From: Arcicella aurantiaca
GTDB lineage: Bacteria > Bacteroidota > Bacteroidia > Cytophagales > Spirosomataceae
Assembly: GCF_003148625.1 (NCBI RefSeq)
Contig: NZ_QGGO01000029.1
Coordinates: 1 to 64,000, forward strand
DNA length: 64,000 bases
Direction: 5' to 3'
This document shows, piece by piece, positions 1 to 64,000 of the stretch (position 1 is the first letter of the stretch; each line of letters begins with the position of its first letter). The notes beneath the pieces were generated by a model, which was given only the letters and a program-made list of their open reading frames with translations, was not told the DNA's origin and made no database searches. The position numbers and the translations under genes were made by a program.

Positions 1-3000
1 CTTTTGTCAAACTTAAATCTGACTGTTTAGGCGTGATTGTCGCACTTCCTGTATCATCTTGACCATCGGTTGTGCCAGAATTTGGTTGAGAATCAGGGTC
101 GAATTGGTCAGATTTTGAGACTTCTGCACTATTCACTACGGACAAGGCTGTCCGTACTACACCTACAAACGTGAATACTTTTGGAGTACCTACCGCAATA
201 CTGCCTACTGTTGCCGTCAATGTTCCATTTACATTGGTAAAATCGGAACCGCCAGGCGTTCCTGTACTCACAAACGTAATTCCCGCAGGTAAAACGTCTC
301 TTACCTCCACATTCGTTGCCGTACTTGGTCCTGCATTGCTTACCGTAATGGTATATATTACGTTATCGCCAACATTAGGCGTTGTATTTGAAACGGATTT
401 CGTCAAACTTAAATCTGCTTGCTGACCGTTCAAAGAAACTGCTCCTACATCATCCTGACCGTCTTCTGTTCCACTACCTACTTGACTATCTGGGTCGAAT
501 TGGTCGGATTTTATGATTTCTGCTTTGTTCGTAATTGTACCAGAAGCAGTGATTTTGGATTTGAATTTTAATGACGCTGAACCATTTACAGGAATAGTTG
601 CTATATTATTTGACAACAATACGCCCGAAGTATTCACGAAATCCGTGCTACTTGTGAACTGTAAACCCGCAGGTAGAATATCTTTTACCTGTACGTTGGT
701 TGCGGCATCTATTCCTGCATTATTCACCAACAACGTAAACTCCACTTCATCACCTACATTAGCATTGGCATTGCTCACAAATTTCTGCAAACTCAAATCC
801 GCTACACGCACTCGCACGCTTGTACTATCTGTATCATCTTCACCGTTTAAAATTCCATTGTTTGGTGATGAATCTGGGTCTGGAACACTACTGGAGGTAA
901 TTTGTGCATTGTTTGTAATTTTACCTGTACCAGTCACTTTTGCAATAAATTTCAAAGCCTGACTTTGTCCTACGCCTAAGTTTGAAACTTGTCCAATTAA
1001 TGTTCCATTGGTATTAGCGAAAGTACCTGAACTCACAAAAGTCAGACCTGACGGTAATACATCACGCACACTTGCAGAGTTTACGGCGTTTGGTCCTGCA
1101 TTGGTTACAGTTATTGTAAATTCTACCTCTTCATTTGGATTAACAACTGCTTTATCAACCGTTTTAACCAAACTCAAATCGGCTAAAACACCTCCTACGG
1201 TGATTTTATCGGTATCATCTTCGTTGTTTGCTGTACCGTTATTTACCTGAGAATCTGGGTCAAATTGGTCAGATTTCGTAATTTCTGCCGCATTGATAAC
1301 ATTTCCTGCTTGTGTTAATTTTGCCGTGAAAGTCAAATTTTGCGTTACACCTGCCGCCAAACTTGGAATGGTAGCAGTCAATGTTCCTGCATTATTGGTA
1401 AAATTTCCTGCATTTACCAAACTCAAACCTGCTGGTAAAATATCTTTCACTTCCACATTGGTTGCGGTTGATGTACCTGCATTACTTACCTGAATGGTGT
1501 AAGTGATATTATCGCCCACATTTGCCGATAATGGCGTTGCTAATTTCTTCAAACTTAAATCGGCTACTTGTGGGGAGATGCTAACATTTCCTGTATCATC
1601 TTGTCCATCTTCTGTGCCTGTATTTGGTTGTGAATCTGGGTCAAATTGGTCAGATTTTGAAACTTCTGCACTGTTTACTACGGACAAGGCTGTCCGTACT
1701 ACACCTACAAAAGTCAAGATTTTGGGTGTTCCCACAGCAACTGTCAAATTACTTGCAGTTAATACTCCTGAGGTATTTATAAAATCTGTACTTCCGATAA
1801 ATTGTAAGCCAAATGGCAATAAGTCTTTCACCTCCACACCAGTGGCAATAGAAGGCCCTGCATTATTTATGGTAATGGTATAAGTTATTGTTTCGCCAAC
1901 ATTTGGTGATGTGTTTGATACTGCTTTTGTCAAACTTAAATCTGCTTGCTGACCACCAATTAATACGCCACCTGTATCATCTTGTCCATCTTCCGTCCCT
2001 GTATTTGGCTGTGAATCAATATCATAAACATCCGATTTACTAATTTCAGCTTTGTTTAGAATAGCGACAGGTTGTGTAACCTGTGCTACGAAAGTAAGTG
2101 TTACAATGCCTCCTGATGAAATCGTTGGGATATTATTTGAGAATAAAACGCCCGATGTATTGATAAAATCGGTACTGCTAACGAAGGTCAAACCCGTTGG
2201 TAAAACGTCTTTTACTTGAACATTAGTTGCGGCATCTATCCCTACATTTTTAACCGTTATTGTGTAAGTGATATTTTCGCCTACGTTTGGATTGGTTTTA
2301 GAAACGGCTTTCGTCAAACTTAAATCGGCTGTTTTGGGCGTAAGTATTGCATTTCCTGTATCGTCTTGACCGTCTTCTGTTCCTGTATTTGGTTGTGAAT
2401 CTGGGTCGAATTGGTCACTCTTACTTAGTTCCGCTTTATTGACTACGGACAAGGCTGTCCGTACTACACATACAAATGTCAGTGTTTTTGTTCCAACGGC
2501 TAAACTGGCAATTTGCGAAGTTAATGTGCCGTTTAAGTTCGAGAAATCAGGACTTGAAACGAATGATAAACCTGTTGGCAAAATATCTTTTACCTCCACA
2601 TTGGTTGCAATACTTGGTCCTGCGTTGGTTATGGTAATGGTATAAGTTACATTATCACCAACGTTTGGTGCGGCATTTGAAACCGCTTTTGTTAAGCTCA
2701 AATCTGCTTGTTGACCACCAATCAAAACACCGCCTGTATCATCTTGTCCATCATTTACGCCTGTATTAGGCTGTGAATCTGGGTCGTATTGGTCGGATTT
2801 ACTTACTTCGGCTTTGTTTAATACAGACTGGGCAGTCTGTACTACTGCCACAAACGTAAACGATTTTGTTGCTCCAACGGCTATTGCTCCCGCCGTTCCT
2901 GTCAATGTTCCCGAAGTATTCGTTAAATCACTTGAACTTACAAATTGTAAACCTGCTGGCAACACGTCTTTTACCTCCACATTGGTCGCAATATCTGGCC

Positions 3001-5796
3001 CTGCATTGGTTACATTTATCGTATAAGTTATGTTTGAATTAACATTCGGAGCGGTATTAGAAACCACTTTTGTCAAACTTAAATCTGACTGTTTAGGCGT
3101 GATTGTCGCACTTCCTGTATCATCTTGACCGTCGGTTGTGCCAGTATTTGGCTGAGAATCAGGGTCGAATTGGTCGGATTTTGATACTTCTGCACTATTC
3201 ACTACGGACAAGGCTGTCCGTACTACACCTACAAATGTTAATACTTTTGACGTACCCACTGGAATATTGGCTACTGTTGCGGTCAATGTTCCCGAAGTAT
3301 TGGTAAAATCTGTACTTGAAACAAAATTGATTCCCGCAGGTAATACGTCACGAACTTCCACATTGGTAGCAACACTTGGCCCTGCATTGCTTAAGGTAAT
3401 GCTATACGTGATATTATCTCCAACATTTGGTGAGGCATTTGAAACCGCTTTTGTCAAGCTCAAATCTGCTTGTTGTCCACCAATCAAAACACCACCTGTA
3501 TCATCTTGACCATCTTCTGTTCCTGTATTTGGTTGAGAATCTGGGTCAAATTGGTCGGAAGCTAAAACTTCTGCTTTGTTCAAAATACTTCCTGCTTGCG
3601 TAACCGTTGCTACGAAAGTCAATACTTTTTGTCCGCCCGCAGTGATTGATGGAATGTTGTTAGAAATTAATGTTCCACTTGACAGACTAAAGTCTGTGCT
3701 ACTTACAAAGGTCAATCCCACAGGCAATACGTCTTTTACTTTTACATTGGTCGCATTATCCGTTCCTTTGTTCGTAACCGTAATCGTATAAGTAATATTT
3801 TCGCCAACATTTGGATTGGTTTTAGAAACCGTTTTGGTCAATTCCAAATCCGCCTGACGAACTCGAATTGCTTCGTTTTCAGTATCATCTTCTCCATTAT
3901 CCGTTCCATTGTTTGGCGTAGAATCAGGGTCTGGTACGTCGCTACTTGCAATTTGTGCTTTATTGGTAATTATTCCTGTACCCGTCACTTTCGCTTGGAA
4001 AGTGAAAGCTACGTTTGTATTTGGTTGAAGATTAGTAAATGTTCCCTGTAAAATTCCGTTGTTATTTATCAGCGTTGACGAACTTACAAATTCTAAACCC
4101 ACTGGCAAAGCATCAGACACCGTTCCTGTTGTTACCGCATTTGGACCAGCATTAGAAACCGTAATGGTAAACGTAACCACATCATTTGGATTCACGACCG
4201 AATTATTAACGGTTTTCACCAAACTTAAATCAGCTAATTTTCCTGCTACGGTAATATTTCCTGTATCGTCTTGTCCGTCGGTAGTTCCTGTATTTGGTTG
4301 AGAATCTGGGTCATATTGGTCAGATTTTGTTACTTCTGCTCCATTTTTCAATGCTCCCGATGCTGTAACCTTTGCTATATACGTTAATGTTTTTGAAGTT
4401 CCCGAAGCAATGGTTAAACCACTTGTTGTCAATTGTTGTCCCGAAGCCGTAAAATCACTACTTGATACAAATTGTAAACCTGCTGGCAACAAATCTTTTA
4501 CCTCCACATTGGTAGCAGTATTTGCTCCTGCATTGCTTACAATAATCGTATAGGTTACATTATCGCCCACATTTACCGATAATGGAGAAGCATTTTTCAC
4601 CAATGATAAATCGGCAGTTTGTATAGTTAAAGGAGCATCGTCAGTATCGTCCTGACCATCAGCAGTTCCTGTATTTGGCTGAGAATCTGGGTCGTATTGG
4701 TCGGCATTTTTTATTTCTGCTTTATTATTTATTGATAAAGCTGTACTTGTTGCAGGAGTTAAAATCTTTGCTGTAAATGTTAAATTGATTGGCGTTCCAA
4801 CTAAAACGGTTAATGGCGTTGTGTTGGTTAACGTGCCTAATGTATTAGTGAAGTTAGTTGATGAAACAAATTGTAAACCCGTTGGTAAAATGTCTTGAAC
4901 CGTCACATTAGTTGCCGTTGAAGGTCCTGCATTTGAAACCGTAATGGTATAAGTTACAATATCCCCTACATTTGGATTCACATTCGATACCGATTTTTGC
5001 AAGCTCAAATCTGCTTGTTGACCACCAATCAAAACGCCTCCTGTATCATCCTGACCGTCTTCTGTACCTGTATTTGGTTGAGAATCTGGGTCATATTGGT
5101 CAGATTTTGACACTTCTGCTTTATTCAAAATACTTCCTGCTTGCGTAACCGTTGCTACAAAAGTTAAAGTCGTTGAAGCCCCCGACGCAATCGAAGCAAT
5201 ATTATTTGACAATAACGTTCCTGATGTGTTGGTGAAATTTGGAGCGGCAGGCGTTCCTGATGAAACAAACGTTAAACCCGTTGGCAAAATGTCTTTCACT
5301 TGCACATTTGTTGCCGTTGAAGGTCCTGCATTTGAAACCGTAATGGTATAAGTGATATTTTCTCCTACATTTGGGTTCGTTTTTGAAACCGTTTTTACTA
5401 AACTTAAATCCGCTTGTTGGGCATTAATATCTACCAAACTTCTATCGTCTTCGGTATTGGCAGTGCCATTTCCGTGCGGTGAATCCAAATCTGGTTGGTC
5501 AGCTTTGGATACCTCCGCCGCATTGCTTGTCACACCTGCTAATAAAACTTTGGCAACAAAAGTTACTGAGGCTGAACCATTTACCGCAATGCTTGAAATC
5601 GTTCCTGTTAATGTTCCTGCAACATTTGTTAAAGTCGAAGAACTCACAAATTGTAAACCTGCGGGCAAAACGTCCTTCACTTCCACATTGGTAGCGGTGT
5701 TTGGCCCTGCATTATTTACCGTAATGGTATAAGTAATATTCTCACCAACATTTGGAGTTGTTTTTGAAACCGTTTTGGTCAAACTCAAATCAGCCT
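1..5796 (-). repeat. Tandem DUF11-type modules (15 complete plus one partial)
   Basis: Fifteen head-to-tail units of about 381 bp each encode DLSLxK, NVGxNxTYTIxVxNAGP, LPAGLxFVSS and SKSDQxDPDSxPN motifs. Module starts fall near 5796, 5410, 5005, 4615, 4235, 3850, 3465, 3085, 2705, 2325, 1940, 1560, 1180, 800, 415 and 20. Several inter-module linkers alternate between a GGVLIGGQQ type and an ITPK type. DUF11 modules are extracellular beta-sandwich spacers in bacterial surface proteins. DNA similarity between modules is high enough to suggest amplification or gene conversion. Confidence 0.85.
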
Positions 5797-8700
5797 GATT
5801 CTGAATCGTTACGGGCGTTGGCGTGCTTCCTGTTGGTGTCGGGTCAGTTCCATTATTAGAAACATCAGACGTACTTCCACCCGTTGTACCTGTACCAGAA
5901 GCTGTTACGTTATTCAAGAAAGTGTTGCTTCCTGTATAACCGTTCAATTTTATATTTACCGTAAAGGAATATGTATTGCTCGTATTGGCGGCTAATGTTC
6001 CCGAACCTGTCAAAAGATTTTGTGCCGATGGCGTTCCTAAAAACCCTGCATTAATATCTGCTGCCCCTGATTTAGCCGTAACCGTATAAGTAATTGGTGA
6101 AGGAAAAGTAGTTGCTAAATTCTCCGTTACTTGAACATTATTTAAGGTAACGTTTCCGTAGTTTTTCGTTACAACCTGATAAACAACATTGTAACTTCCA
6201 TCAGCTTGCAAAGTAGGCGAACCTACCACCGATTTTGCCACACCAATAATTGGGTTTGAAATCGTTACAGGCGTTGGTGTATTTTCACCGTTGTCTCCTG
6301 CAAAACCATTTGAATTGGGGTCAATGGCTACTTCTAAGCCATTATTTGACAAATCAGAAACTGTACCTCCCGTTGGATTTGTCCCTGTTGCGGTTACTTG
6401 ATTATTAAATATGGTCTGCGTCGAACCGTTCAAGGTTACTCGTACTGTAAACGTAATGACACGAGCCTGCCCTGCCGTTAACGTTGAAGTATTTGAAGCA
6501 TTTACCAATAATAAATTCAATGCCGAAGTACCATTATAAGCACTTTCTGCCGACAAAGGGGCAAGTGTTTGTGGTGCTTGCGAAATTGTATAAGTAGCTG
6601 GACTTGGGAAAACAGTCGATAAATCGTCCGTTATTTGCACGCCTGTCAAAGTTACATTTCCGATGTTTTTTACCGTAACCGTATAAGGCACATCATAAAC
6701 GCCATCTGAAACTTTTGTGGGCGTTCCTGCTGATTTTGTTACACCAATATTACCATTGACGATGCTTACAGGCGTTGGGGTATCTTCGCCAAAATCTTTT
6801 GGATTTCCGTTTCCATTCGGGTCAATGGCATTTGCTCCACCATTATTCGAAATATCCGAAGGCGAACTTACCGTAACACTCGCATTGGTTGCTCCTGCCG
6901 AAGCCGAGTTATTGAAAAGTGTTTGCGTTGAACCATTCAGATTAACTCTAACGGTAAAAGTTATCGTCTGCGTTGCTCCAATTGCTAAGGTTGAGGAAGT
7001 GGACGTTAATAAATTTTGAACAGTATTTCCGTCAAAAGCACTATTAATAGTTAGCGGTGAAGCCGTTGATTTTGTGGTAATTGAATACGTGATTGGGCTG
7101 CCAAAAGTAGTATTCAAATTATCTGTTACTTGAACATTTGCCAAAGCAACATTACCCAAGTTTTTCACCGTAATTGTATAAGGCACATCGTAAACGCCAT
7201 TGGTTACTAAAACAGGCGTTCCTGCTGATTTTGAAAGACCAATTACTGGATTATCATTACAACTTACATTGGCAGTTGTTGTATTTACACAACCTGTTGT
7301 TACGTCTTTTATCGTGATGGTATAAGCTCCGTTGGCCAAATTATTGAATACATTTGAGGCTTGAAATGCTCCTGTATTTAAGGCATAATTCAAGGTTCCG
7401 CCCGTTGGATTGGTTGCCCCTGTTACGGTAATTACGCCCGTTCCTGCACCACCCACACACGAAGGCGTAGCCGATGAAAGCGTTGGTTTTGGACGAACCG
7501 TTACCGTCATTTCATCATAAGAAGTACAATTCCCTGATGCTCCAATTGTCCAACGATATTTATAAGTTCCTGCTAATAAACCTGTTACTGTGGTTGTTGG
7601 AGAATTGACGTTGGTAATTACTTCTGGTGAACCCGATGGCCCTGCCACTTTCGACCAAGTTCCTGTTCCGACGGCGGGGGTATTGCCTGCCATTGTTAAG
7701 GTTGAGCCTTCACAAATTACTTGACTTGCCCCTGCCGAAGCTGGCGTTGGCGAAGCCACAATATTTACTACAATATCATCAACAGAAGTCTGGCAATCGT
7801 TGGGAGAATTTACGCCTGTCGAAACCGTCCAACGGAAAGTATATTGACCCAAATCTGTTCCAACCACTTGCGAAGTTGGCGAATTGGGCGATAAGAAAGT
7901 TACATTTGGATTAGCCGCAGGTTTTGAAATTTGCGTCCAAGTTCCTGTTCCTGCCGTTGGAACAGTTGCGTTTAAATTTACGGGTGAAAACTGACAAACA
8001 ATTTGGTCAACTCCTGCATTAGCGGTACTTGGCACAGCTAAGTTATTGATAATCATTGTATCACGAGAAATACACTGACCAGACGTAATCGTCCAAATAT
8101 ATTTATAAGTTCCTGCGGATAAACTCAATGCCGTTGTGGCAGGACTTGTACCCGAAGCAGGAGAAAATACAGAATAAGGCGAATCAGGTGTTTTTGACCA
8201 TGCTCCTGTGCCTACCGTTGGTGTATTTCCTGTAATATTGGCGGCAGTTCCGTTACAAATTGTTTGGTCAATTCCTGCATTGGCAGTTGTTGGAGCAGGG
8301 TCTGGAACATTTATCGTAACATCATCTGTCGAAACTGTACAAGGGCCATTTGAAATAGTCCATCTAAAAACATAACTACCCGACGCATCAATACCTGTAA
8401 TATCAGTGGTGGCAACTTGTGGGTTTTGAATCGTTGGCGTTGGTAAAGTTGTTGGTGTTTTTGAAACCAAAGTCCACATACCTTGTCCAACGGTTGGTAC
8501 GTTGGCAGTCATTTTAACTGTTGGCGGACAAACCGTTTTATCCACTCCTGCATTGGCTACGGTTGGCGTTTGGAAATTCTCAATTCTTACTTCATCGCCA
8601 ATTACGCAAGTTCCGTTAGTAATTGTCCATTTTAATAAATACAAACCATATTTACTTGTTGAACCAATATTTAAAGTAGCACTTGGTGATGTAGGATTTG

Positions 8701-11700
8701 TTAAAGTAGCATTTGAACTTCCTGTTGGTTGAGACAATATCGTCCATAAACCTGTTTGTCCTGCTGGAACAGGATTAGGCGTTACATCTCCAGTATTCAA
8801 ACTAATTGCTGAACCTTCACAAATTTGTTTATCTGCTCCTGCGTTTGGTGTGCTTCCTGCGGCTGAAACGTTTATAGTTACTTGGTCGGCAGTTGGAGCA
8901 GGACAAGAAGTAGCATTCGCATTTTTGATAATTGTATAAGCAAAAACGTATTGTCCCGTAGTCAAACCTGTAACAACTGCCACATTAGATGGCGAAGCCG
9001 TTGGTGTAATTGTTTGTGTAGCCGGCCCTGAAATTTTTGTCCAAGTTCCCGAAGGGCCATTTCCTGTTAAAGTGGTCGAATTACTCAAACAAACATTTTG
9101 GTCAGCACCTGCAATTGAAGCCTCCTGAACATAAACATCAATGTCGTCAGAAGTAATGGCACAGTTCGTTCCTCCCGAAACCGTCCATCTTAATTTATAA
9201 TTTCCTTGTATTAAACCCGAAACGGTTGTTGTTGGCGATGTATTACTTGAAAAACTAATGGCAGACGGAGCATTTCCAACGATTGACCACGCCCCTGTAC
9301 TGGCTGAGTTTATAGCGTCCGCAGTTATGCTTACACTACTTGCCGTTGGACAAACCTGTACACTTGCCGCAGCAATATTTGCCACACTGATTGGCTCAGA
9401 AACCCTAATCGTTACATCTGCTTGCGTTCCATTTGAACAAGAACCATTTGTAATCGTCCAACGGAAAACATAATCGCCCGGAGCTAAACTATTTACAGTT
9501 GTTGTTGGATTATTGTCATCGGTAATACTTGCCTGCGAAGGGCCCGAAACCTGTGTCCAAGTTCCAATACCTGCTCCTGCATTATTTCCTGCAAGCGTTG
9601 CCGAAGTTCCGCAAAGTGTTTGCGTTGCCCCTGCCGATGCCGTTGGCATTGCCGAATTTACCGTTACTTGTACGGTATCATTTGAAGAACAAACCCCGTC
9701 GGTAATTGTCCACACAAATTTGTACGTTCCTGCTTGCAAATTTTGAGCTTGAGCAGTTCTGAGGTTTGCATTGGGGCTAAAAGTGGGCGTAGCACTTCCT
9801 GCGGGCTTGCTTACATTTGTCCATGTACCTGTTGTGGTAACAGAAGCAGGTGCAGAAGCTCCTAAGGTTACTGAAGTGCTACCCGTAGCAGCACAAATAT
9901 CAACTCCTGCGTTGGCATCACCCGGTCCTTGTGAACTATTGGTCGTAATCACCACAATATCCGAAGCCGTTGCACAACCACCCGAACCCGTTGCTGGCGT
10001 ACTTACCATTGTCCATTGCAACTGATAAGTAGTATTTGCCACAAGATTGGTCAGTTTTGCATTAGGGTCATTTACGTTGGTAAATGCGGGTGCTGTACCT
10101 GATGGCGATTGTCCGACAACTGACCAAGTTCCTAATTGTCTTCTCAATGGAGCATTGGCTTTTAATTGTACCGATGTACCAATACAAACTGGCACTTGGT
10201 CTGCTCCTGCATCTGCCAGTGGTGGTACACGAACTGTTACCAAAACATCATCAAACGTTTTCGGACAGTTTATACCGTTATCAATAGTCCACCTAAAAGT
10301 ATAATCGCCTGTTAATAAATTGGATACGCCCGAAGTATTTAACGTATTATTTGAAAATACGGCTACTGATGGCCCTGAAACTTGCGACCATTTTCCTTTT
10401 CCTGCGGCAGGCGTATTTCCTGCCAAAGTAGTGCTTGTTACACCACAGGCTACTACTTGGTCTGTCCCTGCATTTGAACCCGAAGGCGTTATTGAAATAG
10501 TTACTTTAACATCATCTGTTGCCGTCTGACAAGTTGAACTTGCTGAAGAGTTTCTTGTAAATCGAATGATATACTCTCCTGCTACGGTTAATCCCGAAAT
10601 TACTTGCGGACTATTGGTAGCATTCACAGGTGAAGCCATTACACCTGCTGGTCCTGAAATAATTTGATATTGCGTATAAAGTCCTCCACTTTGGGTATAT
10701 GGCAATGAAACCGAAGTTACATTACAAGCCAACACTTGGTCTGTACCTGCATTAATTGAAGGCGTTGTTTGATTATATAACTGAACAGTATTCGTGGTTG
10801 AACAACCCGTTGTGGCATTTGTAATAGTATATCTAAATTGATAATAGGCTCCCGAAGCTAAACCTGTTACAGTAGTTGTTGGCGATGTTGGTGATACAAT
10901 CACTGGTGAACCTCCACCATTATTTATAATTGTCCATGCTACGGTTTCTCCTGTGAACGAAGGTACTGTTCCATTCAAAACAACAGAAGTACGACCATCA
11001 CAAAAGGTAATATCAGGCATTGCTCCTGCTTGTGTAATTGACTGTGATGGAGCAGGTACTACAATAGTTACCTCATCCGAGCCATTTACGCATGGGCCCG
11101 TTGCCGTTAAACGGAATACATAAGTTCCTTGTTTTAAATTACAAACTTGTGGGTTACGAATAGCAGTATTTGAAAATGTAGCAATCGTTGGGCCACTCAC
11201 CTGCGACCATACCGTTGTTTGCCCACCAGTTCCATTACCTTCAAAAGTTCCACTCAAATTGGCACAAGTAGAAACTGAATAACACGCTACATTAGACGCA
11301 ATATTTTGGTCAGCCCCAGCACTCACGGTAAGTACCCCACCACGATTAGTAATAATGACATCATCAGTAACAATACATCCATTGGTACTTGTAATAGTAT
11401 ATCTTAATGTTGTTGACCCCGCACTGGTTTGTGAAAGCGTAATTGATGGGTTTGAAATCGTTGTACTACTTAACGAAACGCCTGCATTATTACTTCCAAT
11501 AATTGCCCATGTTACGGTTTCTCCCGAATTTTGAGGCGTATTTCCTGTAACACTATACGTACCAGGGCAATAGGTTGCATCCGCCCCTGCATTAGCTATT
11601 GAAATGGGCTTTACAGTAATTTTAACTTCATCAAAAACCGTCTCTTCATCTTCACAAACAGCCGTCAGACGAAATGTATAAGTCTGATTGGGTGTTGCTC

Positions 11701-12010
11701 CCTGAATGATAGGATTAACAATATTAGGATTTGAAATGACCACCGAAGGACCTCCAACTTGTGTCCATGTAATCATTGGCGTATAACCAGCTACCGCAGA
11801 AGAGGCAGTTCCCGCTAATTGTACCGTTTGATTGGCACAATAGGACGCATCAACATTGGCATTAACCGTACAATTCTGAGCTTGAATTATAGAAGGAAAA
11901 AATACACATAAAAATGCAGCAAGGCTAAATACTAAAGCCTTTCTTGAGGTATTTCTAAATAAGCAATTACAAAGTATCGCTATTGCGGGACGGGGAACTA
12001 CTTTAATCAT
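1..12010 (-). CDS. Giant repetitive secreted surface protein, 3' end outside window
   Basis: The reading frame starts with ATG at 12010 and stays open to the left edge, giving at least 4003 codons without a stop. Residues 1-44 form an extended signal peptide: a basic stretch (NTSRKA), then a hydrophobic core ending IIQA/Q. Residues about 46-1583 are roughly fifteen PKD/Ig-like modules of about 100 residues (ADAGxDQxxC ... GxWS ... GxYxFRWT ... DDVxVTV). Residues about 1585-2070 are three IGVxKS modules. From about 2072 to the edge come 15 complete DUF11-type modules of about 127 residues, each starting DLSLxK, plus the start of a sixteenth. Such architecture is typical of exported adhesins of gliding Bacteroidota, but any C-terminal sorting domain would lie off the window. 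The frame is the same at both ends, so no frameshift is evident. Function as adhesin is inference; surface location is likely. Confidence 0.9.
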   Translation of the reverse strand, partial: MIKVVPRPAIAILCNCLFRNTSRKALVFSLAAFLCVFFPSIIQAQNCTVNANVDASYCANQTVQLAGTASSAVAGYTPMITWTQVGGPSVVISNPNIVNPIIQGATPNQTYTFRLTAVCEDEETVFDEVKITVKPISIANAGADATYCPGTYSVTGNTPQNSGETVTWAIIGSNNAGVSLSSTTISNPSITLSQTSAGSTTLRYTITSTNGCIVTDDVIITNRGGVLTVSAGADQNIASNVACYSVSTCANLSGTFEGNGTGGQTTVWSQVSGPTIATFSNTAIRNPQVCNLKQGTYVFRLTATGPCVNGSDEVTIVVPAPSQSITQAGAMPDITFCDGRTSVVLNGTVPSFTGETVAWTIINNGGGSPVIVSPTSPTTTVTGLASGAYYQFRYTITNATTGCSTTNTVQLYNQTTPSINAGTDQVLACNVTSVSLPYTQSGGLYTQYQIISGPAGVMASPVNATNSPQVISGLTVAGEYIIRFTRNSSASSTCQTATDDVKVTISITPSGSNAGTDQVVACGVTSTTLAGNTPAAGKGKWSQVSGPSVAVFSNNTLNTSGVSNLLTGDYTFRWTIDNGINCPKTFDDVLVTVRVPPLADAGADQVPVCIGTSVQLKANAPLRRQLGTWSVVGQSPSGTAPAFTNVNDPNAKLTNLVANTTYQLQWTMVSTPATGSGGCATASDIVVITTNSSQGPGDANAGVDICAATGSTSVTLGASAPASVTTTGTWTNVSKPAGSATPTFSPNANLRTAQAQNLQAGTYKFVWTITDGVCSSNDTVQVTVNSAMPTASAGATQTLCGTSATLAGNNAGAGIGTWTQVSGPSQASITDDNNPTTTVNSLAPGDYVFRWTITNGSCSNGTQADVTIRVSEPISVANIAAASVQVCPTASSVSITADAINSASTGAWSIVGNAPSAISFSSNTSPTTTVSGLIQGNYKLRWTVSGGTNCAITSDDIDVYVQEASIAGADQNVCLSNSTTLTGNGPSGTWTKISGPATQTITPTASPSNVAVVTGLTTGQYVFAYTIIKNANATSCPAPTADQVTINVSAAGSTPNAGADKQICEGSAISLNTGDVTPNPVPAGQTGLWTILSQPTGSSNATLTNPTSPSATLNIGSTSKYGLYLLKWTITNGTCVIGDEVRIENFQTPTVANAGVDKTVCPPTVKMTANVPTVGQGMWTLVSKTPTTLPTPTIQNPQVATTDITGIDASGSYVFRWTISNGPCTVSTDDVTINVPDPAPTTANAGIDQTICNGTAANITGNTPTVGTGAWSKTPDSPYSVFSPASGTSPATTALSLSAGTYKYIWTITSGQCISRDTMIINNLAVPSTANAGVDQIVCQFSPVNLNATVPTAGTGTWTQISKPAANPNVTFLSPNSPTSQVVGTDLGQYTFRWTVSTGVNSPNDCQTSVDDIVVNIVASPTPASAGASQVICEGSTLTMAGNTPAVGTGTWSKVAGPSGSPEVITNVNSPTTTVTGLLAGTYKYRWTIGASGNCTSYDEMTVTVRPKPTLSSATPSCVGGAGTGVITVTGATNPTGGTLNYALNTGAFQASNVFNNLANGAYTITIKDVTTGCVNTTTANVSCNDNPVIGLSKSAGTPVLVTNGVYDVPYTITVKNLGNVALANVQVTDNLNTTFGSPITYSITTKSTASPLTINSAFDGNTVQNLLTSTSSTLAIGATQTITFTVRVNLNGSTQTLFNNSASAGATNASVTVSSPSDISNNGGANAIDPNGNGNPKDFGEDTPTPVSIVNGNIGVTKSAGTPTKVSDGVYDVPYTVTVKNIGNVTLTGVQITDDLSTVFPSPATYTISQAPQTLAPLSAESAYNGTSALNLLLVNASNTSTLTAGQARVITFTVRVTLNGSTQTIFNNQVTATGTNPTGGTVSDLSNNGLEVAIDPNSNGFAGDNGENTPTPVTISNPIIGVAKSVVGSPTLQADGSYNVVYQVVTKNYGNVTLNNVQVTENLATTFPSPITYTVTAKSGAADINAGFLGTPSAQNLLTGSGTLAANTSNTYSFTVNIKLNGYTGSNTFLNNVTASGTGTTGGSTSDVSNNGTDPTPTGSTPTPVTIQNQADLSLTKTVSKTTPNVGENITYTITVNNAGPNTATNVEVKDVLPAGLQFVSSSTLTNVAGTLTGTISSIAVNGSASVTFVAKVLLAGVTSNAAEVSKADQPDLDSPHGNGTANTEDDRSLVDINAQQADLSLVKTVSKTNPNVGENITYTITVSNAGPSTATNVQVKDILPTGLTFVSSGTPAAPNFTNTSGTLLSNNIASIASGASTTLTFVATVTQAGSILNKAEVSKSDQYDPDSQPNTGTEDGQDDTGGVLIGGQQADLSLQKSVSNVNPNVGDIVTYTITVSNAGPSTATNVTVQDILPTGLQFVSSTNFTNTLGTLTNTTPLTVLVGTPINLTFTAKILTPATSTALSINNKAEIKNADQYDPDSQPNTGTADGQDDTDDAPLTIQTADLSLVKNASPLSVNVGDNVTYTIIVSNAGANTATNVEVKDLLPAGLQFVSSSDFTASGQQLTTSGLTIASGTSKTLTYIAKVTASGALKNGAEVTKSDQYDPDSQPNTGTTDGQDDTGNITVAGKLADLSLVKTVNNSVVNPNDVVTFTITVSNAGPNAVTTGTVSDALPVGLEFVSSSTLINNNGILQGTFTNLQPNTNVAFTFQAKVTGTGIITNKAQIASSDVPDPDSTPNNGTDNGEDDTENEAIRVRQADLELTKTVSKTNPNVGENITYTITVTNKGTDNATNVKVKDVLPVGLTFVSSTDFSLSSGTLISNNIPSITAGGQKVLTFVATVTQAGSILNKAEVLASDQFDPDSQPNTGTEDGQDDTGGVLIGGQQADLSLTKAVSNASPNVGDNITYSITLSNAGPSVATNVEVRDVLPAGINFVSSTDFTNTSGTLTATVANIPVGTSKVLTFVGVVRTALSVVNSAEVSKSDQFDPDSQPNTGTTDGQDDTGSATITPKQSDLSLTKVVSNTAPNVNSNITYTINVTNAGPDIATNVEVKDVLPAGLQFVSSSDLTNTSGTLTGTAGAIAVGATKSFTFVAVVQTAQSVLNKAEVSKSDQYDPDSQPNTGVNDGQDDTGGVLIGGQQADLSLTKAVSNAAPNVGDNVTYTITITNAGPSIATNVEVKDILPTGLSFVSSPDFSNLNGTLTSQIASLAVGTKTLTFVCVVRTALSVVNKAELSKSDQFDPDSQPNTGTEDGQDDTGNAILTPKTADLSLTKAVSKTNPNVGENITYTITVKNVGIDAATNVQVKDVLPTGLTFVSSTDFINTSGVLFSNNIPTISSGGIVTLTFVAQVTQPVAILNKAEISKSDVYDIDSQPNTGTEDGQDDTGGVLIGGQQADLSLTKAVSNTSPNVGETITYTITINNAGPSIATGVEVKDLLPFGLQFIGSTDFINTSGVLTASNLTVAVGTPKILTFVGVVRTALSVVNSAEVSKSDQFDPDSQPNTGTEDGQDDTGNVSISPQVADLSLKKLATPLSANVGDNITYTIQVSNAGTSTATNVEVKDILPAGLSLVNAGNFTNNAGTLTATIPSLAAGVTQNLTFTAKLTQAGNVINAAEITKSDQFDPDSQVNNGTANNEDDTDKITVGGVLADLSLVKTVDKAVVNPNEEVEFTITVTNAGPNAVNSASVRDVLPSGLTFVSSGTFANTNGTLIGQVSNLGVGQSQALKFIAKVTGTGKITNNAQITSSSVPDPDSSPNNGILNGEDDTDSTSVRVRVADLSLQKFVSNANANVGDEVEFTLLVNNAGIDAATNVQVKDILPAGLQFTSSTDFVNTSGVLLSNNIATIPVNGSASLKFKSKITASGTITNKAEIIKSDQFDPDSQVGSGTEDGQDDVGAVSLNGQQADLSLTKSVSNTTPNVGDNVIYTITVSNAGPSTATNVEVRDVLPAGITFVSTGTPGGSDFTNVNGTLTATVGSIAVGTPKVFTFVGVVRTALSVVNSAEVSKSDQFDPDSQPNSGTTDGQDDTGSATITPKQSDLSLTK
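137..3222. repeat. Five 20-bp palindromes embedded in the DUF11 coding repeats
   Basis: Perfect 8-bp-stem, 4-nt-loop palindromes lie at 137-156, 1679-1698, 2444-2463 and 3203-3222 (tacggaca-aggc-tgtccgta) and at 2822-2841 (tacagact-gggc-agtctgta). The last differs in both arms in a compensating way. All encode the same spot in a module (V-R-T-A-L-S-V, or V-Q-T-A-Q-S-V), where other modules carry unrelated residues. Confidence 0.8.
5797..7255 (-). repeat. Three IGVxKS / gradient-type modules
   Basis: Three consecutive modules of about 160 residues begin IGVAKS, IGVTKS and IGLSKS and contain YxVxYxxxxKNxGNVxLxNVQVTxNL and TPTPVxI motifs. The same module type occurs three times near the C-terminal end of the second giant protein (25000-26340), which shows the two genes draw on a common module set. 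The function of the module is not known to me. Confidence 0.7.
7256..11880 (-). repeat. Tandem PKD/Ig-like modules of the first giant protein
   Basis: About fifteen modules of roughly 300 bp share ANAGxDQxxC, a GTWxxxSGP core, TTVxGLxxGxYxFRWTI and a closing DDVxVxV. The pattern resembles PKD-like and SprB-type repeats of Bacteroidota adhesins. They form the membrane-distal or membrane-proximal stalk of the exported protein, depending on how it is anchored. The exact number depends on how divergent edge modules are counted. Confidence 0.7.
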
Positions 12011-12247
12011 GGCGGTGATTTTCAGCGTTTTATGAGAAAAGTCTATAAAAATTCATAGCACTTAATCGTAGGATTACCAAAATGATGCCAAAAAAGCCTT
12101 TTTAAGTATAGAGTCTCTTTTCATAGAATGACTGTATCCCATAATTTATGAGATGATTGAATGATAAAAAGTAAATAATTGTGCGGAAATGATTTGAAAT
12201 TTCGGATTTTTGTAAACTTTATAAAATGAATCACTTAAAACATTAAA

Positions 12248-13084
12248 ATGACTGATTATATTTTAAGAATTGACTGTCCAGATGAGAAAGGACTTGTACA
12301 TAAAATCACGGGGGTATTATTTTTTAATAACCTAAATATTGAAAGAACAGATGAATTTGTGGACGTAGAAAATAATCTGTTTTTTATGCGTATTGCTTTT
12401 TCTGGTAATTGTGACCCTGAGAGAATTGAAGATGGTTTAAGAGGAATTCTTCCCGACAATTCAAATATTGACCTTACCACAAAACAAATTAAAGATGTTG
12501 TTGTTTTAGTAACCAAAGAACACCATTGCCTTTCTGATTTGTTGGTGAGAAACCAATTCAAAGATTTACCTTTTAATATTTTAGCAGTTATCGGTAATCA
12601 TGATACGTTGCGTGACTTATCTGAAAAATTCAATATTCCATTTCATTATTTACCTGCCGAAAATATCACTCGTGCAGAACATGAAAAACAGATTGAAGAA
12701 TTAGTAAAAAGTTATTCACCAGACTATTTGATTCTTGCCAAATTTATGAGAATTCTAACGTCTGAGTTCACCGAGAAATTCAGTAAGAAAATCGTCAATA
12801 TCCATCATTCGTTTTTACCTGCTTTCATCGGAGCAAATCCGTATAAACAAGCTTACCAACGTGGTGTAAAAATTATTGGAGCAACCGCACATTTTGTTAC
12901 TGACGATTTGGATGAAGGCCCCATTATTTTTCAAGATGTAACACGAGTAAATCATACAAAAAATGCACAAGAAATGGCACAAGCAGGACGTGACGTTGAA
13001 AAAATTGTTTTGGCAAAAGCCCTAAAATTAGTATTAGAGGATAGGGTATTTATTCATGGAAACAAAACCATTATTTTTGAATAA
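12248..13084 (+). CDS. purU: Formyltetrahydrofolate deformylase PurU
   Basis: The 278-residue cytoplasmic protein has the usual PurU length. An N-terminal ACT domain (about residues 3-80, starting DYILRIDCPDEKGLVHKI) is followed by a formyltransferase-type domain with the NIHHSFLPAF, GVKIIGATAHFV and DLDEGPII motifs. The enzyme hydrolyses 10-formyl-THF to formate and THF, balancing one-carbon pools and supplying formate for PurT-type purine synthesis. The His of NIHHSF and the Asp of DLDEGP correspond to family catalytic residues. The gene is monocistronic, divergent from the giant gene at 12010 with 237 bp between them, and is followed by a hairpin at 13201. Annotation by motifs is firm. Confidence 0.95.
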   Translation: MTDYILRIDCPDEKGLVHKITGVLFFNNLNIERTDEFVDVENNLFFMRIAFSGNCDPERIEDGLRGILPDNSNIDLTTKQIKDVVVLVTKEHHCLSDLLVRNQFKDLPFNILAVIGNHDTLRDLSEKFNIPFHYLPAENITRAEHEKQIEELVKSYSPDYLILAKFMRILTSEFTEKFSKKIVNIHHSFLPAFIGANPYKQAYQRGVKIIGATAHFVTDDLDEGPIIFQDVTRVNHTKNAQEMAQAGRDVEKIVLAKALKLVLEDRVFIHGNKTIIFE

Positions 13085-13200
13085 GTAGGATTTAGTTGTT
13101 GGGCATTAGTGTTGGCACTCCCTGTTAATCAAAATATTGTAACATAGTCAAACATAATCGTAGCGGCAAACCGCTTAATTCTTACCAATACTTATACCCC

Positions 13201-13272
13201 AAATAAAAAGAGCAATTATGCCGCCACACAATTGCTCCTTTTATTTGAGCGGGCAGAGCCGCCACTCTACCC
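13201..13272. promoter_or_regulatory. Tandem hairpins with CCGCCA loops (copy A)
   Basis: Hairpin 1 (13201-13246) has two 20-nt arms with two mismatches around loop CCGCCA at 13221-13226. Hairpin 2 (13251-13272) has 8-nt arms with one mismatch around the same loop at 13259-13264. Hairpin 1 could serve as terminator of purU, but the pair recurs at 16985-17049 in front of the paralogous regulator. A shared G-rich stretch follows at 13393-13411 (GGGGTGACAAAAGGGGGAC); the paralogous region has a close copy at 17175-17191. The rest of 13085-13521 is AT-rich with no convincing gene. Confidence 0.65.
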
Positions 13273-13521
13273 AACTCCAGTAAAAGATAATGAAATAATC
13301 ATCTTTACTCTTTTAGTTAAATTACACTTTCTGTAATCATAAATAACTTAAATCAAAGTTAATTGTATTACCTCTAAATACCTCCATCTGATGGGGTGAC
13401 AAAAGGGGGACTTCTATCATTTTTTTACAAACTTTAAAATCAACATTTCGCTTATCTCTAAATTACTTCATTTAAAACAAGAGCATATTTTCTGGTATTA
13501 TTTCAACCTTTCGTTTTGAAT

Positions 13522-15270
13522 ATGAAATGTTTTTTAACGTTCCTATCTATGCTTCTATGTAGCATAAGTAGTTCTGCTTATTATCAGTCAATTGATAGTA
13601 TCAAAACGGTATATCTCAATGCAAAAGGCAATATAAAAATCGAGGCATCGATAGATTTTGCCCGTAAACTACCTCCTCCCGACTCTTTAAAAGCTATCTT
13701 TTTATTCAGAGAAGCTTTATCTCAATCACAAAAAAATAAATATCCTCAAGGCGAAATCAGGGCTAATCATTGGTGGGGTTGGTATTATTTTGAAAACTTA
13801 CATAACCCCAATAAAGCCATTCCACTATATCGAAATGCCATCAATTTGGCACTGAAACATAAAAACTATGATGAGGCGTTTTGGGTATATGCCATCCTAA
13901 AAGATGTTCATGTATTTTTATCAGATTTTACAACTGCGATTAATGTGCTAAACGAAGAAAAAGATTTCGTTGAAAAAGCTAACCTGCATACATATTTACC
14001 TCCTATTTATGCAGGTTTACTCCAATGTTATGGAGGTGTGGGAGATTTCAAAAAAGCAAACGAAACCTTTAACGAAGGAATGCTTTTATCAAAACAAATT
14101 GACGACTTACACACTATTTGGTTACTGCTCACAACGATGTCAGAGATAAAACTTCAGCAGAAAAACATAAATCAAGCTCTTGCATATCTGAATAAAGCCA
14201 TTGAAGTAGGTATCAAAACAAAAGAATACTATAATGTTCTGAACTTACAGTCGAAAGTAAATTTATTGATAAAGTTAAATCAACTCACCCAAGCAGAAAC
14301 CTTGTGTAGGAGTATCCAAAAAAGAATGTCAACCATCGAATCTTTTGAATTTGTAGGGACAAACAACGCCTCATTAGGAAATATTTATTTGGCTCGAAAA
14401 GATTATGGAAATGCCCTAAAATATTCATTAGACTCTTACAAAGAAACACTCAAAGCAGGCAATGAAGAGAATCTGATAAAATTGGATAGTACCTTATTTA
14501 TTATCTACAAAAAATTAGGAGATTTTGAAAACGCCTTCAAGCATAGCAGTCATTTTATAGAACTCAATGAAAAATTACTTTCAAAAGATAAAATCAAGCA
14601 GTTTCAAAATGTACAATATCGCCACTATATGGATAAAAAACAAAAACAAATTGAGGCAGAACAACGAATTAAACAGGCATATATTCTGATTTCAATTATC
14701 TTGTTTTTAACGCTGATGCTCGGAACGATTGTTTTTATCATTACCCAGAAAAATAGCGAACTCAAAGTAAAACTGTTGAACGAAACCACTAAAAATGAAG
14801 AACAAATTAGAGAGAATATGCAATTTGAAATGGAAACCCAAACCCGAGAACTAACTTCTATGGCGATGGCTATCGACCAAAAAAATATCCTTTGGAAAAA
14901 CGTTCAACAAAAATTAAAGGAAACACTGTCGGCAATGCCCTCCATTTCGGAACAAGAAATTAAATCTATCTTCAAAATCATTTCTCAAGATAATGATAGC
15001 CAACACGAATGGGACACTTTCAAACTTCACTTTGAAAGCGTCCACCCTCAGTTTTTTACTACTTTAAGTCAAATAGCCCCTACTCTTACACAATTGGAAC
15101 TACGTCAGTGTGCGTACATCAAAATAAATTTAGCTCCCAAACAAGTGGGTAACTTACTGAATATCACGCCTGATTCTGTCAAAAAATCACGTATGAGAAT
15201 TAAGAAAAAACTCAATTTATCCACAGAAGACAATTTGTCTAAATTTATAGCTAATCTAAAAATGGCTTAG
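13522..15270 (+). CDS. TPR - transmembrane - LuxR-type HTH regulator (paralog A)
   Basis: The chosen ATG at 13522 gives 582 residues starting with a clear signal sequence (MKCFLTFLSMLLCSISSSA); an in-frame TTG two codons upstream is less likely. Residues about 40-375 are tetratricopeptide-like helical repeats (KAIPLYRNAINLAL, ALAYLNKAIEVG, ALKYSLDSYKETL). A single membrane segment follows at about 390-412 (ILISIILFLTLMLGTIVF). Then comes a coiled coil (about 415-470) and a C-terminal HTH of LuxR/sigma-4 type (LTQLELRQCAYIKI ... KQVGNLLNITPDSVKKSRMRIKKKL). Topology predicts periplasmic TPRs and a cytoplasmic DNA-binding domain, i.e. a one-component membrane regulator. It is closely related in sequence and order to the protein at 17378-19123. 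Target genes and ligand are unknown; the amidohydrolase between the two paralogs is a candidate. Confidence 0.85.
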   Translation: MKCFLTFLSMLLCSISSSAYYQSIDSIKTVYLNAKGNIKIEASIDFARKLPPPDSLKAIFLFREALSQSQKNKYPQGEIRANHWWGWYYFENLHNPNKAIPLYRNAINLALKHKNYDEAFWVYAILKDVHVFLSDFTTAINVLNEEKDFVEKANLHTYLPPIYAGLLQCYGGVGDFKKANETFNEGMLLSKQIDDLHTIWLLLTTMSEIKLQQKNINQALAYLNKAIEVGIKTKEYYNVLNLQSKVNLLIKLNQLTQAETLCRSIQKRMSTIESFEFVGTNNASLGNIYLARKDYGNALKYSLDSYKETLKAGNEENLIKLDSTLFIIYKKLGDFENAFKHSSHFIELNEKLLSKDKIKQFQNVQYRHYMDKKQKQIEAEQRIKQAYILISIILFLTLMLGTIVFIITQKNSELKVKLLNETTKNEEQIRENMQFEMETQTRELTSMAMAIDQKNILWKNVQQKLKETLSAMPSISEQEIKSIFKIISQDNDSQHEWDTFKLHFESVHPQFFTTLSQIAPTLTQLELRQCAYIKINLAPKQVGNLLNITPDSVKKSRMRIKKKLNLSTEDNLSKFIANLKMA

Positions 15271-15410
15271 CTGTTAAGGAAAGGGATTAGGATTTAGTAT
15301 CACCATGAGTTTGATTATTAATGACTTATCAAATTTCAAAATATAGACTAAATTTGCAACATTTAAAAGAAAAAACGGTCTTTCAGTAGTCCTGTTTTTA
15401 TGGAATATTT

Positions 15411-15589
15411 ATTAGACTTCCTGCGAAAGTGTTTTAAGTCGTAAAACAACATCTTTTCGGCTACAAATAGCGAAAATTTTTCAAGATTGGGCATCCCCCA
15501 TTTCTCTGCTATGCTTTCAAAATTCCCGCTATTTTCACTCGAAAATATACCATTTTTCAATCATAAAACACTTTCGCAGGAAGTCTAAT
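15411..15589. mobile_element. MITE-like element, 179 bp, 26-bp perfect terminal inverted repeats
   Basis: The ends ATTAGACTTCCTGCGAAAGT... and its reverse complement match over 26 bp without a mismatch. The interior has no coding capacity of substance and contains a second nested inverted repeat (AATAGCG / CGCTATT). A shorter relative lies at 16793-16868, just after the amidohydrolase. Such elements are usually mobilised by a full-length insertion sequence elsewhere in the genome; none is present in the window. TA or TTA may be the target duplication. The rest of 15271-15640 holds no gene I can support. Confidence 0.75.
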
Positions 15590-15640
15590 TTTTAAAATAT
15601 CTTCAACATAAACTCTTTCTTTAGCCAAAAAATAACACGA

Positions 15641-16783
15641 ATGAAAAAAACACTTTTTACCTCTCTCATCGCCTTGGGAACAATTGTACCAACGTTGGCT
15701 CAAAATGTTAAAATTGGTGATAATAATGGTACCATAACTTTTGAAGAATACGAACCTAAATCAACATTGGTTGTACCTCAACATTCTGTAAAAAAAGCAA
15801 AATTTCCTTTTATTGATGTCCACAACCACCAATGGGAAATGGAAAGTCCAGAAAAAGTAGCCAAACTTGTGAAAGAAATGGACCAACTCAATATGGGAAT
15901 GATGGTTAACCTGAGCGGACGTGGTTGGGGTGCTGACGAAGCAAGAAGTAACGCAACGTTATACAATCAAATAGAATTTACCAAAAAGAATTATCCAAAT
16001 CGCTTTACTATTTTTACCAATGTTGACTTCTCGAAAATGGATGAAGCGGGTTGGACAGAAAAAGCGGTGGCTAAATTGAACGATGACGTAAAAAATCATG
16101 GAGCAAAAGGATTAAAAATCTATAAAAGTCTTGGCTTTAGTGTAAAGGATAAAGATAAAATTGTACCTGTGGATGACCCAAGAATTGACCCAATTTGGGC
16201 AAAATGTGGCGAATTGGGCATTCCCGTAATTATTCACACGGCTGACCCTGCTCCTTTTTGGCAACCTGTGGACTCGTACAATGAACGTTGGCTTGAATTG
16301 AAAACTCATAAAGAACGTAAAAGAGAAACCAACAAAGGGGATTATTCTTGGGAACAATTGATAGAACAACAACATAACGTTTTCAGAAAACACCCTAAAA
16401 CGATTTTTATTAATGCTCACATGGGTTGGTATCCGAACAACTTGGCAAAATTGGATAGTTTAATGGACGTATATCCAAATATGTATGCTGAAATTGGGGC
16501 GGTTATTGCCGAGTTGGGACGTCAGCCAAGAGCTGCTAAAAAGTTCTTCGAAAAACGTCAGGATAGGGTATTATTTGGGAAAGACTCTTACATTCCAGAT
16601 GAATACGAGACCTACTTTAGAGTTTTAGAAACGGAAGACGAATATTTCCCTTATCATAAAAAATATCATGCCTTCTGGAGAATGTACGGAATTGGATTAT
16701 CCGATGAAATTCTAAAAAAGATATATTACAAAAATGCGTTAAAAATTATTCCAGGCTTAGATAAAAGTAAATTTCCTGAGTAA
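15641..16783 (+). CDS. Secreted amidohydrolase-2 family metal-dependent hydrolase
   Basis: The 380-residue protein starts with a signal peptide (MKKTLFTSLIALGTIVPTLA, cleavage before Q21) and so acts outside the cytoplasm. It folds as an amidohydrolase TIM barrel: FIDVHNH gives the HxH metal pair (H61, H63), followed by GLKIYKSLGF, IPVIIHTADP (His), FINAHMGWYP (His) and LFGKDSY (Asp), matching the order of metal ligands in Amidohydro_2 (PF04909) enzymes. Members include decarboxylases and hydrolases, so the substrate cannot be named. The gene is flanked by two MITE-like elements and then by two paralogous membrane regulators, and it is followed by a strong terminator at 16884. It is probably monocistronic. 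Confidence 0.8.
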   Translation: MKKTLFTSLIALGTIVPTLAQNVKIGDNNGTITFEEYEPKSTLVVPQHSVKKAKFPFIDVHNHQWEMESPEKVAKLVKEMDQLNMGMMVNLSGRGWGADEARSNATLYNQIEFTKKNYPNRFTIFTNVDFSKMDEAGWTEKAVAKLNDDVKNHGAKGLKIYKSLGFSVKDKDKIVPVDDPRIDPIWAKCGELGIPVIIHTADPAPFWQPVDSYNERWLELKTHKERKRETNKGDYSWEQLIEQQHNVFRKHPKTIFINAHMGWYPNNLAKLDSLMDVYPNMYAEIGAVIAELGRQPRAAKKFFEKRQDRVLFGKDSYIPDEYETYFRVLETEDEYFPYHKKYHAFWRMYGIGLSDEILKKIYYKNALKIIPGLDKSKFPE

Positions 16784-16792
16784 TTTTTTCAT

Positions 16793-16868
16793 TAGACTTC
16801 CTACGAAAATATTTTAAGTCGTAAAAAACATCTTTGTTCAATCATAAAATACTTTCGTAGGAAGTCTA
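16793..16868. mobile_element. MITE-like element, 76 bp, internally deleted relative of 15411-15589
   Basis: The ends TAGACTTCCTACGAAAATA / TACTTTCGTAGGAAGTCTA form terminal inverted repeats with one mismatch over 24 bp. The inner flanks (AAGTCGTAAAA...ACATCTTT and TTCAATCATAAAA) match the 179-bp element in the same orientation, but about 100 bp of centre is missing. The element begins nine bases after the amidohydrolase stop codon. Confidence 0.75.
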
Positions 16869-16883
16869 TTGCCAAAAACACAT

Positions 16884-16930
16884 AAAAAGTCTCGTTAAAG
16901 AAATTCTGTATTCTTTAACGAGACTTTTTT
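16884..16930 (+). terminator. Strong Rho-independent terminator after amidohydrolase
   Basis: A perfect 19-bp stem (16884-16902 with 16911-16929) closes an 8-nt loop and ends in a run of Ts. It would stop transcripts from the amidohydrolase and insulate the downstream regulator. Because the left arm starts with As, it may work in both directions. Confidence 0.85.
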
Positions 16931-16984
16931 ATGTTGAACCCGTTTATAGCTTTATGGAAACTTCGTAGTTTTAAGACTAAAAAT

Positions 16985-17049
16985 AAGCGATAGTGCCGCC
17001 ACACTATCGCTTCGTTGAATTTAGTAAGTAGAACCGCTACTCTACATAC
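16985..17049. promoter_or_regulatory. Tandem hairpins with CCGCCA / CCGCTA loops (copy B)
   Basis: Hairpin 1 has a perfect 11-bp stem (16985-16995 with 17002-17012) and loop CCGCCA. Hairpin 2 (17024-17049) has 10-nt arms with two mismatches and loop CCGCTA. Compared with copy A at 13201, stem sequences differ but pairing and the loop are kept. The pair precedes the second TPR-HTH regulator, and the G-rich stretch GGGGACAAAAAGAGGAC follows at 17175-17191. The rest of 16931-17377 is AT-rich without another gene. Confidence 0.65.
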
Positions 17050-17377
17050 TCAATCGAAAAATGGTTAAGTCAAAGATAACTGCTCCCCCAAACCACCTAC
17101 GATTGTTAAATCAAATTTATATTATTCAAATGGTGAAAATCAATATTTAGTAGGGTACAATTAGGGGAAATACAGGGGACAAAAAGAGGACAGGTAATAT
17201 ATTGCCTCATTTCATTCTCTAAAAACAACTATAATCCACTCATTTACAAACACTTAACACTTAAAGACCTATTCCATCAAATTATTTCGTATTTTTTTGG
17301 AAATTTTTTAGTATTTATCGAACTTACTTCTGACATGAATAATGTCAATAATTTCTTGCAATCCCATACTTAAATTT

Positions 17378-19123
17378 ATGAAATACCTAAGAATCATTCC
17401 TTTTATCCTGTTTTTTTCGTCTTCAGGGTTGGCTCTAAGCACAAAAGATAGTTTATTTCAAGTCTATCAAAAAGCTGAAGGAAACAACAAAATTAACGCT
17501 GCAATTGAATACGCCCGATACTTGGCACCTCCTGATACTGTAAAAGCGTTGAACCTATTAATCCATTCGATAAAACAAGCTCAGCTAAATCAATATGACC
17601 TCGGAGAGATAAAGGGCATTCATTATTTAGGTTGGTATTATATGGAACATTTACATGAAAAAGAAAAGGCGGCACAACTTTATAAAAAAGCTTTGAGTTT
17701 GGCTCTTGAAACAGAATTTTATGATGAAACCTATGCCATTTACACACATTTGATAGATGCTTATTTGTTTGTAGGCGAAACCATAGAGGCATTTGATATG
17801 CTCAATGAAGCACGAACATTTGCTCATAGAACCCATCCTGACAAATACCTACCCATTATTTATTTTCAATTAATGGAATACTATTCTTATTTTGAAAATT
17901 ACAGTGAAGCATACTTGGTATTTAATGAAGGGGTAAGAATTTCAAAAAGAACGAACAATATTCATGGTTTATGGCTCCTATACTCAACGATGGCTGAAAC
18001 AAAAAGGCGTGAAAAAAAACTAAATGAAGCACTTGAATATTTGGAAAAAGCAATTCCGCTTGGCATCAAAAATAAAGAAACTTGCTCTATCTTGAATTTT
18101 CAAGAAAAGGCAAATATTCTTATTCATTTAAATCGGTTGGATGAAGCAGAAAAACTATGTTTAAGTATTCAAAAAGAAGTTGAAAAAACACCTGCTTTTG
18201 ATTTTGTAGGCAGTATAAATACCTCTCTTGGGCTTATTTATTTGGCTCGTCATGAATATTCAAAAGCATTAGTATATACACTCAAAGCTTATAAAGAAGT
18301 ATCAAAAACAGGGAATTCTGAAAATTTATCAGAACTTGAAAATACTTTATCTAAAATCTATTATAAAATAGGCGATTACAAAAAGAGTGTTGAAGCTCTA
18401 AAGAATTATCATAATCTTAAAGAGAAACTTTTTTCAAAAGAAAAAGTGAAAAATGTCCAGAGTTTACAACACAGATTTGATTTAGAAAAAAAACAACTTC
18501 AGTTGGATGGAGTGGAAGGTAGCAGACGCCAATATCTAATTTTATCAGCAACCTTATTTTGTGTATTGGGTTTGGTGGTTAGAATGCTCTACATAAAACA
18601 AAAGAACAATTTATTAAACCTTAAATTATTAGATGAAACTGCAAAAAATGAAGAGCAAAAGCGTGAAAAAATGCAATTTGAGATTGATAATAATATCCGA
18701 GAATTGACTTCTATGGCGATGGTTGCTGACCAAAAGAATGTTCTTTGGTTAAATATTAAGCATAAATTAGAAGAAAAACTTCAAGAGATGCCCAATATCT
18801 CAGAAAGTGATAGTAAAGCAATTTTAAAAATTGTCTCTCAAAATACTGAAAATCAATACGAATGGGATACGTTTAAAATTCATTTTGAACAAGTTCACCC
18901 TCAATTTTTCACCATTTTAAGTCAGCTTTCTCCCAATCTTACACAATTGGAATTACGGCAATGTGCTTACATCAAAATCAATCTTAGTCCCAAACAGGTC
19001 GGGAATTTACTCAATATTACCCCTGACGCTGTCAAAAAAGCACGTATGCGAATCAAAAAGAAACTCAATTTATCAGCAGAAGATAGCCTCAGTAAGTTTA
19101 TTACTACTATTCATGAAGCTTAA
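17378..19123 (+). CDS. TPR - transmembrane - LuxR-type HTH regulator (paralog B)
   Basis: I place the start at ATG 17378, giving 581 residues that open with a signal sequence (MKYLRIIPFILFFSSSGLA). The in-frame ATG at 17342 would add 12 residues in front and spoil it, and the paralog has 582 residues with the same layout. Order of parts: signal peptide, TPR-like repeats to about residue 375 (KAAQLYKKALSLAL, ALEYLEKAIPLG, ALVYTLKAYKEV), one membrane segment (YLILSATLFCVLGLVVRML), a coiled coil, and a C-terminal HTH (LTQLELRQCAYIKINLSP, KQVGNLLNITPDAVKKAR). The last 170 residues are nearly the same as in paralog A, which points to duplication. The likely role is a membrane-bound one-component regulator; the signal is unknown. 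A bidirectional terminator follows at 19140. Confidence 0.85.
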   Translation: MKYLRIIPFILFFSSSGLALSTKDSLFQVYQKAEGNNKINAAIEYARYLAPPDTVKALNLLIHSIKQAQLNQYDLGEIKGIHYLGWYYMEHLHEKEKAAQLYKKALSLALETEFYDETYAIYTHLIDAYLFVGETIEAFDMLNEARTFAHRTHPDKYLPIIYFQLMEYYSYFENYSEAYLVFNEGVRISKRTNNIHGLWLLYSTMAETKRREKKLNEALEYLEKAIPLGIKNKETCSILNFQEKANILIHLNRLDEAEKLCLSIQKEVEKTPAFDFVGSINTSLGLIYLARHEYSKALVYTLKAYKEVSKTGNSENLSELENTLSKIYYKIGDYKKSVEALKNYHNLKEKLFSKEKVKNVQSLQHRFDLEKKQLQLDGVEGSRRQYLILSATLFCVLGLVVRMLYIKQKNNLLNLKLLDETAKNEEQKREKMQFEIDNNIRELTSMAMVADQKNVLWLNIKHKLEEKLQEMPNISESDSKAILKIVSQNTENQYEWDTFKIHFEQVHPQFFTILSQLSPNLTQLELRQCAYIKINLSPKQVGNLLNITPDAVKKARMRIKKKLNLSAEDSLSKFITTIHEA

Positions 19124-19139
19124 CAGAATTCTCAATCAT

Positions 19140-19178
19140 AGCCTTTAGCCTGTTCCAACAAAAAACAGGCTAAAGGCT
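19140..19178. terminator. Bidirectional terminator between convergent genes
   Basis: A perfect 15-bp stem (AGCCTTTAGCCTGTT at 19140-19154 with 19164-19178) and a 9-nt loop lie between the stop codons of the TPR-HTH gene and the HD gene. It probably serves both transcripts. Confidence 0.75.
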
Positions 19179-19181
19179 GTA

Positions 19182-19766
19182 TTATAAAATTCCTTGTTCA
19201 ACTGATTCATTCAACAAGTTTTCTGTATAATTCCAAATCGTTTCAGAGCCTTTTTTAATACCCTTGGCAGTATCAAATACTTTGTCATAGCTAACGTTAT
19301 ATTCAGCCCAAGTCCCTCCTTGATTCGACGCATTTTGCAATAAAGGCTCAAATCTATCCATTGATTTTGCAAATTTGGCTTCATTAGTTTGTCCTGCTTC
19401 AAATTCTTCCCAAATACTAATTAACTCCTCTGCTTGTTCCTGTGGCAACAACCCAAATATACGTTTTGCGGCAATCGTTTCAGCCTCTGTATTGGTATGG
19501 TTCAACGTGGTATCGTGTAAAAAAACATCGCCTGTGTCTATCTCAACAATATCATGAATCAACACCATTTTAATTACTTTCAGTATATCAATCGGTGTAT
19601 TTGAATGTTCTGCCAATACAATTGCCATCATTGCTAAATGCCAACTATGTTCGGCGTCATTTTCATGACGATTGCTATTAAATAGCTTCGTTCTTCGTTG
19701 AATGTACTTAATTTTATCAATCTCTTTGATGAAATTTATCTGTTTTGATAGATTATCCGAGTGCAT
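19182..19766 (-). CDS. HD-domain phosphohydrolase (YfbR/HDDC2-like, probable 5'-nucleotidase)
   Basis: The 194-residue cytoplasmic protein carries the metal-binding HD signature: H34/H40 in RHENDAEHSWHL, H71-D72 in LIHDIVEIDTGD, and D137 in KSMDRFEPLL, spaced as in YfbR-type 5'-deoxynucleotidases (PF13023). These enzymes dephosphorylate (deoxy)nucleoside monophosphates. Length is normal for the family. The gene is divergent from a Crp/Fnr regulator, with about 114 bp between starts, and convergent with the TPR-HTH gene. Exact nucleotide specificity cannot be read from sequence. Confidence 0.85.
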   Translation of the reverse strand: MHSDNLSKQINFIKEIDKIKYIQRRTKLFNSNRHENDAEHSWHLAMMAIVLAEHSNTPIDILKVIKMVLIHDIVEIDTGDVFLHDTTLNHTNTEAETIAAKRIFGLLPQEQAEELISIWEEFEAGQTNEAKFAKSMDRFEPLLQNASNQGGTWAEYNVSYDKVFDTAKGIKKGSETIWNYTENLLNESVEQGIL

Positions 19767-19880
19767 TGTTGTTTGTTTTTATCTTTAAATTTCAATGAAT
19801 GCCTTTTTCATTGGTATTATTTTACAAAAGAACAGCTAATTTCATTTCGCAAAAAGGACAATTGTCCAAACAGCCCCAAA

Positions 19881-20456
19881 ATGATACGACAAAACCAAGA
19901 ATTATTAAATTATATCATCAAACTTCATCAGATTGAACCTCACGATGTAGTAATTGAACAGCATTATATTCCTCAAGAAACCATTATCTCACACGATAAG
20001 CGGGTAAATTATGTTTATATTTTTAAAGAAGGCATCGCTAAATGCTTTTTAATAGAAGATAATGGAAAGGAATTTATCGAAGAATTCTTCGGGAAGGGTG
20101 AAATTGTTGGGGAAATTGAAGTTATCAATAGTCATTTAACGGTAGCAAATATTGAAGCTATCACCAGTGTAGTGGTTTTCAAAATCCAGAAAGATATTTT
20201 CATGCAACTACTTGATAGCGACAAAACATTTAATCATTTAATTCTAAGGGCTTTATGTTCTAAAATCCAATATAAAGCCATTAGACATTCCTATCATCAA
20301 TCACACCCTGTGGAGTCCAATTTATTACGTTTAAAAAGAGATTTCCCTGATTTTATTAATGTCATTCCCAAACAAGATATTGCTAATTATTTAGGAATTA
20401 CATTAAGAAGTTTGAACAGAACGCTTAATGATTTGAAAGAGAGGTATCTATTTTAA
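19881..20456 (+). CDS. Crp/Fnr-family transcriptional regulator
   Basis: ATG 19881 gives 191 residues (MIRQNQELLNYI), the common length of Bacteroidota Crp-like regulators. A longer frame opens at 19761, but it would overlap the divergent HD gene and adds an atypical N-terminus. Residues about 20-115 form a cyclic-nucleotide-binding-type beta roll (IFKEGIAKCFLIEDNGKEFI, FFGKGEIVGE). Residues about 140-191 hold an HTH (VIPKQDIANYLGITLRSLNR). I see no cysteine cluster for Fe-S binding and no clear cAMP-binding signature. It may control the neighbouring HD gene, which is inference from position. Confidence 0.85.
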   Translation: MIRQNQELLNYIIKLHQIEPHDVVIEQHYIPQETIISHDKRVNYVYIFKEGIAKCFLIEDNGKEFIEEFFGKGEIVGEIEVINSHLTVANIEAITSVVVFKIQKDIFMQLLDSDKTFNHLILRALCSKIQYKAIRHSYHQSHPVESNLLRLKRDFPDFINVIPKQDIANYLGITLRSLNRTLNDLKERYLF

Positions 20457-20464
20457 TATAAACA

Positions 20465-20497
20465 AAAACACCTCAATCTTTCGATATGAGGCGTTTT
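20465..20497. terminator. Terminator between crp-like and ompA-like genes
   Basis: Arms 20465-20475 and 20487-20497 pair with one mismatch around an 11-nt loop; the arm ends are A-rich and T-rich, so it can act on both convergent transcripts. Confidence 0.6.
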
Positions 20498-20520
20498 GCT
20501 TGTATTATTCTGTACAATGT

Positions 20521-23040
20521 CTATTTCAATTGAATTACTTTGAATTCTGTACGACGGTTTGCTGAATGTTGTTCTTCTGTACATTCTACGCCATCGGCAC
20601 ATTCGTTCAATAATTGAGATTCTCCGTATCCTGAAGCTTCTAAGCGACTTGCTGAAATACCACGTTTAACTAAGTATTTCTTAACAGCTTGCGAGCGTCC
20701 TTCTGATACTTTTTGGTTAAACTCAGTTGTTGCACGGCTATCAGTATGTGAACGAATTTCAACTCTCATACCTTTATAACGTTTCAGCATGATTGCTAAT
20801 TTGTCTAACTCACGAGAAGCATCTGGGCGAATGTTACATTTACCATAATCGTAGTAAATATTTTCAATCGTTACAACGTCTCCTTCTTCAAACATACTCA
20901 AGTTAGCATTGATGTTTTTCGGTCCACCTTTGCCCAATTTCTTGATTTTGTTTCCACGAGAACCAAAGTTTTCTTTTGCGGCTTCAATTGAGTAGTCACA
21001 ACCTTCGCAAATATCAAACTGATAGCGTCCGTCTTCACCTGTTACAAAACTTTGAACTGAACCATCACATTCGTTTTTCAAGGTAACATTTACACCACTT
21101 AAAGGACGTTTGTCTTTGTTGGCAGTTACACGACCACGAATAGTTTTGGTAGCTGGACATGGAATAGCATTTCCTGTTGTTCCTTGATACCCCTGAGTAG
21201 CTCCATCGACAACTGTACCACCATCGGTAGTTGTTGCCACCGTTGAAGAACCATCTGTTGTGGTTGTTCCTGCATTAGCGGTACTGTCAGCCACCACTTC
21301 TTTAACTCTTGATAACGGAATGTCAAGTGTGGTTTGGTCGGTTTCTGTTTTGGTAGAGAAATTTACCGTATTTGAAACATATCCTTCACGACTTGCTTTA
21401 AACTCGTAGTCTTTACCTTCTTCTAAACATACTTTAAATGTACCGTTAGAGTCGGTTTTTTTCATTTCTGTATTTCCATCAACTATAATTGCTACGTCTG
21501 CATTATCCAAAGGCATTTTAGATTCTACATCATAAACAATTACTTGAATTTCTTGGCAATCAGGTTTTTCATCGCACTCACGAGTGAATCTGTAAATATC
21601 ATCATCAGTTCCACCACGTTTACGGTTTGAAGATAAATATCCTGCTTTACGTTCACCATCAGCAATAAAACCAAAATCGTCTTTGCTTGAATTTACAGGT
21701 GTTCCTAAGTTTTTAATTTTACCTTTTAACTTTGAACCATCTGTTAATTGTGCATAAAAAATATCTAAATCTCCAAGTCCGGGATGTCCGTCAGAAGAAA
21801 AATAAAGGTTTCCTCTTTCGTCAACGTATGGGAACATTTCGTTTCCTGCTGTATTAATTTCTGGGCCTAAGTTTACAGGTGTTCCAAAACTTCCACCGTT
21901 ATACTGTACCACATAAACGTCTGTACCACCAAAACCTCCTGGCATATCAGAAACGAAATACATTAATTTATCATCTTTCGTCAATGAAGGGTGTCCAGTA
22001 GAATATTCATCGCTATTGAATGGAACTTCTTTGATATTTCCCCATTGTCCAACACCTTTATCATCTCCTGTGTAAATTTTCAACTTATTGATTTTATCAG
22101 AAGACGTTTTGAATTTACCATTATTAAAGTTGTTTCTCGTAAAAATCACTTTTTTCCCATCACTTGTAAAAGTCATTGGACCTTCGTGATATTTGGTATT
22201 AAGAGATTTACTAAAAACTGATGTTTTTGTTGCTGGAGTTTCAGAGTAGCCGTATCCTTGATAGATATTTGTTCCACCAAAAGTTCCTACGGTTCTGGTA
22301 TCATTGGCTGTCGGAGCTGTATATTCGTCAGAGCCAACGGTTCTTTCTGTACTTCTTGATTTAATTTTATTAGCATCTGCACCACCTAAACCCGCAGCAG
22401 AAGATGTTAATTGGCTAATATCGCTTAGATAATACATATCTAAAAAACGAGAGTTATCCCAACAAAAAACACGTTTCAATCCTGTACCTTCTGTACGTCC
22501 AGAGTTGAAAACTAAGCCGTTTTTATAATACATTGGGCTAAAATCAGCCTTATCAGAGTTGATAGAAAGATAATCTACTTTATAGCAAGTAGCATTTTTA
22601 TTCAAAGACTCTACATTTTTATAGAGTTTCTGAAATCCACCACTACGCTTGTCAGCAGCTTCTACTTTTGAGTATTTTTCATAAGCATCTTGGGCATCTT
22701 TGTATTTACCATTTGAAGCTAAAGCTTGGGCATAATACAAATATGCTTTCGAGGCATCACCTGAAAGTTCTGAACCTCCACTGATTAATTCTCTGTAAAC
22801 ACGTTCAGCGTTTTGTGTATCACGAATTTGACGATAGGCATACGCCAATTTCAAACGAGCCGACTGCTTTTCTGAATCTGAAAGTTTTCCTTTCAAAACC
22901 TGCTCGAACATTTCGGCGGCGTTGAGGTAGCTCATTTTACTAAACTCATACTCTGCATCTTTAAGAGACTGAGCGAAAGTTTGGGCAACTACCAACAATG
23001 CCAGCATAAGCATTAGTCCAGTTTTCTTCAAATTAATCAT
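20521..23040 (-). CDS. OmpA-family protein with TPR, WD40-like propeller and carboxypeptidase-like domains (PorE/SprE-type)
   Basis: This 839-residue protein has a signal peptide (about residues 1-23, ending VAQTFA). TPR-like repeats cover about 25-140 and a PD40/WD40-like beta-propeller about 150-490 (MYYKNGLVFNSGR, PSLTKDDKLMYFVSD, GNLYFSSDGHPGLGDLDIF). Two carboxypeptidase-regulatory-like beta domains follow (about 500-580 and 640-715), then a C-terminal OmpA peptidoglycan-binding domain (YYDYGKCNIRPDA, VEIRSHTDSR, NRRTEF). The same order occurs in PorE and related type IX secretion components, which tie the machinery to peptidoglycan. It lies third after the giant adhesin and the SprF/PorP gene, all on the minus strand. 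It is probably an accessory protein for export or anchoring of that adhesin rather than the core PorE, which is usually encoded elsewhere. Confidence 0.85.
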   Translation of the reverse strand: MINLKKTGLMLMLALLVVAQTFAQSLKDAEYEFSKMSYLNAAEMFEQVLKGKLSDSEKQSARLKLAYAYRQIRDTQNAERVYRELISGGSELSGDASKAYLYYAQALASNGKYKDAQDAYEKYSKVEAADKRSGGFQKLYKNVESLNKNATCYKVDYLSINSDKADFSPMYYKNGLVFNSGRTEGTGLKRVFCWDNSRFLDMYYLSDISQLTSSAAGLGGADANKIKSRSTERTVGSDEYTAPTANDTRTVGTFGGTNIYQGYGYSETPATKTSVFSKSLNTKYHEGPMTFTSDGKKVIFTRNNFNNGKFKTSSDKINKLKIYTGDDKGVGQWGNIKEVPFNSDEYSTGHPSLTKDDKLMYFVSDMPGGFGGTDVYVVQYNGGSFGTPVNLGPEINTAGNEMFPYVDERGNLYFSSDGHPGLGDLDIFYAQLTDGSKLKGKIKNLGTPVNSSKDDFGFIADGERKAGYLSSNRKRGGTDDDIYRFTRECDEKPDCQEIQVIVYDVESKMPLDNADVAIIVDGNTEMKKTDSNGTFKVCLEEGKDYEFKASREGYVSNTVNFSTKTETDQTTLDIPLSRVKEVVADSTANAGTTTTDGSSTVATTTDGGTVVDGATQGYQGTTGNAIPCPATKTIRGRVTANKDKRPLSGVNVTLKNECDGSVQSFVTGEDGRYQFDICEGCDYSIEAAKENFGSRGNKIKKLGKGGPKNINANLSMFEEGDVVTIENIYYDYGKCNIRPDASRELDKLAIMLKRYKGMRVEIRSHTDSRATTEFNQKVSEGRSQAVKKYLVKRGISASRLEASGYGESQLLNECADGVECTEEQHSANRRTEFKVIQLK

Positions 23041-23121
23041 CGTTTTAAGAAAGTTTTACTACGTTATTAAAGGCGGGTGGGGGTTATTGTATATTATCAG
23101 TTACAGCGGGCGGCGTTCCGC

Positions 23122-23190
23122 TTATCAGTTATCAGTTATCAGTTATCAGTTATCAGTTATCAGTTATCAGTTATCAGTTATCAGTTATCA
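23122..23190. repeat. Heptanucleotide tandem repeat (TTATCAG), about 9.9 copies
   Basis: Nine perfect copies plus six bases of TTATCAG stand between the SprF/PorP gene and the OmpA-family gene, starting 82 bp before the latter's ATG. A GC-rich hairpin (AGCGG ... CCGCT, 23105-23122) adjoins. Perfect short arrays are prone to slippage, so copy number may vary between cells and change spacing or mRNA structure upstream of the OmpA gene. No gene is visible in 23041-23364. Confidence 0.9.
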
Positions 23191-23364
23191 TCAATTTGAA
23201 TCTTAAATGATAAGTTCCAAAACTTTAACCTTATTCTTACTCACAAATTAGTGTTAATAATGTTTGTCCGCTTACTGATACCTCTTCTATGTTACTACTA
23301 ACAATTTAATCTATTTCCTGATAAAGTGCTTTCTGTTAATTGCTAACTGTTTACTGTTAACTGA

Positions 23365-24363
23365 TTAAAAGTATCTTGGTGTAAGAATCTTAGCTTTGCG
23401 GTATCCGAATTCATAACGAAGCATTACTTCATGCGAACCACCTTGTTTTCCTCTCAAACCATTGAGCATAAAGTCATAGGCATAACCTAAACGGAATTGG
23501 TCAGTTGCTTGAATTTCAAGCATACCAATTGCTGCATCTCCGTTAAGATTGTTAAATGGCGAATTAAAATCTTTGTTATTGGTTCTCCATGAACCACCAA
23601 GTGCAATACGGTCTTTAATCCAAAGATTTAGGTTAAAGTCGAAAGCGGCAGCATCACGAGTTGCTTTTGCTAAGATTGATGGTTTTAAGGCTAATGAACG
23701 TCCCAAAGGAAGTACAAAACCCATCATTAAGAAGAAATGGCGTTCTTGACGAGCTACTGCATCACTTGATTTGGTAGCTTCTCCATCTTTCAAACGGTTC
23801 TGAATAAGGCTTGGGCAAGATAAACCGATGTATCCACGGTCATTACTCAAATACAAACCTACACCTACATTTGGTAGCCATTTACTGATATCACCAGTAA
23901 AGGCAGCGTCAGTATCTGTACCACTTAATGTACGTTGAACACCTGTTAAATTTCCTGTAAGGTTTGTTACTCCACCTTGTACACCCATTGAAAGGGTTGT
24001 TCTTTGAGAAACTTTAACACGATAAGCATACGAAAGATACGCTCCTGTATTTTTGAAAACTCCAATTTGGTCATTGTAAGCTTGTAAACCAATCCCTACT
24101 TTCTCTTTCTTGATTGGCATATCAATAGTGAAAGACTGAGTTGTTGGAGCACCATCAATGTTTACCCATTGTTGGCGATATAGACCCGTCATACTCAATA
24201 CATCTCTGCTACCCGCATACGCAGGGTTTACTGCCAACATATTGAACATATACTGCGAGTATTGAACCTCTTGCTGTGCATGAACGGTTTGAACACCTGC
24301 CAACGTAGCAAAAGCCAGTGCTGTCATGTATCGAACTCTTGAAAGCAAACCTTGGAGTTTCAT
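23365..24363 (-). CDS. PorP/SprF family type IX secretion outer-membrane protein
   Basis: The 332-residue protein has a signal peptide (cleavage near VHAQ) and the hallmark PorP/SprF N-terminus QYSQYMFNMLAVNPAYAGSRD, followed by YRQQWVNIDGAPTTQSF and alternating beta strands ending in a C-terminal aromatic (PRYF), as in outer-membrane barrels. SprF in Flavobacterium johnsoniae is needed for export of the adhesin SprB, and sprF-like genes typically follow genes for type-B-CTD proteins. Here it follows a 4376-codon protein with such a CTD, so it is most likely its dedicated export partner. A hairpin at 24497 separates the two genes and may set their relative expression. Confidence 0.9.
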   Translation of the reverse strand: MKLQGLLSRVRYMTALAFATLAGVQTVHAQQEVQYSQYMFNMLAVNPAYAGSRDVLSMTGLYRQQWVNIDGAPTTQSFTIDMPIKKEKVGIGLQAYNDQIGVFKNTGAYLSYAYRVKVSQRTTLSMGVQGGVTNLTGNLTGVQRTLSGTDTDAAFTGDISKWLPNVGVGLYLSNDRGYIGLSCPSLIQNRLKDGEATKSSDAVARQERHFFLMMGFVLPLGRSLALKPSILAKATRDAAAFDFNLNLWIKDRIALGGSWRTNNKDFNSPFNNLNGDAAIGMLEIQATDQFRLGYAYDFMLNGLRGKQGGSHEVMLRYEFGYRKAKILTPRYF

Positions 24364-24496
24364 GTGATAAAATGTTTAAATGATTTTAATGTTGTTGTAA
24401 GGATAGGGGCAGTTCACCAGTAATGGTAACTCTATTTCTTTTTGAGTTGTGAAATATAAAACTACGCCTTTCCTTGATGGACTTTCCCTTTTATTT

Positions 24497-24528
24497 ACCC
24501 CTGACAAGCGTTTAGACTTGTCAGGGGT
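24497..24528 (-). terminator. Hairpin between giant adhesin and SprF gene (terminator or attenuator)
   Basis: A perfect 12-bp stem (ACCCCTGACAAG / CTTGTCAGGGGT) with an 8-nt loop is followed on the minus strand by AAATAAAA and preceded by As, which on the minus strand leave only a modest T-run. It begins 15 bp after the adhesin stop. Partial termination would lower expression of the SprF and OmpA genes relative to the adhesin. Confidence 0.6.
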
Positions 24529-24542
24529 TTTACTCTTAATTA

Positions 24543-24860
24543 CTATCTTGAAATTGTCATGTATCTTACTTTCGGAGTTACATCTATTTTCTCTCCAGTA
24601 GCTCTATTTGAACGAGTTACAGAGTAGAAGTAAGTTCCATCTGGTAAGCCTTGACCATCTCCTACAACTTTCACACCTTGGTTAGATGCACCTGCCCAGT
24701 CATTTTTGTAATCTTGACTTGCGTACACTACACCACCCCAACGGTTGAAGATAATTAACTCTACTTTTTCTGTATCCTTATTAACACCTTGGATAACAAA
24801 CTTATCGTTGACACCGTCACCGTTTGGCGAGAATCCTTCTGGAATAAACAATTCTGACAA
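24543..24860 (-). other. Type IX secretion C-terminal sorting domain (type B)
   Basis: The last 105 or so residues hold FIPEGFSPNGDGVNDKF, a conserved IFNRWGGVVY strand pair, W-A-G, LPDGTYFYSV and a final YMTISR. This matches the gliding-motility-associated C-terminal (CHU_C-type) domain recognised by the type IX translocon, the class that depends on a SprF-like partner. Confidence 0.92.
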
Positions 24861-27800
24861 TATTACTTCACCTTTGAAAATAATTGGTGTTGGAGCTGCT
24901 TCATCTGGTTTACCGTCTCCGTTAAGGTCAGGATTGATACCATTTACTGAAATATCAGATGTTGACTTAGTTCCATCAACTGCACTTACTGCTTTAGCAA
25001 TTCCTTGTGTGAAGATTGTGTCATTTACTGGTCGTTTAATGTTAACCATATAAGCTACCACAATACTATCTCCTACTGCTAAGAATGTACTATCTGTTTT
25101 AGTCAATGTTGAATCAGCTTTACCGTTGAAGCTTGAGCTGATAATTGCATTTCCTCTCACAACTCTTGGTGTTCCAACTAATTTCCAAGACTCTACTTGC
25201 TTACCAATTGAGTTTTCGATATTAGTACATAATTGAACCTTAGCTAAGTTAACTTTTCCGTAGTTTTTAGCGGTCATTACTAATGTTACATTGTAAGTGC
25301 TATCTGCTAATGGAATCGTATCAGTTACTGCTGCTAATGCTAAACCAATTGATACTTCGCTATTATTTACATTTTTCAACTGTACTGGTGTTGCTACGTT
25401 GTCATTCGACGGGTCTTTATCTCCATTTGTATCTGGATTATTACCATTTGTTGAAATGTCTTTATAAGTAGCGTTATCTGTACCTGTTGCAGTACCAACT
25501 GCTACGTTGTTAAAGATATTTTCAGGGTCTGTTGACGCCGCAGTATTTACTCTTACTGTTAAGTCAATGATTGCTGTATCTCCTTTCAACAATGTTGATT
25601 CTTCAGGAAGTAACAAGTCTGTATTAGTACCTTTACCTGTATAGTTTGGATTCGCTTTCAAGCCAGGTGTTGCAATAAGAATTGGTGTTCCAACGAGTAC
25701 TGCTCCCTTAGCTGTGAATACTGCATCAAGACTATCTTTCACGCTCAATTTAGTGATATTATTTGCTCCCATGTTCACAATACGAATTCTGTATGGTACC
25801 GTCCAGAATGTTGTCGAGTCATTTTTCAATGCTGTTACAACTACTTCTTTCGCCACACCGATACGAGTATTTGGTAAGTCGAAGCGTAATACCGTTCTGC
25901 TTGGCGTTCCGTTTACATTAGAGCCATCGCTTGATTTTGCAGTAAGAACAGTGTTGTCTGGTTTCTTACCTGTTACGGTAGCTTGGCTATAGAATGGTCC
26001 TTTATTTCCATTCAAGGTAACTCTCACTACATATTTCACTGTATCAGAAGCACCTGGTAACATGAAGCTACCTACTTTCACTAAACTTGAATCTGTTTTA
26101 CTGAACGCATCATTTACAATCAAGTTTGTACTTACACCTGTGTTTGGTTTTCCTACAATCTCACACGTTACTGGTGTTTTGAATGTATTGGCTAAGTTGC
26201 TCGTTAAAGTTACATTTCTCAATGTATCATTACAGAAGTTTTTAGCAATCAAACGATAAGTTACGTTATAAACTCCTTCTGAAACTTTAGCTGTATCAAT
26301 TACTGCCATTGCTAAGCCAAGTTTACAATCAACCGCTACTGAAGTATCACTAACTGTGATAGTTGATGTACTTGAGTTATTCGTCGTAATTAAGTCAACC
26401 TTGCTTGTATTACAGATTTTCACTGTATTTGTAAATGTACCTGCTTTAGATGGAGTAGCTGTATAAGTAAATGTACGTGTACGTCCTTTACTAATGGTAT
26501 CTACTGCAATTGTTAAACTATCACCTGCTTTCACTACGCCAGTTCCTGACACAAATGTTAAGCCACTTGGTAATGGATTACACAATTTCACATCTTTCGC
26601 TTTACCAGCTCCATTGTTTGTCAATGTTACTGTGTATGTTACATTTTCACCTTTCTTATAAGTTGCTTTGTTAGCCGTAATTAAGACACCTAAGTCAGCA
26701 TAAGTTGTATCGCTTGCAGGTACTAAAACTACTGTGGCAACATTGTTCGTCAAGACTGAGTCTGTCGGTGTTATTTTCGTAATCTTAGCAGTGTTATAGA
26801 TAATGGTATCTTTAGACACTTTCGCTTTGTAAGTAAATACTTGCGATGAACCAACTGGCATAGAGATAATGGCTACTCTTAATGTATCTCCATTCTTAGC
26901 AGGGTCACCTGAAACGAAGCTTAAATGTTTAGGTAACAAATTGTCAACCACTACATTCGTTGCTATTGCTGGCCCGTTGTTTTTCACAGTTAATGTGAAC
27001 GTTACTTCGTCATTCAAGGCAGTTAATTGCTTATCTGCGGTAAATGCTAATGCTAAGTCAAGTTTGCCTGTTCCTGCTGGAGGTGTTACTACTGTTGTTG
27101 TATCTCCATTAATTGTTACGAACGAGAAGTTATTAGGCCCTACGTTGTCTAACAATGAACTAACTGATACCGTATTCGTCACATTAGATTTCACATTCAT
27201 CTTAGCAACATAAGCATACGTTTTTGTTTGTCCTTTTTCTAATGAATCAAGACTTACTATAACTGCACCCGAAGTAAGCGTCTGACCAGTTGAACTTGAT
27301 ACGAATGTCATTCCCGTTGGAATTGAATTCGTTAATACAACCTGTTTAGCCGTTGCTGGTCCGTTATTAGTAAGTGTCAACAAGAAGTTAACATTCTCAC
27401 CTACTTTCGCTGTTGTTTTATCAGAAGTCATCACAACTGCTACATCAGCTACTGTACTATTCGTTTTACCTACGTTAATAATCGTTTTACCAGCTCCCGA
27501 ACCGTTGTTGTTACCTGGGTTAGGGTCAGCAGTGATACTTGTACCTCCTGCTGCGATGGTTGTTTCAACATCTGTATTTAAAGTAGCAGTGTAAGTATAA
27601 ACTTTCACATCACCTTTAATTAAGCTATCAAGCGTTGCCGTTAACAAGCTACCATTTTTCACTAAGCCACCAGTCTGAGATACATAAGTAAATGTTCCTG
27701 GAATTACCGAAGCGATATTAATACCTTTCGCAGTTTGTGGTCCAAGATTCGTAACTGTAATGGTTGTTGTAATCGTCTCACCTTTAGCGTATGATGCCTT

Positions 27801-30800
27801 ATCAGTTGTAATAGTAATGACTACATCTGCACCTGTTTGTGGTGTTGAACCTACTACGATTGTTGCACCTCCTGCACCAGAACCACTGTTATTAGTAGGG
27901 TTAGGGTCAGTTGTTGTACTTGTACTTGATGCTGTAATCGTTGCAGTACCATTTCCTGTTACTTTAGCCGTGTAAGTATAAACTTTCACACCGTCTTTCA
28001 CTAAACTGTCAATTGATGCTGATAATACGCTTCCTGCTTTCGCTAATCCACCAGTCTGACCGATGTATTCTAAGATTGAAGGAAGTGTTGAGCTTACGTT
28101 AATTCCTTTTGCTGTTTGTGGCCCAAGGTTTTTAACTGTAATAGTTGTTGTTACAATATCACCAATTGAGTAGTTAGACTTATCTGTCGTTACTGTTACA
28201 ATCACATCAGCACCTGATGGTAAAGTTGGGTTAATCGTTACTGAACCACCTGTTCCTGTTCCGTTATTGTTGTTCGGATTAGGGTCTGGGTTATTCGAAG
28301 TACCTGTTCCACCTATTACTACTGGACCTGCTCCGTTAAGAACTGATTTGTATATATAAACTTTAACATCATTTTTAACCAAGCTATCTAATTTACCTGT
28401 CAATACACTTCCTGCTTTCGTTAAACCACCTGTTTGTGATACGTAAGTTAATTTATCAGGTATTGTACTTGAAACTGTTACGTTTTTAGCGGTTGCAGGT
28501 CCAAGATTTCTTACCGTAATCGTTGTTGTTACGGTATCACCAACTGCATAATTTACTTTATCAGTTGTAATTGTAACTACAAGGTCAGCCGAAGTTGGTG
28601 ATGGAACAGTAACCGTAGATGAACCACCTGGGTTACTACCATTATTATTGTTCGGATTCGGGTCTGGGTTGTTTGAACCTCCTGTTGCTCCAACTGTTAC
28701 TGAAGTTGTTGTTCCAGAAATCTTACCAATCCATGTATAAGTTTTCACTCCTCCGCTTATCAAGCTATCAATTGAACCACTTAATAAGTTACCATTTCTT
28801 ACTAAACCACCTGTTTGAGAAACAAACGTTAATCCTGCTGGAATCGGTGCTGATACTGATACTCCTTTCGCTGTTGCTGGTCCTTTGTTAGTAACCTTGA
28901 TTGTTACTTTCACTGTACTATCAAGAGCGATATTGTTTTCAGTAGTTACTACGATTTCAATATCTGAGTCAGTTGGAGATGAAACATCTGTTTTATTTTC
29001 AACTGTAATTTTCGTTGCTGTTGAGAAACAACCTTGTGCTGACTTGTAACAAGCATAGTAAATTCCTGCTCCTACTGCACTTGGATTTGCAATATTTGTC
29101 GAACCTGCACTTGCACCTGTTTTAAATACTAAGGTTGCTCCTGTTGGTGTATTACTCACCACTAATTTGCTTAGGTCAACTGTTGTTCCTCTATCAATTT
29201 TCACACTATTTGCTACTGGTGCAGAAGGTGCTGTTAAGTAATTAACCGTTGCAGTATCAGATTCAATTGAACAACACTTATTAGCATCTACTAATTTGAA
29301 GTAGTATGAACCAGACGAACTTACTGTGATACTTCTTGTTGAAGCAATTTCAGTTGTTGAGCCTACTTTAAACCACTTATATCCGTAGTTTCCTGCTGTT
29401 GCTGTCAATGTTACTGTATCTGTTCCACAAGTAGTTAAGTTACCTTTAACTGATACCAATGGTTTGAATTTCACCCCTTGCATTGTCAACACCATTGTAT
29501 CTGCTGTTGATTTACATGAACCGCTTCCGTCTGGGTCATTTGTAGTGATAATCAATTTCACTGTTCCTGCTAACACATCTGCCAATGATGAACGATATGT
29601 TGCAGTTGGTAATAAAGGATTATCAAATGTACCTGTACCTGTTGTTGTCCAAGTTACGCTTGTGGCAGCTCCGCCGAATGTTCCACTTAGTTTATATACT
29701 TTCTCTGCACAAATTGTTGCATCTGCACCTGCACTTACAGTACATGGTGTTTTAGCACAATCTTTAGGAGTACAATCTGTGTTGATATATGTATTGATTA
29801 CACCCGGAGCAGAATAACATCCTGAAGCAGTTTTTTCAAATACATAATATGTTCCTGTTCCTACTGCATTTGGATTTGGATTTGTTACCAATGGTGATGA
29901 TGGTAACACACCTGTATGATATTCAAATATTCCACCTGCTGATAAACCTGATGTTACACCTGATGCTAAATCAACAGTTAAGAATGGACAAACGTTAGTC
30001 AAGTTTTTAGTTTTAGGAGTGCTAAGACCTGCTCCTACTGTAACTGTAACTTCGTTTGATTTACCACTTTCACACTTATCTAATTTACAAATCGCAGTAT
30101 ATTTCGTTGTTGCGTTTGGTTTTGCTGTAATTACATTTCCTACTTGACCGTCATTCCAGATTACTGTTCCGTCACATCCTGATGCTGTCAATGTAATTTG
30201 GATACCTTGACAAATTGATGTTGCATTACAAGTAATGTGTGGTGCTGGAGGGTTTCCAACGTTAACTGTTGCCACACTTGATGGAGCTGAAGTACAAGTT
30301 CCAATCGTACAAGTTGCTGTGTAATCTACTGTTTTAGTTGGAGCAGTAGTAATAATTGTTCCTGTCTGACCGTCTGACCATTTCACAGTCCCTTCACAAC
30401 CTGATGCTACCAATGTTACTGAGCTTCCTGCACAAATTGTACTTGTAGCACATGAAATAGTTGGTACACTTGGTACTATTACCGTTACTGTTACTTTATT
30501 TGATTCAGGGCTATTACAAGTTCCTAATTTACAAACTGCACTATAAGTAGTTGTTGCATTTACTGTTTCAGAAATTGATACGCCTGTTTTACCATTCGAC
30601 CAAACAACTGTTCCTGACGTACAACCTGTTGCTGTTAATACTACTGAACCACCTGCACATACACTTGGAGGAGTAGATACTACTGTTGGTGCATCTGGAG
30701 TTCCTACCTTAACAGTTACTGGCTCAGATGTTTTAGCTTCTCCACAACCATCTACTTTACATTGTACTGAATAAATAGTTGTTACACTTGGCTTCACTGT

Positions 30801-33800
30801 GATTGTTGCCGTTGTTGCACCGTTACTCCACAATAAAGTTCCGTTACAATTATTAGCTGTCAATGTCACTTCTGAACCTGCACAAATTTGTGTATTTGTT
30901 GGCGTAATGTTTGGTGCTGTTGCACCTGGTAATACTGTCACTTTCACACTTGCTGAAGCATCTTTTGCACAAGCAACTCCCGTACAAGTAGCTGTATATG
31001 TTGTTGTTTCAGTAGGTTTTACTTTAACACTTGCCCCTGTCAAACCGCCTGTCCATGTTACTGTACCTGCTGAACAGCCTGCTAATGTTAAGGTTACTTC
31101 TGTTCCTGAACAAATCTTATCGTTACTTGCTGAAGCAGTCAAGTTCAACACAACTGCTGGATTAACTTTAATTGTTGTTTCGTTTGATTTAACGCTTTCA
31201 CAAGTATTCGTTACACAAGTTGCAGTATAAGTAGTTGTTACACTTGGTTTAACAGTTATTGATGTTCCTGTACTATTGTCAGACCATTTAACTGTTCCAC
31301 CTTCACAACCTGCTGCCGTTAATGTTACACTTTCTCCTGCACAAATTTCAGTTTTAGCACATGAAACAACTGGTGCGGGACCTGCTGTATTTACTTTAAC
31401 CGATAATTCATTTGATTTATCAGACTTACAAGTTGTTGACTCACAAGTTGCTGTATATTTCACGTCAGCTGCTGGAGTAATTGTTCTTGGAGAACCTGTT
31501 ACACCATCTGACCATTTCACTGTTCCGTTACATCCGTTAGCAGTTAATATAATTGACTGTCCTGCACAAATTGTTAACTTATCTGCTGTGATAGTCGGTT
31601 TAGCAAAATCTGTAACTGTAATATTTCTCTTAATTGATGCCTCACTCACACAAGTTCCGATTGAACAAACTGCTGTGTATGAAGTAGATACTAATGGTTT
31701 CACCGTAATTACTGAACCTTTCTGGCCATCAGACCATGTTACTACACCACCTTCGCAACCTGTTGCGGTTAACTCAACTGATGAACCTGAACAAATTGTT
31801 GATGTTCCTGAACTCACAATTGGCGGAGTTGGATTTACAACTTGTACTGTTAATGGTGATGATTTCTCAGACTGACATACTGTTGAGCTACAAGTAGCAT
31901 AATAAGTAGTCGTTGTGGTTGGTTGTACGATTACAGTTGCACCTGTTAAAGTTTTGTCGCCATAGTACCAAGTAATTTTTCCTGTACAACCATCTGCCGT
32001 TAATGTAGCCGAACCTCCTAAACAAATTGTTGTATTTGCTGTTGAGATAGTTGGTACTGCAATTGGTTTCACTGTCAATACATAAGGAGTTGACGAAGCA
32101 CTTGTACAACCATTTACAGAACAAGTAGCTGTATAATTAGTAGTTGTAGTTGGGAAGACAGTAATTGTTGTCGTTTCCTGACCTGTACTCCATTTCACTT
32201 GTCCATTACAGTTAATAGCTGTTAATGTGATTGTTTCACCTGGGCAAATTTCACCTTTTGAACATACAATTGTTGGAGCAGTTGGAGCTGGTGTAACAAT
32301 TACATCAACTGTTGCCTCTGCACTAACACATTCGTACTCTTTACAAACGGCTTTATATGTTGTTGAAACAGTAGGCGTTACAGTAATTTGTGGACCTGTT
32401 TGTTTCGGTGAAGTTTGCCATTCAATTACTCCTCCACAGCCTTTAGCTGTTAATGTTGTAGATTCTCCTGCACAAATCTTACTTGGTGCTGCTGATAATA
32501 ATGGGCTATCAACCACAATTACTTTCACTTCTACTGCATTTGAAGATTCGCTCTTACAATCATCTTTCTTACAGTAAACAGTATATGTTTGGTTTGTTTT
32601 AGGAGTTACTGTAATACTTGCTCCTAAACTTCCATTACTCCATACAAATGTTGAGTTTTCACAACCAGTTGCTGTTAATGTTACGCTACCACCTAAGCAA
32701 ACTGATTTTTGAGTACATCCACAAGCAATTGTAGGTTTATCAAGATTACAAACTAAAGTAGCGTTAATCTCTACGCTATCATCATCATCTTCATCAGGTT
32801 TTGTTGAAGCATTACCCGGTGTTGAATCTGGGTCTTTTTGGTCAGACTTACTAACTTCTGCTATATTTTTGATTTTACCAGATGCCGTAACTTTAGCTTT
32901 GAAAGTAAAGTTAGTTGAAGCTCCTTTCGCAATGCTTGCTACTGTGCCTGTCAATATACCTGCACTTTCTGTTAATGTAGATGAACTTACAAAAGTTAAA
33001 CCTGCAGGTAATTTATCTTTAACCTCAACATTCGTCGCTGTATTTGGTCCTGAGTTCAATACCGTAATTGTGTATTCAACTGTTTCGCCAACATTGACTT
33101 CTGTTTTGCTTACTGTTTTAGTTAAGCTCAAGTCTGCGATGTCAATTACTGGGGTCGTTACGGTCGAAGTATTATTGTCTAATTTTGTTGGGTCTTCATT
33201 AGAACCTGAAATCTTAGCAGTATTGACTGTATTACCTACTTTATTGAATGTTACTTGAATCAATATTGATTTGTCTGAACCAGCAGTTAAATCACCAATT
33301 GACCATACGCCTGTAACATTATTATAAGCTCCTGAAGGTGTTGAGCTTACATAAGTAGCTCCTGCAGGAAGAATATCTTCTACTTTTACATCGGTAGCCT
33401 TAGCTGTTCCAATGTTTAATGCTTGAATTGAATACGAAACCGTCTGACCTAACAAATAAGAAGGAGCTGATTGTGCATCTGGTGCATCAACAACTTTCTT
33501 GATTACTGCTAAATCTGTAAAACATCTCTTAACTCTGAATGAAATTGAAGAACGTTCACTTACACAACCATCAGGCGTTGTTGCTTCTGCATAGTAAGTA
33601 TAAACTCCTTCTGCATTTGGTGCAGTTGGGATAAATCCTGCTTGCATTTCTGACTCTGTTGAAAGTACTGCAAGTACCGTATTACTTGTTAAAGAAGAAT
33701 ACCATCTTACTGTATTTCCTGGACTAACGGCAAACAACTTGCTGCTTTCGCCTAAGCAAACTAACGTATCACACTTCAAGTTATAAGGTGCTTGTGGCTT

Positions 33801-36800
33801 CGCTTTGATAGTCAATGTTGTTTTAGCGATTGCTGCATTACATTTCGTATCTGTTCCGTCTGGGTCGTTGGTAGTAAAGGTAAATTCTACTGTACCGTTA
33901 GCTACATCACCTGCCGATGGAGTAAATTTAGCTGTTAAGCTATTGGCATTATCAAATGTTCCTGTACCTGTTGAAGTCCATTTTCCGCTTGTTGCACCAC
34001 CACCAATCGTTGCTGTTAATTGTACTGGAGTAGTTGTATTTCCACAAATAACCGCTAAAGGCACTACTGAAACCGTTGCTGGATTCACACAATTACAAGT
34101 ATTGATTGTTACCGTCACAGATACACTTGAGCTATAACATCCTGCTGTTGATTTTGCAAAAGCATAATATGTACCTGCACCAACTGTTGTTGTATTGGTA
34201 ATAATTGCTGAATTTACAGAATTAGACACATGCCATTCAATTGTACTTCCTGTTGGAATTGTTGTAATTGCATCTGCTAAATTAACTGTTTCTAAGTTTT
34301 TAGAACAATCATTTGAAATAGCTGACTTCGCAACAGGATTACTTGGTTTAGCATTAACTGTTACTGTAATAGTAGTTCTTGCACTCTCGCAAGTACTTCC
34401 AATATCAGTATTAGTTACATAATATTTTGTTGTAAATGATGGACTAACAATCAATATTGAATCTGTCTTGATTGGAGTAGTAGAAGTCAAAGATGAATAC
34501 CATTTTGAACTGCTATTAGTTTTTGAGCGATAACCTCCTAAAGAGACTTGAGTTCCAGCACAAATTGTTTCGTTAACTGCTATTGGTGCATTTGAAATTG
34601 GATTTACATTAAACTTAACACCTGTTGCATCTAATGCCGCACATAAATTTTTCGTTGAAATTGTACTTGCTAAATCACTTGCTTTAGTAGTTCCTAAAAC
34701 AACAGTTGATAAATCAAGGTAGCTTCCATTGGCAGAGTTACCATCAAATACTAATGTATGAATTGTATAACTTCCTGTTGCATTTACAGTAAATGTTGGA
34801 GCGTTTGAAATTTGCTGAATTACTAAATTCGTTCCTTGTGTTAAAACATATTTAACAGAATATCCTGTTGGAACAGTTGGAGATGTTGCCACTGTTGCCG
34901 TCAATACTACTCCGCCTGTTGCTGGTAAGCATAAATTAGGCGTTGTTGTTGCCAATGTTCCTGCATTAATATTACAATCAGCCTTGATACCTGCATCAAT
35001 TGTTAAGTTGTTACGACCAATGTCTCCAAGTGGTTTTGTAACATCTATATTAATTACTCCTGAGAATCCACCTACACCTGCATCTGAATCTTCAGTAGAA
35101 GTTCCAGTATTTGGCGTTACGAATGTTTTACCAGAAGGTAAAATAAATTTCACTTTATAAGCACCTGATGCTAAGTCCGTAAAGAAATATTGACCATTAG
35201 TACCTGTTACTGTTGACTGTAATTTCGTAGTACCTGTTCCGTCATATAATTCAACTGTTACACCTGAAACTCCTGTTTCTCCTGCATCTTGTTTATTATT
35301 ACCGTTTGCATCAACCCATACAAAATCTCCAATTGTTCCTTTGTTCGGGATTAAACCAGCATCAATTGTTGTGTTATTACGAGCAGGGTCTCCAATTGGT
35401 TTTGTTGTATCAATGGTAACAATTCCTGATTTTCCGTCAGTACCTGCATCTGAATCTGTCGCCGTAGTACCTGCTCCTGTTGGAGAGAAAGTAGAACCTG
35501 CTGGTTTGTCAAATACCACAATATACTGACCTGCTGGTACAATAAATTCATATTTACCATCAACGTCTGTTGTGTAAGATGAAATAACTACACCATTCTT
35601 ATCTGTTAAAGTAACTTTCAAGCCTGCGATTGGCGTATCACCTGCATCTTGAATACCGTTACCATTATTATCATTGAAAACATAGTCTCCAATAGAACCC
35701 AATGGAATAATACCTGCATCAATCTGAGGATTGTTACGAAGTGTATCGGTTGTAGCTTTGGTTACGTCAATATTAATAATTTGACTTTTTCCTGCTGCCC
35801 CAACATCACTATCTTTAGTATCGTCTGTGCCTTGATTTGCTTTGGTAAATTTGCTTTGTGTAGGAGCAATAAATTCTACTTGGTATGCTCCTGAAGTTAA
35901 ATTACCAAAATTATATTTACCCGTAGCACTTGTAGTAGTTGATGTAAGGAATGTTGTTCCTTTATATAAGTTAACGACAACTCCCTCAATTCCGGGTTCT
36001 CCTGCATCTTGAATGCCGTTTGAGTTATCGTCACGCCATACAAAATCTCCGATTGAACCTAAGTTGCCAATCAAACCAGCATCAACCTCTATGTTATCTT
36101 TAGCTTTCCCTGTTCCTTCAACATCAATTGGAATCACTGCCGTAAAGCCATCAGTACCTGCGTCACTGTCTGTTCCGTCAACACCAACTTTTGAAGTAGT
36201 AAATGTATTTCCCGCAGGAAGAACAAATTTTACTTTGTAATTATCTGTATATAAAGAATCGAATAAATATTTACCATTGACATCAGTTGTTGTTGAATCT
36301 AACTTTGTTACTCCATCAGCTTTGTATAAATATACTTTTACGCCAGACACTGGAGTGTCTCCAGAATTTTGAATACCATCTTTATTAATATCATTAAATA
36401 CATAATCTCCTATTGAACCAAGTGGGCCAGGAATAAATTTCGCTGGACAACATCCTGTTGCTGGACAATTTTTATTGGTTGCTGTAAATGCAAATTCTGT
36501 ATAAGCAGTAATACTTGAAACTGTTAAAGTATCTTTAGCAGCATTAAGTGAAACACCCGGTGTACTTGCAGTAATAGCAGTTGCTGCACCAGTTCCAACT
36601 TTTACAGTCCAATTAATATTTGTATATCCTGCTGGCAATCCAATTTTAAATTCGTCTCCTTTATAAAAATAATCTGCAACTGACAAACATACAGCGTCTT
36701 GGTCGTCTTCGTTGAGGTCATTATTATTTGGACTTGAATCGTAGTCAACTTCGTTCTCTTTTGTAATCTGTGCAACATTAAATGAAAGACCACGAGAAGT

Positions 36801-37673
36801 AACAGTTGCAACAACTGTCATCGTCAAGTCTGCTGAAGCACTTACATTACCAATATTCCACTTAATAGAAGTTACACCTCCAACCGTAGAATTAGATGTT
36901 GTTCCAACACCTGAAACATTTACAGATTTCAATGTTACACCAACTGGTAATACATCTGTAAGTTCAACACCCGTAGCTGCTGCACCCGCATTGTTTACTT
37001 TAATGGTATAAGTAACATCAGCACCCAAAGCTGGACTCTGATTATCAATCGTCTTTTTAACCGATAAATCAGGATTGGTAGTCAATGAAACGGCTTGGGA
37101 TAATGCCCCAAACGCTGTAAAAAGCGTCAAAAACACTACGCCCATCCAAGTTCTCATGCCTTGCTGGTTAAATAATTTACTGCTGAGTAGTTGTGAACCA
37201 CCCAAATGCGATAAAATGCTAAAATCCCGCTTGACGGAGCCAAGAGGGGCATTATTATCGGGGGCGGTACCGACTATTACCGATAGAAAGTTCTTAAATT
37301 TCTCCAAGAACTGCCCACTAAGCGACTCCTCACTACTCGTAATCGCTCGTCTCAGGTAAGTAAAAAGATTCATTTGCTGTATGTTTAATTGATAATTTGT
37401 ATGCGAGAATTGTGATTTTTTCTTAACCACAACAGCAGGAATAGCAGATTCAACCACTGCGTTTGGCTGTGGCTGAATTGTATTTATTGATTCTTCTATA
37501 AATACAGTTTCAACTACTGGTTCAGATATTTCTTCCTGAACAAATAGCTTCTTGACTTTCCTGAACAAGTCTTTAGCCACAAGAAAAGCACTTTTCTTAG
37601 GTAAAGATTGTAATGAAATAGTAAGGTTCGTTTGGTTGCTTGCACCATCAGTGAACGTAGAAGTTCCTTCCAT
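24543..37673 (-). CDS. Giant multi-domain adhesin with type IX secretion sorting domain (SprB-like)
   Basis: The frame from ATG 37673 encodes 4376 residues. Residues 1-172 precede a normal-looking signal peptide (MRTWMGVVFLTLFTAFGA at 173-190, then LSQA). In-frame ATGs at 37373 (residue 101) and 37157 (residue 173) are alternative starts. The order after that is: a DUF11 module; four SdrD B-like modules (LGSIGDYVFNDxNxDGIQ); Ig-like segments; two DUF11 modules; twelve four-cysteine Ig-like modules; two Ig/PKD-like stretches; seven DUF11 modules; three IGxAK modules; and a C-terminal gliding-motility type-B sorting domain (FIPEGFSPNGDGVNDKF ... LIIFNRWGGVVY ... DGTYFYSV). The sorting domain marks export by the type IX system. 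The downstream sprF-like and ompA-like genes support this. Adhesion or gliding is the expected role; the ligand is unknown. Confidence 0.93.
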   Translation of the reverse strand: MEGTSTFTDGASNQTNLTISLQSLPKKSAFLVAKDLFRKVKKLFVQEEISEPVVETVFIEESINTIQPQPNAVVESAIPAVVVKKKSQFSHTNYQLNIQQMNLFTYLRRAITSSEESLSGQFLEKFKNFLSVIVGTAPDNNAPLGSVKRDFSILSHLGGSQLLSSKLFNQQGMRTWMGVVFLTLFTAFGALSQAVSLTTNPDLSVKKTIDNQSPALGADVTYTIKVNNAGAAATGVELTDVLPVGVTLKSVNVSGVGTTSNSTVGGVTSIKWNIGNVSASADLTMTVVATVTSRGLSFNVAQITKENEVDYDSSPNNNDLNEDDQDAVCLSVADYFYKGDEFKIGLPAGYTNINWTVKVGTGAATAITASTPGVSLNAAKDTLTVSSITAYTEFAFTATNKNCPATGCCPAKFIPGPLGSIGDYVFNDINKDGIQNSGDTPVSGVKVYLYKADGVTKLDSTTTDVNGKYLFDSLYTDNYKVKFVLPAGNTFTTSKVGVDGTDSDAGTDGFTAVIPIDVEGTGKAKDNIEVDAGLIGNLGSIGDFVWRDDNSNGIQDAGEPGIEGVVVNLYKGTTFLTSTTTSATGKYNFGNLTSGAYQVEFIAPTQSKFTKANQGTDDTKDSDVGAAGKSQIINIDVTKATTDTLRNNPQIDAGIIPLGSIGDYVFNDNNGNGIQDAGDTPIAGLKVTLTDKNGVVISSYTTDVDGKYEFIVPAGQYIVVFDKPAGSTFSPTGAGTTATDSDAGTDGKSGIVTIDTTKPIGDPARNNTTIDAGLIPNKGTIGDFVWVDANGNNKQDAGETGVSGVTVELYDGTGTTKLQSTVTGTNGQYFFTDLASGAYKVKFILPSGKTFVTPNTGTSTEDSDAGVGGFSGVINIDVTKPLGDIGRNNLTIDAGIKADCNINAGTLATTTPNLCLPATGGVVLTATVATSPTVPTGYSVKYVLTQGTNLVIQQISNAPTFTVNATGSYTIHTLVFDGNSANGSYLDLSTVVLGTTKASDLASTISTKNLCAALDATGVKFNVNPISNAPIAVNETICAGTQVSLGGYRSKTNSSSKWYSSLTSTTPIKTDSILIVSPSFTTKYYVTNTDIGSTCESARTTITVTVNAKPSNPVAKSAISNDCSKNLETVNLADAITTIPTGSTIEWHVSNSVNSAIITNTTTVGAGTYYAFAKSTAGCYSSSVSVTVTINTCNCVNPATVSVVPLAVICGNTTTPVQLTATIGGGATSGKWTSTGTGTFDNANSLTAKFTPSAGDVANGTVEFTFTTNDPDGTDTKCNAAIAKTTLTIKAKPQAPYNLKCDTLVCLGESSKLFAVSPGNTVRWYSSLTSNTVLAVLSTESEMQAGFIPTAPNAEGVYTYYAEATTPDGCVSERSSISFRVKRCFTDLAVIKKVVDAPDAQSAPSYLLGQTVSYSIQALNIGTAKATDVKVEDILPAGATYVSSTPSGAYNNVTGVWSIGDLTAGSDKSILIQVTFNKVGNTVNTAKISGSNEDPTKLDNNTSTVTTPVIDIADLSLTKTVSKTEVNVGETVEYTITVLNSGPNTATNVEVKDKLPAGLTFVSSSTLTESAGILTGTVASIAKGASTNFTFKAKVTASGKIKNIAEVSKSDQKDPDSTPGNASTKPDEDDDDSVEINATLVCNLDKPTIACGCTQKSVCLGGSVTLTATGCENSTFVWSNGSLGASITVTPKTNQTYTVYCKKDDCKSESSNAVEVKVIVVDSPLLSAAPSKICAGESTTLTAKGCGGVIEWQTSPKQTGPQITVTPTVSTTYKAVCKEYECVSAEATVDVIVTPAPTAPTIVCSKGEICPGETITLTAINCNGQVKWSTGQETTTITVFPTTTTNYTATCSVNGCTSASSTPYVLTVKPIAVPTISTANTTICLGGSATLTADGCTGKITWYYGDKTLTGATVIVQPTTTTTYYATCSSTVCQSEKSSPLTVQVVNPTPPIVSSGTSTICSGSSVELTATGCEGGVVTWSDGQKGSVITVKPLVSTSYTAVCSIGTCVSEASIKRNITVTDFAKPTITADKLTICAGQSIILTANGCNGTVKWSDGVTGSPRTITPAADVKYTATCESTTCKSDKSNELSVKVNTAGPAPVVSCAKTEICAGESVTLTAAGCEGGTVKWSDNSTGTSITVKPSVTTTYTATCVTNTCESVKSNETTIKVNPAVVLNLTASASNDKICSGTEVTLTLAGCSAGTVTWTGGLTGASVKVKPTETTTYTATCTGVACAKDASASVKVTVLPGATAPNITPTNTQICAGSEVTLTANNCNGTLLWSNGATTATITVKPSVTTIYSVQCKVDGCGEAKTSEPVTVKVGTPDAPTVVSTPPSVCAGGSVVLTATGCTSGTVVWSNGKTGVSISETVNATTTYSAVCKLGTCNSPESNKVTVTVIVPSVPTISCATSTICAGSSVTLVASGCEGTVKWSDGQTGTIITTAPTKTVDYTATCTIGTCTSAPSSVATVNVGNPPAPHITCNATSICQGIQITLTASGCDGTVIWNDGQVGNVITAKPNATTKYTAICKLDKCESGKSNEVTVTVGAGLSTPKTKNLTNVCPFLTVDLASGVTSGLSAGGIFEYHTGVLPSSPLVTNPNPNAVGTGTYYVFEKTASGCYSAPGVINTYINTDCTPKDCAKTPCTVSAGADATICAEKVYKLSGTFGGAATSVTWTTTGTGTFDNPLLPTATYRSSLADVLAGTVKLIITTNDPDGSGSCKSTADTMVLTMQGVKFKPLVSVKGNLTTCGTDTVTLTATAGNYGYKWFKVGSTTEIASTRSITVSSSGSYYFKLVDANKCCSIESDTATVNYLTAPSAPVANSVKIDRGTTVDLSKLVVSNTPTGATLVFKTGASAGSTNIANPSAVGAGIYYACYKSAQGCFSTATKITVENKTDVSSPTDSDIEIVVTTENNIALDSTVKVTIKVTNKGPATAKGVSVSAPIPAGLTFVSQTGGLVRNGNLLSGSIDSLISGGVKTYTWIGKISGTTTSVTVGATGGSNNPDPNPNNNNGSNPGGSSTVTVPSPTSADLVVTITTDKVNYAVGDTVTTTITVRNLGPATAKNVTVSSTIPDKLTYVSQTGGLTKAGSVLTGKLDSLVKNDVKVYIYKSVLNGAGPVVIGGTGTSNNPDPNPNNNNGTGTGGSVTINPTLPSGADVIVTVTTDKSNYSIGDIVTTTITVKNLGPQTAKGINVSSTLPSILEYIGQTGGLAKAGSVLSASIDSLVKDGVKVYTYTAKVTGNGTATITASSTSTTTDPNPTNNSGSGAGGATIVVGSTPQTGADVVITITTDKASYAKGETITTTITVTNLGPQTAKGINIASVIPGTFTYVSQTGGLVKNGSLLTATLDSLIKGDVKVYTYTATLNTDVETTIAAGGTSITADPNPGNNNGSGAGKTIINVGKTNSTVADVAVVMTSDKTTAKVGENVNFLLTLTNNGPATAKQVVLTNSIPTGMTFVSSSTGQTLTSGAVIVSLDSLEKGQTKTYAYVAKMNVKSNVTNTVSVSSLLDNVGPNNFSFVTINGDTTTVVTPPAGTGKLDLALAFTADKQLTALNDEVTFTLTVKNNGPAIATNVVVDNLLPKHLSFVSGDPAKNGDTLRVAIISMPVGSSQVFTYKAKVSKDTIIYNTAKITKITPTDSVLTNNVATVVLVPASDTTYADLGVLITANKATYKKGENVTYTVTLTNNGAGKAKDVKLCNPLPSGLTFVSGTGVVKAGDSLTIAVDTISKGRTRTFTYTATPSKAGTFTNTVKICNTSKVDLITTNNSSTSTITVSDTSVAVDCKLGLAMAVIDTAKVSEGVYNVTYRLIAKNFCNDTLRNVTLTSNLANTFKTPVTCEIVGKPNTGVSTNLIVNDAFSKTDSSLVKVGSFMLPGASDTVKYVVRVTLNGNKGPFYSQATVTGKKPDNTVLTAKSSDGSNVNGTPSRTVLRFDLPNTRIGVAKEVVVTALKNDSTTFWTVPYRIRIVNMGANNITKLSVKDSLDAVFTAKGAVLVGTPILIATPGLKANPNYTGKGTNTDLLLPEESTLLKGDTAIIDLTVRVNTAASTDPENIFNNVAVGTATGTDNATYKDISTNGNNPDTNGDKDPSNDNVATPVQLKNVNNSEVSIGLALAAVTDTIPLADSTYNVTLVMTAKNYGKVNLAKVQLCTNIENSIGKQVESWKLVGTPRVVRGNAIISSSFNGKADSTLTKTDSTFLAVGDSIVVAYMVNIKRPVNDTIFTQGIAKAVSAVDGTKSTSDISVNGINPDLNGDGKPDEAAPTPIIFKGEVILSELFIPEGFSPNGDGVNDKFVIQGVNKDTEKVELIIFNRWGGVVYASQDYKNDWAGASNQGVKVVGDGQGLPDGTYFYSVTRSNRATGEKIDVTPKVRYMTISR
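26345..28980 (-). repeat. Seven DUF11-type modules in the second giant protein
   Basis: Seven units of about 120 residues have ADxxVTxTTDK, VTTTITVxNLGPxTAK, VSQTGGLxKxG and NPDPNPNNNNG motifs. Four of the linkers are Asn/Pro/Gly-rich (NPDPNPNNN type). They form the proximal stalk next to the three IGxAK modules and the sorting domain. Confidence 0.8.
30040..32750 (-). repeat. Twelve cysteine-rich Ig-like modules
   Basis: Twelve units of about 75 residues follow the plan xICAGxSVTLTAxGC-xGTVxWSxGxxGxxITVxPxxTTxYTAxC-xxxxCxSxxSNxVxVxV. Each has four cysteines at fixed positions (in ICAG, GC, AxC and the following C). In an exported protein these are expected to form two disulfides per module, giving a stiff rod of about 900 residues. 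Confidence 0.8.
34985..36432 (-). repeat. Four SdrD B-like modules
   Basis: Four units of about 120 residues begin LGSIGDYVF, LGSIGDFVW, LGSIGDYVF and KGTIGDFVW and continue with DxNxDGxQDxGE-type acidic loops and GxVVxLYDxxG strands. SdrD B-type modules in staphylococcal and other surface proteins bind calcium through such acidic loops, so rigidity of this segment is probably calcium dependent. Confidence 0.8.
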
Positions 37674-38681
37674 CTGTTGCTTTGTTAATAAATTAATGTT
37701 CTAAACATATTATATATTTAGGGCTAAGGTGTTTTTCTGTATCCAAAATAGTATTCTAAAATAATACCTTTTTGATGTTTTAGGTACAAAAGAAACAATT
37801 GAGACATCATAGCATAGTACAATGACTCCATAAATAATCCTCCAAAATTGTGCCAAAAAGAAAAATTCTCTTAATTGGCTACAATAAATAAACGACCTAA
37901 CGCTTCTAAAGCACTGATAATTAATACCTTAAAAGCATATCACCTATTAACTTAAAAATAATCACTCAATATCTCCAATGACTAAATTCCACAAACGTAT
38001 AGCTTGTGTTAAGTCAAAAATAGAATTGTCTGGTTTAGCGAAAATTATGCCAAAAAAATACCAGCAGATTTCTAAATAGAATCTGAATAACTAATAAAAT
38101 AAAAAGGGAGTTACAGCCTTAAATTGCCCTTAATAATAAGCACAATAAAAGCAGGATACCTTTTAAGGTAAAGGAAGGAATAATACGAAAAAATATAAGT
38201 TTTATATGCGAGCGAAGGCTTTCCCTAACGGTTGTATGCTTTCAAGTACAAAGAAAAGAAGTTTTTTTTACAATTGCAAACACAATTTTAAAATTCAACA
38301 TAAAGACGTGTTGTTCTATTAAAAAATTACGTGTAATAAAATTTCATCATTTTATATTTAAGTAGGGACGCAAAAACAAGTGCTTACAAAACGGCTGAGA
38401 ATCTTTTATTCAAGTACCAAAGCACAGAAACTTTAAAATATAGCAAGGAAATTGGCTTCAATATTGAATATAATCAAAAAAAATATACATAAACCCCTAA
38501 ATATCAATAATTTAAAAACAATTTCACAATAAAATTAATTCAACTATTTTAAAAACAAAAAAGTGTTCAAACGAACTGTTTCCAGGTGGCTTTGTACTTA
38601 TTCAACATAATTTCTAAAAAAAATCTTTTTTTTTCATCTTACAAGCAATAGCATAAAAAAAAAACGTGTAATCTTGTATAG
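37674..38681. other. Long AT-rich intergenic region, no gene seen
   Basis: About 1 kb separates the divergent giant adhesin and ECF sigma factor genes. I find no open frame of note on either strand and no strong hairpin. It is rich in A/T tracts, and a poly-A run lies just before the sigma factor start. It must hold the promoters of both operons. A non-coding RNA or an upstream regulatory region cannot be excluded by eye. Confidence 0.6.
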
Positions 38682-39218
38682 ATGGGTACTGAACAATTAA
38701 TACAAACTCTAAAAAAATGTCGTAAGAACGACCGAAATGCACAGCGGGAGCTTTATGAAGGCTTTTACCGTTTTGGGCTGTCGGTATGTTTACGATATGT
38801 AGCTGATATTGATACGTCCAGAGAATTATTGAATGATGGCTTTATGAAAGTATTTACTAATATTGACCAATATAAACCCGAGTACCCCTTTGTGAGTTGG
38901 TTTAAAAGAATTCTGATTAATACTTGCATCAACCATCTAAGGAAGTCTCATCAAAATGTACCTACTGCTGAATTATTGGAGGCTCAAGATGTAGGTTTTG
39001 AATTGGATTTGTTTGGTAAGTTTTCGGTAGAAGAAATTGGGCATTTGATTCAGCAATTATCTCCTGCATATAGAACAGTGTTTAATTTACACGTCATTGA
39101 AGGATATGAACATAAAGAAATTGCAGAGATGTTAAACATTACTGTTGGGACATCCCTCTCTAATTTACACAAAGCAAGAAAAAAATTACAAGAATTAATT
39201 TTATATAGTGAAGATTGA
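38682..39218 (+). CDS. ECF-type RNA polymerase sigma factor
   Basis: The 178-residue protein has sigma region 2 (AQRELYEGFYRFGLSVCLRY, DTSRELLNDGFMKVFTNI, FVSWFKRILINTCINHLRK) and sigma region 4 with its HTH (LSPAYRTVFNLHVIEGYEHK, EIAEMLNITVGTSLSNLHKARKKL). Regions 1 and 3 are absent, as in ECF sigma factors. It redirects RNA polymerase to a stress or envelope regulon. The next gene, 92 bp downstream, has an anti-sigma-like N-terminus with a membrane segment, so the pair is likely a sigma/anti-sigma unit. The upstream neighbour is the giant adhesin, transcribed divergently. Confidence 0.93.
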   Translation: MGTEQLIQTLKKCRKNDRNAQRELYEGFYRFGLSVCLRYVADIDTSRELLNDGFMKVFTNIDQYKPEYPFVSWFKRILINTCINHLRKSHQNVPTAELLEAQDVGFELDLFGKFSVEEIGHLIQQLSPAYRTVFNLHVIEGYEHKEIAEMLNITVGTSLSNLHKARKKLQELILYSED

Positions 39219-39310
39219 GCGTTTTACGTTATTAATAAAAATGAACGTGTTTAAGCAGGTTCAATATTAAATCACAGTGACAATGCACAACATTTCAAAT
39301 ATCTCTTAAA

Positions 39311-40513
39311 ATGGAGGAGCAAGAAGATTTTGACAATTTATATAGTTCAAAACTCCCCAACTTTGCCAACAATGATTGGCGGGCGTTGGAGGGACAATTG
39401 GAACGACATGACCTTAAACGCCAACTAAAAAAATTGATGTGGGCGTTGCCTGCCATAGGAGGAATCATGCTGGCGGTATCAAGTGTTTTATATTATCAAT
39501 TAAATAGAACACGAGAACAAGTCAAAACACTGGAAAACAGACTGGTAAGTGCTTATCAACAACAGCGAAATAAGTCTGAGATTAGTCCACAAAAAATAAT
39601 TATACATGATACGATTTATAAACAGGTAATTATTAGACAGATAGTCCATGAGAATACTTCTCAAAATCCAGAACTAACCAATAATCAAAACAATATTTAT
39701 TACGAAAAATATGGAGATAACTCTACTGAGAATCAAATAATTACAGAAAGAGAAAAGTTTGTTGACATTCATCAATTGTCAGGAAAAAGTCCAATTTTAA
39801 GTAAAACAAATATTGGCATAACAAATGACTTTTCTAAATACAAAGGTGAGAGTTTTCCGGAAGACTCGGTTGTAGAAGAAAATCATTTTTCGTTAATTCC
39901 AAAATCTGTTAGTGTAGGGCTTGTGGGTGGTTTACAATTACCAATGGGTGATTTTTTTAATGGTAGTGGTAATACTTTTGGAGGAAAAACTGTTCTGGGG
40001 TATCACAATAAGAAAGGGCAAGAACGTTGGGGAATTGTCTTGGATTATCAACAAAGTAATACCTCTTTTGATATTGACAAAAAAGAGGATATTGATAAGT
40101 TAGGACTTCCACCAAAAACAAACCCTAAACCCAATGGAAGTAATCCAAGATTAGAGAAAGTAAATGTTTGTTTTTCATCCTATAAAATAGGGTTAGGATT
40201 AAGATACAATTTATTATTCAGTGATAAAATCCGCCCATATTTTGGAACAAGTTGGAATATCCAAATTCCAACACAAGGTTTTGGCGATTATGAGTTCGAG
40301 GATTATTTGAAGCCTCGCAAAATATTTCAGCAAGAATCAACAATGCACTTATTGGGTTTAAACGCAGGTGCAAATATTTTCTTGACAAAAAAGTTAGTAG
40401 CCAGTGGAGAATTATACTTCCAATCTCAGTTTTTGCATGAAACAAATCCAATTTTCAATGCTACAACTGTTTTGGGAGGACAAGTTGGATTAAGTTATCG
40501 TTTTGGCAATTAA
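39311..40513 (+). CDS. Predicted trans-envelope protein: anti-sigma-like N-terminus, inner-membrane helix, outer-membrane beta-barrel
   Basis: The 400-residue protein has no cleavable signal peptide. Residues 1-41 are charged and cytoplasmic-looking (FDNLYSSKLPNF, NDWRALEGQLERHDLKRQL), like the short N-termini of membrane anti-sigma factors. A single hydrophobic helix spans about 42-62, and a coiled coil and polar linker run from about 63 to 197. Residues about 198-400 alternate as an outer-membrane barrel (VGLVGGLQLPMGDFF, GLGLRYNLLF, YFGTSWNIQ, GEVSY-like strand ends, GLSYRFGN). If both parts are real, one chain spans cytoplasm, inner membrane, periplasm and outer membrane. It lies between the ECF sigma gene and another barrel gene. 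The anti-sigma role is inferred from position and the N-terminus. Confidence 0.7.
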   Translation: MEEQEDFDNLYSSKLPNFANNDWRALEGQLERHDLKRQLKKLMWALPAIGGIMLAVSSVLYYQLNRTREQVKTLENRLVSAYQQQRNKSEISPQKIIIHDTIYKQVIIRQIVHENTSQNPELTNNQNNIYYEKYGDNSTENQIITEREKFVDIHQLSGKSPILSKTNIGITNDFSKYKGESFPEDSVVEENHFSLIPKSVSVGLVGGLQLPMGDFFNGSGNTFGGKTVLGYHNKKGQERWGIVLDYQQSNTSFDIDKKEDIDKLGLPPKTNPKPNGSNPRLEKVNVCFSSYKIGLGLRYNLLFSDKIRPYFGTSWNIQIPTQGFGDYEFEDYLKPRKIFQQESTMHLLGLNAGANIFLTKKLVASGELYFQSQFLHETNPIFNATTVLGGQVGLSYRFGN

Positions 40514-40620
40514 ATTCTATATTTATTAGTCATATTCAATCTCAAAAGTTTATTTAAGGCTTTGCCTTTTTAAGATTCTCAATTCTTAAATATCTAATCA
40601 TTAACCATAAAGTCAACAAA

Positions 40621-41319
40621 ATGAATATTTCAAGTCTAAAAAAGACCTTGACTGGCATTGTATTGCTTAGTGTTTTGTTCAATACGCAAGCTCAAGAAGT
40701 CAAAGAAAATAAAAAAGAGGATAAGCCAGAACCGATTTTTGGAACTGTGTTAGAAAGAAAAATATTAAAGGATTCATCTAAAAAACATACGCCATTTAAT
40801 CCATTAAAACCTGCTTTTTTCAGAATTGGTGCGATGGGAGGAAGCGTAATTGCATTTGATAATTCAAGTAATGATAATGTTGGAGGAACAATTGGGCTTA
40901 GAATTGAATATGGCTTTTCAAACAGAATTTCATTAGTAGCTGATTTTCAAGGAAATAGAATCAACAATACTACATTTTCAAGAGGTCAATCTTCTTTAGG
41001 AATTAATTGGATGCCATTTAAAAGTAGAAGATTGCAACCGTTTTTTGGAGCAGGTGCGGGTATTGGAAGAGATGGATATGGATTCGGGCGTTTTGATGAT
41101 GATAGACGTGGAGGTTCAAGACCATTTGATAATGATTTTAATCGTAGAGGAGTTCAAGGATTTGCGTATGCAAGAACTGGCTTAAATTATGTACTTGCTA
41201 AGAAATTACTTGCTATTGGAGAAGTTTCTTATCAATTACCTTTTGATAATTCCACATCGAACGGAGGGGTTGCATTGAGAGTGGGATTAGCTTATCAATT
41301 TGGAAAAAACAAGAAGTAA
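40621..41319 (+). CDS. Outer-membrane beta-barrel protein
   Basis: The 232-residue protein has a signal peptide (MNISSLKKTLTGIVLLSVLF, cleavage after TQA) and a short acidic-basic linker (EVKENKKEDKPEP). A barrel-type domain with alternating strands follows (FFRIGAMGGSVIAF, GTIGLRIEYGFSNRISLVADF, LQPFFGAGAGIG, VALRVGLAYQFG). The C-terminal strand ends in a typical YQFG pattern. A loop rich in Arg, Asp and Gly (about 155-180, FDDDRRGG) is unusual. It is the third gene of the sigma-factor unit and is followed by a terminator. It is likely under control of that sigma factor; the function is unknown. Confidence 0.75.
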   Translation: MNISSLKKTLTGIVLLSVLFNTQAQEVKENKKEDKPEPIFGTVLERKILKDSSKKHTPFNPLKPAFFRIGAMGGSVIAFDNSSNDNVGGTIGLRIEYGFSNRISLVADFQGNRINNTTFSRGQSSLGINWMPFKSRRLQPFFGAGAGIGRDGYGFGRFDDDRRGGSRPFDNDFNRRGVQGFAYARTGLNYVLAKKLLAIGEVSYQLPFDNSTSNGGVALRVGLAYQFGKNKK

Positions 41320-41357
41320 AAATCAAGTTTTAATAATATAGAGTTTAAGTGTTTTGT

Positions 41358-41390
41358 AAACGTCGTAGAGATTCTCCACGACGTTTATTT
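41358..41390 (+). terminator. Rho-independent terminator
   Basis: A 9-bp stem (AAACGTCGT / ACGACGTTT) continues as a short inner pairing and is followed by a T-run (ATTTTTTTG). It ends the sigma-factor operon. Confidence 0.8.
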
Positions 41391-41404
41391 TTTGTAGAAA
41401 ACGT

Positions 41405-41446
41405 AAAAAGGGTTTGAAATATTATTTAACATTTCAAACCCTTTTT
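41405..41446. terminator. Second hairpin, bidirectional terminator-like
   Basis: A perfect 16-bp stem (41405-41420 with 41431-41446) has a 10-nt loop, with A-run and T-run ends, so it can terminate both convergent transcripts (sigma operon and pcaF). Confidence 0.75.
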
Positions 41447-41456
41447 CATTATTTTT

Positions 41457-41513
41457 CGGACTTATATACTTATTGACGCAAGCTAAATTTGCGTCAATAA
41501 GTATATAAGTCCG
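41457..41513. repeat. Third hairpin: perfect 25-bp inverted repeat, 7-nt loop
   Basis: Arms 41457-41481 and 41489-41513 are perfect reverse complements around GCTAAAT. It lies 15 bp past the pcaF stop codon. It lacks a clear T-run on either side, so it may be a palindromic repeat element or mRNA-stabilising stem rather than a plain terminator. Confidence 0.75.
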
Positions 41514-41528
41514 TTATTTTTTACTGAT

Positions 41529-42737
41529 TTAAACTCGCTCAATAATAACGGCATAGCCCATTCCTACGCCAATACACATTGAAATTAAAGCGTATTTTTT
41601 GTTTTGTTTTTGTAGTTCAATACTTGCGGTTTGAATAATGCGAGTACCTGACATTCCGAGTGGATGCCCTAAAGCAATTGCCCCACCGTTTGGATTCACT
41701 CTTGGGTCATTATCAGCAATTCCTAAATTGCGAGTAACGGCTAAGCATTGAGCTGCGAAGGCTTCGTTAAACTCAATAATATCCATATCATCAAGGGTTA
41801 AACCTGCTTTTTTGAGTGCTTTTTGAGATGCACCAACGGGTCCAATTCCCATAATGCGAGGCTCTACTCCTACTATTGCCGAAGATACAATTCTTGCTTT
41901 TGGTGCTAAATTATAAGTTTTAATAGCATTTTCTGAAGCTAAAAACATGGCTGCTGAACCGTCATTTAATCCTGCGGCATTTCCAGCGGTTACACTCCCT
42001 CCTTCTTTTTTGAAAGCAGGTTTTAAAGTTGCTAATTTTTCGAGTGTTGAACTTGGTTTTACAAATTCATCTTTATTAAAAACAATTGTTTCTCCTTTTT
42101 TCGGAGAAATTTCTACACCAATTATTTCTTCGGAAAATCTACCTGATTGTTGTGCTTTTGCAGCTTTTTGTTGTGAATTATACGCAAATAAATCTTGGTC
42201 TTCTCGGCTGATATTATACATTTCAACCAAGTTTTCAGCAGTCATTCCCATCGCATCTGTTCCATACATTTTTTGCATTAAGGGGTTGATAAAACGCCAA
42301 CCAAAACTTGAATCAAACATTTGAGCGTCGTTCCCGAATGGTTTTGAAGTTTTAGAAATTACCCAAGGACTACGGGTCATGTGTTCCATTCCTCCCGCAA
42401 TCATGATTTCGGCATCACCCACTTGAATACTTCGAGACGCATCAACAACCGCCGACATTCCCGAAGCACAAAGGCGATTGACCGTTTGAGCAGGCACAGA
42501 ATACGGCAAACCCGCTAATAATGTTGCCATACGAGCTACATTACGGTTGTCTTCTCCCGCCTGATTATGATTGCCTAAAATGACTTCATCAATCATTTCT
42601 ACGGGGATATTCGGGTTTCTTTTGACTAATTCTTTGATGGTCAAAGCCGCTAAATCATCAGCTCTGACAGTTGATAAACTTCCTCCAAAACTACCAATGG
42701 GCGTTCTGACGGCATCTATGATATATGATTGATTCAT
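41529..42737 (-). CDS. pcaF: Beta-ketoadipyl-CoA thiolase PcaF
   Basis: The 402-residue thiolase splits 3-oxoadipyl-CoA into succinyl-CoA and acetyl-CoA, the last step of the beta-ketoadipate pathway. The catalytic residues are present: C90 in NRLCASGMSAV, H358 in GGAIALGHPLG and C388 in MCIGVGMG. Family length and motifs fit acetyl-CoA acyltransferases; the specific assignment rests on its place next to the fused pcaIJ gene and the rest of the pca genes. An 87-bp gap with a 15-bp palindrome separates it from pcaIJ. A role as a general acetyl-CoA acyltransferase is the alternative. Confidence 0.88.
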   Translation of the reverse strand: MNQSYIIDAVRTPIGSFGGSLSTVRADDLAALTIKELVKRNPNIPVEMIDEVILGNHNQAGEDNRNVARMATLLAGLPYSVPAQTVNRLCASGMSAVVDASRSIQVGDAEIMIAGGMEHMTRSPWVISKTSKPFGNDAQMFDSSFGWRFINPLMQKMYGTDAMGMTAENLVEMYNISREDQDLFAYNSQQKAAKAQQSGRFSEEIIGVEISPKKGETIVFNKDEFVKPSSTLEKLATLKPAFKKEGGSVTAGNAAGLNDGSAAMFLASENAIKTYNLAPKARIVSSAIVGVEPRIMGIGPVGASQKALKKAGLTLDDMDIIEFNEAFAAQCLAVTRNLGIADNDPRVNPNGGAIALGHPLGMSGTRIIQTASIELQKQNKKYALISMCIGVGMGYAVIIERV

Positions 42738-42751
42738 TGATTTCTTGTATT

Positions 42752-42785
42752 AACTTCCCGAAAGTTTTAGAACTTTCGGGAAGTT
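42752..42785. repeat. Palindrome AACTTCCCGAAAGTT-ttag-AACTTTCGGGAAGTT type
   Basis: A perfect 15-bp stem with a 4-nt loop lies between pcaIJ and pcaF. Two relatives occur at 52795-52827 and 52844-52876. Confidence 0.8.
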
Positions 42786-42824
42786 TGTCGACAGTTAATT
42801 TTTATTCCAAATTTGCAATACACA

Positions 42825-44171
42825 CTACCCTAATTTCTCAATAAAATTGGCACTCGTTTTCGCTCTTACGTCTTCCAAAATCGCATTCGGCATCAACTCA
42901 ATTAGTGTCAATTTCCCTGCTGGATAAGCAAAAACGGCTAAATCTGTGATGATTAAATCAACAACGCCTGCGGCAGTTAGTGGCAATACACAAGAAGGCA
43001 CAATTTTAGCAGAACCATCTGGATTTGTGTGCGTCATAGTGATGATTAAACGCTTTGCCCCTTTGGCTAAATCCATTGCACCCCCAACGCCCAAAAGCGG
43101 TTTATTAGGTACTGCCCAATTGGCTAAATTGGCAGATTCGTCACACTCCAAACCGCCCATAATGGCAACATCGATGTGTTTTCCACGAATCATAGCGAAA
43201 GAATCCGCACTATCAAAATAGCTACTTCCTTTCAAAGCTGTTACGGGAATTTTACCTGCATTTACGGGATAATCCATTGCTCCTCCTCCATCGGTTGGGA
43301 CTGGACCAACACCCAACATTCCGTTTTCTGTATGTAAAATAATACCGTGTTCTTCAGTAATTAAATCAGCAACTAAGGTTGGAATACCGATTCCTAAATT
43401 CACAACATCTCCTTTTTGTAATTCTTGCAAAGCACGTTTTGCCATGTTCATCCTATTTTCATCTACTTTTTTGGAAGATGAAACAGAAGCTGACGAACCT
43501 AAATCTTCAAGCGTGATTTTGGCTTCGACTAAATAATCTACAAAACAACCTTGTGTATGGATAAATTCGGGAGCTATTTCGCCAACGGGTACAATTTCTT
43601 CCACTTCGGCAATAACTAAGTCGGCAGCGGTTGCCATTGCTTTATTGAAATTATTTTCGGTCATTCGGTATTGTAAATTTCCTGCGGTATCGGCTCTCCA
43701 AGCACGAATAAAAGCTACATTTCCACGAATTCCTTTAATAAAAACTTGCTCTTCACCATCAATAATTTTGGTTTCACGACCTTGTGCAATTAACGTTCCT
43801 GCTGATGTTGGCGTGTAAAATCCACCAATACCAGCACCACCCGCACGAATCGCCTCTGCAAGGGTTCCTTGTGGGAGAAGTTCATATTCTACTTGTCCAC
43901 TTTGAGCTGCTTTTACGGCATCTGGATTGGACGTAAAAAATGAACCAATCATCTTTTTGAGTTGTCCATTTCTTAATAAACGCCCTCCGCCAAGTCCTGC
44001 TTCTCCTGTATTATTGCCAATAAAAGTTAAGTTTTTTGTACCGATTTCAGCCAATGCGTGCATTAAGTGAACGGGGTTTCCTGTCATACCAAAACCACCT
44101 TGTAGCAAGGTGTCGCCATCTTTCACCATTTTGGCGGCGGTTTCTAAATCTATAATCGGAACTTGTTTCAT
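42825..44171 (-). CDS. Fused 3-oxoadipate CoA-transferase (PcaI-PcaJ in one chain)
   Basis: The 448-residue protein joins CoA-transferase subunit A (about residues 1-222; glycine-rich [20 protein letters not shown]) and subunit B (about 237-448; [11 protein letters not shown]). The catalytic glutamate is E282 in [10 protein letters not shown]. It transfers CoA from succinyl-CoA to 3-oxoadipate. Most bacteria encode the two subunits as separate genes; a single chain resembles mitochondrial SCOT. The linker (about 223-236) is serine-rich. A 3-oxoacid (acetoacetate) CoA-transferase is the alternative, but the pca context favours 3-oxoadipate. It is separated from pobA by the oppositely oriented HNH pair, so it may need its own promoter. 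Confidence 0.88.
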
Positions 44172-44224
44172 TAAAGATTGTGTTTTTGATTTAATTTCAA
44201 TAATTTAGTAAAAAAAGCAGCATC

Positions 44225-44464
44225 ATGGTTACTTATCGTCCTATTGATGAGGTTATTAACTTCATCACTTCATTTCCGAAACCCGAAGATGTTTTGGCAT
44301 ACAAAGCACCCGAATCTATTCAAAAAAGGGTAGAAGATTTACTGTATAAAAAGCAAACATCTTTTTTAAATGATGATGAAGTAGAAGAAATGAATAAATT
44401 CATGCTAATTAATCATATTATTATTATGGCTAAAAAAAGAGCTAAAAAAACATTACTTGTATGA
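44225..44464 (+). CDS. Small conserved-looking protein paired with HNH nuclease
   Basis: The 79-residue protein starts MVTYRPIDEVINFITSFPKP and is mostly helical and charged, with a basic C-terminus (MAKKRAKKTLLV). I do not recognise the family. Its stop codon overlaps the start of the HNH gene by four bases (ATGA at 44461-44464), so the two are translationally coupled. It starts 53 bp from the divergent pcaIJ start. The arrangement resembles small-partner/nuclease pairs (for example antitoxin-toxin), but no toxin activity is shown. Confidence 0.7.
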   Translation: MVTYRPIDEVINFITSFPKPEDVLAYKAPESIQKRVEDLLYKKQTSFLNDDEVEEMNKFMLINHIIIMAKKRAKKTLLV

Positions 44465-44847
44465 GCAGATATATTTCTGAACTTCATAGGAGTTTTGTGA
44501 TTAAAAGAGCGACTCAATGTTGTGAATACTGTCATTTAGAAGATGATGTCAATTATATTCCTCATCAAATTGACCATATCATTAGTCTTAAACATGGTGG
44601 AAAAACTGAATTAGAGAACTTAGCATATAGTTGTTTTTCTTGTAATAATAATAAAGGAAGTGATATTGGCACAATGCTTTTGCCAAATATGGAATTTATT
44701 CGTTTATTTAATCCACGTTTAGATAACTGGAATGAACATTTTGAATTAGCTTATGGAGTTATTTATCCACTGACATCAATTGGCGAAGAAACCATTAAAC
44801 TATTGAAAATGAACACAGTAGAGAAAATCATGGAACGTAACGTCTAA
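44461..44847 (+). CDS. HNH endonuclease domain protein
   Basis: The 128-residue protein has the HNH signature with two zinc-knuckle CxxC pairs: CCEYC near residue 20, HQIDHIISLKHGGKTELENL (the catalytic HH...N) and CFSCNNNKG. The rest (about 75-128) is a short tail with no second domain. HNH proteins nick or cut nucleic acid and occur in restriction, mobile-element and defence settings. The gene is on the plus strand inside an otherwise minus-strand catabolic operon, and its stop codon is one base from the pobA stop codon, which suggests insertion. Codon use looks like that of its neighbours. Confidence 0.85.
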   Translation: MSRYISELHRSFVIKRATQCCEYCHLEDDVNYIPHQIDHIISLKHGGKTELENLAYSCFSCNNNKGSDIGTMLLPNMEFIRLFNPRLDNWNEHFELAYGVIYPLTSIGEETIKLLKMNTVEKIMERNV

Positions 44848-44848
44848 T

Positions 44849-46027
44849 CTATCCAAACACCTCAAAAGGCAGTCCCACATAATTCTCTGCTATCGTTTTT
44901 TGATATGCTTCAGAAATAGTCAAATAATCAAATTTTGATTTTTGTAACAGGCTTTCAAAACTTCCTTCTTCTGTTTGTTTATGACAGAGATAAGTCATAA
45001 AGTTTGAGAAATCTTGCACTCTCCAAACTCTTGCCAAACACTTTTTAGTATAATTATTTAGTCCTTCTTCACTTCCTGATTGATAAAAATCGACCAATCC
45101 ATTGGCTAAATTATGAATATCGGCAACCGCCAAATTCAAGCCTTTTGCCCCAGTTGGTGGCACAATATGAGCTGAATCTCCTGCTAAAAATAAGCGTCCA
45201 AATTGCATATTATCAATCATGAAACTACGCATGGGCGTGATGCCTTTTTCAAAGATTTCACCACGATTGAGTTTCATTTCAAGGCGATTTTCGAGTTCAT
45301 CCCAAATCATTTCATCCGACCAATTGTCAATCGAATCATCGTTGGAAACTTGCAAATACAAACGTACAATTTTCTCTGAACGCAAACTTGCCAACGCAAA
45401 ACCGTTTGAATGATAGGCATAAATTAGTTCGTCGTAAGCGGGTTTTGCATACGCTAAAATTCCTAACCAACTGAAAGGGTATTCGATTTTATATTCTTTG
45501 TAAGAGTCTTTGGGAAGGGTTTTACGAGCCAATCCATGAAAGCCATCACAACCGCCTACAAAGTCACAAGTCAATACATTTTCTTCTCCATTTTGAGTAA
45601 AATAGATATTCGGGTTGGAGGTTTCTAAGTCGGTAATTTTAGTAGCTTCAGCTTCAAAAATGATAGATATATTGCGTTCTAAACACGCTTTTACTAAATC
45701 TTTCACTACTTCTTGCTGACCATAAATAGTCACTTCTTTTTGCGTATGCTTTTGAAAATCAATCCGTTGACTTACACCATTATAGTTAATATAACATCCA
45801 TGATGTACTAATCCTTCTTGATGTAATCTATCTGAAACATTAAGGCTATCGAAAACCTCTACGGTGTTATGCTCCAACAAACCTGCACGCACACGATTTT
45901 CAATATATTCTCTGCTTCTATTTTCGATAATGACTGATTCAATGCCGTTTTTATGCAACGAAAGTGCCAGCGTAAGCCCAGAAGGTCCTGCTCCGATGAT
46001 ACCGACTTTGGTTTTAATTTGATTCAT
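44849..46027 (-). CDS. pobA: 4-hydroxybenzoate 3-monooxygenase PobA
   Basis: The 392-residue FAD monooxygenase has the usual PobA length. Motifs are GAGPSG (residues 12-17) for FAD binding, the Arg-rich region IENRVRAGLLEHNTVEVF typical of 4-hydroxybenzoate hydroxylase, the DG motif FVGGCDGFHG, and the GD motif FLAGDSAHIVPPTGAKGLNLA. It hydroxylates 4-hydroxybenzoate to protocatechuate with NAD(P)H and O2. It starts four bases after the pcaDC stop, so it is in the same transcript. It links the pathway to aromatic acids from plant material. Substrate assignment is strengthened by the pca genes around it. Confidence 0.95.
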   Translation of the reverse strand: MNQIKTKVGIIGAGPSGLTLALSLHKNGIESVIIENRSREYIENRVRAGLLEHNTVEVFDSLNVSDRLHQEGLVHHGCYINYNGVSQRIDFQKHTQKEVTIYGQQEVVKDLVKACLERNISIIFEAEATKITDLETSNPNIYFTQNGEENVLTCDFVGGCDGFHGLARKTLPKDSYKEYKIEYPFSWLGILAYAKPAYDELIYAYHSNGFALASLRSEKIVRLYLQVSNDDSIDNWSDEMIWDELENRLEMKLNRGEIFEKGITPMRSFMIDNMQFGRLFLAGDSAHIVPPTGAKGLNLAVADIHNLANGLVDFYQSGSEEGLNNYTKKCLARVWRVQDFSNFMTYLCHKQTEEGSFESLLQKSKFDYLTISEAYQKTIAENYVGLPFEVFG

Positions 46028-46031
46028 CTTG

Positions 46032-47168
46032 CTAATAATTTATAGATAATTCTTTGAAAACATCCAGTGCCAAATGAAAAGCATCATTGGCAGCAGGCAA
46101 GCCACAATATATGGCTGATTGCATAATTACTTCTTTAATTTCGGCAACAGTTACACCATTATTAAAGGCAGCTTTTACGTGCATTTTAAACTCTGCTGGA
46201 CGGTTCAATGCAATGAGCATTGCCATCGTTATTAAGCTCTTTTCTCGCTTGGCTAATTCGGGACGAGTCCAGATTTCCCCCCAAGCATATTTTGAGATAA
46301 ATTCCTGAAAATCAGCATTAAAATTATTAATAGTTGCCGTAGCTTTATCGACATGAGCATTGCCTAAAACGGTACGTCTAACGTGCATTCCTTTTTCAAA
46401 AACGGTTTGCCCTGCAATAAATTCAATGATAGTTTCTGCAAATTCTTTCGGTAATTCGGTAGCCGATAAGTGCCGTGCATGAAGAACTCTAAGATGAGAA
46501 GCGGGAATTTCATTGGCAATAAATTCGGCTTGTTCTACATTAGTTACGGGGTCTTCATCGCCTGTAATTACTAAGGTTTCAACGGACACTTTTTGTAATT
46601 CTTCTCTAAAATCTGCATCACGAATAGCCGCACAACAATTGCAATATCCTGTTACATTACTTCGCAAAAACATGGCGTGCGTTTGGGCTACTCGTTGAGG
46701 ATTTTTCACTCTAAAATCTTCGGTAAACCATCTTTCTATTGTGTCGTCCACAATAGCTTGCATTCCGTTTGCTTTTAGCGTTGTGATTCTTCCGTTCCAT
46801 CTTTCATCATTCCCAATTTTTGCTCCCGTATTGCACACAATGAGTTTTTTGATACGATTTGGATAGTTCAAACCCAACCATTGCCCGATTAATCCACCCA
46901 TAGAAAGTCCACAAAAATAGGCTTCTTGAATATTGAGTTGGTCTAATAAATCAATGACATCTTGACCTAAAATTGCAATCGTATAAGGAGAATCAACGCC
47001 ATGTTCTACGCTTCCACCGTGTCCACGAGTATCGTATTGTAAAACTCTGAAATAAGGAAGTAAATATGGAATTACTTCGTCCCACATCATCATTTCAGAA
47101 CCCAAAGAGTTAGAAAAAACTAATACTGGGCTGTTGGGTGTTCCCTGAATTTTATAGTTTGTTTGCAT
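46032..47168 (-). CDS. Fused 3-oxoadipate enol-lactonase / 4-carboxymuconolactone decarboxylase (PcaD-PcaC, PcaL type)
   Basis: The 378-residue chain has an N-terminal alpha/beta hydrolase (about 1-250) with nucleophile elbow CGLSMGGLIG, DTRGHG and the acid/His region (TGDEDPVTN, HARHLS). The C-terminal CMD domain (about 260-378) has the motif EIWTRPELAKREKSLITMAML and MQSAIYCGLPAANDA. It performs two successive steps: decarboxylation of 4-carboxymuconolactone, then hydrolysis of the enol-lactone to 3-oxoadipate. Such fusions are called PcaL in actinobacteria and some proteobacteria. It lies 64 bp after pcaB and four bases before pobA. Confidence 0.93.
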   Translation of the reverse strand: MQTNYKIQGTPNSPVLVFSNSLGSEMMMWDEVIPYLLPYFRVLQYDTRGHGGSVEHGVDSPYTIAILGQDVIDLLDQLNIQEAYFCGLSMGGLIGQWLGLNYPNRIKKLIVCNTGAKIGNDERWNGRITTLKANGMQAIVDDTIERWFTEDFRVKNPQRVAQTHAMFLRSNVTGYCNCCAAIRDADFREELQKVSVETLVITGDEDPVTNVEQAEFIANEIPASHLRVLHARHLSATELPKEFAETIIEFIAGQTVFEKGMHVRRTVLGNAHVDKATATINNFNADFQEFISKYAWGEIWTRPELAKREKSLITMAMLIALNRPAEFKMHVKAAFNNGVTVAEIKEVIMQSAIYCGLPAANDAFHLALDVFKELSINY

Positions 47169-47232
47169 CTTATGCTTTAAGCGGTACGCTATATGTTATA
47201 TGCTTTTACTTTCTGAAACTTATGCCTAAAGC

Positions 47233-48555
47233 CTATTGCTTAGAGCCTATTGCCAATATTGAATCAATAATTTCCAAACTCAAACCAATTGAATTTTCAG
47301 GTTTGAAGAGTTCGTCTAATTCGTTTTCGGATAAATCAACGGATAATTCTATCAGTTTTTCTTTCAAATGTTTACGTTCCGAAACGGCTGATTTACAGGC
47401 ATTTTCTACCAATTCATGAGCCGCTGATTTCCCAATTTTTGAAGCTAAAGCCAGAGAAACGTTTTCGGCATAAATCAAACCTTTCGTGATTTCGAGGTTT
47501 TGTAACATTCGGTTTTCCTCTACTTCCAAACCTTCTATTAATTCAATGCTACGCTCTAATGTTCCTGCGGTGAGTTGCATAATATCGGTCAAAACTTCCC
47601 ATTCCGAATGCCAAAGTCCTGCCGAACGCTCATGTTCCTGTGTCATTCCAGTAAGCATCGTTGCTACCAAATGCGGTACTCGATTAGCATTTGCCAAAAT
47701 TGCCGTTGATGTAACTGGATTTCGTTTATGGGGCATCGTACTTGACCCCCCTTTTCCTGCTGCGGCACCTTCAAACACCTCACCTACTTCCGTCTGCATT
47801 AATAATGTAATGTCTTTGGCAATTTTACCCAAACTTCCATTCAAAATTCCTAAAACAGCCGCAAACTCAGCTAAATTATCCCGATTGGTATGCCAAGAAT
47901 TTGCCGTTTCTACATCCAGAATCACCGCAAAAATATCTTTTACTCTTGGGCTTATTTGCTGATTCTGACTACCAACTGCTCCTGATAATTGAAGCATTAA
48001 AACTCGTTTTTTAACTTCTTCAATTCTTGCTTTTGAACGAACAATACCCTCTAACCATAAAGCCGTTTTTAAGCCAAAAGTGATTGGTTTTGCTTGTTGT
48101 AAAAGCGTTCTTCCAATCATAAAAGTATTGCGATGCTTTTGTGTAATGGCTATCAAATGATGTTCTAAAAGCCCTATTCTTTCCTCCAACCAATCAATAA
48201 AACCTTTGATTTGCAAAACCGTAGCCGTGTCCACCACGTCTTGACTGGTTGCTCCTAAATGTACGTATTTAGCCGCTTCAACGTCTTTCTTTTTAACTAT
48301 TCCCGTCAATTGTTTTACCAACGGAATGGCTGCGTTTCCACTCAATTTTATATCAGACTTTAGTCGTTCAAAGTCGATAAAATCAGTATGACAACATTGC
48401 TCAATTATCTCAGCAGCCGAGTCAGGAATAATTCCCTCCTTAGCTTGAGAAACCGCTAAAACGGCTTCAAATTGTAGCATTGTAGCCACTACATTCTTAT
48501 CAGAAAACAGTTCGTTGATTTCGTTAGAATAGAATATTTCGGAGTATAAGCTCAT
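47233..48555 (-). CDS. pcaB: 3-carboxy-cis,cis-muconate cycloisomerase PcaB
   Basis: The 440-residue protein belongs to the fumarase/aspartase superfamily, with the signature SSTMPHKRNP at residues 271-280 and HLGATSQDVVDTA near 99-112. It converts 3-carboxymuconate to 4-carboxymuconolactone. Length fits bacterial PcaB. The start overlaps the pcaG stop by four bases (ATGA), a sign of translational coupling. An adenylosuccinate-lyase role is excluded by context and the PcaB-type IFYSNEINELFSD start. Confidence 0.94.
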   Translation of the reverse strand: MSLYSEIFYSNEINELFSDKNVVATMLQFEAVLAVSQAKEGIIPDSAAEIIEQCCHTDFIDFERLKSDIKLSGNAAIPLVKQLTGIVKKKDVEAAKYVHLGATSQDVVDTATVLQIKGFIDWLEERIGLLEHHLIAITQKHRNTFMIGRTLLQQAKPITFGLKTALWLEGIVRSKARIEEVKKRVLMLQLSGAVGSQNQQISPRVKDIFAVILDVETANSWHTNRDNLAEFAAVLGILNGSLGKIAKDITLLMQTEVGEVFEGAAAGKGGSSTMPHKRNPVTSTAILANANRVPHLVATMLTGMTQEHERSAGLWHSEWEVLTDIMQLTAGTLERSIELIEGLEVEENRMLQNLEITKGLIYAENVSLALASKIGKSAAHELVENACKSAVSERKHLKEKLIELSVDLSENELDELFKPENSIGLSLEIIDSILAIGSKQ

Positions 48556-49091
48556 ATTTCAAAAAAGACTGTTTCGTTTTCGCCCTGCATATAAATATTA
48601 AACTCGTATCCTGACGACGAACCGCTTGCCCCATTTTTCTGAGCAATCAACGTTTTCCGTCTTTCTTTTTCAACAGAATTTAAAACTTCGTCTTTTTCAT
48701 TAAGTGCTACTTCGTCAGAAAAATAAATCCTTGAATATGAATGAATTAGCTGCCCACGCATGAAAATTATTACCGATAAATACGGAGCTTGTCCATTCAC
48801 CGACTTGGGTTTGATAGTATGAAAAATGAATCTACTTTGCGAGTCAGTTCCTGTTCCGAATCTGCCAAAAAGTTGATTTTCACCATCATTTTGCCAAATC
48901 TCAATCATGGCATCAGGAATGACATTATTCTCACCATCAAAGACTTTCCCAACAATGGTTATTGCCTCTGGATGTTCAGTTGGATTAACCATTATGTTAC
49001 CCACTAAACTTTTGAAATTATATAAATATTGCTCAGGCGTAAGGCTATAAGCGAAATATGGACCTACGGTTTGAGATGGAGTCTGTTTCAT
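48552..49091 (-). CDS. pcaG: Protocatechuate 3,4-dioxygenase alpha subunit PcaG
   Basis: The 179-residue intradiol dioxygenase-fold protein (QTPSQTVGPYFAYSL, VFDGENNVIPDAMIEIWQ, YLSVIIFMRGQLIHSYSRIYF) lacks the full Tyr/His iron-ligand set, as expected for the alpha subunit. It forms the active site together with PcaH. The typical length is about 180-200 residues. It is translationally coupled to pcaB and separated from pcaH by 79 bp that contain a 13-bp inverted repeat. Confidence 0.93.
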   Translation of the reverse strand: MKQTPSQTVGPYFAYSLTPEQYLYNFKSLVGNIMVNPTEHPEAITIVGKVFDGENNVIPDAMIEIWQNDGENQLFGRFGTGTDSQSRFIFHTIKPKSVNGQAPYLSVIIFMRGQLIHSYSRIYFSDEVALNEKDEVLNSVEKERRKTLIAQKNGASGSSSGYEFNIYMQGENETVFFEI

Positions 49092-49095
49092 TTTG

Positions 49096-49159
49096 GAATT
49101 ACGATTTACGAATTACGAGTTTTGAATTATTTTTAATTTTCATTCATAAATCGTAATTC
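49096..49159. repeat. Inverted repeat GAATTACGATTTA between pcaH and pcaG
   Basis: Arms at 49096-49108 and 49147-49159 are perfect 13-bp reverse complements with a 38-bp AT-rich spacer. It may form an intercistronic mRNA stem, tuning expression of pcaG relative to pcaH. Confidence 0.6.
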
Positions 49160-49170
49160 GTCATTCTAAA

Positions 49171-49878
49171 CTATTGTTTTTCAAATGGTGTTGCGTTGTT
49201 TCCTCTCAATACAAAATCGAAACGATAACCTAAGGCAAAATTGGGTTCGGTAATTGATAAGTCGAATTGAGAAATTAACAAATCACGTCCTTTGGGTGGA
49301 ACAGCCAAATAAATTGGGTCGTATTGTAAAAGTGGGTCACCCGGAAAATACATTTGCGTCACCAAACGATTGGTAATATTTGCCCCAAACAAAGAAAAGT
49401 GAATGTGGTTTGGTCGCCAAGCATTAGGGTGATTTCCCCAAGGATACGCCCCCGGTTTGATGGTATAAAATTTATAATTTCCTTCCGAATCCGTCATGCA
49501 ACGCCCCGCACCCAAGAAGTTAGGGTCGAGCGGAGCATCATGTTGGTCAACTTTATGCACATAACGCCCGCATGAATTAGCTTGCCAAATTTCGATTAAA
49601 GTATTCGGAATCGGGCGACCGTTTTCGTTCATTACTTTACCATGAACAACAATTCTTTCGCCCAAAGGCTGACCGTTTACGATTGAATTTTTGGTTAAAT
49701 CATGGTCAAATTCGCCTAAATTAAAATCACCAAAAACAGGCCCAGAAAGTTCTGATAATGACTGTTTTAAAAGCACCAAAGGCTTGGTTGGCGACCGTAA
49801 AATAGTCGATTTATATTCGGGTGCTAAATACGGAGGATGAACTTCTCTATCAAAAAGATTATAAATTATATCGCTCAT
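49171..49878 (-). CDS. pcaH: Protocatechuate 3,4-dioxygenase beta subunit PcaH
   Basis: The 235-residue beta subunit carries the non-heme Fe(III) ligands: Tyr in SCGRYVHKVDQHD, Tyr in GAYPWGNHPNAWRPNHIHFS and the two His of NHIH. It cleaves protocatechuate between its hydroxyls to 3-carboxy-cis,cis-muconate. It is the first gene of the minus-strand operon pcaH-pcaG-pcaB-pcaDC-pobA. A promoter-like TACATTTG lies 33 bp upstream, and a divergent AraC regulator starts 152 bp away. Length and motifs fit the family well. Confidence 0.95.
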   Translation of the reverse strand: MSDIIYNLFDREVHPPYLAPEYKSTILRSPTKPLVLLKQSLSELSGPVFGDFNLGEFDHDLTKNSIVNGQPLGERIVVHGKVMNENGRPIPNTLIEIWQANSCGRYVHKVDQHDAPLDPNFLGAGRCMTDSEGNYKFYTIKPGAYPWGNHPNAWRPNHIHFSLFGANITNRLVTQMYFPGDPLLQYDPIYLAVPPKGRDLLISQFDLSITEPNFALGYRFDFVLRGNNATPFEKQ

Positions 49879-49910
49879 TGATTCAATAATTATTTGGTTT
49901 GAATTCTATG

Positions 49911-49918
49911 CAAATGTA
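49911..49918 (-). promoter_or_regulatory. Bacteroidota-type -7 element of pcaH promoter
   Basis: On the minus strand TACATTTG matches the Bacteroidota -7 consensus TAnnTTTG. Its position predicts a transcript start about 25 nt before the pcaH ATG. I see no good TTTG at -33, which would fit an activator-dependent promoter. Confidence 0.45.
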
Positions 49919-49960
49919 TAAGGTTGTAAAAGGTTCTTGTTGGATAAATTGAAATAAAAA

Positions 49961-50029
49961 TTGCACAATTCAAACATTTAATCAATATTTGAATTGAAAT
50001 AATACCAGAATTTGCATTATTGAAACATT
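49961..50029. promoter_or_regulatory. Candidate operator of the AraC regulator (direct and inverted repeats)
   Basis: TTGCACAATTCAAACATT (49961-49978) is repeated with three mismatches at 50012-50029, directly before the araC-type start codon. Between them, CAATTCAAA / TTTGAATTG (49966-49974, 49988-49996) form an inverted repeat. AraC proteins bind such paired sites, so this may serve both activation of pcaH and autoregulation. Confidence 0.5.
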
Positions 50030-50030
50030 C

Positions 50031-50909
50031 ATGAATAATAATTTGCTCAATTTTAAAGGTTTATATGGGGATAATCAGTCATCGCCCCTACCCGAATTTA
50101 TCCACCTCGAAGCCTTAGAATTGAGAAGTAAAGTGTATGATTGGGAAATTACCGAACACCTTCACACCGATTTAATTCAGATTTTCATTTTCTCTTCGGG
50201 CGAAGGTTTATTGATTTCTGAAAACAAGAAAATTGCCTTAAATACGCCTTCCATTTTAATGATTCCTGCCAATACTTTACATGGTTTTGTGTTTCAGTCA
50301 AATATCTGTGGCGATGTGCTTACTTTTTCAGAATCTTTTCTTGAAAATATCTTTAAAAATTCCCCTCACGTGACTTTGGGTTTAAATAATTTGAAGAACT
50401 TTTCTTTCGAGACAAACCTCAAAAGTTTTGAAGAAATGCAGTATTTGAAGAACAAAATTGAAGAAGAATTGCAAACAGAAAATCTTGAGAAACAAATTTC
50501 ATTACGAGCTTTTTTCCAACTCTTTTTTGTGAATCTGTATCGTTTGAGTTTGCAAAATGACAATCAAATTTCAAAGTCGGACAATAGAACGATTGGGTAT
50601 TTTCAGGCTTTCCAAAAAAGTGTAAAACAGTCGCTTCATGAGTCAAAATCTATCAACGATTACGCCCAAGAACTGAATATTACGGCGGTGCATCTTAATA
50701 GAATTTGTCAATCGTTGGTACAAAAATCAGCCTTACAAATTGTACATGAATATTTGGTAAATGAAGCGAAAAAATATCTTTTAAACACATCTCATTCCAT
50801 CGCTGAGATTTCTTATTTTTTAGATTTTAAAGACCCCGCCTATTTCACCCGACTTTTCAAAAAGCAAACGGGTTTATCACCGAGTGAATTTCGGAATAGT
50901 AATAAGTAA
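50031..50909 (+). CDS. AraC-family regulator of the 4-hydroxybenzoate/protocatechuate genes
   Basis: The 292-residue protein has an N-terminal cupin-like sensor (about 30-130; ITEHLHTDLIQIFIFSSGEG, LMIPANTLHGF) and a C-terminal double HTH of AraC type (about 195-290; INDYAQELNITAVHLNRICQ, IAEISYFLDFKDPAYFTRLFKKQTG). It is divergent from pcaH. The overall form resembles PobR-type AraC activators that respond to 4-hydroxybenzoate, which is a reasonable guess for the ligand here. Two direct repeats precede its own start, suggesting autoregulation. Confidence 0.85.
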   Translation: MNNNLLNFKGLYGDNQSSPLPEFIHLEALELRSKVYDWEITEHLHTDLIQIFIFSSGEGLLISENKKIALNTPSILMIPANTLHGFVFQSNICGDVLTFSESFLENIFKNSPHVTLGLNNLKNFSFETNLKSFEEMQYLKNKIEEELQTENLEKQISLRAFFQLFFVNLYRLSLQNDNQISKSDNRTIGYFQAFQKSVKQSLHESKSINDYAQELNITAVHLNRICQSLVQKSALQIVHEYLVNEAKKYLLNTSHSIAEISYFLDFKDPAYFTRLFKKQTGLSPSEFRNSNK

Positions 50910-51069
50910 TGAATTTGGTTACTGGAAATTAGTTATTGGTGGATTGGTCTTCGTAAAATAACCCTAAATACTTGATAAATTTGAATTTTAATCGGCTATC
51001 TATTTAGTAGAATTAGAAATCCTATTTAGTAGTTTTTGTGAACGCTGTCAGGTTTGACCCCTGACTGCA

Positions 51070-51207
51070 TTAGTTATAATCAACTTCAAAATCTAAATCT
51101 TCCTCTCCAATTTCATAATAACTTTTTCTTATCAAAAACTCAAGAAACAAGTATTGGACTTTTAAATGATTAAAATTGAATTTTGCAAGACATTTTAATT
51201 CATTATT
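51070..51207 (-). pseudogene. Possible C-terminal remnant of a protein gene
   Basis: A short minus-strand frame without a start codon encodes about 45 residues that look protein-like (KFNFNHLKVQYLFLEFLIRK, then EIGEEDLDFEVDYN and a stop). It is bounded upstream by a stop codon. It could be the decayed end of a lost gene. The rest of 50910-51454 holds a GTCAGG/CCTGAC hairpin near 51050 and a GACAGGTTT-a-AAACCTGTC palindrome at 51324-51342, and no intact gene. Confidence 0.25.
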
Positions 51208-51323
51208 GGATTATCATTTTTGAAATTATTGGTTCAACTACAATAATAAAGTTCAAAAAGCCTTTTAAATGGTTTGGAAGCACAAAAGCAATTCAGATTT
51301 CTAATCTGTTAAATAAACGCTTA

Positions 51324-51342
51324 GACAGGTTTAAAACCTGTC
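51324..51342. repeat. Palindrome GACAGGTTTAAAACCTGTC
   Basis: Nine-base arms around a single base. The same GACAGG...CCTGTC theme recurs in the 53705-53870 intergenic repeats, which points to a dispersed short palindromic family. Confidence 0.6.
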
Positions 51343-51454
51343 CTACTTATGCCAAAAACAGGCTTTTCTAATCAGATTTATTTATTGAACAAACGGTTAT
51401 TTACCAGTATAATTTCAAAATATTCTTGTCAAAACATTTTAATTGAAAATAATT

Positions 51455-52738
51455 ATGAAGCGAATTATCAAAGAAGCAATTGCTTTATTTGAAGCAGAGT
51501 CGAACGATAAAAAAGTAAGAGAAACCGTTGAAAACCTCATTAACGAAGTAAAAACGGGTGGAGATACCGCCGTAAAAGCATTGTCTGCCAGATTAGATAA
51601 TTGGTCGCCCGAAAGTTTTAGACTTTCTCCAGAGCAAATCGAAGGTATCATGGCAAGTTTGCCAGCACAGGTAATTGAAGACATCAAATTTGCCCAAGCA
51701 CAAATTAGAAATTTTGCCACGCATCAAAAAAATGCTTTGAAAGACATTGAAGTCGAAACACTTCCCGGAGTTTTCTTGGGACACAAAAATGTACCTGTCA
51801 ATAGCGTAGGTTGCTATGTTCCGGGTGGACGTTATCCGATGGTTGCCTCCGCACACATGAGCGTACTTACCGCTAAAGTTGCGGGTGTGAAACGTGTTGT
51901 AGCGTGTACTCCGCCCATCAAAGGCGAAATTCCAGCGGCAACTGTGGCAGCTATGTATTTGGCAGGTGCAGACGAAATTTATCTTTTAGGTGGCGTACAG
52001 GCAATTGCGGCAATGGCTTTGGGAACAGAAACAATTGACTCAGTTGATATGATTGTGGGGCCGGGAAATGCTTACGTTGCAGAAGCAAAAAGACAATTAT
52101 TTGGCAAAATCGGCATTGATTTATTGGCTGGGCCAACCGAAACTTTAGTGATTGCCGATGAAACCAGTGATGCCGAAATCTGTGCCACTGACTTACTCGG
52201 ACAAGCGGAACATGGACCAACTTCCCCTGCTATTTTATTGACAAATTGCGAACAATTGGCTTACGATACTATCAAAGAAGTTGAACGCCAATTGACTATT
52301 TTACCAACGGCTGATGTGGCAAGCATCGCTTGGAGAGACTACGGACAAGTTATTTTGGTGGATAGCATTGATGAATTGGTAGCAGAAGCCGACATCATTG
52401 CAAGCGAACACGTACAGGTTATGACTGCTGACCCACGTTATTTCTTGGAAAAAATGACCAATTTCGGAGCTTTATTTCTCGGAAAATATACCAACGTAGC
52501 TTACGGAGACAAAGTAATTGGAACAAATCACACGCTTCCAACCAAGCACGGAGCAAAATACACAGGTGGTTTATGGGTAGGAAAATTCATGAAAACGTGT
52601 ACGTATCAAGAAGTAAGAACGCCAGAAGCAAGTGCTATGATTGGTGAATATTGTTCAAGATTATGTGCTATTGAAAACTTTGCAGGACATCAAGAACAAG
52701 CGGATATTAGAGTGAGAAGATATAAAGCTATTTCGTAA
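51455..52738 (+). CDS. HisD-family NAD-dependent dehydrogenase (catabolic paralog of histidinol dehydrogenase)
   Basis: ATG 51455 gives 427 residues; a TTG 12 bases upstream is less likely. The zinc and catalytic residues of histidinol dehydrogenase are all present and spaced correctly: Q250 and H253 in [10 protein letters not shown]318-H319 in SEHVQV, D352 in [11 protein letters not shown] and H412 in FAGH; the signature [19 protein letters not shown] is intact. HisD enzymes oxidise a primary alcohol to the acid with 2 NAD+. No other histidine gene is near. The gene is followed by an SDR and a cyclase-family hydrolase, as in catabolic HisD relatives (for example sulfopropanediol dehydrogenase HpsN). 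The substrate is unknown; histidinol is possible but unlikely. Confidence 0.8.
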
Positions 52739-52794
52739 ATTCGATTGAATACACTGTTTAATAAGTTATTAGGGAAGTCTAATTTTCTGAAAGA

Positions 52795-52876
52795 ACTTCT
52801 CGAAAGTGGAAGAAACTTTCGAGAAGTATAAAGCCCCGACTTCACTTCCCGAAAGTTATTTTTACTTTCGGGAAGT
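52795..52876. repeat. Two tandem palindromes of the ACTTCYCGAAAGT family
   Basis: ACTTCTCGAAAGT with its reverse complement (52795-52827, 7-nt loop) is followed by ACTTCCCGAAAGT with its reverse complement (52844-52876, 7-nt loop). The two stems differ by a compensated C-G to T-A change. They lie between the HisD-family and SDR genes. A third member is at 42752. Confidence 0.8.
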
Positions 52877-52951
52877 TCCCTTAAAACTTATTAAACACTA
52901 TATTTAATCGAACAAAACTTTGGTATAAAATACTCTTCAAAATCTTAAATT

Positions 52952-53707
52952 ATGGAAAAATCGTCATCAAGAAAAATCGTCTTAGTAACAGGCGGAGCAG
53001 GCGAAATTGGCTCTGCTATTTGTAGAAAATTCGCAGAAAATGGCTTTGATGTTGTCATTACCTATAACTCAAATTCTCAAAAAGCAGAAGCTCTGTTAAG
53101 CACTTTGCCTGAAGGAAATCATACGATTTTTCATGCTCCAAATACCGATGCAGAAAAAGTAAATGCTTTGAAACATTTGGTGGCTGAGAAATACGGAAAA
53201 TTAGACGTTTTGGTGAATAATGCAGGCATCACAACGCCTGTTCCCCATGATGATTTGGAAGCATTAAGCGATGAATGGATTGACAAAATTATGCAAACCA
53301 ATTTCAGAGGAACGTTTGCCATGAATAGAGCTTTTAAAGATTTATTGATGAAATCAGAAGAAAATACTGCTCTGATTGTCAATATTTCATCTATTGCAGG
53401 TATTTATGGAATTGGCTCAAATGTAGCGTATTGTGCCTCAAAAGCCGCTATTGATTCTATGACTCGTTCTTTAGGAAGAGCTTTAGCTCCGAAAATCAGA
53501 GTGGTTTCGGTTTCTCCCGGATTTGTGGAAGGTGAATATACCAAGAATTTTGACCCTGCATTTTTACAAAATCAAAAGGAAAATACACCACTCGGACGTT
53601 TTGCAATGAATGAAGACGTAGCCAACGCCGTTTTTGCCGTCGCAACGCAACTGACTTTTTCTACTGGAAATATCATTACAGTTGATGGTGGAAGGCTTTT
53701 GAAGTAG
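52952..53707 (+). CDS. Short-chain dehydrogenase/reductase
   Basis: The 251-residue protein is a classical SDR: nucleotide-binding VTGGAGEIGSA (residues 12-21), NNAG (89-92), catalytic Ser in NISSIAG (146/147), Y160 and K164 of YCASK, and a C-terminal VDGGRLLK. It resembles 3-oxoacyl-ACP reductase-like enzymes used broadly for alcohol/ketone oxidoreduction. The position between a HisD-type enzyme and a cyclase-family hydrolase suggests that it oxidises a hydroxyl of the same catabolic substrate. The substrate cannot be named. It is separated from neighbours by about 200 bp of palindromic repeats on each side. Confidence 0.88.
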   Translation: MEKSSSRKIVLVTGGAGEIGSAICRKFAENGFDVVITYNSNSQKAEALLSTLPEGNHTIFHAPNTDAEKVNALKHLVAEKYGKLDVLVNNAGITTPVPHDDLEALSDEWIDKIMQTNFRGTFAMNRAFKDLLMKSEENTALIVNISSIAGIYGIGSNVAYCASKAAIDSMTRSLGRALAPKIRVVSVSPGFVEGEYTKNFDPAFLQNQKENTPLGRFAMNEDVANAVFAVATQLTFSTGNIITVDGGRLLK

Positions 53708-53870
53708 GACAGGTTTTCAACATGTCAAATGGACGTGATAGGTTGGAAACTTAAGATAAGTTCGCAAAACGGTAAACGCTTTTAAACCTGTCAAATGGAC
53801 GTGATAGGTTGGAAACCCGTCCTACTGGATAAAATTAGATATTATTGACAGGTTAAAAACCTGTACTACT
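53705..53870. repeat. Intergenic short-repeat cluster
   Basis: A 28-base unit (core TCAAATGGACGTGATAGGTT) occurs twice, at 53723-53750 and 53789-53816. Outer GTAGGACAGG... and ...CGTCCTAC ends form an imperfect inverted repeat, and a further GACAGGTTAAAAACCTGT palindrome follows near 53850. It looks like stacked palindromic repeat elements with no coding content. Confidence 0.65.
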
Positions 53871-53909
53871 TGTAAATCAAAAACATTAACCTCCCAAACG
53901 GGACTCAAT

Positions 53910-54668
53910 ATGAAAATAATCGACCTTTCTGTAACCATTTCAGAAGAAATTAAAGAGCCACTTCCTACCAAAATCGTCTATGAAGACCATAAAGAAGGAG
54001 CTAAAAAAATGGGTGGAAAATTGTTTGAAGGCATCGCAGGTGATGTTTTCATCAATGGAAATGGACCTGCGGGCGAATTCCTGACGGTAACAAGTCACTG
54101 CGGAACACACGTAGATGCTCCTTACCATTATTACCCAACTTGCGAAGGCAAACCATCAAGAACCATTGACGAAATGCCTTTAGATTGGTTTTTTCACGAT
54201 GGCGTTGTGCTTGATTTTACGGACAAACCAGACGGCTATATGTTTGAGCCAGAGGATTTAATAGAAAAATTAGCAGCGATTAATTATACGTTGAAACCTT
54301 TTGATATTGTTTTAATTCGTTGCGATGCAGACAAAAGACTGCATGATGATGACTTTGTAAAAATCCACGTGGGGGCTTCCGCCAAAGCTACACATTGGTT
54401 GATTGACCAAGGCATTAAAGTAATGGGAACTGACGGTTGGGGTTGGGATATTCCCTTGCATATTCAAGCGGCAGATTACAAAGCCAATCCAAGAGATGGC
54501 GTAATTTGGCAAGCTCATTATGTCGGAATTGAAAAAGAATATTGTCAGATTGAAAAATTGGCAAACTTAGACCAATTACCTCCATTCGGCTTTAAAGTTT
54601 CTTGTTTCCCTGCCAAAATCAAAGCAGCAAGTGCAGGTTGGACAAGAGCCGTAGCCATTATTGAATAG
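53910..54668 (+). CDS. Cyclase-family (kynurenine-formamidase-like) metal-dependent hydrolase
   Basis: The 252-residue protein belongs to the PF04199 cyclase family, shown by the HCGTHVDAPYH motif (H63, H67, D69, H73) that binds Zn or Mn and by VMGTDGWGWD further on. Members open amides, lactones or cyclic esters (kynurenine formamidase, isatin hydrolase, and polyketide cyclases by old name). Cytoplasmic: no signal peptide. Its place after the HisD-like and SDR genes suggests hydrolysis of an intermediate such as a lactone. The gene is a third member of a putative cytoplasmic catabolic trio. Confidence 0.85.
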   Translation: MKIIDLSVTISEEIKEPLPTKIVYEDHKEGAKKMGGKLFEGIAGDVFINGNGPAGEFLTVTSHCGTHVDAPYHYYPTCEGKPSRTIDEMPLDWFFHDGVVLDFTDKPDGYMFEPEDLIEKLAAINYTLKPFDIVLIRCDADKRLHDDDFVKIHVGASAKATHWLIDQGIKVMGTDGWGWDIPLHIQAADYKANPRDGVIWQAHYVGIEKEYCQIEKLANLDQLPPFGFKVSCFPAKIKAASAGWTRAVAIIE

Positions 54669-54797
54669 TGATTTTTGAAGAAAAAATTTAATTCGTTGAA
54701 TTTTAAGTTAATTTTATCGAACGAATAAATTATAAAATCAAATGAAACTATGTACTTCCAACGGAGTATAATAATTTCAAAATCAAACACATACCCA

Positions 54798-57119
54798 ATG
54801 ACAAAACGTATTATTACCGCCCTCATTTTATCGAGTTGCTTGCAACCCGTTTTTGCCCAAAAGAAATGGACAGAAACAACTAACGGAACTTTTAATATCA
54901 TCAAAAATCAAGGTGGGCAGACCTTGGGATATTCGCCCAATTCAGGCATAAAAGTTTTGACAGTCAGCGGCTTAGCCTTCAAAGATTTAAACAAAAACGG
55001 AAAGTTAGATAAATTTGAGGACTGGCGTTTGCCCATTGATGTACGTGCCAAAGATTTAGCTTCAAAACTCAGTGTTCAAGAAATTGCGGGATTGATGCTT
55101 TATTCTTCGCATCAATCTTTACCTGCACGTGCGGGAGGATATTTTGCAGGAACTTACAACGGAAAGCCATACAAAGAAGGTGAAGTTGACCCTTCTGACT
55201 TAACTGACCAGCAAAAACAGTTCTTGAAAGATGATAACCTCCGCCATGTGTTGGTTACTACGGTTCAGTCGCCAGAAGTGGCTGCCAAATGGAATAACAA
55301 ATTACAAGCCTATTGCGAAAGTGTGGGCAATGGTATTCCTGCCAACAATAGTACAGACCCACGTCATGGCACAAAAGCCAAAGCCGAATATGATGCGGCT
55401 TCGGGTGGTGAAATTTCGATGTGGCCAAGTTCTTTGGGAATGGCAGCCACTTTTAAACCAGAATTAGTTGAGAAATTCGGACAAGTAGCCGCTGCTGAAT
55501 ATCGTGCTTTGGGTATTACAACGGCACTTTCTCCACAAGTTGATATTGCCACAGAACCACGTTGGAGCAGATTTAACGGAACATTTGGCGAAAGTCCAGC
55601 CCTTTCAGCAGAAATGGCTCAGGCATATTGTAACGGTTTTCAAACGTCGTTCGGAGCAAAAGAAATTGCGAACGGTTGGGGTTTGGGTAGCGTAAATGCG
55701 ATGGTAAAACACTGGCCCGGTGGCGGTGCTGGCGAAGCAGGACGTGATGCACATTACGCAAACGGAAAATTTGCGGTTTATCCGGGTAATAATTTTGACG
55801 CACATTTGATTCCTTTTATCAACGGAGCATTCAAATTGAAAGGTAAAACAGGGATGGCTTCTGCTGTAATGCCTTACTATACTATTTCTTGGAATCAGGA
55901 TAAAAAGAACGGCGAAAATGTAGCAAACAATTATAACAAGTACATTATCAACGACTTACTAAGAACAAAATACGGTTACGATGGCGTAGTTTGTACCGAC
56001 TGGCTCGTTACAGGCGACCACAAAGCAATGGATGTTTTTATCGACGGAAAATCATGGGGCGTTGAAAAACTTTCTTTGGCAGAACGTCACTACAAAGTTT
56101 TGATGGCGGGCGTTGACCAATACGGAGGAAATAATGATGCTAAACCTGTTATGGAAGCCTACCAAATGGGTGTAAAAGAACACGGAGAAGCTAAAATGAG
56201 AGCCAGAATGGAACAATCTGCGGTGCGTTTGTTGCGTAATATTTTCAGAGTTGGTGTTTTTGAAAACCCATATTTGAATGTAGAAGAAACCAAAGCGACC
56301 GTTGGAAAACCTGAGTTTATGAAAGCAGGTTATGAAGCTCAATTACAGTCGATTGTGATGTTGAAAAATCAACATTCTACCTTGCCAATTGTAGCTAAAA
56401 AGACGGTTTATGTGCCAAAAAGATTTGTACCTGCAAGTCATAATTTCTTAGGAATGGAATCTCCTGCTTCAACGGATTATCCTGTAAGTATTGACATCGT
56501 TAAGAAATATTACAACGTAACTGACAATGCTGATGAAGCGGATTTTGCTTTAGTTTTTATTCAAAACCCATCGGCAACGATTGGTTATGACAAAGAAGAT
56601 TTGAAAAATGGCGGAAACGGATACATTCCAATCAGTTTGCAATACGGAGATTATACCGCTACTGAAGCTCGTGAAACAAGTATTGCAGGTGGTGACCCAA
56701 TGGAAAATTTCACGAACCGTTCTTACAAAAACAAAACAGCAAAAACATCGAATATTACAGATATGACTTTGGTAACTGAAACCAAAGAAAAGATGAAAGG
56801 TAAGCCTGTTGTGGTTTCAGTTAATACGACTAACCCAATGATTTTCAGCGAGATTGAGAAAAATTCATCTACTCTTTTATTGAGTTTTGGCGTTCAAGAC
56901 CAAGCCATTTTAGAAATCGTTGCAGGGAAATCTGAGCCAGCGGCACTTCTTCCAATGCAAATGCCTGCCGATATGATTACGGTAGAAAAACAAGCAGAAG
57001 ACGTTCCTTACGATTTGAAATGCTATAAAGATAGCGAAGGAAATTCTTACGATTTCGGCTTTGGCATGAACTGGAAAGGTATCATCAAAGACGAACGTAC
57101 TGTGAAATTTAAGAAATAG
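54798..57119 (+). CDS. Secreted glycoside hydrolase family 3 protein
   Basis: Starting at ATG 54798 gives 773 residues with a clear signal peptide (MTKRIITALILSSCLQPVFA, cleavage before Q21); an in-frame ATG at 54750 would put 16 residues in front. Domain order: an EF-hand-like loop (DLNKNGKLDKFED, 63-75), a GH3 TIM-barrel with KHWPGGG at 304-310 and nucleophile D401 in DGVVCTDW, and an alpha/beta sandwich (residues about 490-700, FALVFIQNPSA, VVVSVNTTNP). The usual acid/base glutamate is not assigned. The enzyme likely removes beta-linked glucose (or a similar sugar) from a glycoside in the periplasm. Genes for a TonB receptor, MFS transporter and GH1 enzyme follow. Confidence 0.88.
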   Translation: MTKRIITALILSSCLQPVFAQKKWTETTNGTFNIIKNQGGQTLGYSPNSGIKVLTVSGLAFKDLNKNGKLDKFEDWRLPIDVRAKDLASKLSVQEIAGLMLYSSHQSLPARAGGYFAGTYNGKPYKEGEVDPSDLTDQQKQFLKDDNLRHVLVTTVQSPEVAAKWNNKLQAYCESVGNGIPANNSTDPRHGTKAKAEYDAASGGEISMWPSSLGMAATFKPELVEKFGQVAAAEYRALGITTALSPQVDIATEPRWSRFNGTFGESPALSAEMAQAYCNGFQTSFGAKEIANGWGLGSVNAMVKHWPGGGAGEAGRDAHYANGKFAVYPGNNFDAHLIPFINGAFKLKGKTGMASAVMPYYTISWNQDKKNGENVANNYNKYIINDLLRTKYGYDGVVCTDWLVTGDHKAMDVFIDGKSWGVEKLSLAERHYKVLMAGVDQYGGNNDAKPVMEAYQMGVKEHGEAKMRARMEQSAVRLLRNIFRVGVFENPYLNVEETKATVGKPEFMKAGYEAQLQSIVMLKNQHSTLPIVAKKTVYVPKRFVPASHNFLGMESPASTDYPVSIDIVKKYYNVTDNADEADFALVFIQNPSATIGYDKEDLKNGGNGYIPISLQYGDYTATEARETSIAGGDPMENFTNRSYKNKTAKTSNITDMTLVTETKEKMKGKPVVVSVNTTNPMIFSEIEKNSSTLLLSFGVQDQAILEIVAGKSEPAALLPMQMPADMITVEKQAEDVPYDLKCYKDSEGNSYDFGFGMNWKGIIKDERTVKFKK

Positions 57120-57131
57120 TTTTCATTGGCT

Positions 57132-57175
57132 TTTTTAGCACGCAGATGAGACTCGTCTCATCTGCGTGCTAAAAA
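57132..57175. terminator. Terminator after GH3 gene
   Basis: A perfect 20-bp stem with loop CTCG (57152-57155) starts 12 bases after the GH3 stop, with T-run and A-run ends. It separates the enzyme genes from the AraC regulator. Confidence 0.85.
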
Positions 57176-57196
57176 CCATTTATCACTTGCCAAACA

Positions 57197-58105
57197 ATGA
57201 ATAAAACTGAAAAAATACCTACGCTCAAACCTTCAGACATGACGAGTTTTCACTCGCATACCATTGATTGGCAACCTGTAATTTCTAACACCAAACATCA
57301 ATATTTTCATGTCAATCGCTTAGAGAATTTTGTCGATAAAATGACATTTCCATTGCCTCCACATCGCAAAACTATTTGCGATTTTTTGTATATAAAAAAA
57401 GGGAATTCTCAAAGAAGTAAAGGCTTAAGTAATTATGAATTTGGCGAATCATCCGTTTTTTTTCTTCCAGCCTATCAAATTACCCAACATCAAAAAATAA
57501 GTCACGATTGTGAAGGTTTTTTTTGTCATTTCGACGAAAAGATTTTTCAATTTTTACCTAAAAATTATCTTCACGAAAATTATATTTTCTTCCAATTTCA
57601 GTCAAGCCCAATCATCAATATTTCGCCCGAAACTCAGAAACACATTGAGTCTATTTTAGAACGTCTTTTATTAATCTACGAAGACGACCAAGAGTTAAAT
57701 AAAAACATCATTGCTTCTTATCTTTTAGTATTGTTTGAAGAACTAAAAAAAGAGATTCCGAATCAGAGTAAAAAAACCAAAAATGCCTTTTTTCAAGTAA
57801 CTGAGCAATATAAAATAGCATTATCTCAGCATATTTATCAAAAGCAAAGCATTACAGAATATGCACATCTTCTTAATATTTCGCCTAATTATCTCAACAA
57901 ATGTGTCAAGAATTGTACAGATAAAACAGCTCAAGATTTGCTTAATGAAATGTTAATTTTGGAGGCAAAAACACTCCTAAAATATTCTAATTATCAGATA
58001 GCTGAAATTGCTGTAAACCTGTGTAACCAAACCCCAAGTAACTTCTCTCGATTCTTTAAAAGTCAAACAGGAATTTGTCCTAAAGAATATGTTGAACTGT
58101 ATTGA
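57197..58105 (+). CDS. AraC-family transcriptional regulator
   Basis: The 302-residue protein has an N-terminal cupin-like domain (about 45-130; FLYIKKGNSQRSKG, VFFLPAYQITQHQK) and a C-terminal AraC HTH pair (about 205-300; ITEYAHLLNISPNYLNKCVK, IAEIAVNLCNQTPSNFSRFF). It stands between the GH3 gene and the TonB receptor, all on the plus strand. It probably controls the receptor and the downstream transporter and GH1 genes. The inducer is unknown; a sugar or aglycone is expected. Confidence 0.85.
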   Translation: MNKTEKIPTLKPSDMTSFHSHTIDWQPVISNTKHQYFHVNRLENFVDKMTFPLPPHRKTICDFLYIKKGNSQRSKGLSNYEFGESSVFFLPAYQITQHQKISHDCEGFFCHFDEKIFQFLPKNYLHENYIFFQFQSSPIINISPETQKHIESILERLLLIYEDDQELNKNIIASYLLVLFEELKKEIPNQSKKTKNAFFQVTEQYKIALSQHIYQKQSITEYAHLLNISPNYLNKCVKNCTDKTAQDLLNEMLILEAKTLLKYSNYQIAEIAVNLCNQTPSNFSRFFKSQTGICPKEYVELY

Positions 58106-58203
58106 TTTTGAATACAATTGAGTTATTTTTGATTCACATTTCTCTCTAATAATAATGACTTTTGTAATGTTTTTTATTGAAATATCACAAAAAAATTATC
58201 CCC

Positions 58204-61056
58204 ATGAATACATTATTCTTATTGAGAAAAAACTGTTTTAGTTTATTGCTAATTTTATGTAGCCACATAATTTTTGCACAAAACAATAACCTTTCGGGCA
58301 AGGTCACAGACACAAAAGGAGAAGCCTTAGCGGGTGCGTCTGTTACAATAAAAGGAGTAAACAAAGGCACTTTAAGTGACAAAAACGGAGCGTTTACGAT
58401 TGCAAATGTTGCTGATGGAACAGTCAAATTATCTATTTCGTTTATTGGCTTTTCAACAAAGGAAGTAAGCGTTACTATTCCTCAAACAGCCGCTTTAGCT
58501 GTTACATTAAGCGACGACCAGACCTCACTCGAAGAAGTAGTTGTGACAGGTGTTTTTGATAAACGCACTAAAATGAATGCTTCGGTAGCGATTTCCACCC
58601 TCAATGTAAAACAAATTGAAGCAGTTGTTCCGAATAGTTCTGCGGATTTACTCAAAAATCTTCCCGGTGTTTATGTAAATACTTCAAGAGGCGAAGTTGG
58701 AAATTCAATTTATACAAGAGGATTAAACTATAATGGTGGTTTTTTCTATGTCTCTATGCAAGAAGACGGCTTACCTGTGATGGGTATTTCAGGACTTATC
58801 CAACCAGATGCTTACCTCAGAGCAGATGCTACTATTAATAAAATAGAGTCTGTAAGAGGTGGAACTGCCAGTATTTTAGGACCAAATGCTCCTGGAGGTA
58901 TCTTTAATTATGTTTCAAAAACTGGCGGACAAACCTTTGCAGGTGAAGCTCGTGCCAGATTTGGATTGGAAGGCAATGGGAAAAACCCATATTATCGTGC
59001 TGATTTTAACGTTGGAGGTCCTCTTTCTAAAGATAAAACCTTGACTTTTAATGTAGGTGGGTTTTATAGAAGTGCTGATGGGCCTAAATATCCGGGGTAT
59101 AAACTTAGCTATGGCGGACAGGTAAAAGCAAATATTATCAAAAATTATAAATCGGGTTCGTTGAAACTTTATGCCAAAGTTTTAGACGATAATACAGCAC
59201 AGTTTGAATATACTCCTTCAATAGATTTCCAAAATCCACGACCAGCGGGTAGTTTTACTAATACAAGCTCAACTTTAATTCAGTCTCAACAATTCACTAT
59301 TTTAAAAGCTGTATCAGGAGCATCAAAAGATATTAATTACGATACTCAGAAAGTAGGTTCATACGATGAAAAATCTATTGGATTAAACTGGGAACAAACT
59401 TTTGGTGAAGGCTGGACTTTCAACAACAACTTCAAATTTTCAAACAAAGACAATATTAGTCAAACAACGGCAGTTGTTTTTCCTTTCAGAGTTGACCAAG
59501 TGGTATTTTATGGTGTAAGTGGCAACGTTGCAAAATTTGGAACGTATGAATTCTACAATCCTACAACGGGACAAAGCTACGGAACTGTGCAACAATTACC
59601 CCCAACACCAACGAGTGGAGGTATTCGTTTTATTCCAAGTAATTTGAGTTTGCCGGGTGGAGATGTTTTACAAAATGCAGTGTTTTATAATCCAAATCCG
59701 TATGGAGAAGTTAGCATGAATGATTTTATCGACCAAGCTACTATTTCTAAAAAATTGAAAAATATGACCTTTACGGGTGGTTTGTATTATGCGTCAACAA
59801 AGGCAAATCGTTTCTCAATGATTCCAGCAGGACAAAGTTTTGCAACAATTGAAGACCAACCAAAGACTGTGGCAATCAGATATACCAATTTGGCAGGAAC
59901 AAAATTTGAACTTACAAACCCTAATGGAATTACCAATTTTGGAGGAAGTGGCGTTTACGAAAACGAAGCAAATATTAAACAAACAGCCTTGTTTTTGGGA
60001 CACAACTGGGATATTTCTGAAAATTTAAACTTCGACTGGGGTATTCGTGCCGAAACATTCAATATTAAATCAAGTTTTATTACGCCAAAACGTGTTACTC
60101 CTGATAGCCCAACTGGTGCAGATGGCAACGCAACAACGTTATACGATAACCGCTTGTTTACGGCTAATCCAACACAAAGTTTTGAGAAAACTTTATCATT
60201 TAGCGACGTAATTTCATATTCAATGGGATTAAACTATAAAATCCATGATGGATTGGCAGTTTATGGGCGTTATTCTCAAGGACGAAAAACCCCTGATTTA
60301 AGTTACTTCATGGATATTGCCAATCAGCAACTTACGTCTAATATTTCGGTAGAAGCTCAAGATATTAAAATGGCAGAATTGGGGGTAAAATATAGAAGCA
60401 GAAACTTCAATTTATTCCTAACACCATTCTATACTTTGGCAGGAAATATTCCAAATTTTCAAATTTTCCAAAATGTTGATGCTACTTATTATGCTCCTGC
60501 ACGTGTGTACCAAAAAATCGAGACAAAAGGTTTAGAATTGGAAGGAAATTATGTGTTCAACAAAAACTTCAGCCTTCGTGTTGTAGGTATTTTACAGTCT
60601 TCGGTGGCAAAAGAATTTAGCGTTTGGTTAGCAAAAACTAATGGAGCTGCTGATGACGAAAAGGTAAGTTATGACGGCAATCAAAATGATAATATCGGTA
60701 ATATGTTTACAGTAACGCCAACTTATAGCAACGATAAATTCACGGCATCAATCAACTGGCAATATATGGGTAAGCGTTGGGCTAACGTTGGAAATGCGTT
60801 TCAATTACCTTCATTCAATTCATTTGATTTGAATACTTCGTACAAAATCACGAATAAAATACAAGCCAATTTATCGGTCAATAACCTTTTCGATACTTAT
60901 GGAATCATGGGCTGGGCGGCACCTGGTGGTTTTCCAGCATCTTTAGATACACAAGGATTTACCAAAGCAATGCTTGATGCCAACCCACAAGCAATTTATG
61001 CAACATTGCCAATTATGCCAAGAGCCTATTTCTTGACAATGAGCTATAAATTTTAA
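58204..61056 (+). CDS. TonB-dependent outer-membrane receptor with carboxypeptidase-like N-terminal domain
   Basis: ATG 58204 gives 950 residues with a signal peptide (MNTLFLLRKNCFSLLLILC..., cleavage near IFAQ); an upstream TTG at 58177 is less likely. A CarboxypepD_reg-like domain (about 28-110; LSGKVTDTKGEALAGASVTI) leads into a plug (EEVVVTGVF, SADLLKNLPGVYVNTSRG) and a 22-strand-type barrel ending in SYKF. It imports a ligand by TonB energy. No susD gene follows, so it is not a SusCD pair. Genes around it (GH3, MFS, GH1) point to a small glycoside, though a siderophore-type substrate is possible. Confidence 0.9.
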   Translation: MNTLFLLRKNCFSLLLILCSHIIFAQNNNLSGKVTDTKGEALAGASVTIKGVNKGTLSDKNGAFTIANVADGTVKLSISFIGFSTKEVSVTIPQTAALAVTLSDDQTSLEEVVVTGVFDKRTKMNASVAISTLNVKQIEAVVPNSSADLLKNLPGVYVNTSRGEVGNSIYTRGLNYNGGFFYVSMQEDGLPVMGISGLIQPDAYLRADATINKIESVRGGTASILGPNAPGGIFNYVSKTGGQTFAGEARARFGLEGNGKNPYYRADFNVGGPLSKDKTLTFNVGGFYRSADGPKYPGYKLSYGGQVKANIIKNYKSGSLKLYAKVLDDNTAQFEYTPSIDFQNPRPAGSFTNTSSTLIQSQQFTILKAVSGASKDINYDTQKVGSYDEKSIGLNWEQTFGEGWTFNNNFKFSNKDNISQTTAVVFPFRVDQVVFYGVSGNVAKFGTYEFYNPTTGQSYGTVQQLPPTPTSGGIRFIPSNLSLPGGDVLQNAVFYNPNPYGEVSMNDFIDQATISKKLKNMTFTGGLYYASTKANRFSMIPAGQSFATIEDQPKTVAIRYTNLAGTKFELTNPNGITNFGGSGVYENEANIKQTALFLGHNWDISENLNFDWGIRAETFNIKSSFITPKRVTPDSPTGADGNATTLYDNRLFTANPTQSFEKTLSFSDVISYSMGLNYKIHDGLAVYGRYSQGRKTPDLSYFMDIANQQLTSNISVEAQDIKMAELGVKYRSRNFNLFLTPFYTLAGNIPNFQIFQNVDATYYAPARVYQKIETKGLELEGNYVFNKNFSLRVVGILQSSVAKEFSVWLAKTNGAADDEKVSYDGNQNDNIGNMFTVTPTYSNDKFTASINWQYMGKRWANVGNAFQLPSFNSFDLNTSYKITNKIQANLSVNNLFDTYGIMGWAAPGGFPASLDTQGFTKAMLDANPQAIYATLPIMPRAYFLTMSYKF

Positions 61057-61076
61057 GGTATTTTCATCAATAACCC

Positions 61077-61107
61077 AATAGAGATAGCTTGTGTAGCTAT
61101 CTCTATT
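61077..61107. terminator. Hairpin after TonB receptor gene
   Basis: A perfect 13-bp stem (AATAGAGATAGCT / AGCTATCTCTATT) with a 5-nt loop begins 21 bases after the stop codon. The T-run is short, so read-through into the MFS gene is plausible. Confidence 0.7.
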
Positions 61108-61156
61108 TCCATTTTGAATACTTGATATTTTCCAAAATCAAACATATTTTAATCAG

Positions 61157-62332
61157 ATGAAAAAAGGACTTTTTAGTTATGAAAATGGCATAGTGCTTTT
61201 AATGGCTCTAACCTTCGGTTGTTTGTTTTTTGACCGTTTGGCACTTAATTTTTTGATGCCTTATGTTGCCAAAGATTTGAATTTGAACAATACCCAAATT
61301 GGGCTTTTAGCAGGTGGATTATCTTTAACTTGGGCATTTTCGAGTTTCTTTTCTACGGCTTGGGCAGAAACCAACAACAAGAAAAAACTCGTTTTTATCA
61401 TTGCTGTATTTACCTTTTCAGTTTGTTCTTTTGGTTCTGGTTTTGCTCTTTCATTCACAACATTATTATTAGCTCGTTTAGTAATGGGTTTTGCCGAAGG
61501 GCCTGTTATTCCATTGGCTCAAAATTTTGTTGAAAGAGAATCTTCCCCAAATCGTTTGGGACTCAATGCAGGTATTTTACAAGCTTTTGGCTCTGCTTTG
61601 TTTGGGTCAATTTTAGCACCTGTTTTGTTGGTTCAAATTGCCGAAAATATGGGCTGGAGAAATGCCTTTTATATTGCAGGTGTTCCGGGTTTACTTTTTG
61701 GTTTATTGGCGTGGTTTTATGTAAAACCCTCAACGGCAGAAAGTGTTGGTAACAAAAATGACTCTTCTCTCAATATTTCAGAATTACTACAATACAACAA
61801 TATCAAATGGGGTATTCCTGCGGCTTGTTGTGTATTTGGTTGGTGGTTTTCAACGCTTCCATTTATTTCAAGATATTTCGTAGAATCGCAAGGAATGTCG
61901 GCTGACCAAATGGGTAAAACGATGGGCTTATTAGGTGTTTCGGGGCTTGTTTCTTCTGTGATTGTTCCTGCTTTATCAGATAAAATTGGCAGAAAACCTG
62001 TTTTATTAGGAGCTATTTCTTTGGGCATTTTGTACGCATTTGCTGTGTATTTTCTCAAAGGGTCTGCACTCCAATTACCCGCTATTTTCATTACCTATTT
62101 CACGATGGGAACTATCCCAATTGTAGCGGCAGTCATTCCTTCGGCAACTGTTCCTGACCATTTAAAGGCAAAAGCTATTGGTTTAGTTACGGCAATCGGT
62201 GAAATTGTTGGAGGCGTTTTGATTCCAGCTTTGGCAGGTATTTTATCAGACAGTATCGACCCGTCGGCATTTCTTTGGGTATCGTCTGTACTGGCTGTTT
62301 TGGGAATATTTTTTGTATCGAAGCTTAAATGA
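61157..62332 (+). CDS. MFS transporter
   Basis: The 391-residue inner-membrane protein has about 12 hydrophobic segments, DRLALNFLMPYVAKDL near the N-terminus, ARLVMGFAEGPVIPLAQNF and the loop motif SDKIGRKPVLLG between helices 8 and 9. The form resembles anion:cation symporter-type MFS proteins, which carry aromatic or sugar acids. It lies between the TonB receptor and GH1 genes and would take the periplasmic product into the cell. No separate pcaK transporter lies in the pca operon, so it could also import an aromatic acid; this is inference. Confidence 0.87.
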   Translation: MKKGLFSYENGIVLLMALTFGCLFFDRLALNFLMPYVAKDLNLNNTQIGLLAGGLSLTWAFSSFFSTAWAETNNKKKLVFIIAVFTFSVCSFGSGFALSFTTLLLARLVMGFAEGPVIPLAQNFVERESSPNRLGLNAGILQAFGSALFGSILAPVLLVQIAENMGWRNAFYIAGVPGLLFGLLAWFYVKPSTAESVGNKNDSSLNISELLQYNNIKWGIPAACCVFGWWFSTLPFISRYFVESQGMSADQMGKTMGLLGVSGLVSSVIVPALSDKIGRKPVLLGAISLGILYAFAVYFLKGSALQLPAIFITYFTMGTIPIVAAVIPSATVPDHLKAKAIGLVTAIGEIVGGVLIPALAGILSDSIDPSAFLWVSSVLAVLGIFFVSKLK

Positions 62333-62379
62333 AAATTGATGCTCGAAATTCGATGTTTGATGTTCGAGATATTCAATTA

Positions 62380-62412
62380 AGATTAGCCAACTCTTAAAGA
62401 GTTAGCTAATCT
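62380..62412. terminator. Hairpin after MFS gene
   Basis: Arms 62380-62395 and 62397-62412 pair with one mismatch. It may end or attenuate the receptor-transporter transcript before the GH1 gene. Confidence 0.5.
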
Positions 62413-62478
62413 ACAAAAGAACTATTTTATTCCCTTACCAAGAGGAAAATCATAAAATTCAATTTCAAAATATAGATT

Positions 62479-63924
62479 ATGAAAAAATTAATTCTGCCAT
62501 TTTTAGGCATTTCAATGTTTTTTTCGGCTTGTAAAACTACCTCTACCGAAAATACAAAAGAGCCTTTTCTTTGGGGCGTAGCTACTGCTGCCTACCAAGT
62601 GGAAGGTGCATATCAAACCGATGGCAAAGGCGAATCTAAATGGGATTTTTTGACCAATAAAGTTGGCATTACTCAATTTATGACTGGAGAAAAACAAACA
62701 GGCAATGTTTCTATCAATATGTACGACCGTACTCAGTACCTCAAAGACATACAATTGATGAAAGAATTGGGCGTAAATGCTTACCGTTTTTCGTTGGATT
62801 GGAGCAGAATTATTCCCGACGGAACGGGCAAACCTAATGAAGTAGCCCTAAAACATTACGATGTTTTGATTGATGATTTAATTGCCGCAGGTATTGAGCC
62901 GTTGGTTACCATTTATCACTTCGATTATCCTGCGGTGCTTTTGCAAAAAGGCGGTTGGGGCAATCCAGAAATGGGAAATTGGTATTATAATTATGCCAAA
63001 TTGGTGATTGACCGTTATGGCAAAAAAGTAAAGAAATTTATCACTTTCAATGAGCCGTATATTGAGTTTTTCTTGGTAGAAAACATGATTACGTCAGACC
63101 CTAAAAAACCACTGAGTAAGGAGTTTTATTTAAGCCAAATGCAAAAAGCTCATAGTCAATTAATGGCAAATGCAAAGGTGATAAAATACCATCACGACTT
63201 AAAGCTAAACGGAGAAATTGGAATTGTTCTTAACGTAAATCCTGCGGCTCCGTGGGATGCTAAAAATTCGGCTGACATTAAAGCGGCTGAATTTCAGGAT
63301 ATTCTCATCAATGGTATATTTTTAGACCCGCTTTACAAAGGAAAATATCCTAAAATGGCTTTGGATTCTTTGGCAAAATACAACCCGACTTTCAAGCCAA
63401 GCAAAGAAGATATGGCTTTTATTGGCTCACAAAAACCTGATTTCTTGGGCATTAACTTTTATGCCCCTGCCGTTGTGAAAGGCGAAGATTCGGCAATGTC
63501 CTTAAAATGGCTTGACAATAACCCTGATGCAGATTCTGTAAAATCAAGCGTTGGTCCAGTCATGCCCGAATATCTTTATAAAATGCTTATCCGTTTGAAA
63601 AATGACTATGCCAATCCAAAAGTTATCATTACCGAAAATGGGGCAAGTTTTAAAGGCGAAGACGTAAAAGTGAATAACAAAATCAAAGACCCTTTACGAA
63701 CAGACTATATCTCACGCCATATTGATTGGGCATTGAAAGCCAAAAAAGAAGGAGCAAATCTAAACGGTTACATCGTTTGGAGTGGTTGGGATAATTTTGA
63801 ATGGGTTTCGGGTTATACAAAGCGTTTGGGGCTTATTTATGTAGATTTCAAAACCCAAGAACGTACCCCTAAACAAAGTTTTTACGACTATCAAAAAATC
63901 ATAAAAGAGCATAAGGATTTGTAG
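62479..63924 (+). CDS. Lipoprotein glycoside hydrolase family 1 (beta-glucosidase type)
   Basis: The 481-residue protein begins with a lipoprotein signal (lipobox FFSAC, C18), followed by a GH1 TIM barrel: FLWGVATAAYQVEGA, YRFSLDWSRIIP, the acid/base E192 in TFNEP, and the nucleophile E386 in IITENG. Both catalytic glutamates are present and length is normal. GH1 enzymes usually act in the cytoplasm, so a lipid-anchored form is unusual and places activity in the periplasm or at the surface, where it could act with the GH3 enzyme on an imported glucoside. It is the last gene seen; 63925-64000 holds no further gene start. Confidence 0.92.
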   Translation: MKKLILPFLGISMFFSACKTTSTENTKEPFLWGVATAAYQVEGAYQTDGKGESKWDFLTNKVGITQFMTGEKQTGNVSINMYDRTQYLKDIQLMKELGVNAYRFSLDWSRIIPDGTGKPNEVALKHYDVLIDDLIAAGIEPLVTIYHFDYPAVLLQKGGWGNPEMGNWYYNYAKLVIDRYGKKVKKFITFNEPYIEFFLVENMITSDPKKPLSKEFYLSQMQKAHSQLMANAKVIKYHHDLKLNGEIGIVLNVNPAAPWDAKNSADIKAAEFQDILINGIFLDPLYKGKYPKMALDSLAKYNPTFKPSKEDMAFIGSQKPDFLGINFYAPAVVKGEDSAMSLKWLDNNPDADSVKSSVGPVMPEYLYKMLIRLKNDYANPKVIITENGASFKGEDVKVNNKIKDPLRTDYISRHIDWALKAKKEGANLNGYIVWSGWDNFEWVSGYTKRLGLIYVDFKTQERTPKQSFYDYQKIIKEHKDL

Positions 63925-64000
63925 AATAAATGGTATAATTACTGCGAAATTAAATAGATTTTTAAGAATCAAATCCGAAAAATAAATGATACGACACTCC

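Follow-up and report, generated by a model that had tools for sequence, protein, structure and literature searches.

Results

The regulator genes and their hairpins

The window, i.e. the whole stretch of 64,000 nucleotides that was analysed, contains two genes for TPR-membrane-HTH regulators and, in front of each, a hairpin pair and a G-rich motif:

13200..13347, minus strand: candidate small RNA gene W1, ~148 nt (ends estimated, 5' by the -7 box and 3' by the terminator)
13200..13247, minus strand: W1 second hairpin, read as intrinsic terminator (inverted repeat I5, fold), loop UGGCGG at 13221-13226, tail TTTTTATTTG
13251..13272, minus strand: W1 first hairpin, loop UGGCGG at 13259-13264; a plus-strand C.A mismatch is U.G here
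13354..13361, minus strand: candidate -7 promoter box of W1, TAACTTTG, then ATTTAA as in W2 (promoter scan)
13393..13411, no strand assigned: G-rich/C-rich motif copy 1, between W1 and regulator gene 1; candidate operator (motif search)
13516..15270, plus strand: TPR-membrane-HTH regulator 1, ORF of 584 aa from TTG 13516, ATG at 13522; TPR families in Pfam
16975..17105, minus strand: candidate small RNA gene W2, ~131 nt (ends estimated, 5' by the -7 box and 3' by the terminator)
16985..17012, minus strand: W2 second hairpin, read as intrinsic terminator (terminator scan), loop UGGCGG at 16996-17001, tail ATTTTTAGTC
17026..17047, minus strand: W2 first hairpin, loop UAGCGG at 17034-17039 (hairpin search and fold)
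17112..17119, minus strand: candidate -7 promoter box of W2, TAAATTTG, then ATTTAA (promoter scan)
17173..17191, no strand assigned: G-rich/C-rich motif copy 2, between W2 and regulator gene 2; candidate operator (motif search)
17342..19123, plus strand: TPR-membrane-HTH regulator 2, ORF of 593 aa, ~50% identical to regulator 1; TPR in Pfam

The Pfam search of regulator 1 matched TPR families and gave no HTH hit; its transmembrane part and LuxR-like HTH were called by eye. The two regulators share 294 of 578 aligned residues and just 17 of 48 fourfold third positions, thus the duplication surrounding the two copies appears to be old. The hairpin-bearing blocks, offset by 3775, form a gapless alignment of 66 nt with 73% identity. 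Since the duplication around them is old, as judged from protein and fourfold-site divergence, these blocks appear to have been kept more than drift would allow, unless they were copied later. Other dispersed repeats are also found near the two copies.

Coordinates and loop reads confirm the first-pass annotation in that there are four hairpins, two per locus (13200-13247 and 13251-13272 in copy 1, 16985-17012 and 17026-17047 in copy 2), with the plus-strand hexaloop CCGCCA in three and CCGCTA in one. Its claim that stem changes keep pairing holds in part: 4 of the 22 aligned pairs are changed on both sides (three in the first hairpin, one in the second) and 88.6% of cells pair, yet some pairs are broken when read on the plus strand and, with two sequences only, shuffles matched the four changes in 30 of 500 cases and the pairing percentage in 13 of 500. 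The G-rich motif, described earlier as following 120-140 nt later, is indeed present about 121 nt (copy 1) and 126 nt (copy 2) beyond the second hairpin in plus-strand order, but this places it upstream of the candidate W promoters, 31 nt from the -7 box of W1 and 53 nt (22 nt more) from that of W2. At up to three mismatches it matches twice in the window, which is also seen in 31 of 100 shuffles; in the 5.93-Mb genome, GGRGACAAAARGRGGAC at up to two mismatches has three matches (the window pair with 0 and 1, another with 2), against two for a reversed-pattern control.

Strand of the window elements

All four non-Watson-Crick A.C pairs of the window hairpins turn into G.U on the minus strand. 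The W1 region (13195-13278) folds to -48.4 kcal/mol (z -9.1) on the minus strand vs -27.3 on the plus strand. For W2 (16968-17054) the energies are -27.3 vs -23.5 kcal/mol, an advantage of just 3.8 kcal/mol for the minus strand, and the z-score favours plus (-4.5 vs -3.7). On the minus strand both second hairpins consist of a G+C-rich stem followed by a T-run; the terminator scan listed that of W2 on both strands (minus with ATTTTTAGTC, plus with CGTTGAATTT), while that of W1, which has T-rich tails on both sides, is absent from this simple scan and was judged a terminator by eye. W1 and W2 also both carry, 64-81 nt upstream, a Bacteroidota-type -7 box (common TAANTTTGATTTAA). The sequence TANNTTTG, which we take to be the -7 consensus of Bacteroidota promoters, has four matches in the two intergenic regions of the window, each of them on the minus strand; sites beyond the two W boxes, at 13156 and 17078, are not accounted for by this reading. 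Promoters are here consensus matches, with a background of 0.78 per kb per strand.

Since wobble pairs, U-tracts, folding energy and promoter boxes agree, W1 and W2 are most likely a pair of paralogous small RNA genes of the window's minus strand that diverge from the TPR-membrane-HTH genes; that they are transcribed we infer from these signals. Of the structured RNA element proposed earlier, the covarying stems and the fixed loop stand, but both its strand and its scope had been misread, and it appears to represent minus-strand genes rather than a leader of the TPR-HTH mRNAs.

Related loci with unrelated stems

As suggested in the first-pass annotation, covariance models were run on this genome and its relatives. 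They found hairpins with the same loop and unrelated stems elsewhere in both; the own-genome matches of model R1 were the two window copies and their reverse strands. One locus, kept in 8 genomes of 3 genera, encodes two elements side by side on one strand: A has three loops that read UGGCGG, B as many as five that read CCGCCA or CCGCUA. Over the 8 genomes, A segments contain 22 TGGCGG, one TAGCGG and no CCGCYA, and B segments 26 CCGCCA, 4 CCGCTA and neither TGGCGG nor TAGCGG. Stems covary in both (10 of 19 pairs doubly changed in A, 11 of 42 in B; 0 of 500 shuffles each), and a 29-nt core of B is identical in 8/8 genomes. D, a short predicted RNA with a UGGCGG terminator, adjoins a DtxR-type gene. 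TANNTTTG is found exactly once in A, near its 5' end, in 8/8 genomes, and once just upstream of the D hairpin in 9/9 loci; the presumed start of B has a TGGCAY..TTG motif instead.

W, A and D each finish in a UGGCGG-loop terminator, and B has a terminator-like 3' end of its own. Because a peptidase-like gene intervenes between them in genus g11, A and B are probably separate RNAs; this gene and the 3' end of B also made us reject a single giant RNA with internal kissing loops. We also rejected the idea that the CCGCCA hairpin is the 3' UTR belonging to the DtxR-type gene, since the U-tract is on the opposite strand. Most relatives of the window element adjoin genes other than TPR-HTH regulators, so that the regulator link proposed earlier, true of both window copies, is not general. 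W1 and W2 with their regulators were not found in the relatives searched, and the stretches inspected for four distant regulator homologues, one of them not truly upstream, contained no CCGCCA hairpin pair; protein searches of genome contigs for named homologues confirmed none.

Non-Watson-Crick pairs were also used to assign strands over 70 hand-listed hairpins, a list that omits the lost loops of genome G003 and some sites with weak stems, for example the second A hairpin in G117 and two sites in the B of G152. Counted on the CCGCYA strand as G-T/A-C, they amount to 0/4 in W, 0/6 in A, 1/5 in D, 0/1 in C and 22/0 in B. This places B on the CCGCCA strand (22/22) and W, A, C and D on the UGGCGG strand (16/17). 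Under a looser rule the latter figure becomes 22/32, with 4/13 in A, 5/3 in C, whose strand is thereby not settled, and 21/0 in B. The proposed strand also has the lower folding energy for A in 8/8 genomes, for B in 7/8 and for W1 and W2.

Search background

That no described family is known for the element agrees with Rfam 15, of which no family reached its gathering score in the 64-kb window; permissive scans of 13085-13530, 13180-13440, 16940-17230 and L062:11500-14000 likewise returned only matches below gathering scores. Among 222 family genomes, R1 had matches in 19 at E up to 0.1, and those inspected are other hairpins or terminators. Models R2 and R3 were trained on hairpins already seen, and their matches therefore lean to this loop. 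R3 matches at E 0.09-0.46 in G049, G122 and G138 (inside ORFs or with no hairpin by rule) were treated as chance, as were its own-genome matches C4 and C19, both in ORFs and C4 without a scored hairpin. An exact core scan of viral contigs and the plasmid searches gave no match. In 464 kb of the own genome there are 10 noncoding CCGCCA sites whose stem score is at least 4, against one at most for any of 29 permuted hexamers; all 10 fall in stretches chosen for such a hairpin and none in 17 other stretches (340 kb). Our literature search on this element found nothing; to our knowledge, little has been published on the small RNAs of Bacteroidota other than Bacteroides.

Discussion

On their wobble-assigned strands, the loop words UGGCGG and CCGCCA are exact complements. 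The hexamer duplex CCGCCA/UGGCGG is worth -9.9 kcal/mol and CCGCUA/UGGCGG -7.6. Complementarity between two predicted transcripts, as in a sponge or antagonist pair, is present in the hexaloops. We propose with moderate confidence that W1 and W2 are UGGCGG-loop small RNAs and that two sets of RNAs, defined by their loop words, kiss, with B acting as a sponge. Both W RNAs would finish in two UGGCGG-loop hairpins (UAGCGG once), the last being the terminator. The UGGCGG set would comprise A, D, W and probably C and H, with unrelated stems and one loop word, and the complementary set B and probably F and G, with loops CCGCCA or CCGCUA, the latter still pairing by G.U. Recognition between the sets would take place through kissing of their loops, B with its up to five loops would sponge UGGCGG RNAs, and this competition would set the free amount of these RNAs for mRNA targets. 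The regulator adjoining W1 or W2 may in turn control it through the G-rich motif. Kissing, sponging, targets and this control we infer from loop words, strands and positions.

Covariation between loops is seen in a single case, genome G003, where UAGCGG in A and C occurs alongside CCGCUA in B; this genome has lost one loop of A and two of B. The W2 of the own genome has a UAGCGG loop, yet its B lacks CCGCUA, and in g11 the B loops are changed and the A loops unchanged. Near the starts of 355 genes, CCGCCA showed no enrichment over permuted hexamers (1, 4 and 3 occurrences).

An RNA-binding protein could instead recognise the loops, in the way that CsrA recognises GGA loops; the UGGCGG RNAs would then be its regulators or targets, the many-looped RNA a decoy and the complementarity of B secondary. 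One fixed loop on many unrelated tandem stems does resemble protein-titrating RNAs such as CsrB; we nevertheless consider this unlikely, as it leaves the exact reverse complement on B's own transcript strand (22/22 wobbles) unexplained and UGGCGG lacks GGA. UGGCGG might also be merely a terminator loop favoured in this clade, without a partner, W1 and W2 then being ordinary small RNAs or terminators. The terminators of W, A and D all carry it, and the predicted fold closes it as a U.G pair around GGCG. Such a preference would not account for the loops on non-terminator hairpins (A1, A2 and the first W hairpins) or for the CCGCCA loops of B on the other strand; moreover, the 238 six-base loops (stem of at least 6) in 464 kb of the own genome are diverse, CCGCCA being commonest with 5, from loci chosen for CCGCCA. 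We rate this explanation as distinctly improbable.

A plus-strand, cis-acting leader of the TPR-HTH mRNAs would suit the position upstream of both genes and the covarying stems. We rejected it because the strand evidence points to minus; moreover, few relatives of the element precede genes of this kind, and the leader has very little probability left. A repetitive mobile element (REP or MITE) is hardly credible: two similar copies lie 3.8 kb apart with other dispersed repeats near by, but stems are unrelated between loci and R1, even at E up to 10, finds just two genome copies and their reverse strands, far from the many copies of the plain REP element that the first-pass annotation had named as a refuting outcome.

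Returning to the kissing of two RNA sets, its widest form is one that we would sooner doubt than rely on: a recognition code made of RNA only, in which UGGCGG serves as address on several unrelated small RNAs and a few hub RNAs, each with several CCGCCA loops, gather these by kissing, so that the conserved hub B would link the amounts of many regulators, among them two RNAs tied to the membrane-bound sensors of TPR-HTH type. If true, this would be a compact and testable case of many small RNAs with one loop address and a hub with complementary loops. Two-letter loop swaps make it testable whether a six-base kissing contact is enough to organise a regulatory network, and our analysis supplies models and locus coordinates for B, with its core identical across three genera.

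Among known systems, CsrB/RsmZ-type titrating RNAs carry many hairpins with one loop word, GGA, and CsrA binds these GGA loops. One RNA with many hairpins and a single loop word is the likeness; here, the loops are UGGCGG/UAGCGG or CCGCCA/CCGCUA instead of repeated GGA, and a complementary RNA set exists. GibS of Bacteroides is, like our candidates, an intergenic Bacteroidota small RNA with hairpins (two in the middle) and a terminator, and differs in that it pairs via a single-stranded 5' seed (PMC7366714). Its model RF04182 reached 27.9 bits, where the cut-off is 115, at 13203-13327 of the minus strand in one run and was unlisted in another run of the region. CJnc190 and CJnc180 form a small RNA-antagonist pair, antisense-encoded with extensive complementarity (PMC8687705). 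With them and with sponge RNAs our loci share a neighbouring RNA complementary to a small RNA, antagonism being found there and proposed here, whereas A and B lie side by side on one strand and are complementary through short loops only. LhrC1-5 of Listeria (PMC4132741) are several small RNAs under a dedicated regulator, LisRK, in which recognition motifs recur in the loops of hairpins and also in that of the terminator; their copies are homologous, CU-rich motifs bind mRNA, and a likeness to CsrB-type titrating RNAs is drawn there too. The recurring motif in loops of several small RNAs, terminator loop included, is what our candidates share with LhrC. Control by the adjacent regulator is a guess in our case, and of our loci W1 and W2 are homologues, while the stems of A, B, C and D are unrelated; what sets our system apart from the LhrC family is unrelated stems, UGGCGG as the loop word and the presence of a second predicted RNA whose loop is complementary.

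Results

Four features of the window enter the analysis:
13200-13347, minus strand: W1, candidate small RNA gene, copy 1 of the element
16975-17105, minus strand: W2, its paralogous candidate, copy 2
13516-15270, plus strand: TPR-membrane-HTH regulator gene
17342-19123, plus strand: paralogous regulator gene

The two hairpins per copy described by the first-pass annotation are present in both copies, with plus-strand loops CCGCCA (three) and CCGCTA (one) and a loop-to-loop spacing of 38 nt in each. The copies are 73% identical over 66 nt, ungapped, and both sides have changed in 4 of 22 stem pairs. The regulators share 294 of 578 residues and 17 of 48 fourfold sites; they are old paralogues, hence the 66-nt block is either conserved beyond drift or was copied later. 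At E 1e-40 they have no homologue in seven same-genus genomes, and 221 other genomes of the family hold four distant ones. A covariance model of the hairpin pair (R1), the check proposed at first pass, returned from the source genome just these two copies and their reverse strands, which rules out a repeat family. No Rfam family reached threshold in the window.

Other repeats are present in the window. The stretch 13150-13195 beside W1 has three more genome copies (L002, L003, L004; 85-89% identity); this dispersed repeat carries a small GC-rich palindrome, and by eye its similarity reaches back to ~13100. MITE-like elements lie at two places. The one at 15411-15589 is bounded by perfect 26-nt terminal inverted repeats, with 127 nt between them, and a stretch of it recurs in L068 near 5641; the other, at 16784-16877, is a shorter copy, its arms (88%) measuring 33 nt. 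The hairpin TACGGAC-AAGGCT-GTCCGTA is found four times within 137-3222 (loop starts 144, 1686, 2451 and 3210), with a variant at 2829.

The two intergenic regions contain four instances of TANNTTTG, which we take to be the Bacteroidota -7 box; all are on the minus strand (background 0.78 per kb per strand). Two of these sites, at 13361 and 17119, have TAANTTTGATTTAA in common and precede the first hairpin by 81 and 64 nt. Such minus-strand boxes upstream of the hairpins suggest that W1 and W2 are small RNA genes transcribed away from the regulators. The first-pass placement of an element upstream of the regulator genes holds for position; we read the element instead as divergent minus-strand genes. 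The G-rich motif, a further 31 and 53 nt upstream (a difference of 22 nt), is possibly an operator.

A single-hairpin model (R2), searched up to E 10, gave ten matches in the source genome: the four known hairpins, four more with the same loop on other stems (E 3e-5 to 0.03; contigs C2, C8 twice, and C13), plus two weak hits. At C8, an intergenic site, there are ten CCGCCA/TGGCGG words, the majority within inverted repeats. A third model (R3), built from 12 hairpins of the source genome and run on 38 genomes up to E 0.5, matched 15: the source, 6 of 7 of its genus and 8 of 30 others. Matches below 0.002 came from five genera (g1, g11, g14, g18, g24), all of the source's family; one of 13 genomes of other families matched, at E 0.1. 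On C13, a lone CCGCTA-loop hairpin (L064, 5444-5477) lies shortly before a strong terminator. In genus g29 (L033, L036, L038, L039, L046), hairpins with conserved stems and loops other than CCGCCA, in tandem pairs in L036 and L046, lie between genes that by eye resemble FecR-type and TonB-receptor/SusC-type ones.

The C8 region is kept in the source, G002, G003, G005 and G007 (same genus), G152 (g24), and G116 and G117 (g11); among the genes around it are one of glycogen branching enzyme type and one for a short-chain dehydrogenase. When L062 is read along its minus strand, the units come in this order:
Unit C: five genomes aligned; two to three UGGCGG loops in four, one UGGCGG and one UAGCGG in the other
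Unit B: hairpins with the loop CCGCCA, a core of 29 nt, and a terminator-like stem in which one G.U pair is invariant
Unit A: three hairpins, the last a terminator; TANNTTTG once near the 5' end, 8/8

A and B are separated in g11 by a gene that encodes an M20 dimerisation domain (Pfam, G117 copy). The 29-nt core of B (L062 12633-12661 and orthologues) is identical in all eight genomes, includes GGCGG and may be a target-binding seed. A search for the 31-nt core with up to 3 mismatches in 390 genomes of the order, a sample outside which most own-genus members fall, gave matches in four; all four belong to the source's own family and match exactly. Both-sided changes occur in 10 of 19 pairs of A and 11 of 42 of B, numbers reached by none of 500 shuffles, which ignore relatedness of the genomes; a 3'-side sliding control gave at most 2 and 5. 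The loops are constant, with 22 TGGCGG and one TAGCGG in A, and 26 CCGCCA and four CCGCTA in B; G003 has lost one loop of A and two of B.

D, a short UGGCGG terminator RNA, has a hairpin CCTAACAAAG-loop-CTTTGTTAGG of variable stem and constant loop at nine loci in three genera. The UGGCGG strand bears a T-run, and at all nine loci TANNTTTG precedes the stem-loop at a distance of 34-48 nt. A DtxR-type repressor gene (assigned by Pfam at two loci) lies next to D, except at one locus (G006, C133), where the stretch examined holds none. In L116, L119 and orthologues this repressor has a FeoA domain and an NRAMP-type transporter gene is near, so that a link of D to metal uptake is possible.

Further candidates, identified by eye
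F: G005, G007; CCGCYA loops
G: G152; CCGCYA loops
H: G117, G152; UGGCGG loops
D-like RNA: G123, L126; UGGCGG loops

Transitions in a hairpin that acts as RNA are expected to yield G.U rather than A.C on the strand that is transcribed. Across 70 hand-listed hairpins, whose orthologues are not independent, G-T/A-C counts on the CCGCYA strand were 0/4 (W), 0/6 (A), 1/5 (D), 0/1 (C) and 22/0 (B); a looser wobble rule gave 0/4, 4/13, 1/5, 5/3 and 21/0, and the source genome alone 5/0 for B and 0/4 for W. By these counts the exposed loop word is probably CCGCCA in B and UGGCGG in A, D and W. Predicted folding energies agree for W, A and B: the proposed strand is lower for W1 (-48.4 vs -27.3), W2 (-27.3 vs -23.5), A in 8/8 genomes and B in 7/8, the exception being G152 (-116.0 vs -116.6).

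Discussion

The two loop words, CCGCCA and UGGCGG, are exact complements, with hexamer pairing at -9.9 kcal/mol (CCGCUA/UGGCGG -7.6; CCGCCA/UAGCGG -6.0). Since two conserved loop sets of opposite sense stand side by side in one locus, the simplest account would be that RNAs of the two sets kiss through their complementary loops, with B as a sponge that bears many loops. Kissing is supported by one coordinated loop change, in G003; the g11 loops lend it no support, nor does the source genome, where W2 has a UAGCGG loop but B has no CCGCUA. Near the starts of 355 genes, CCGCCA is not clearly enriched.

Literature searches found no description of the element in the parts of the texts available. 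The nearest ideas are LhrC (PMC4132741), CJnc190/CJnc180 (PMC8687705) and GibS (PMC7366714). CsrB belongs with them. None of the four is known to combine unrelated RNAs that share one hexaloop with a second set bearing the complementary loop.
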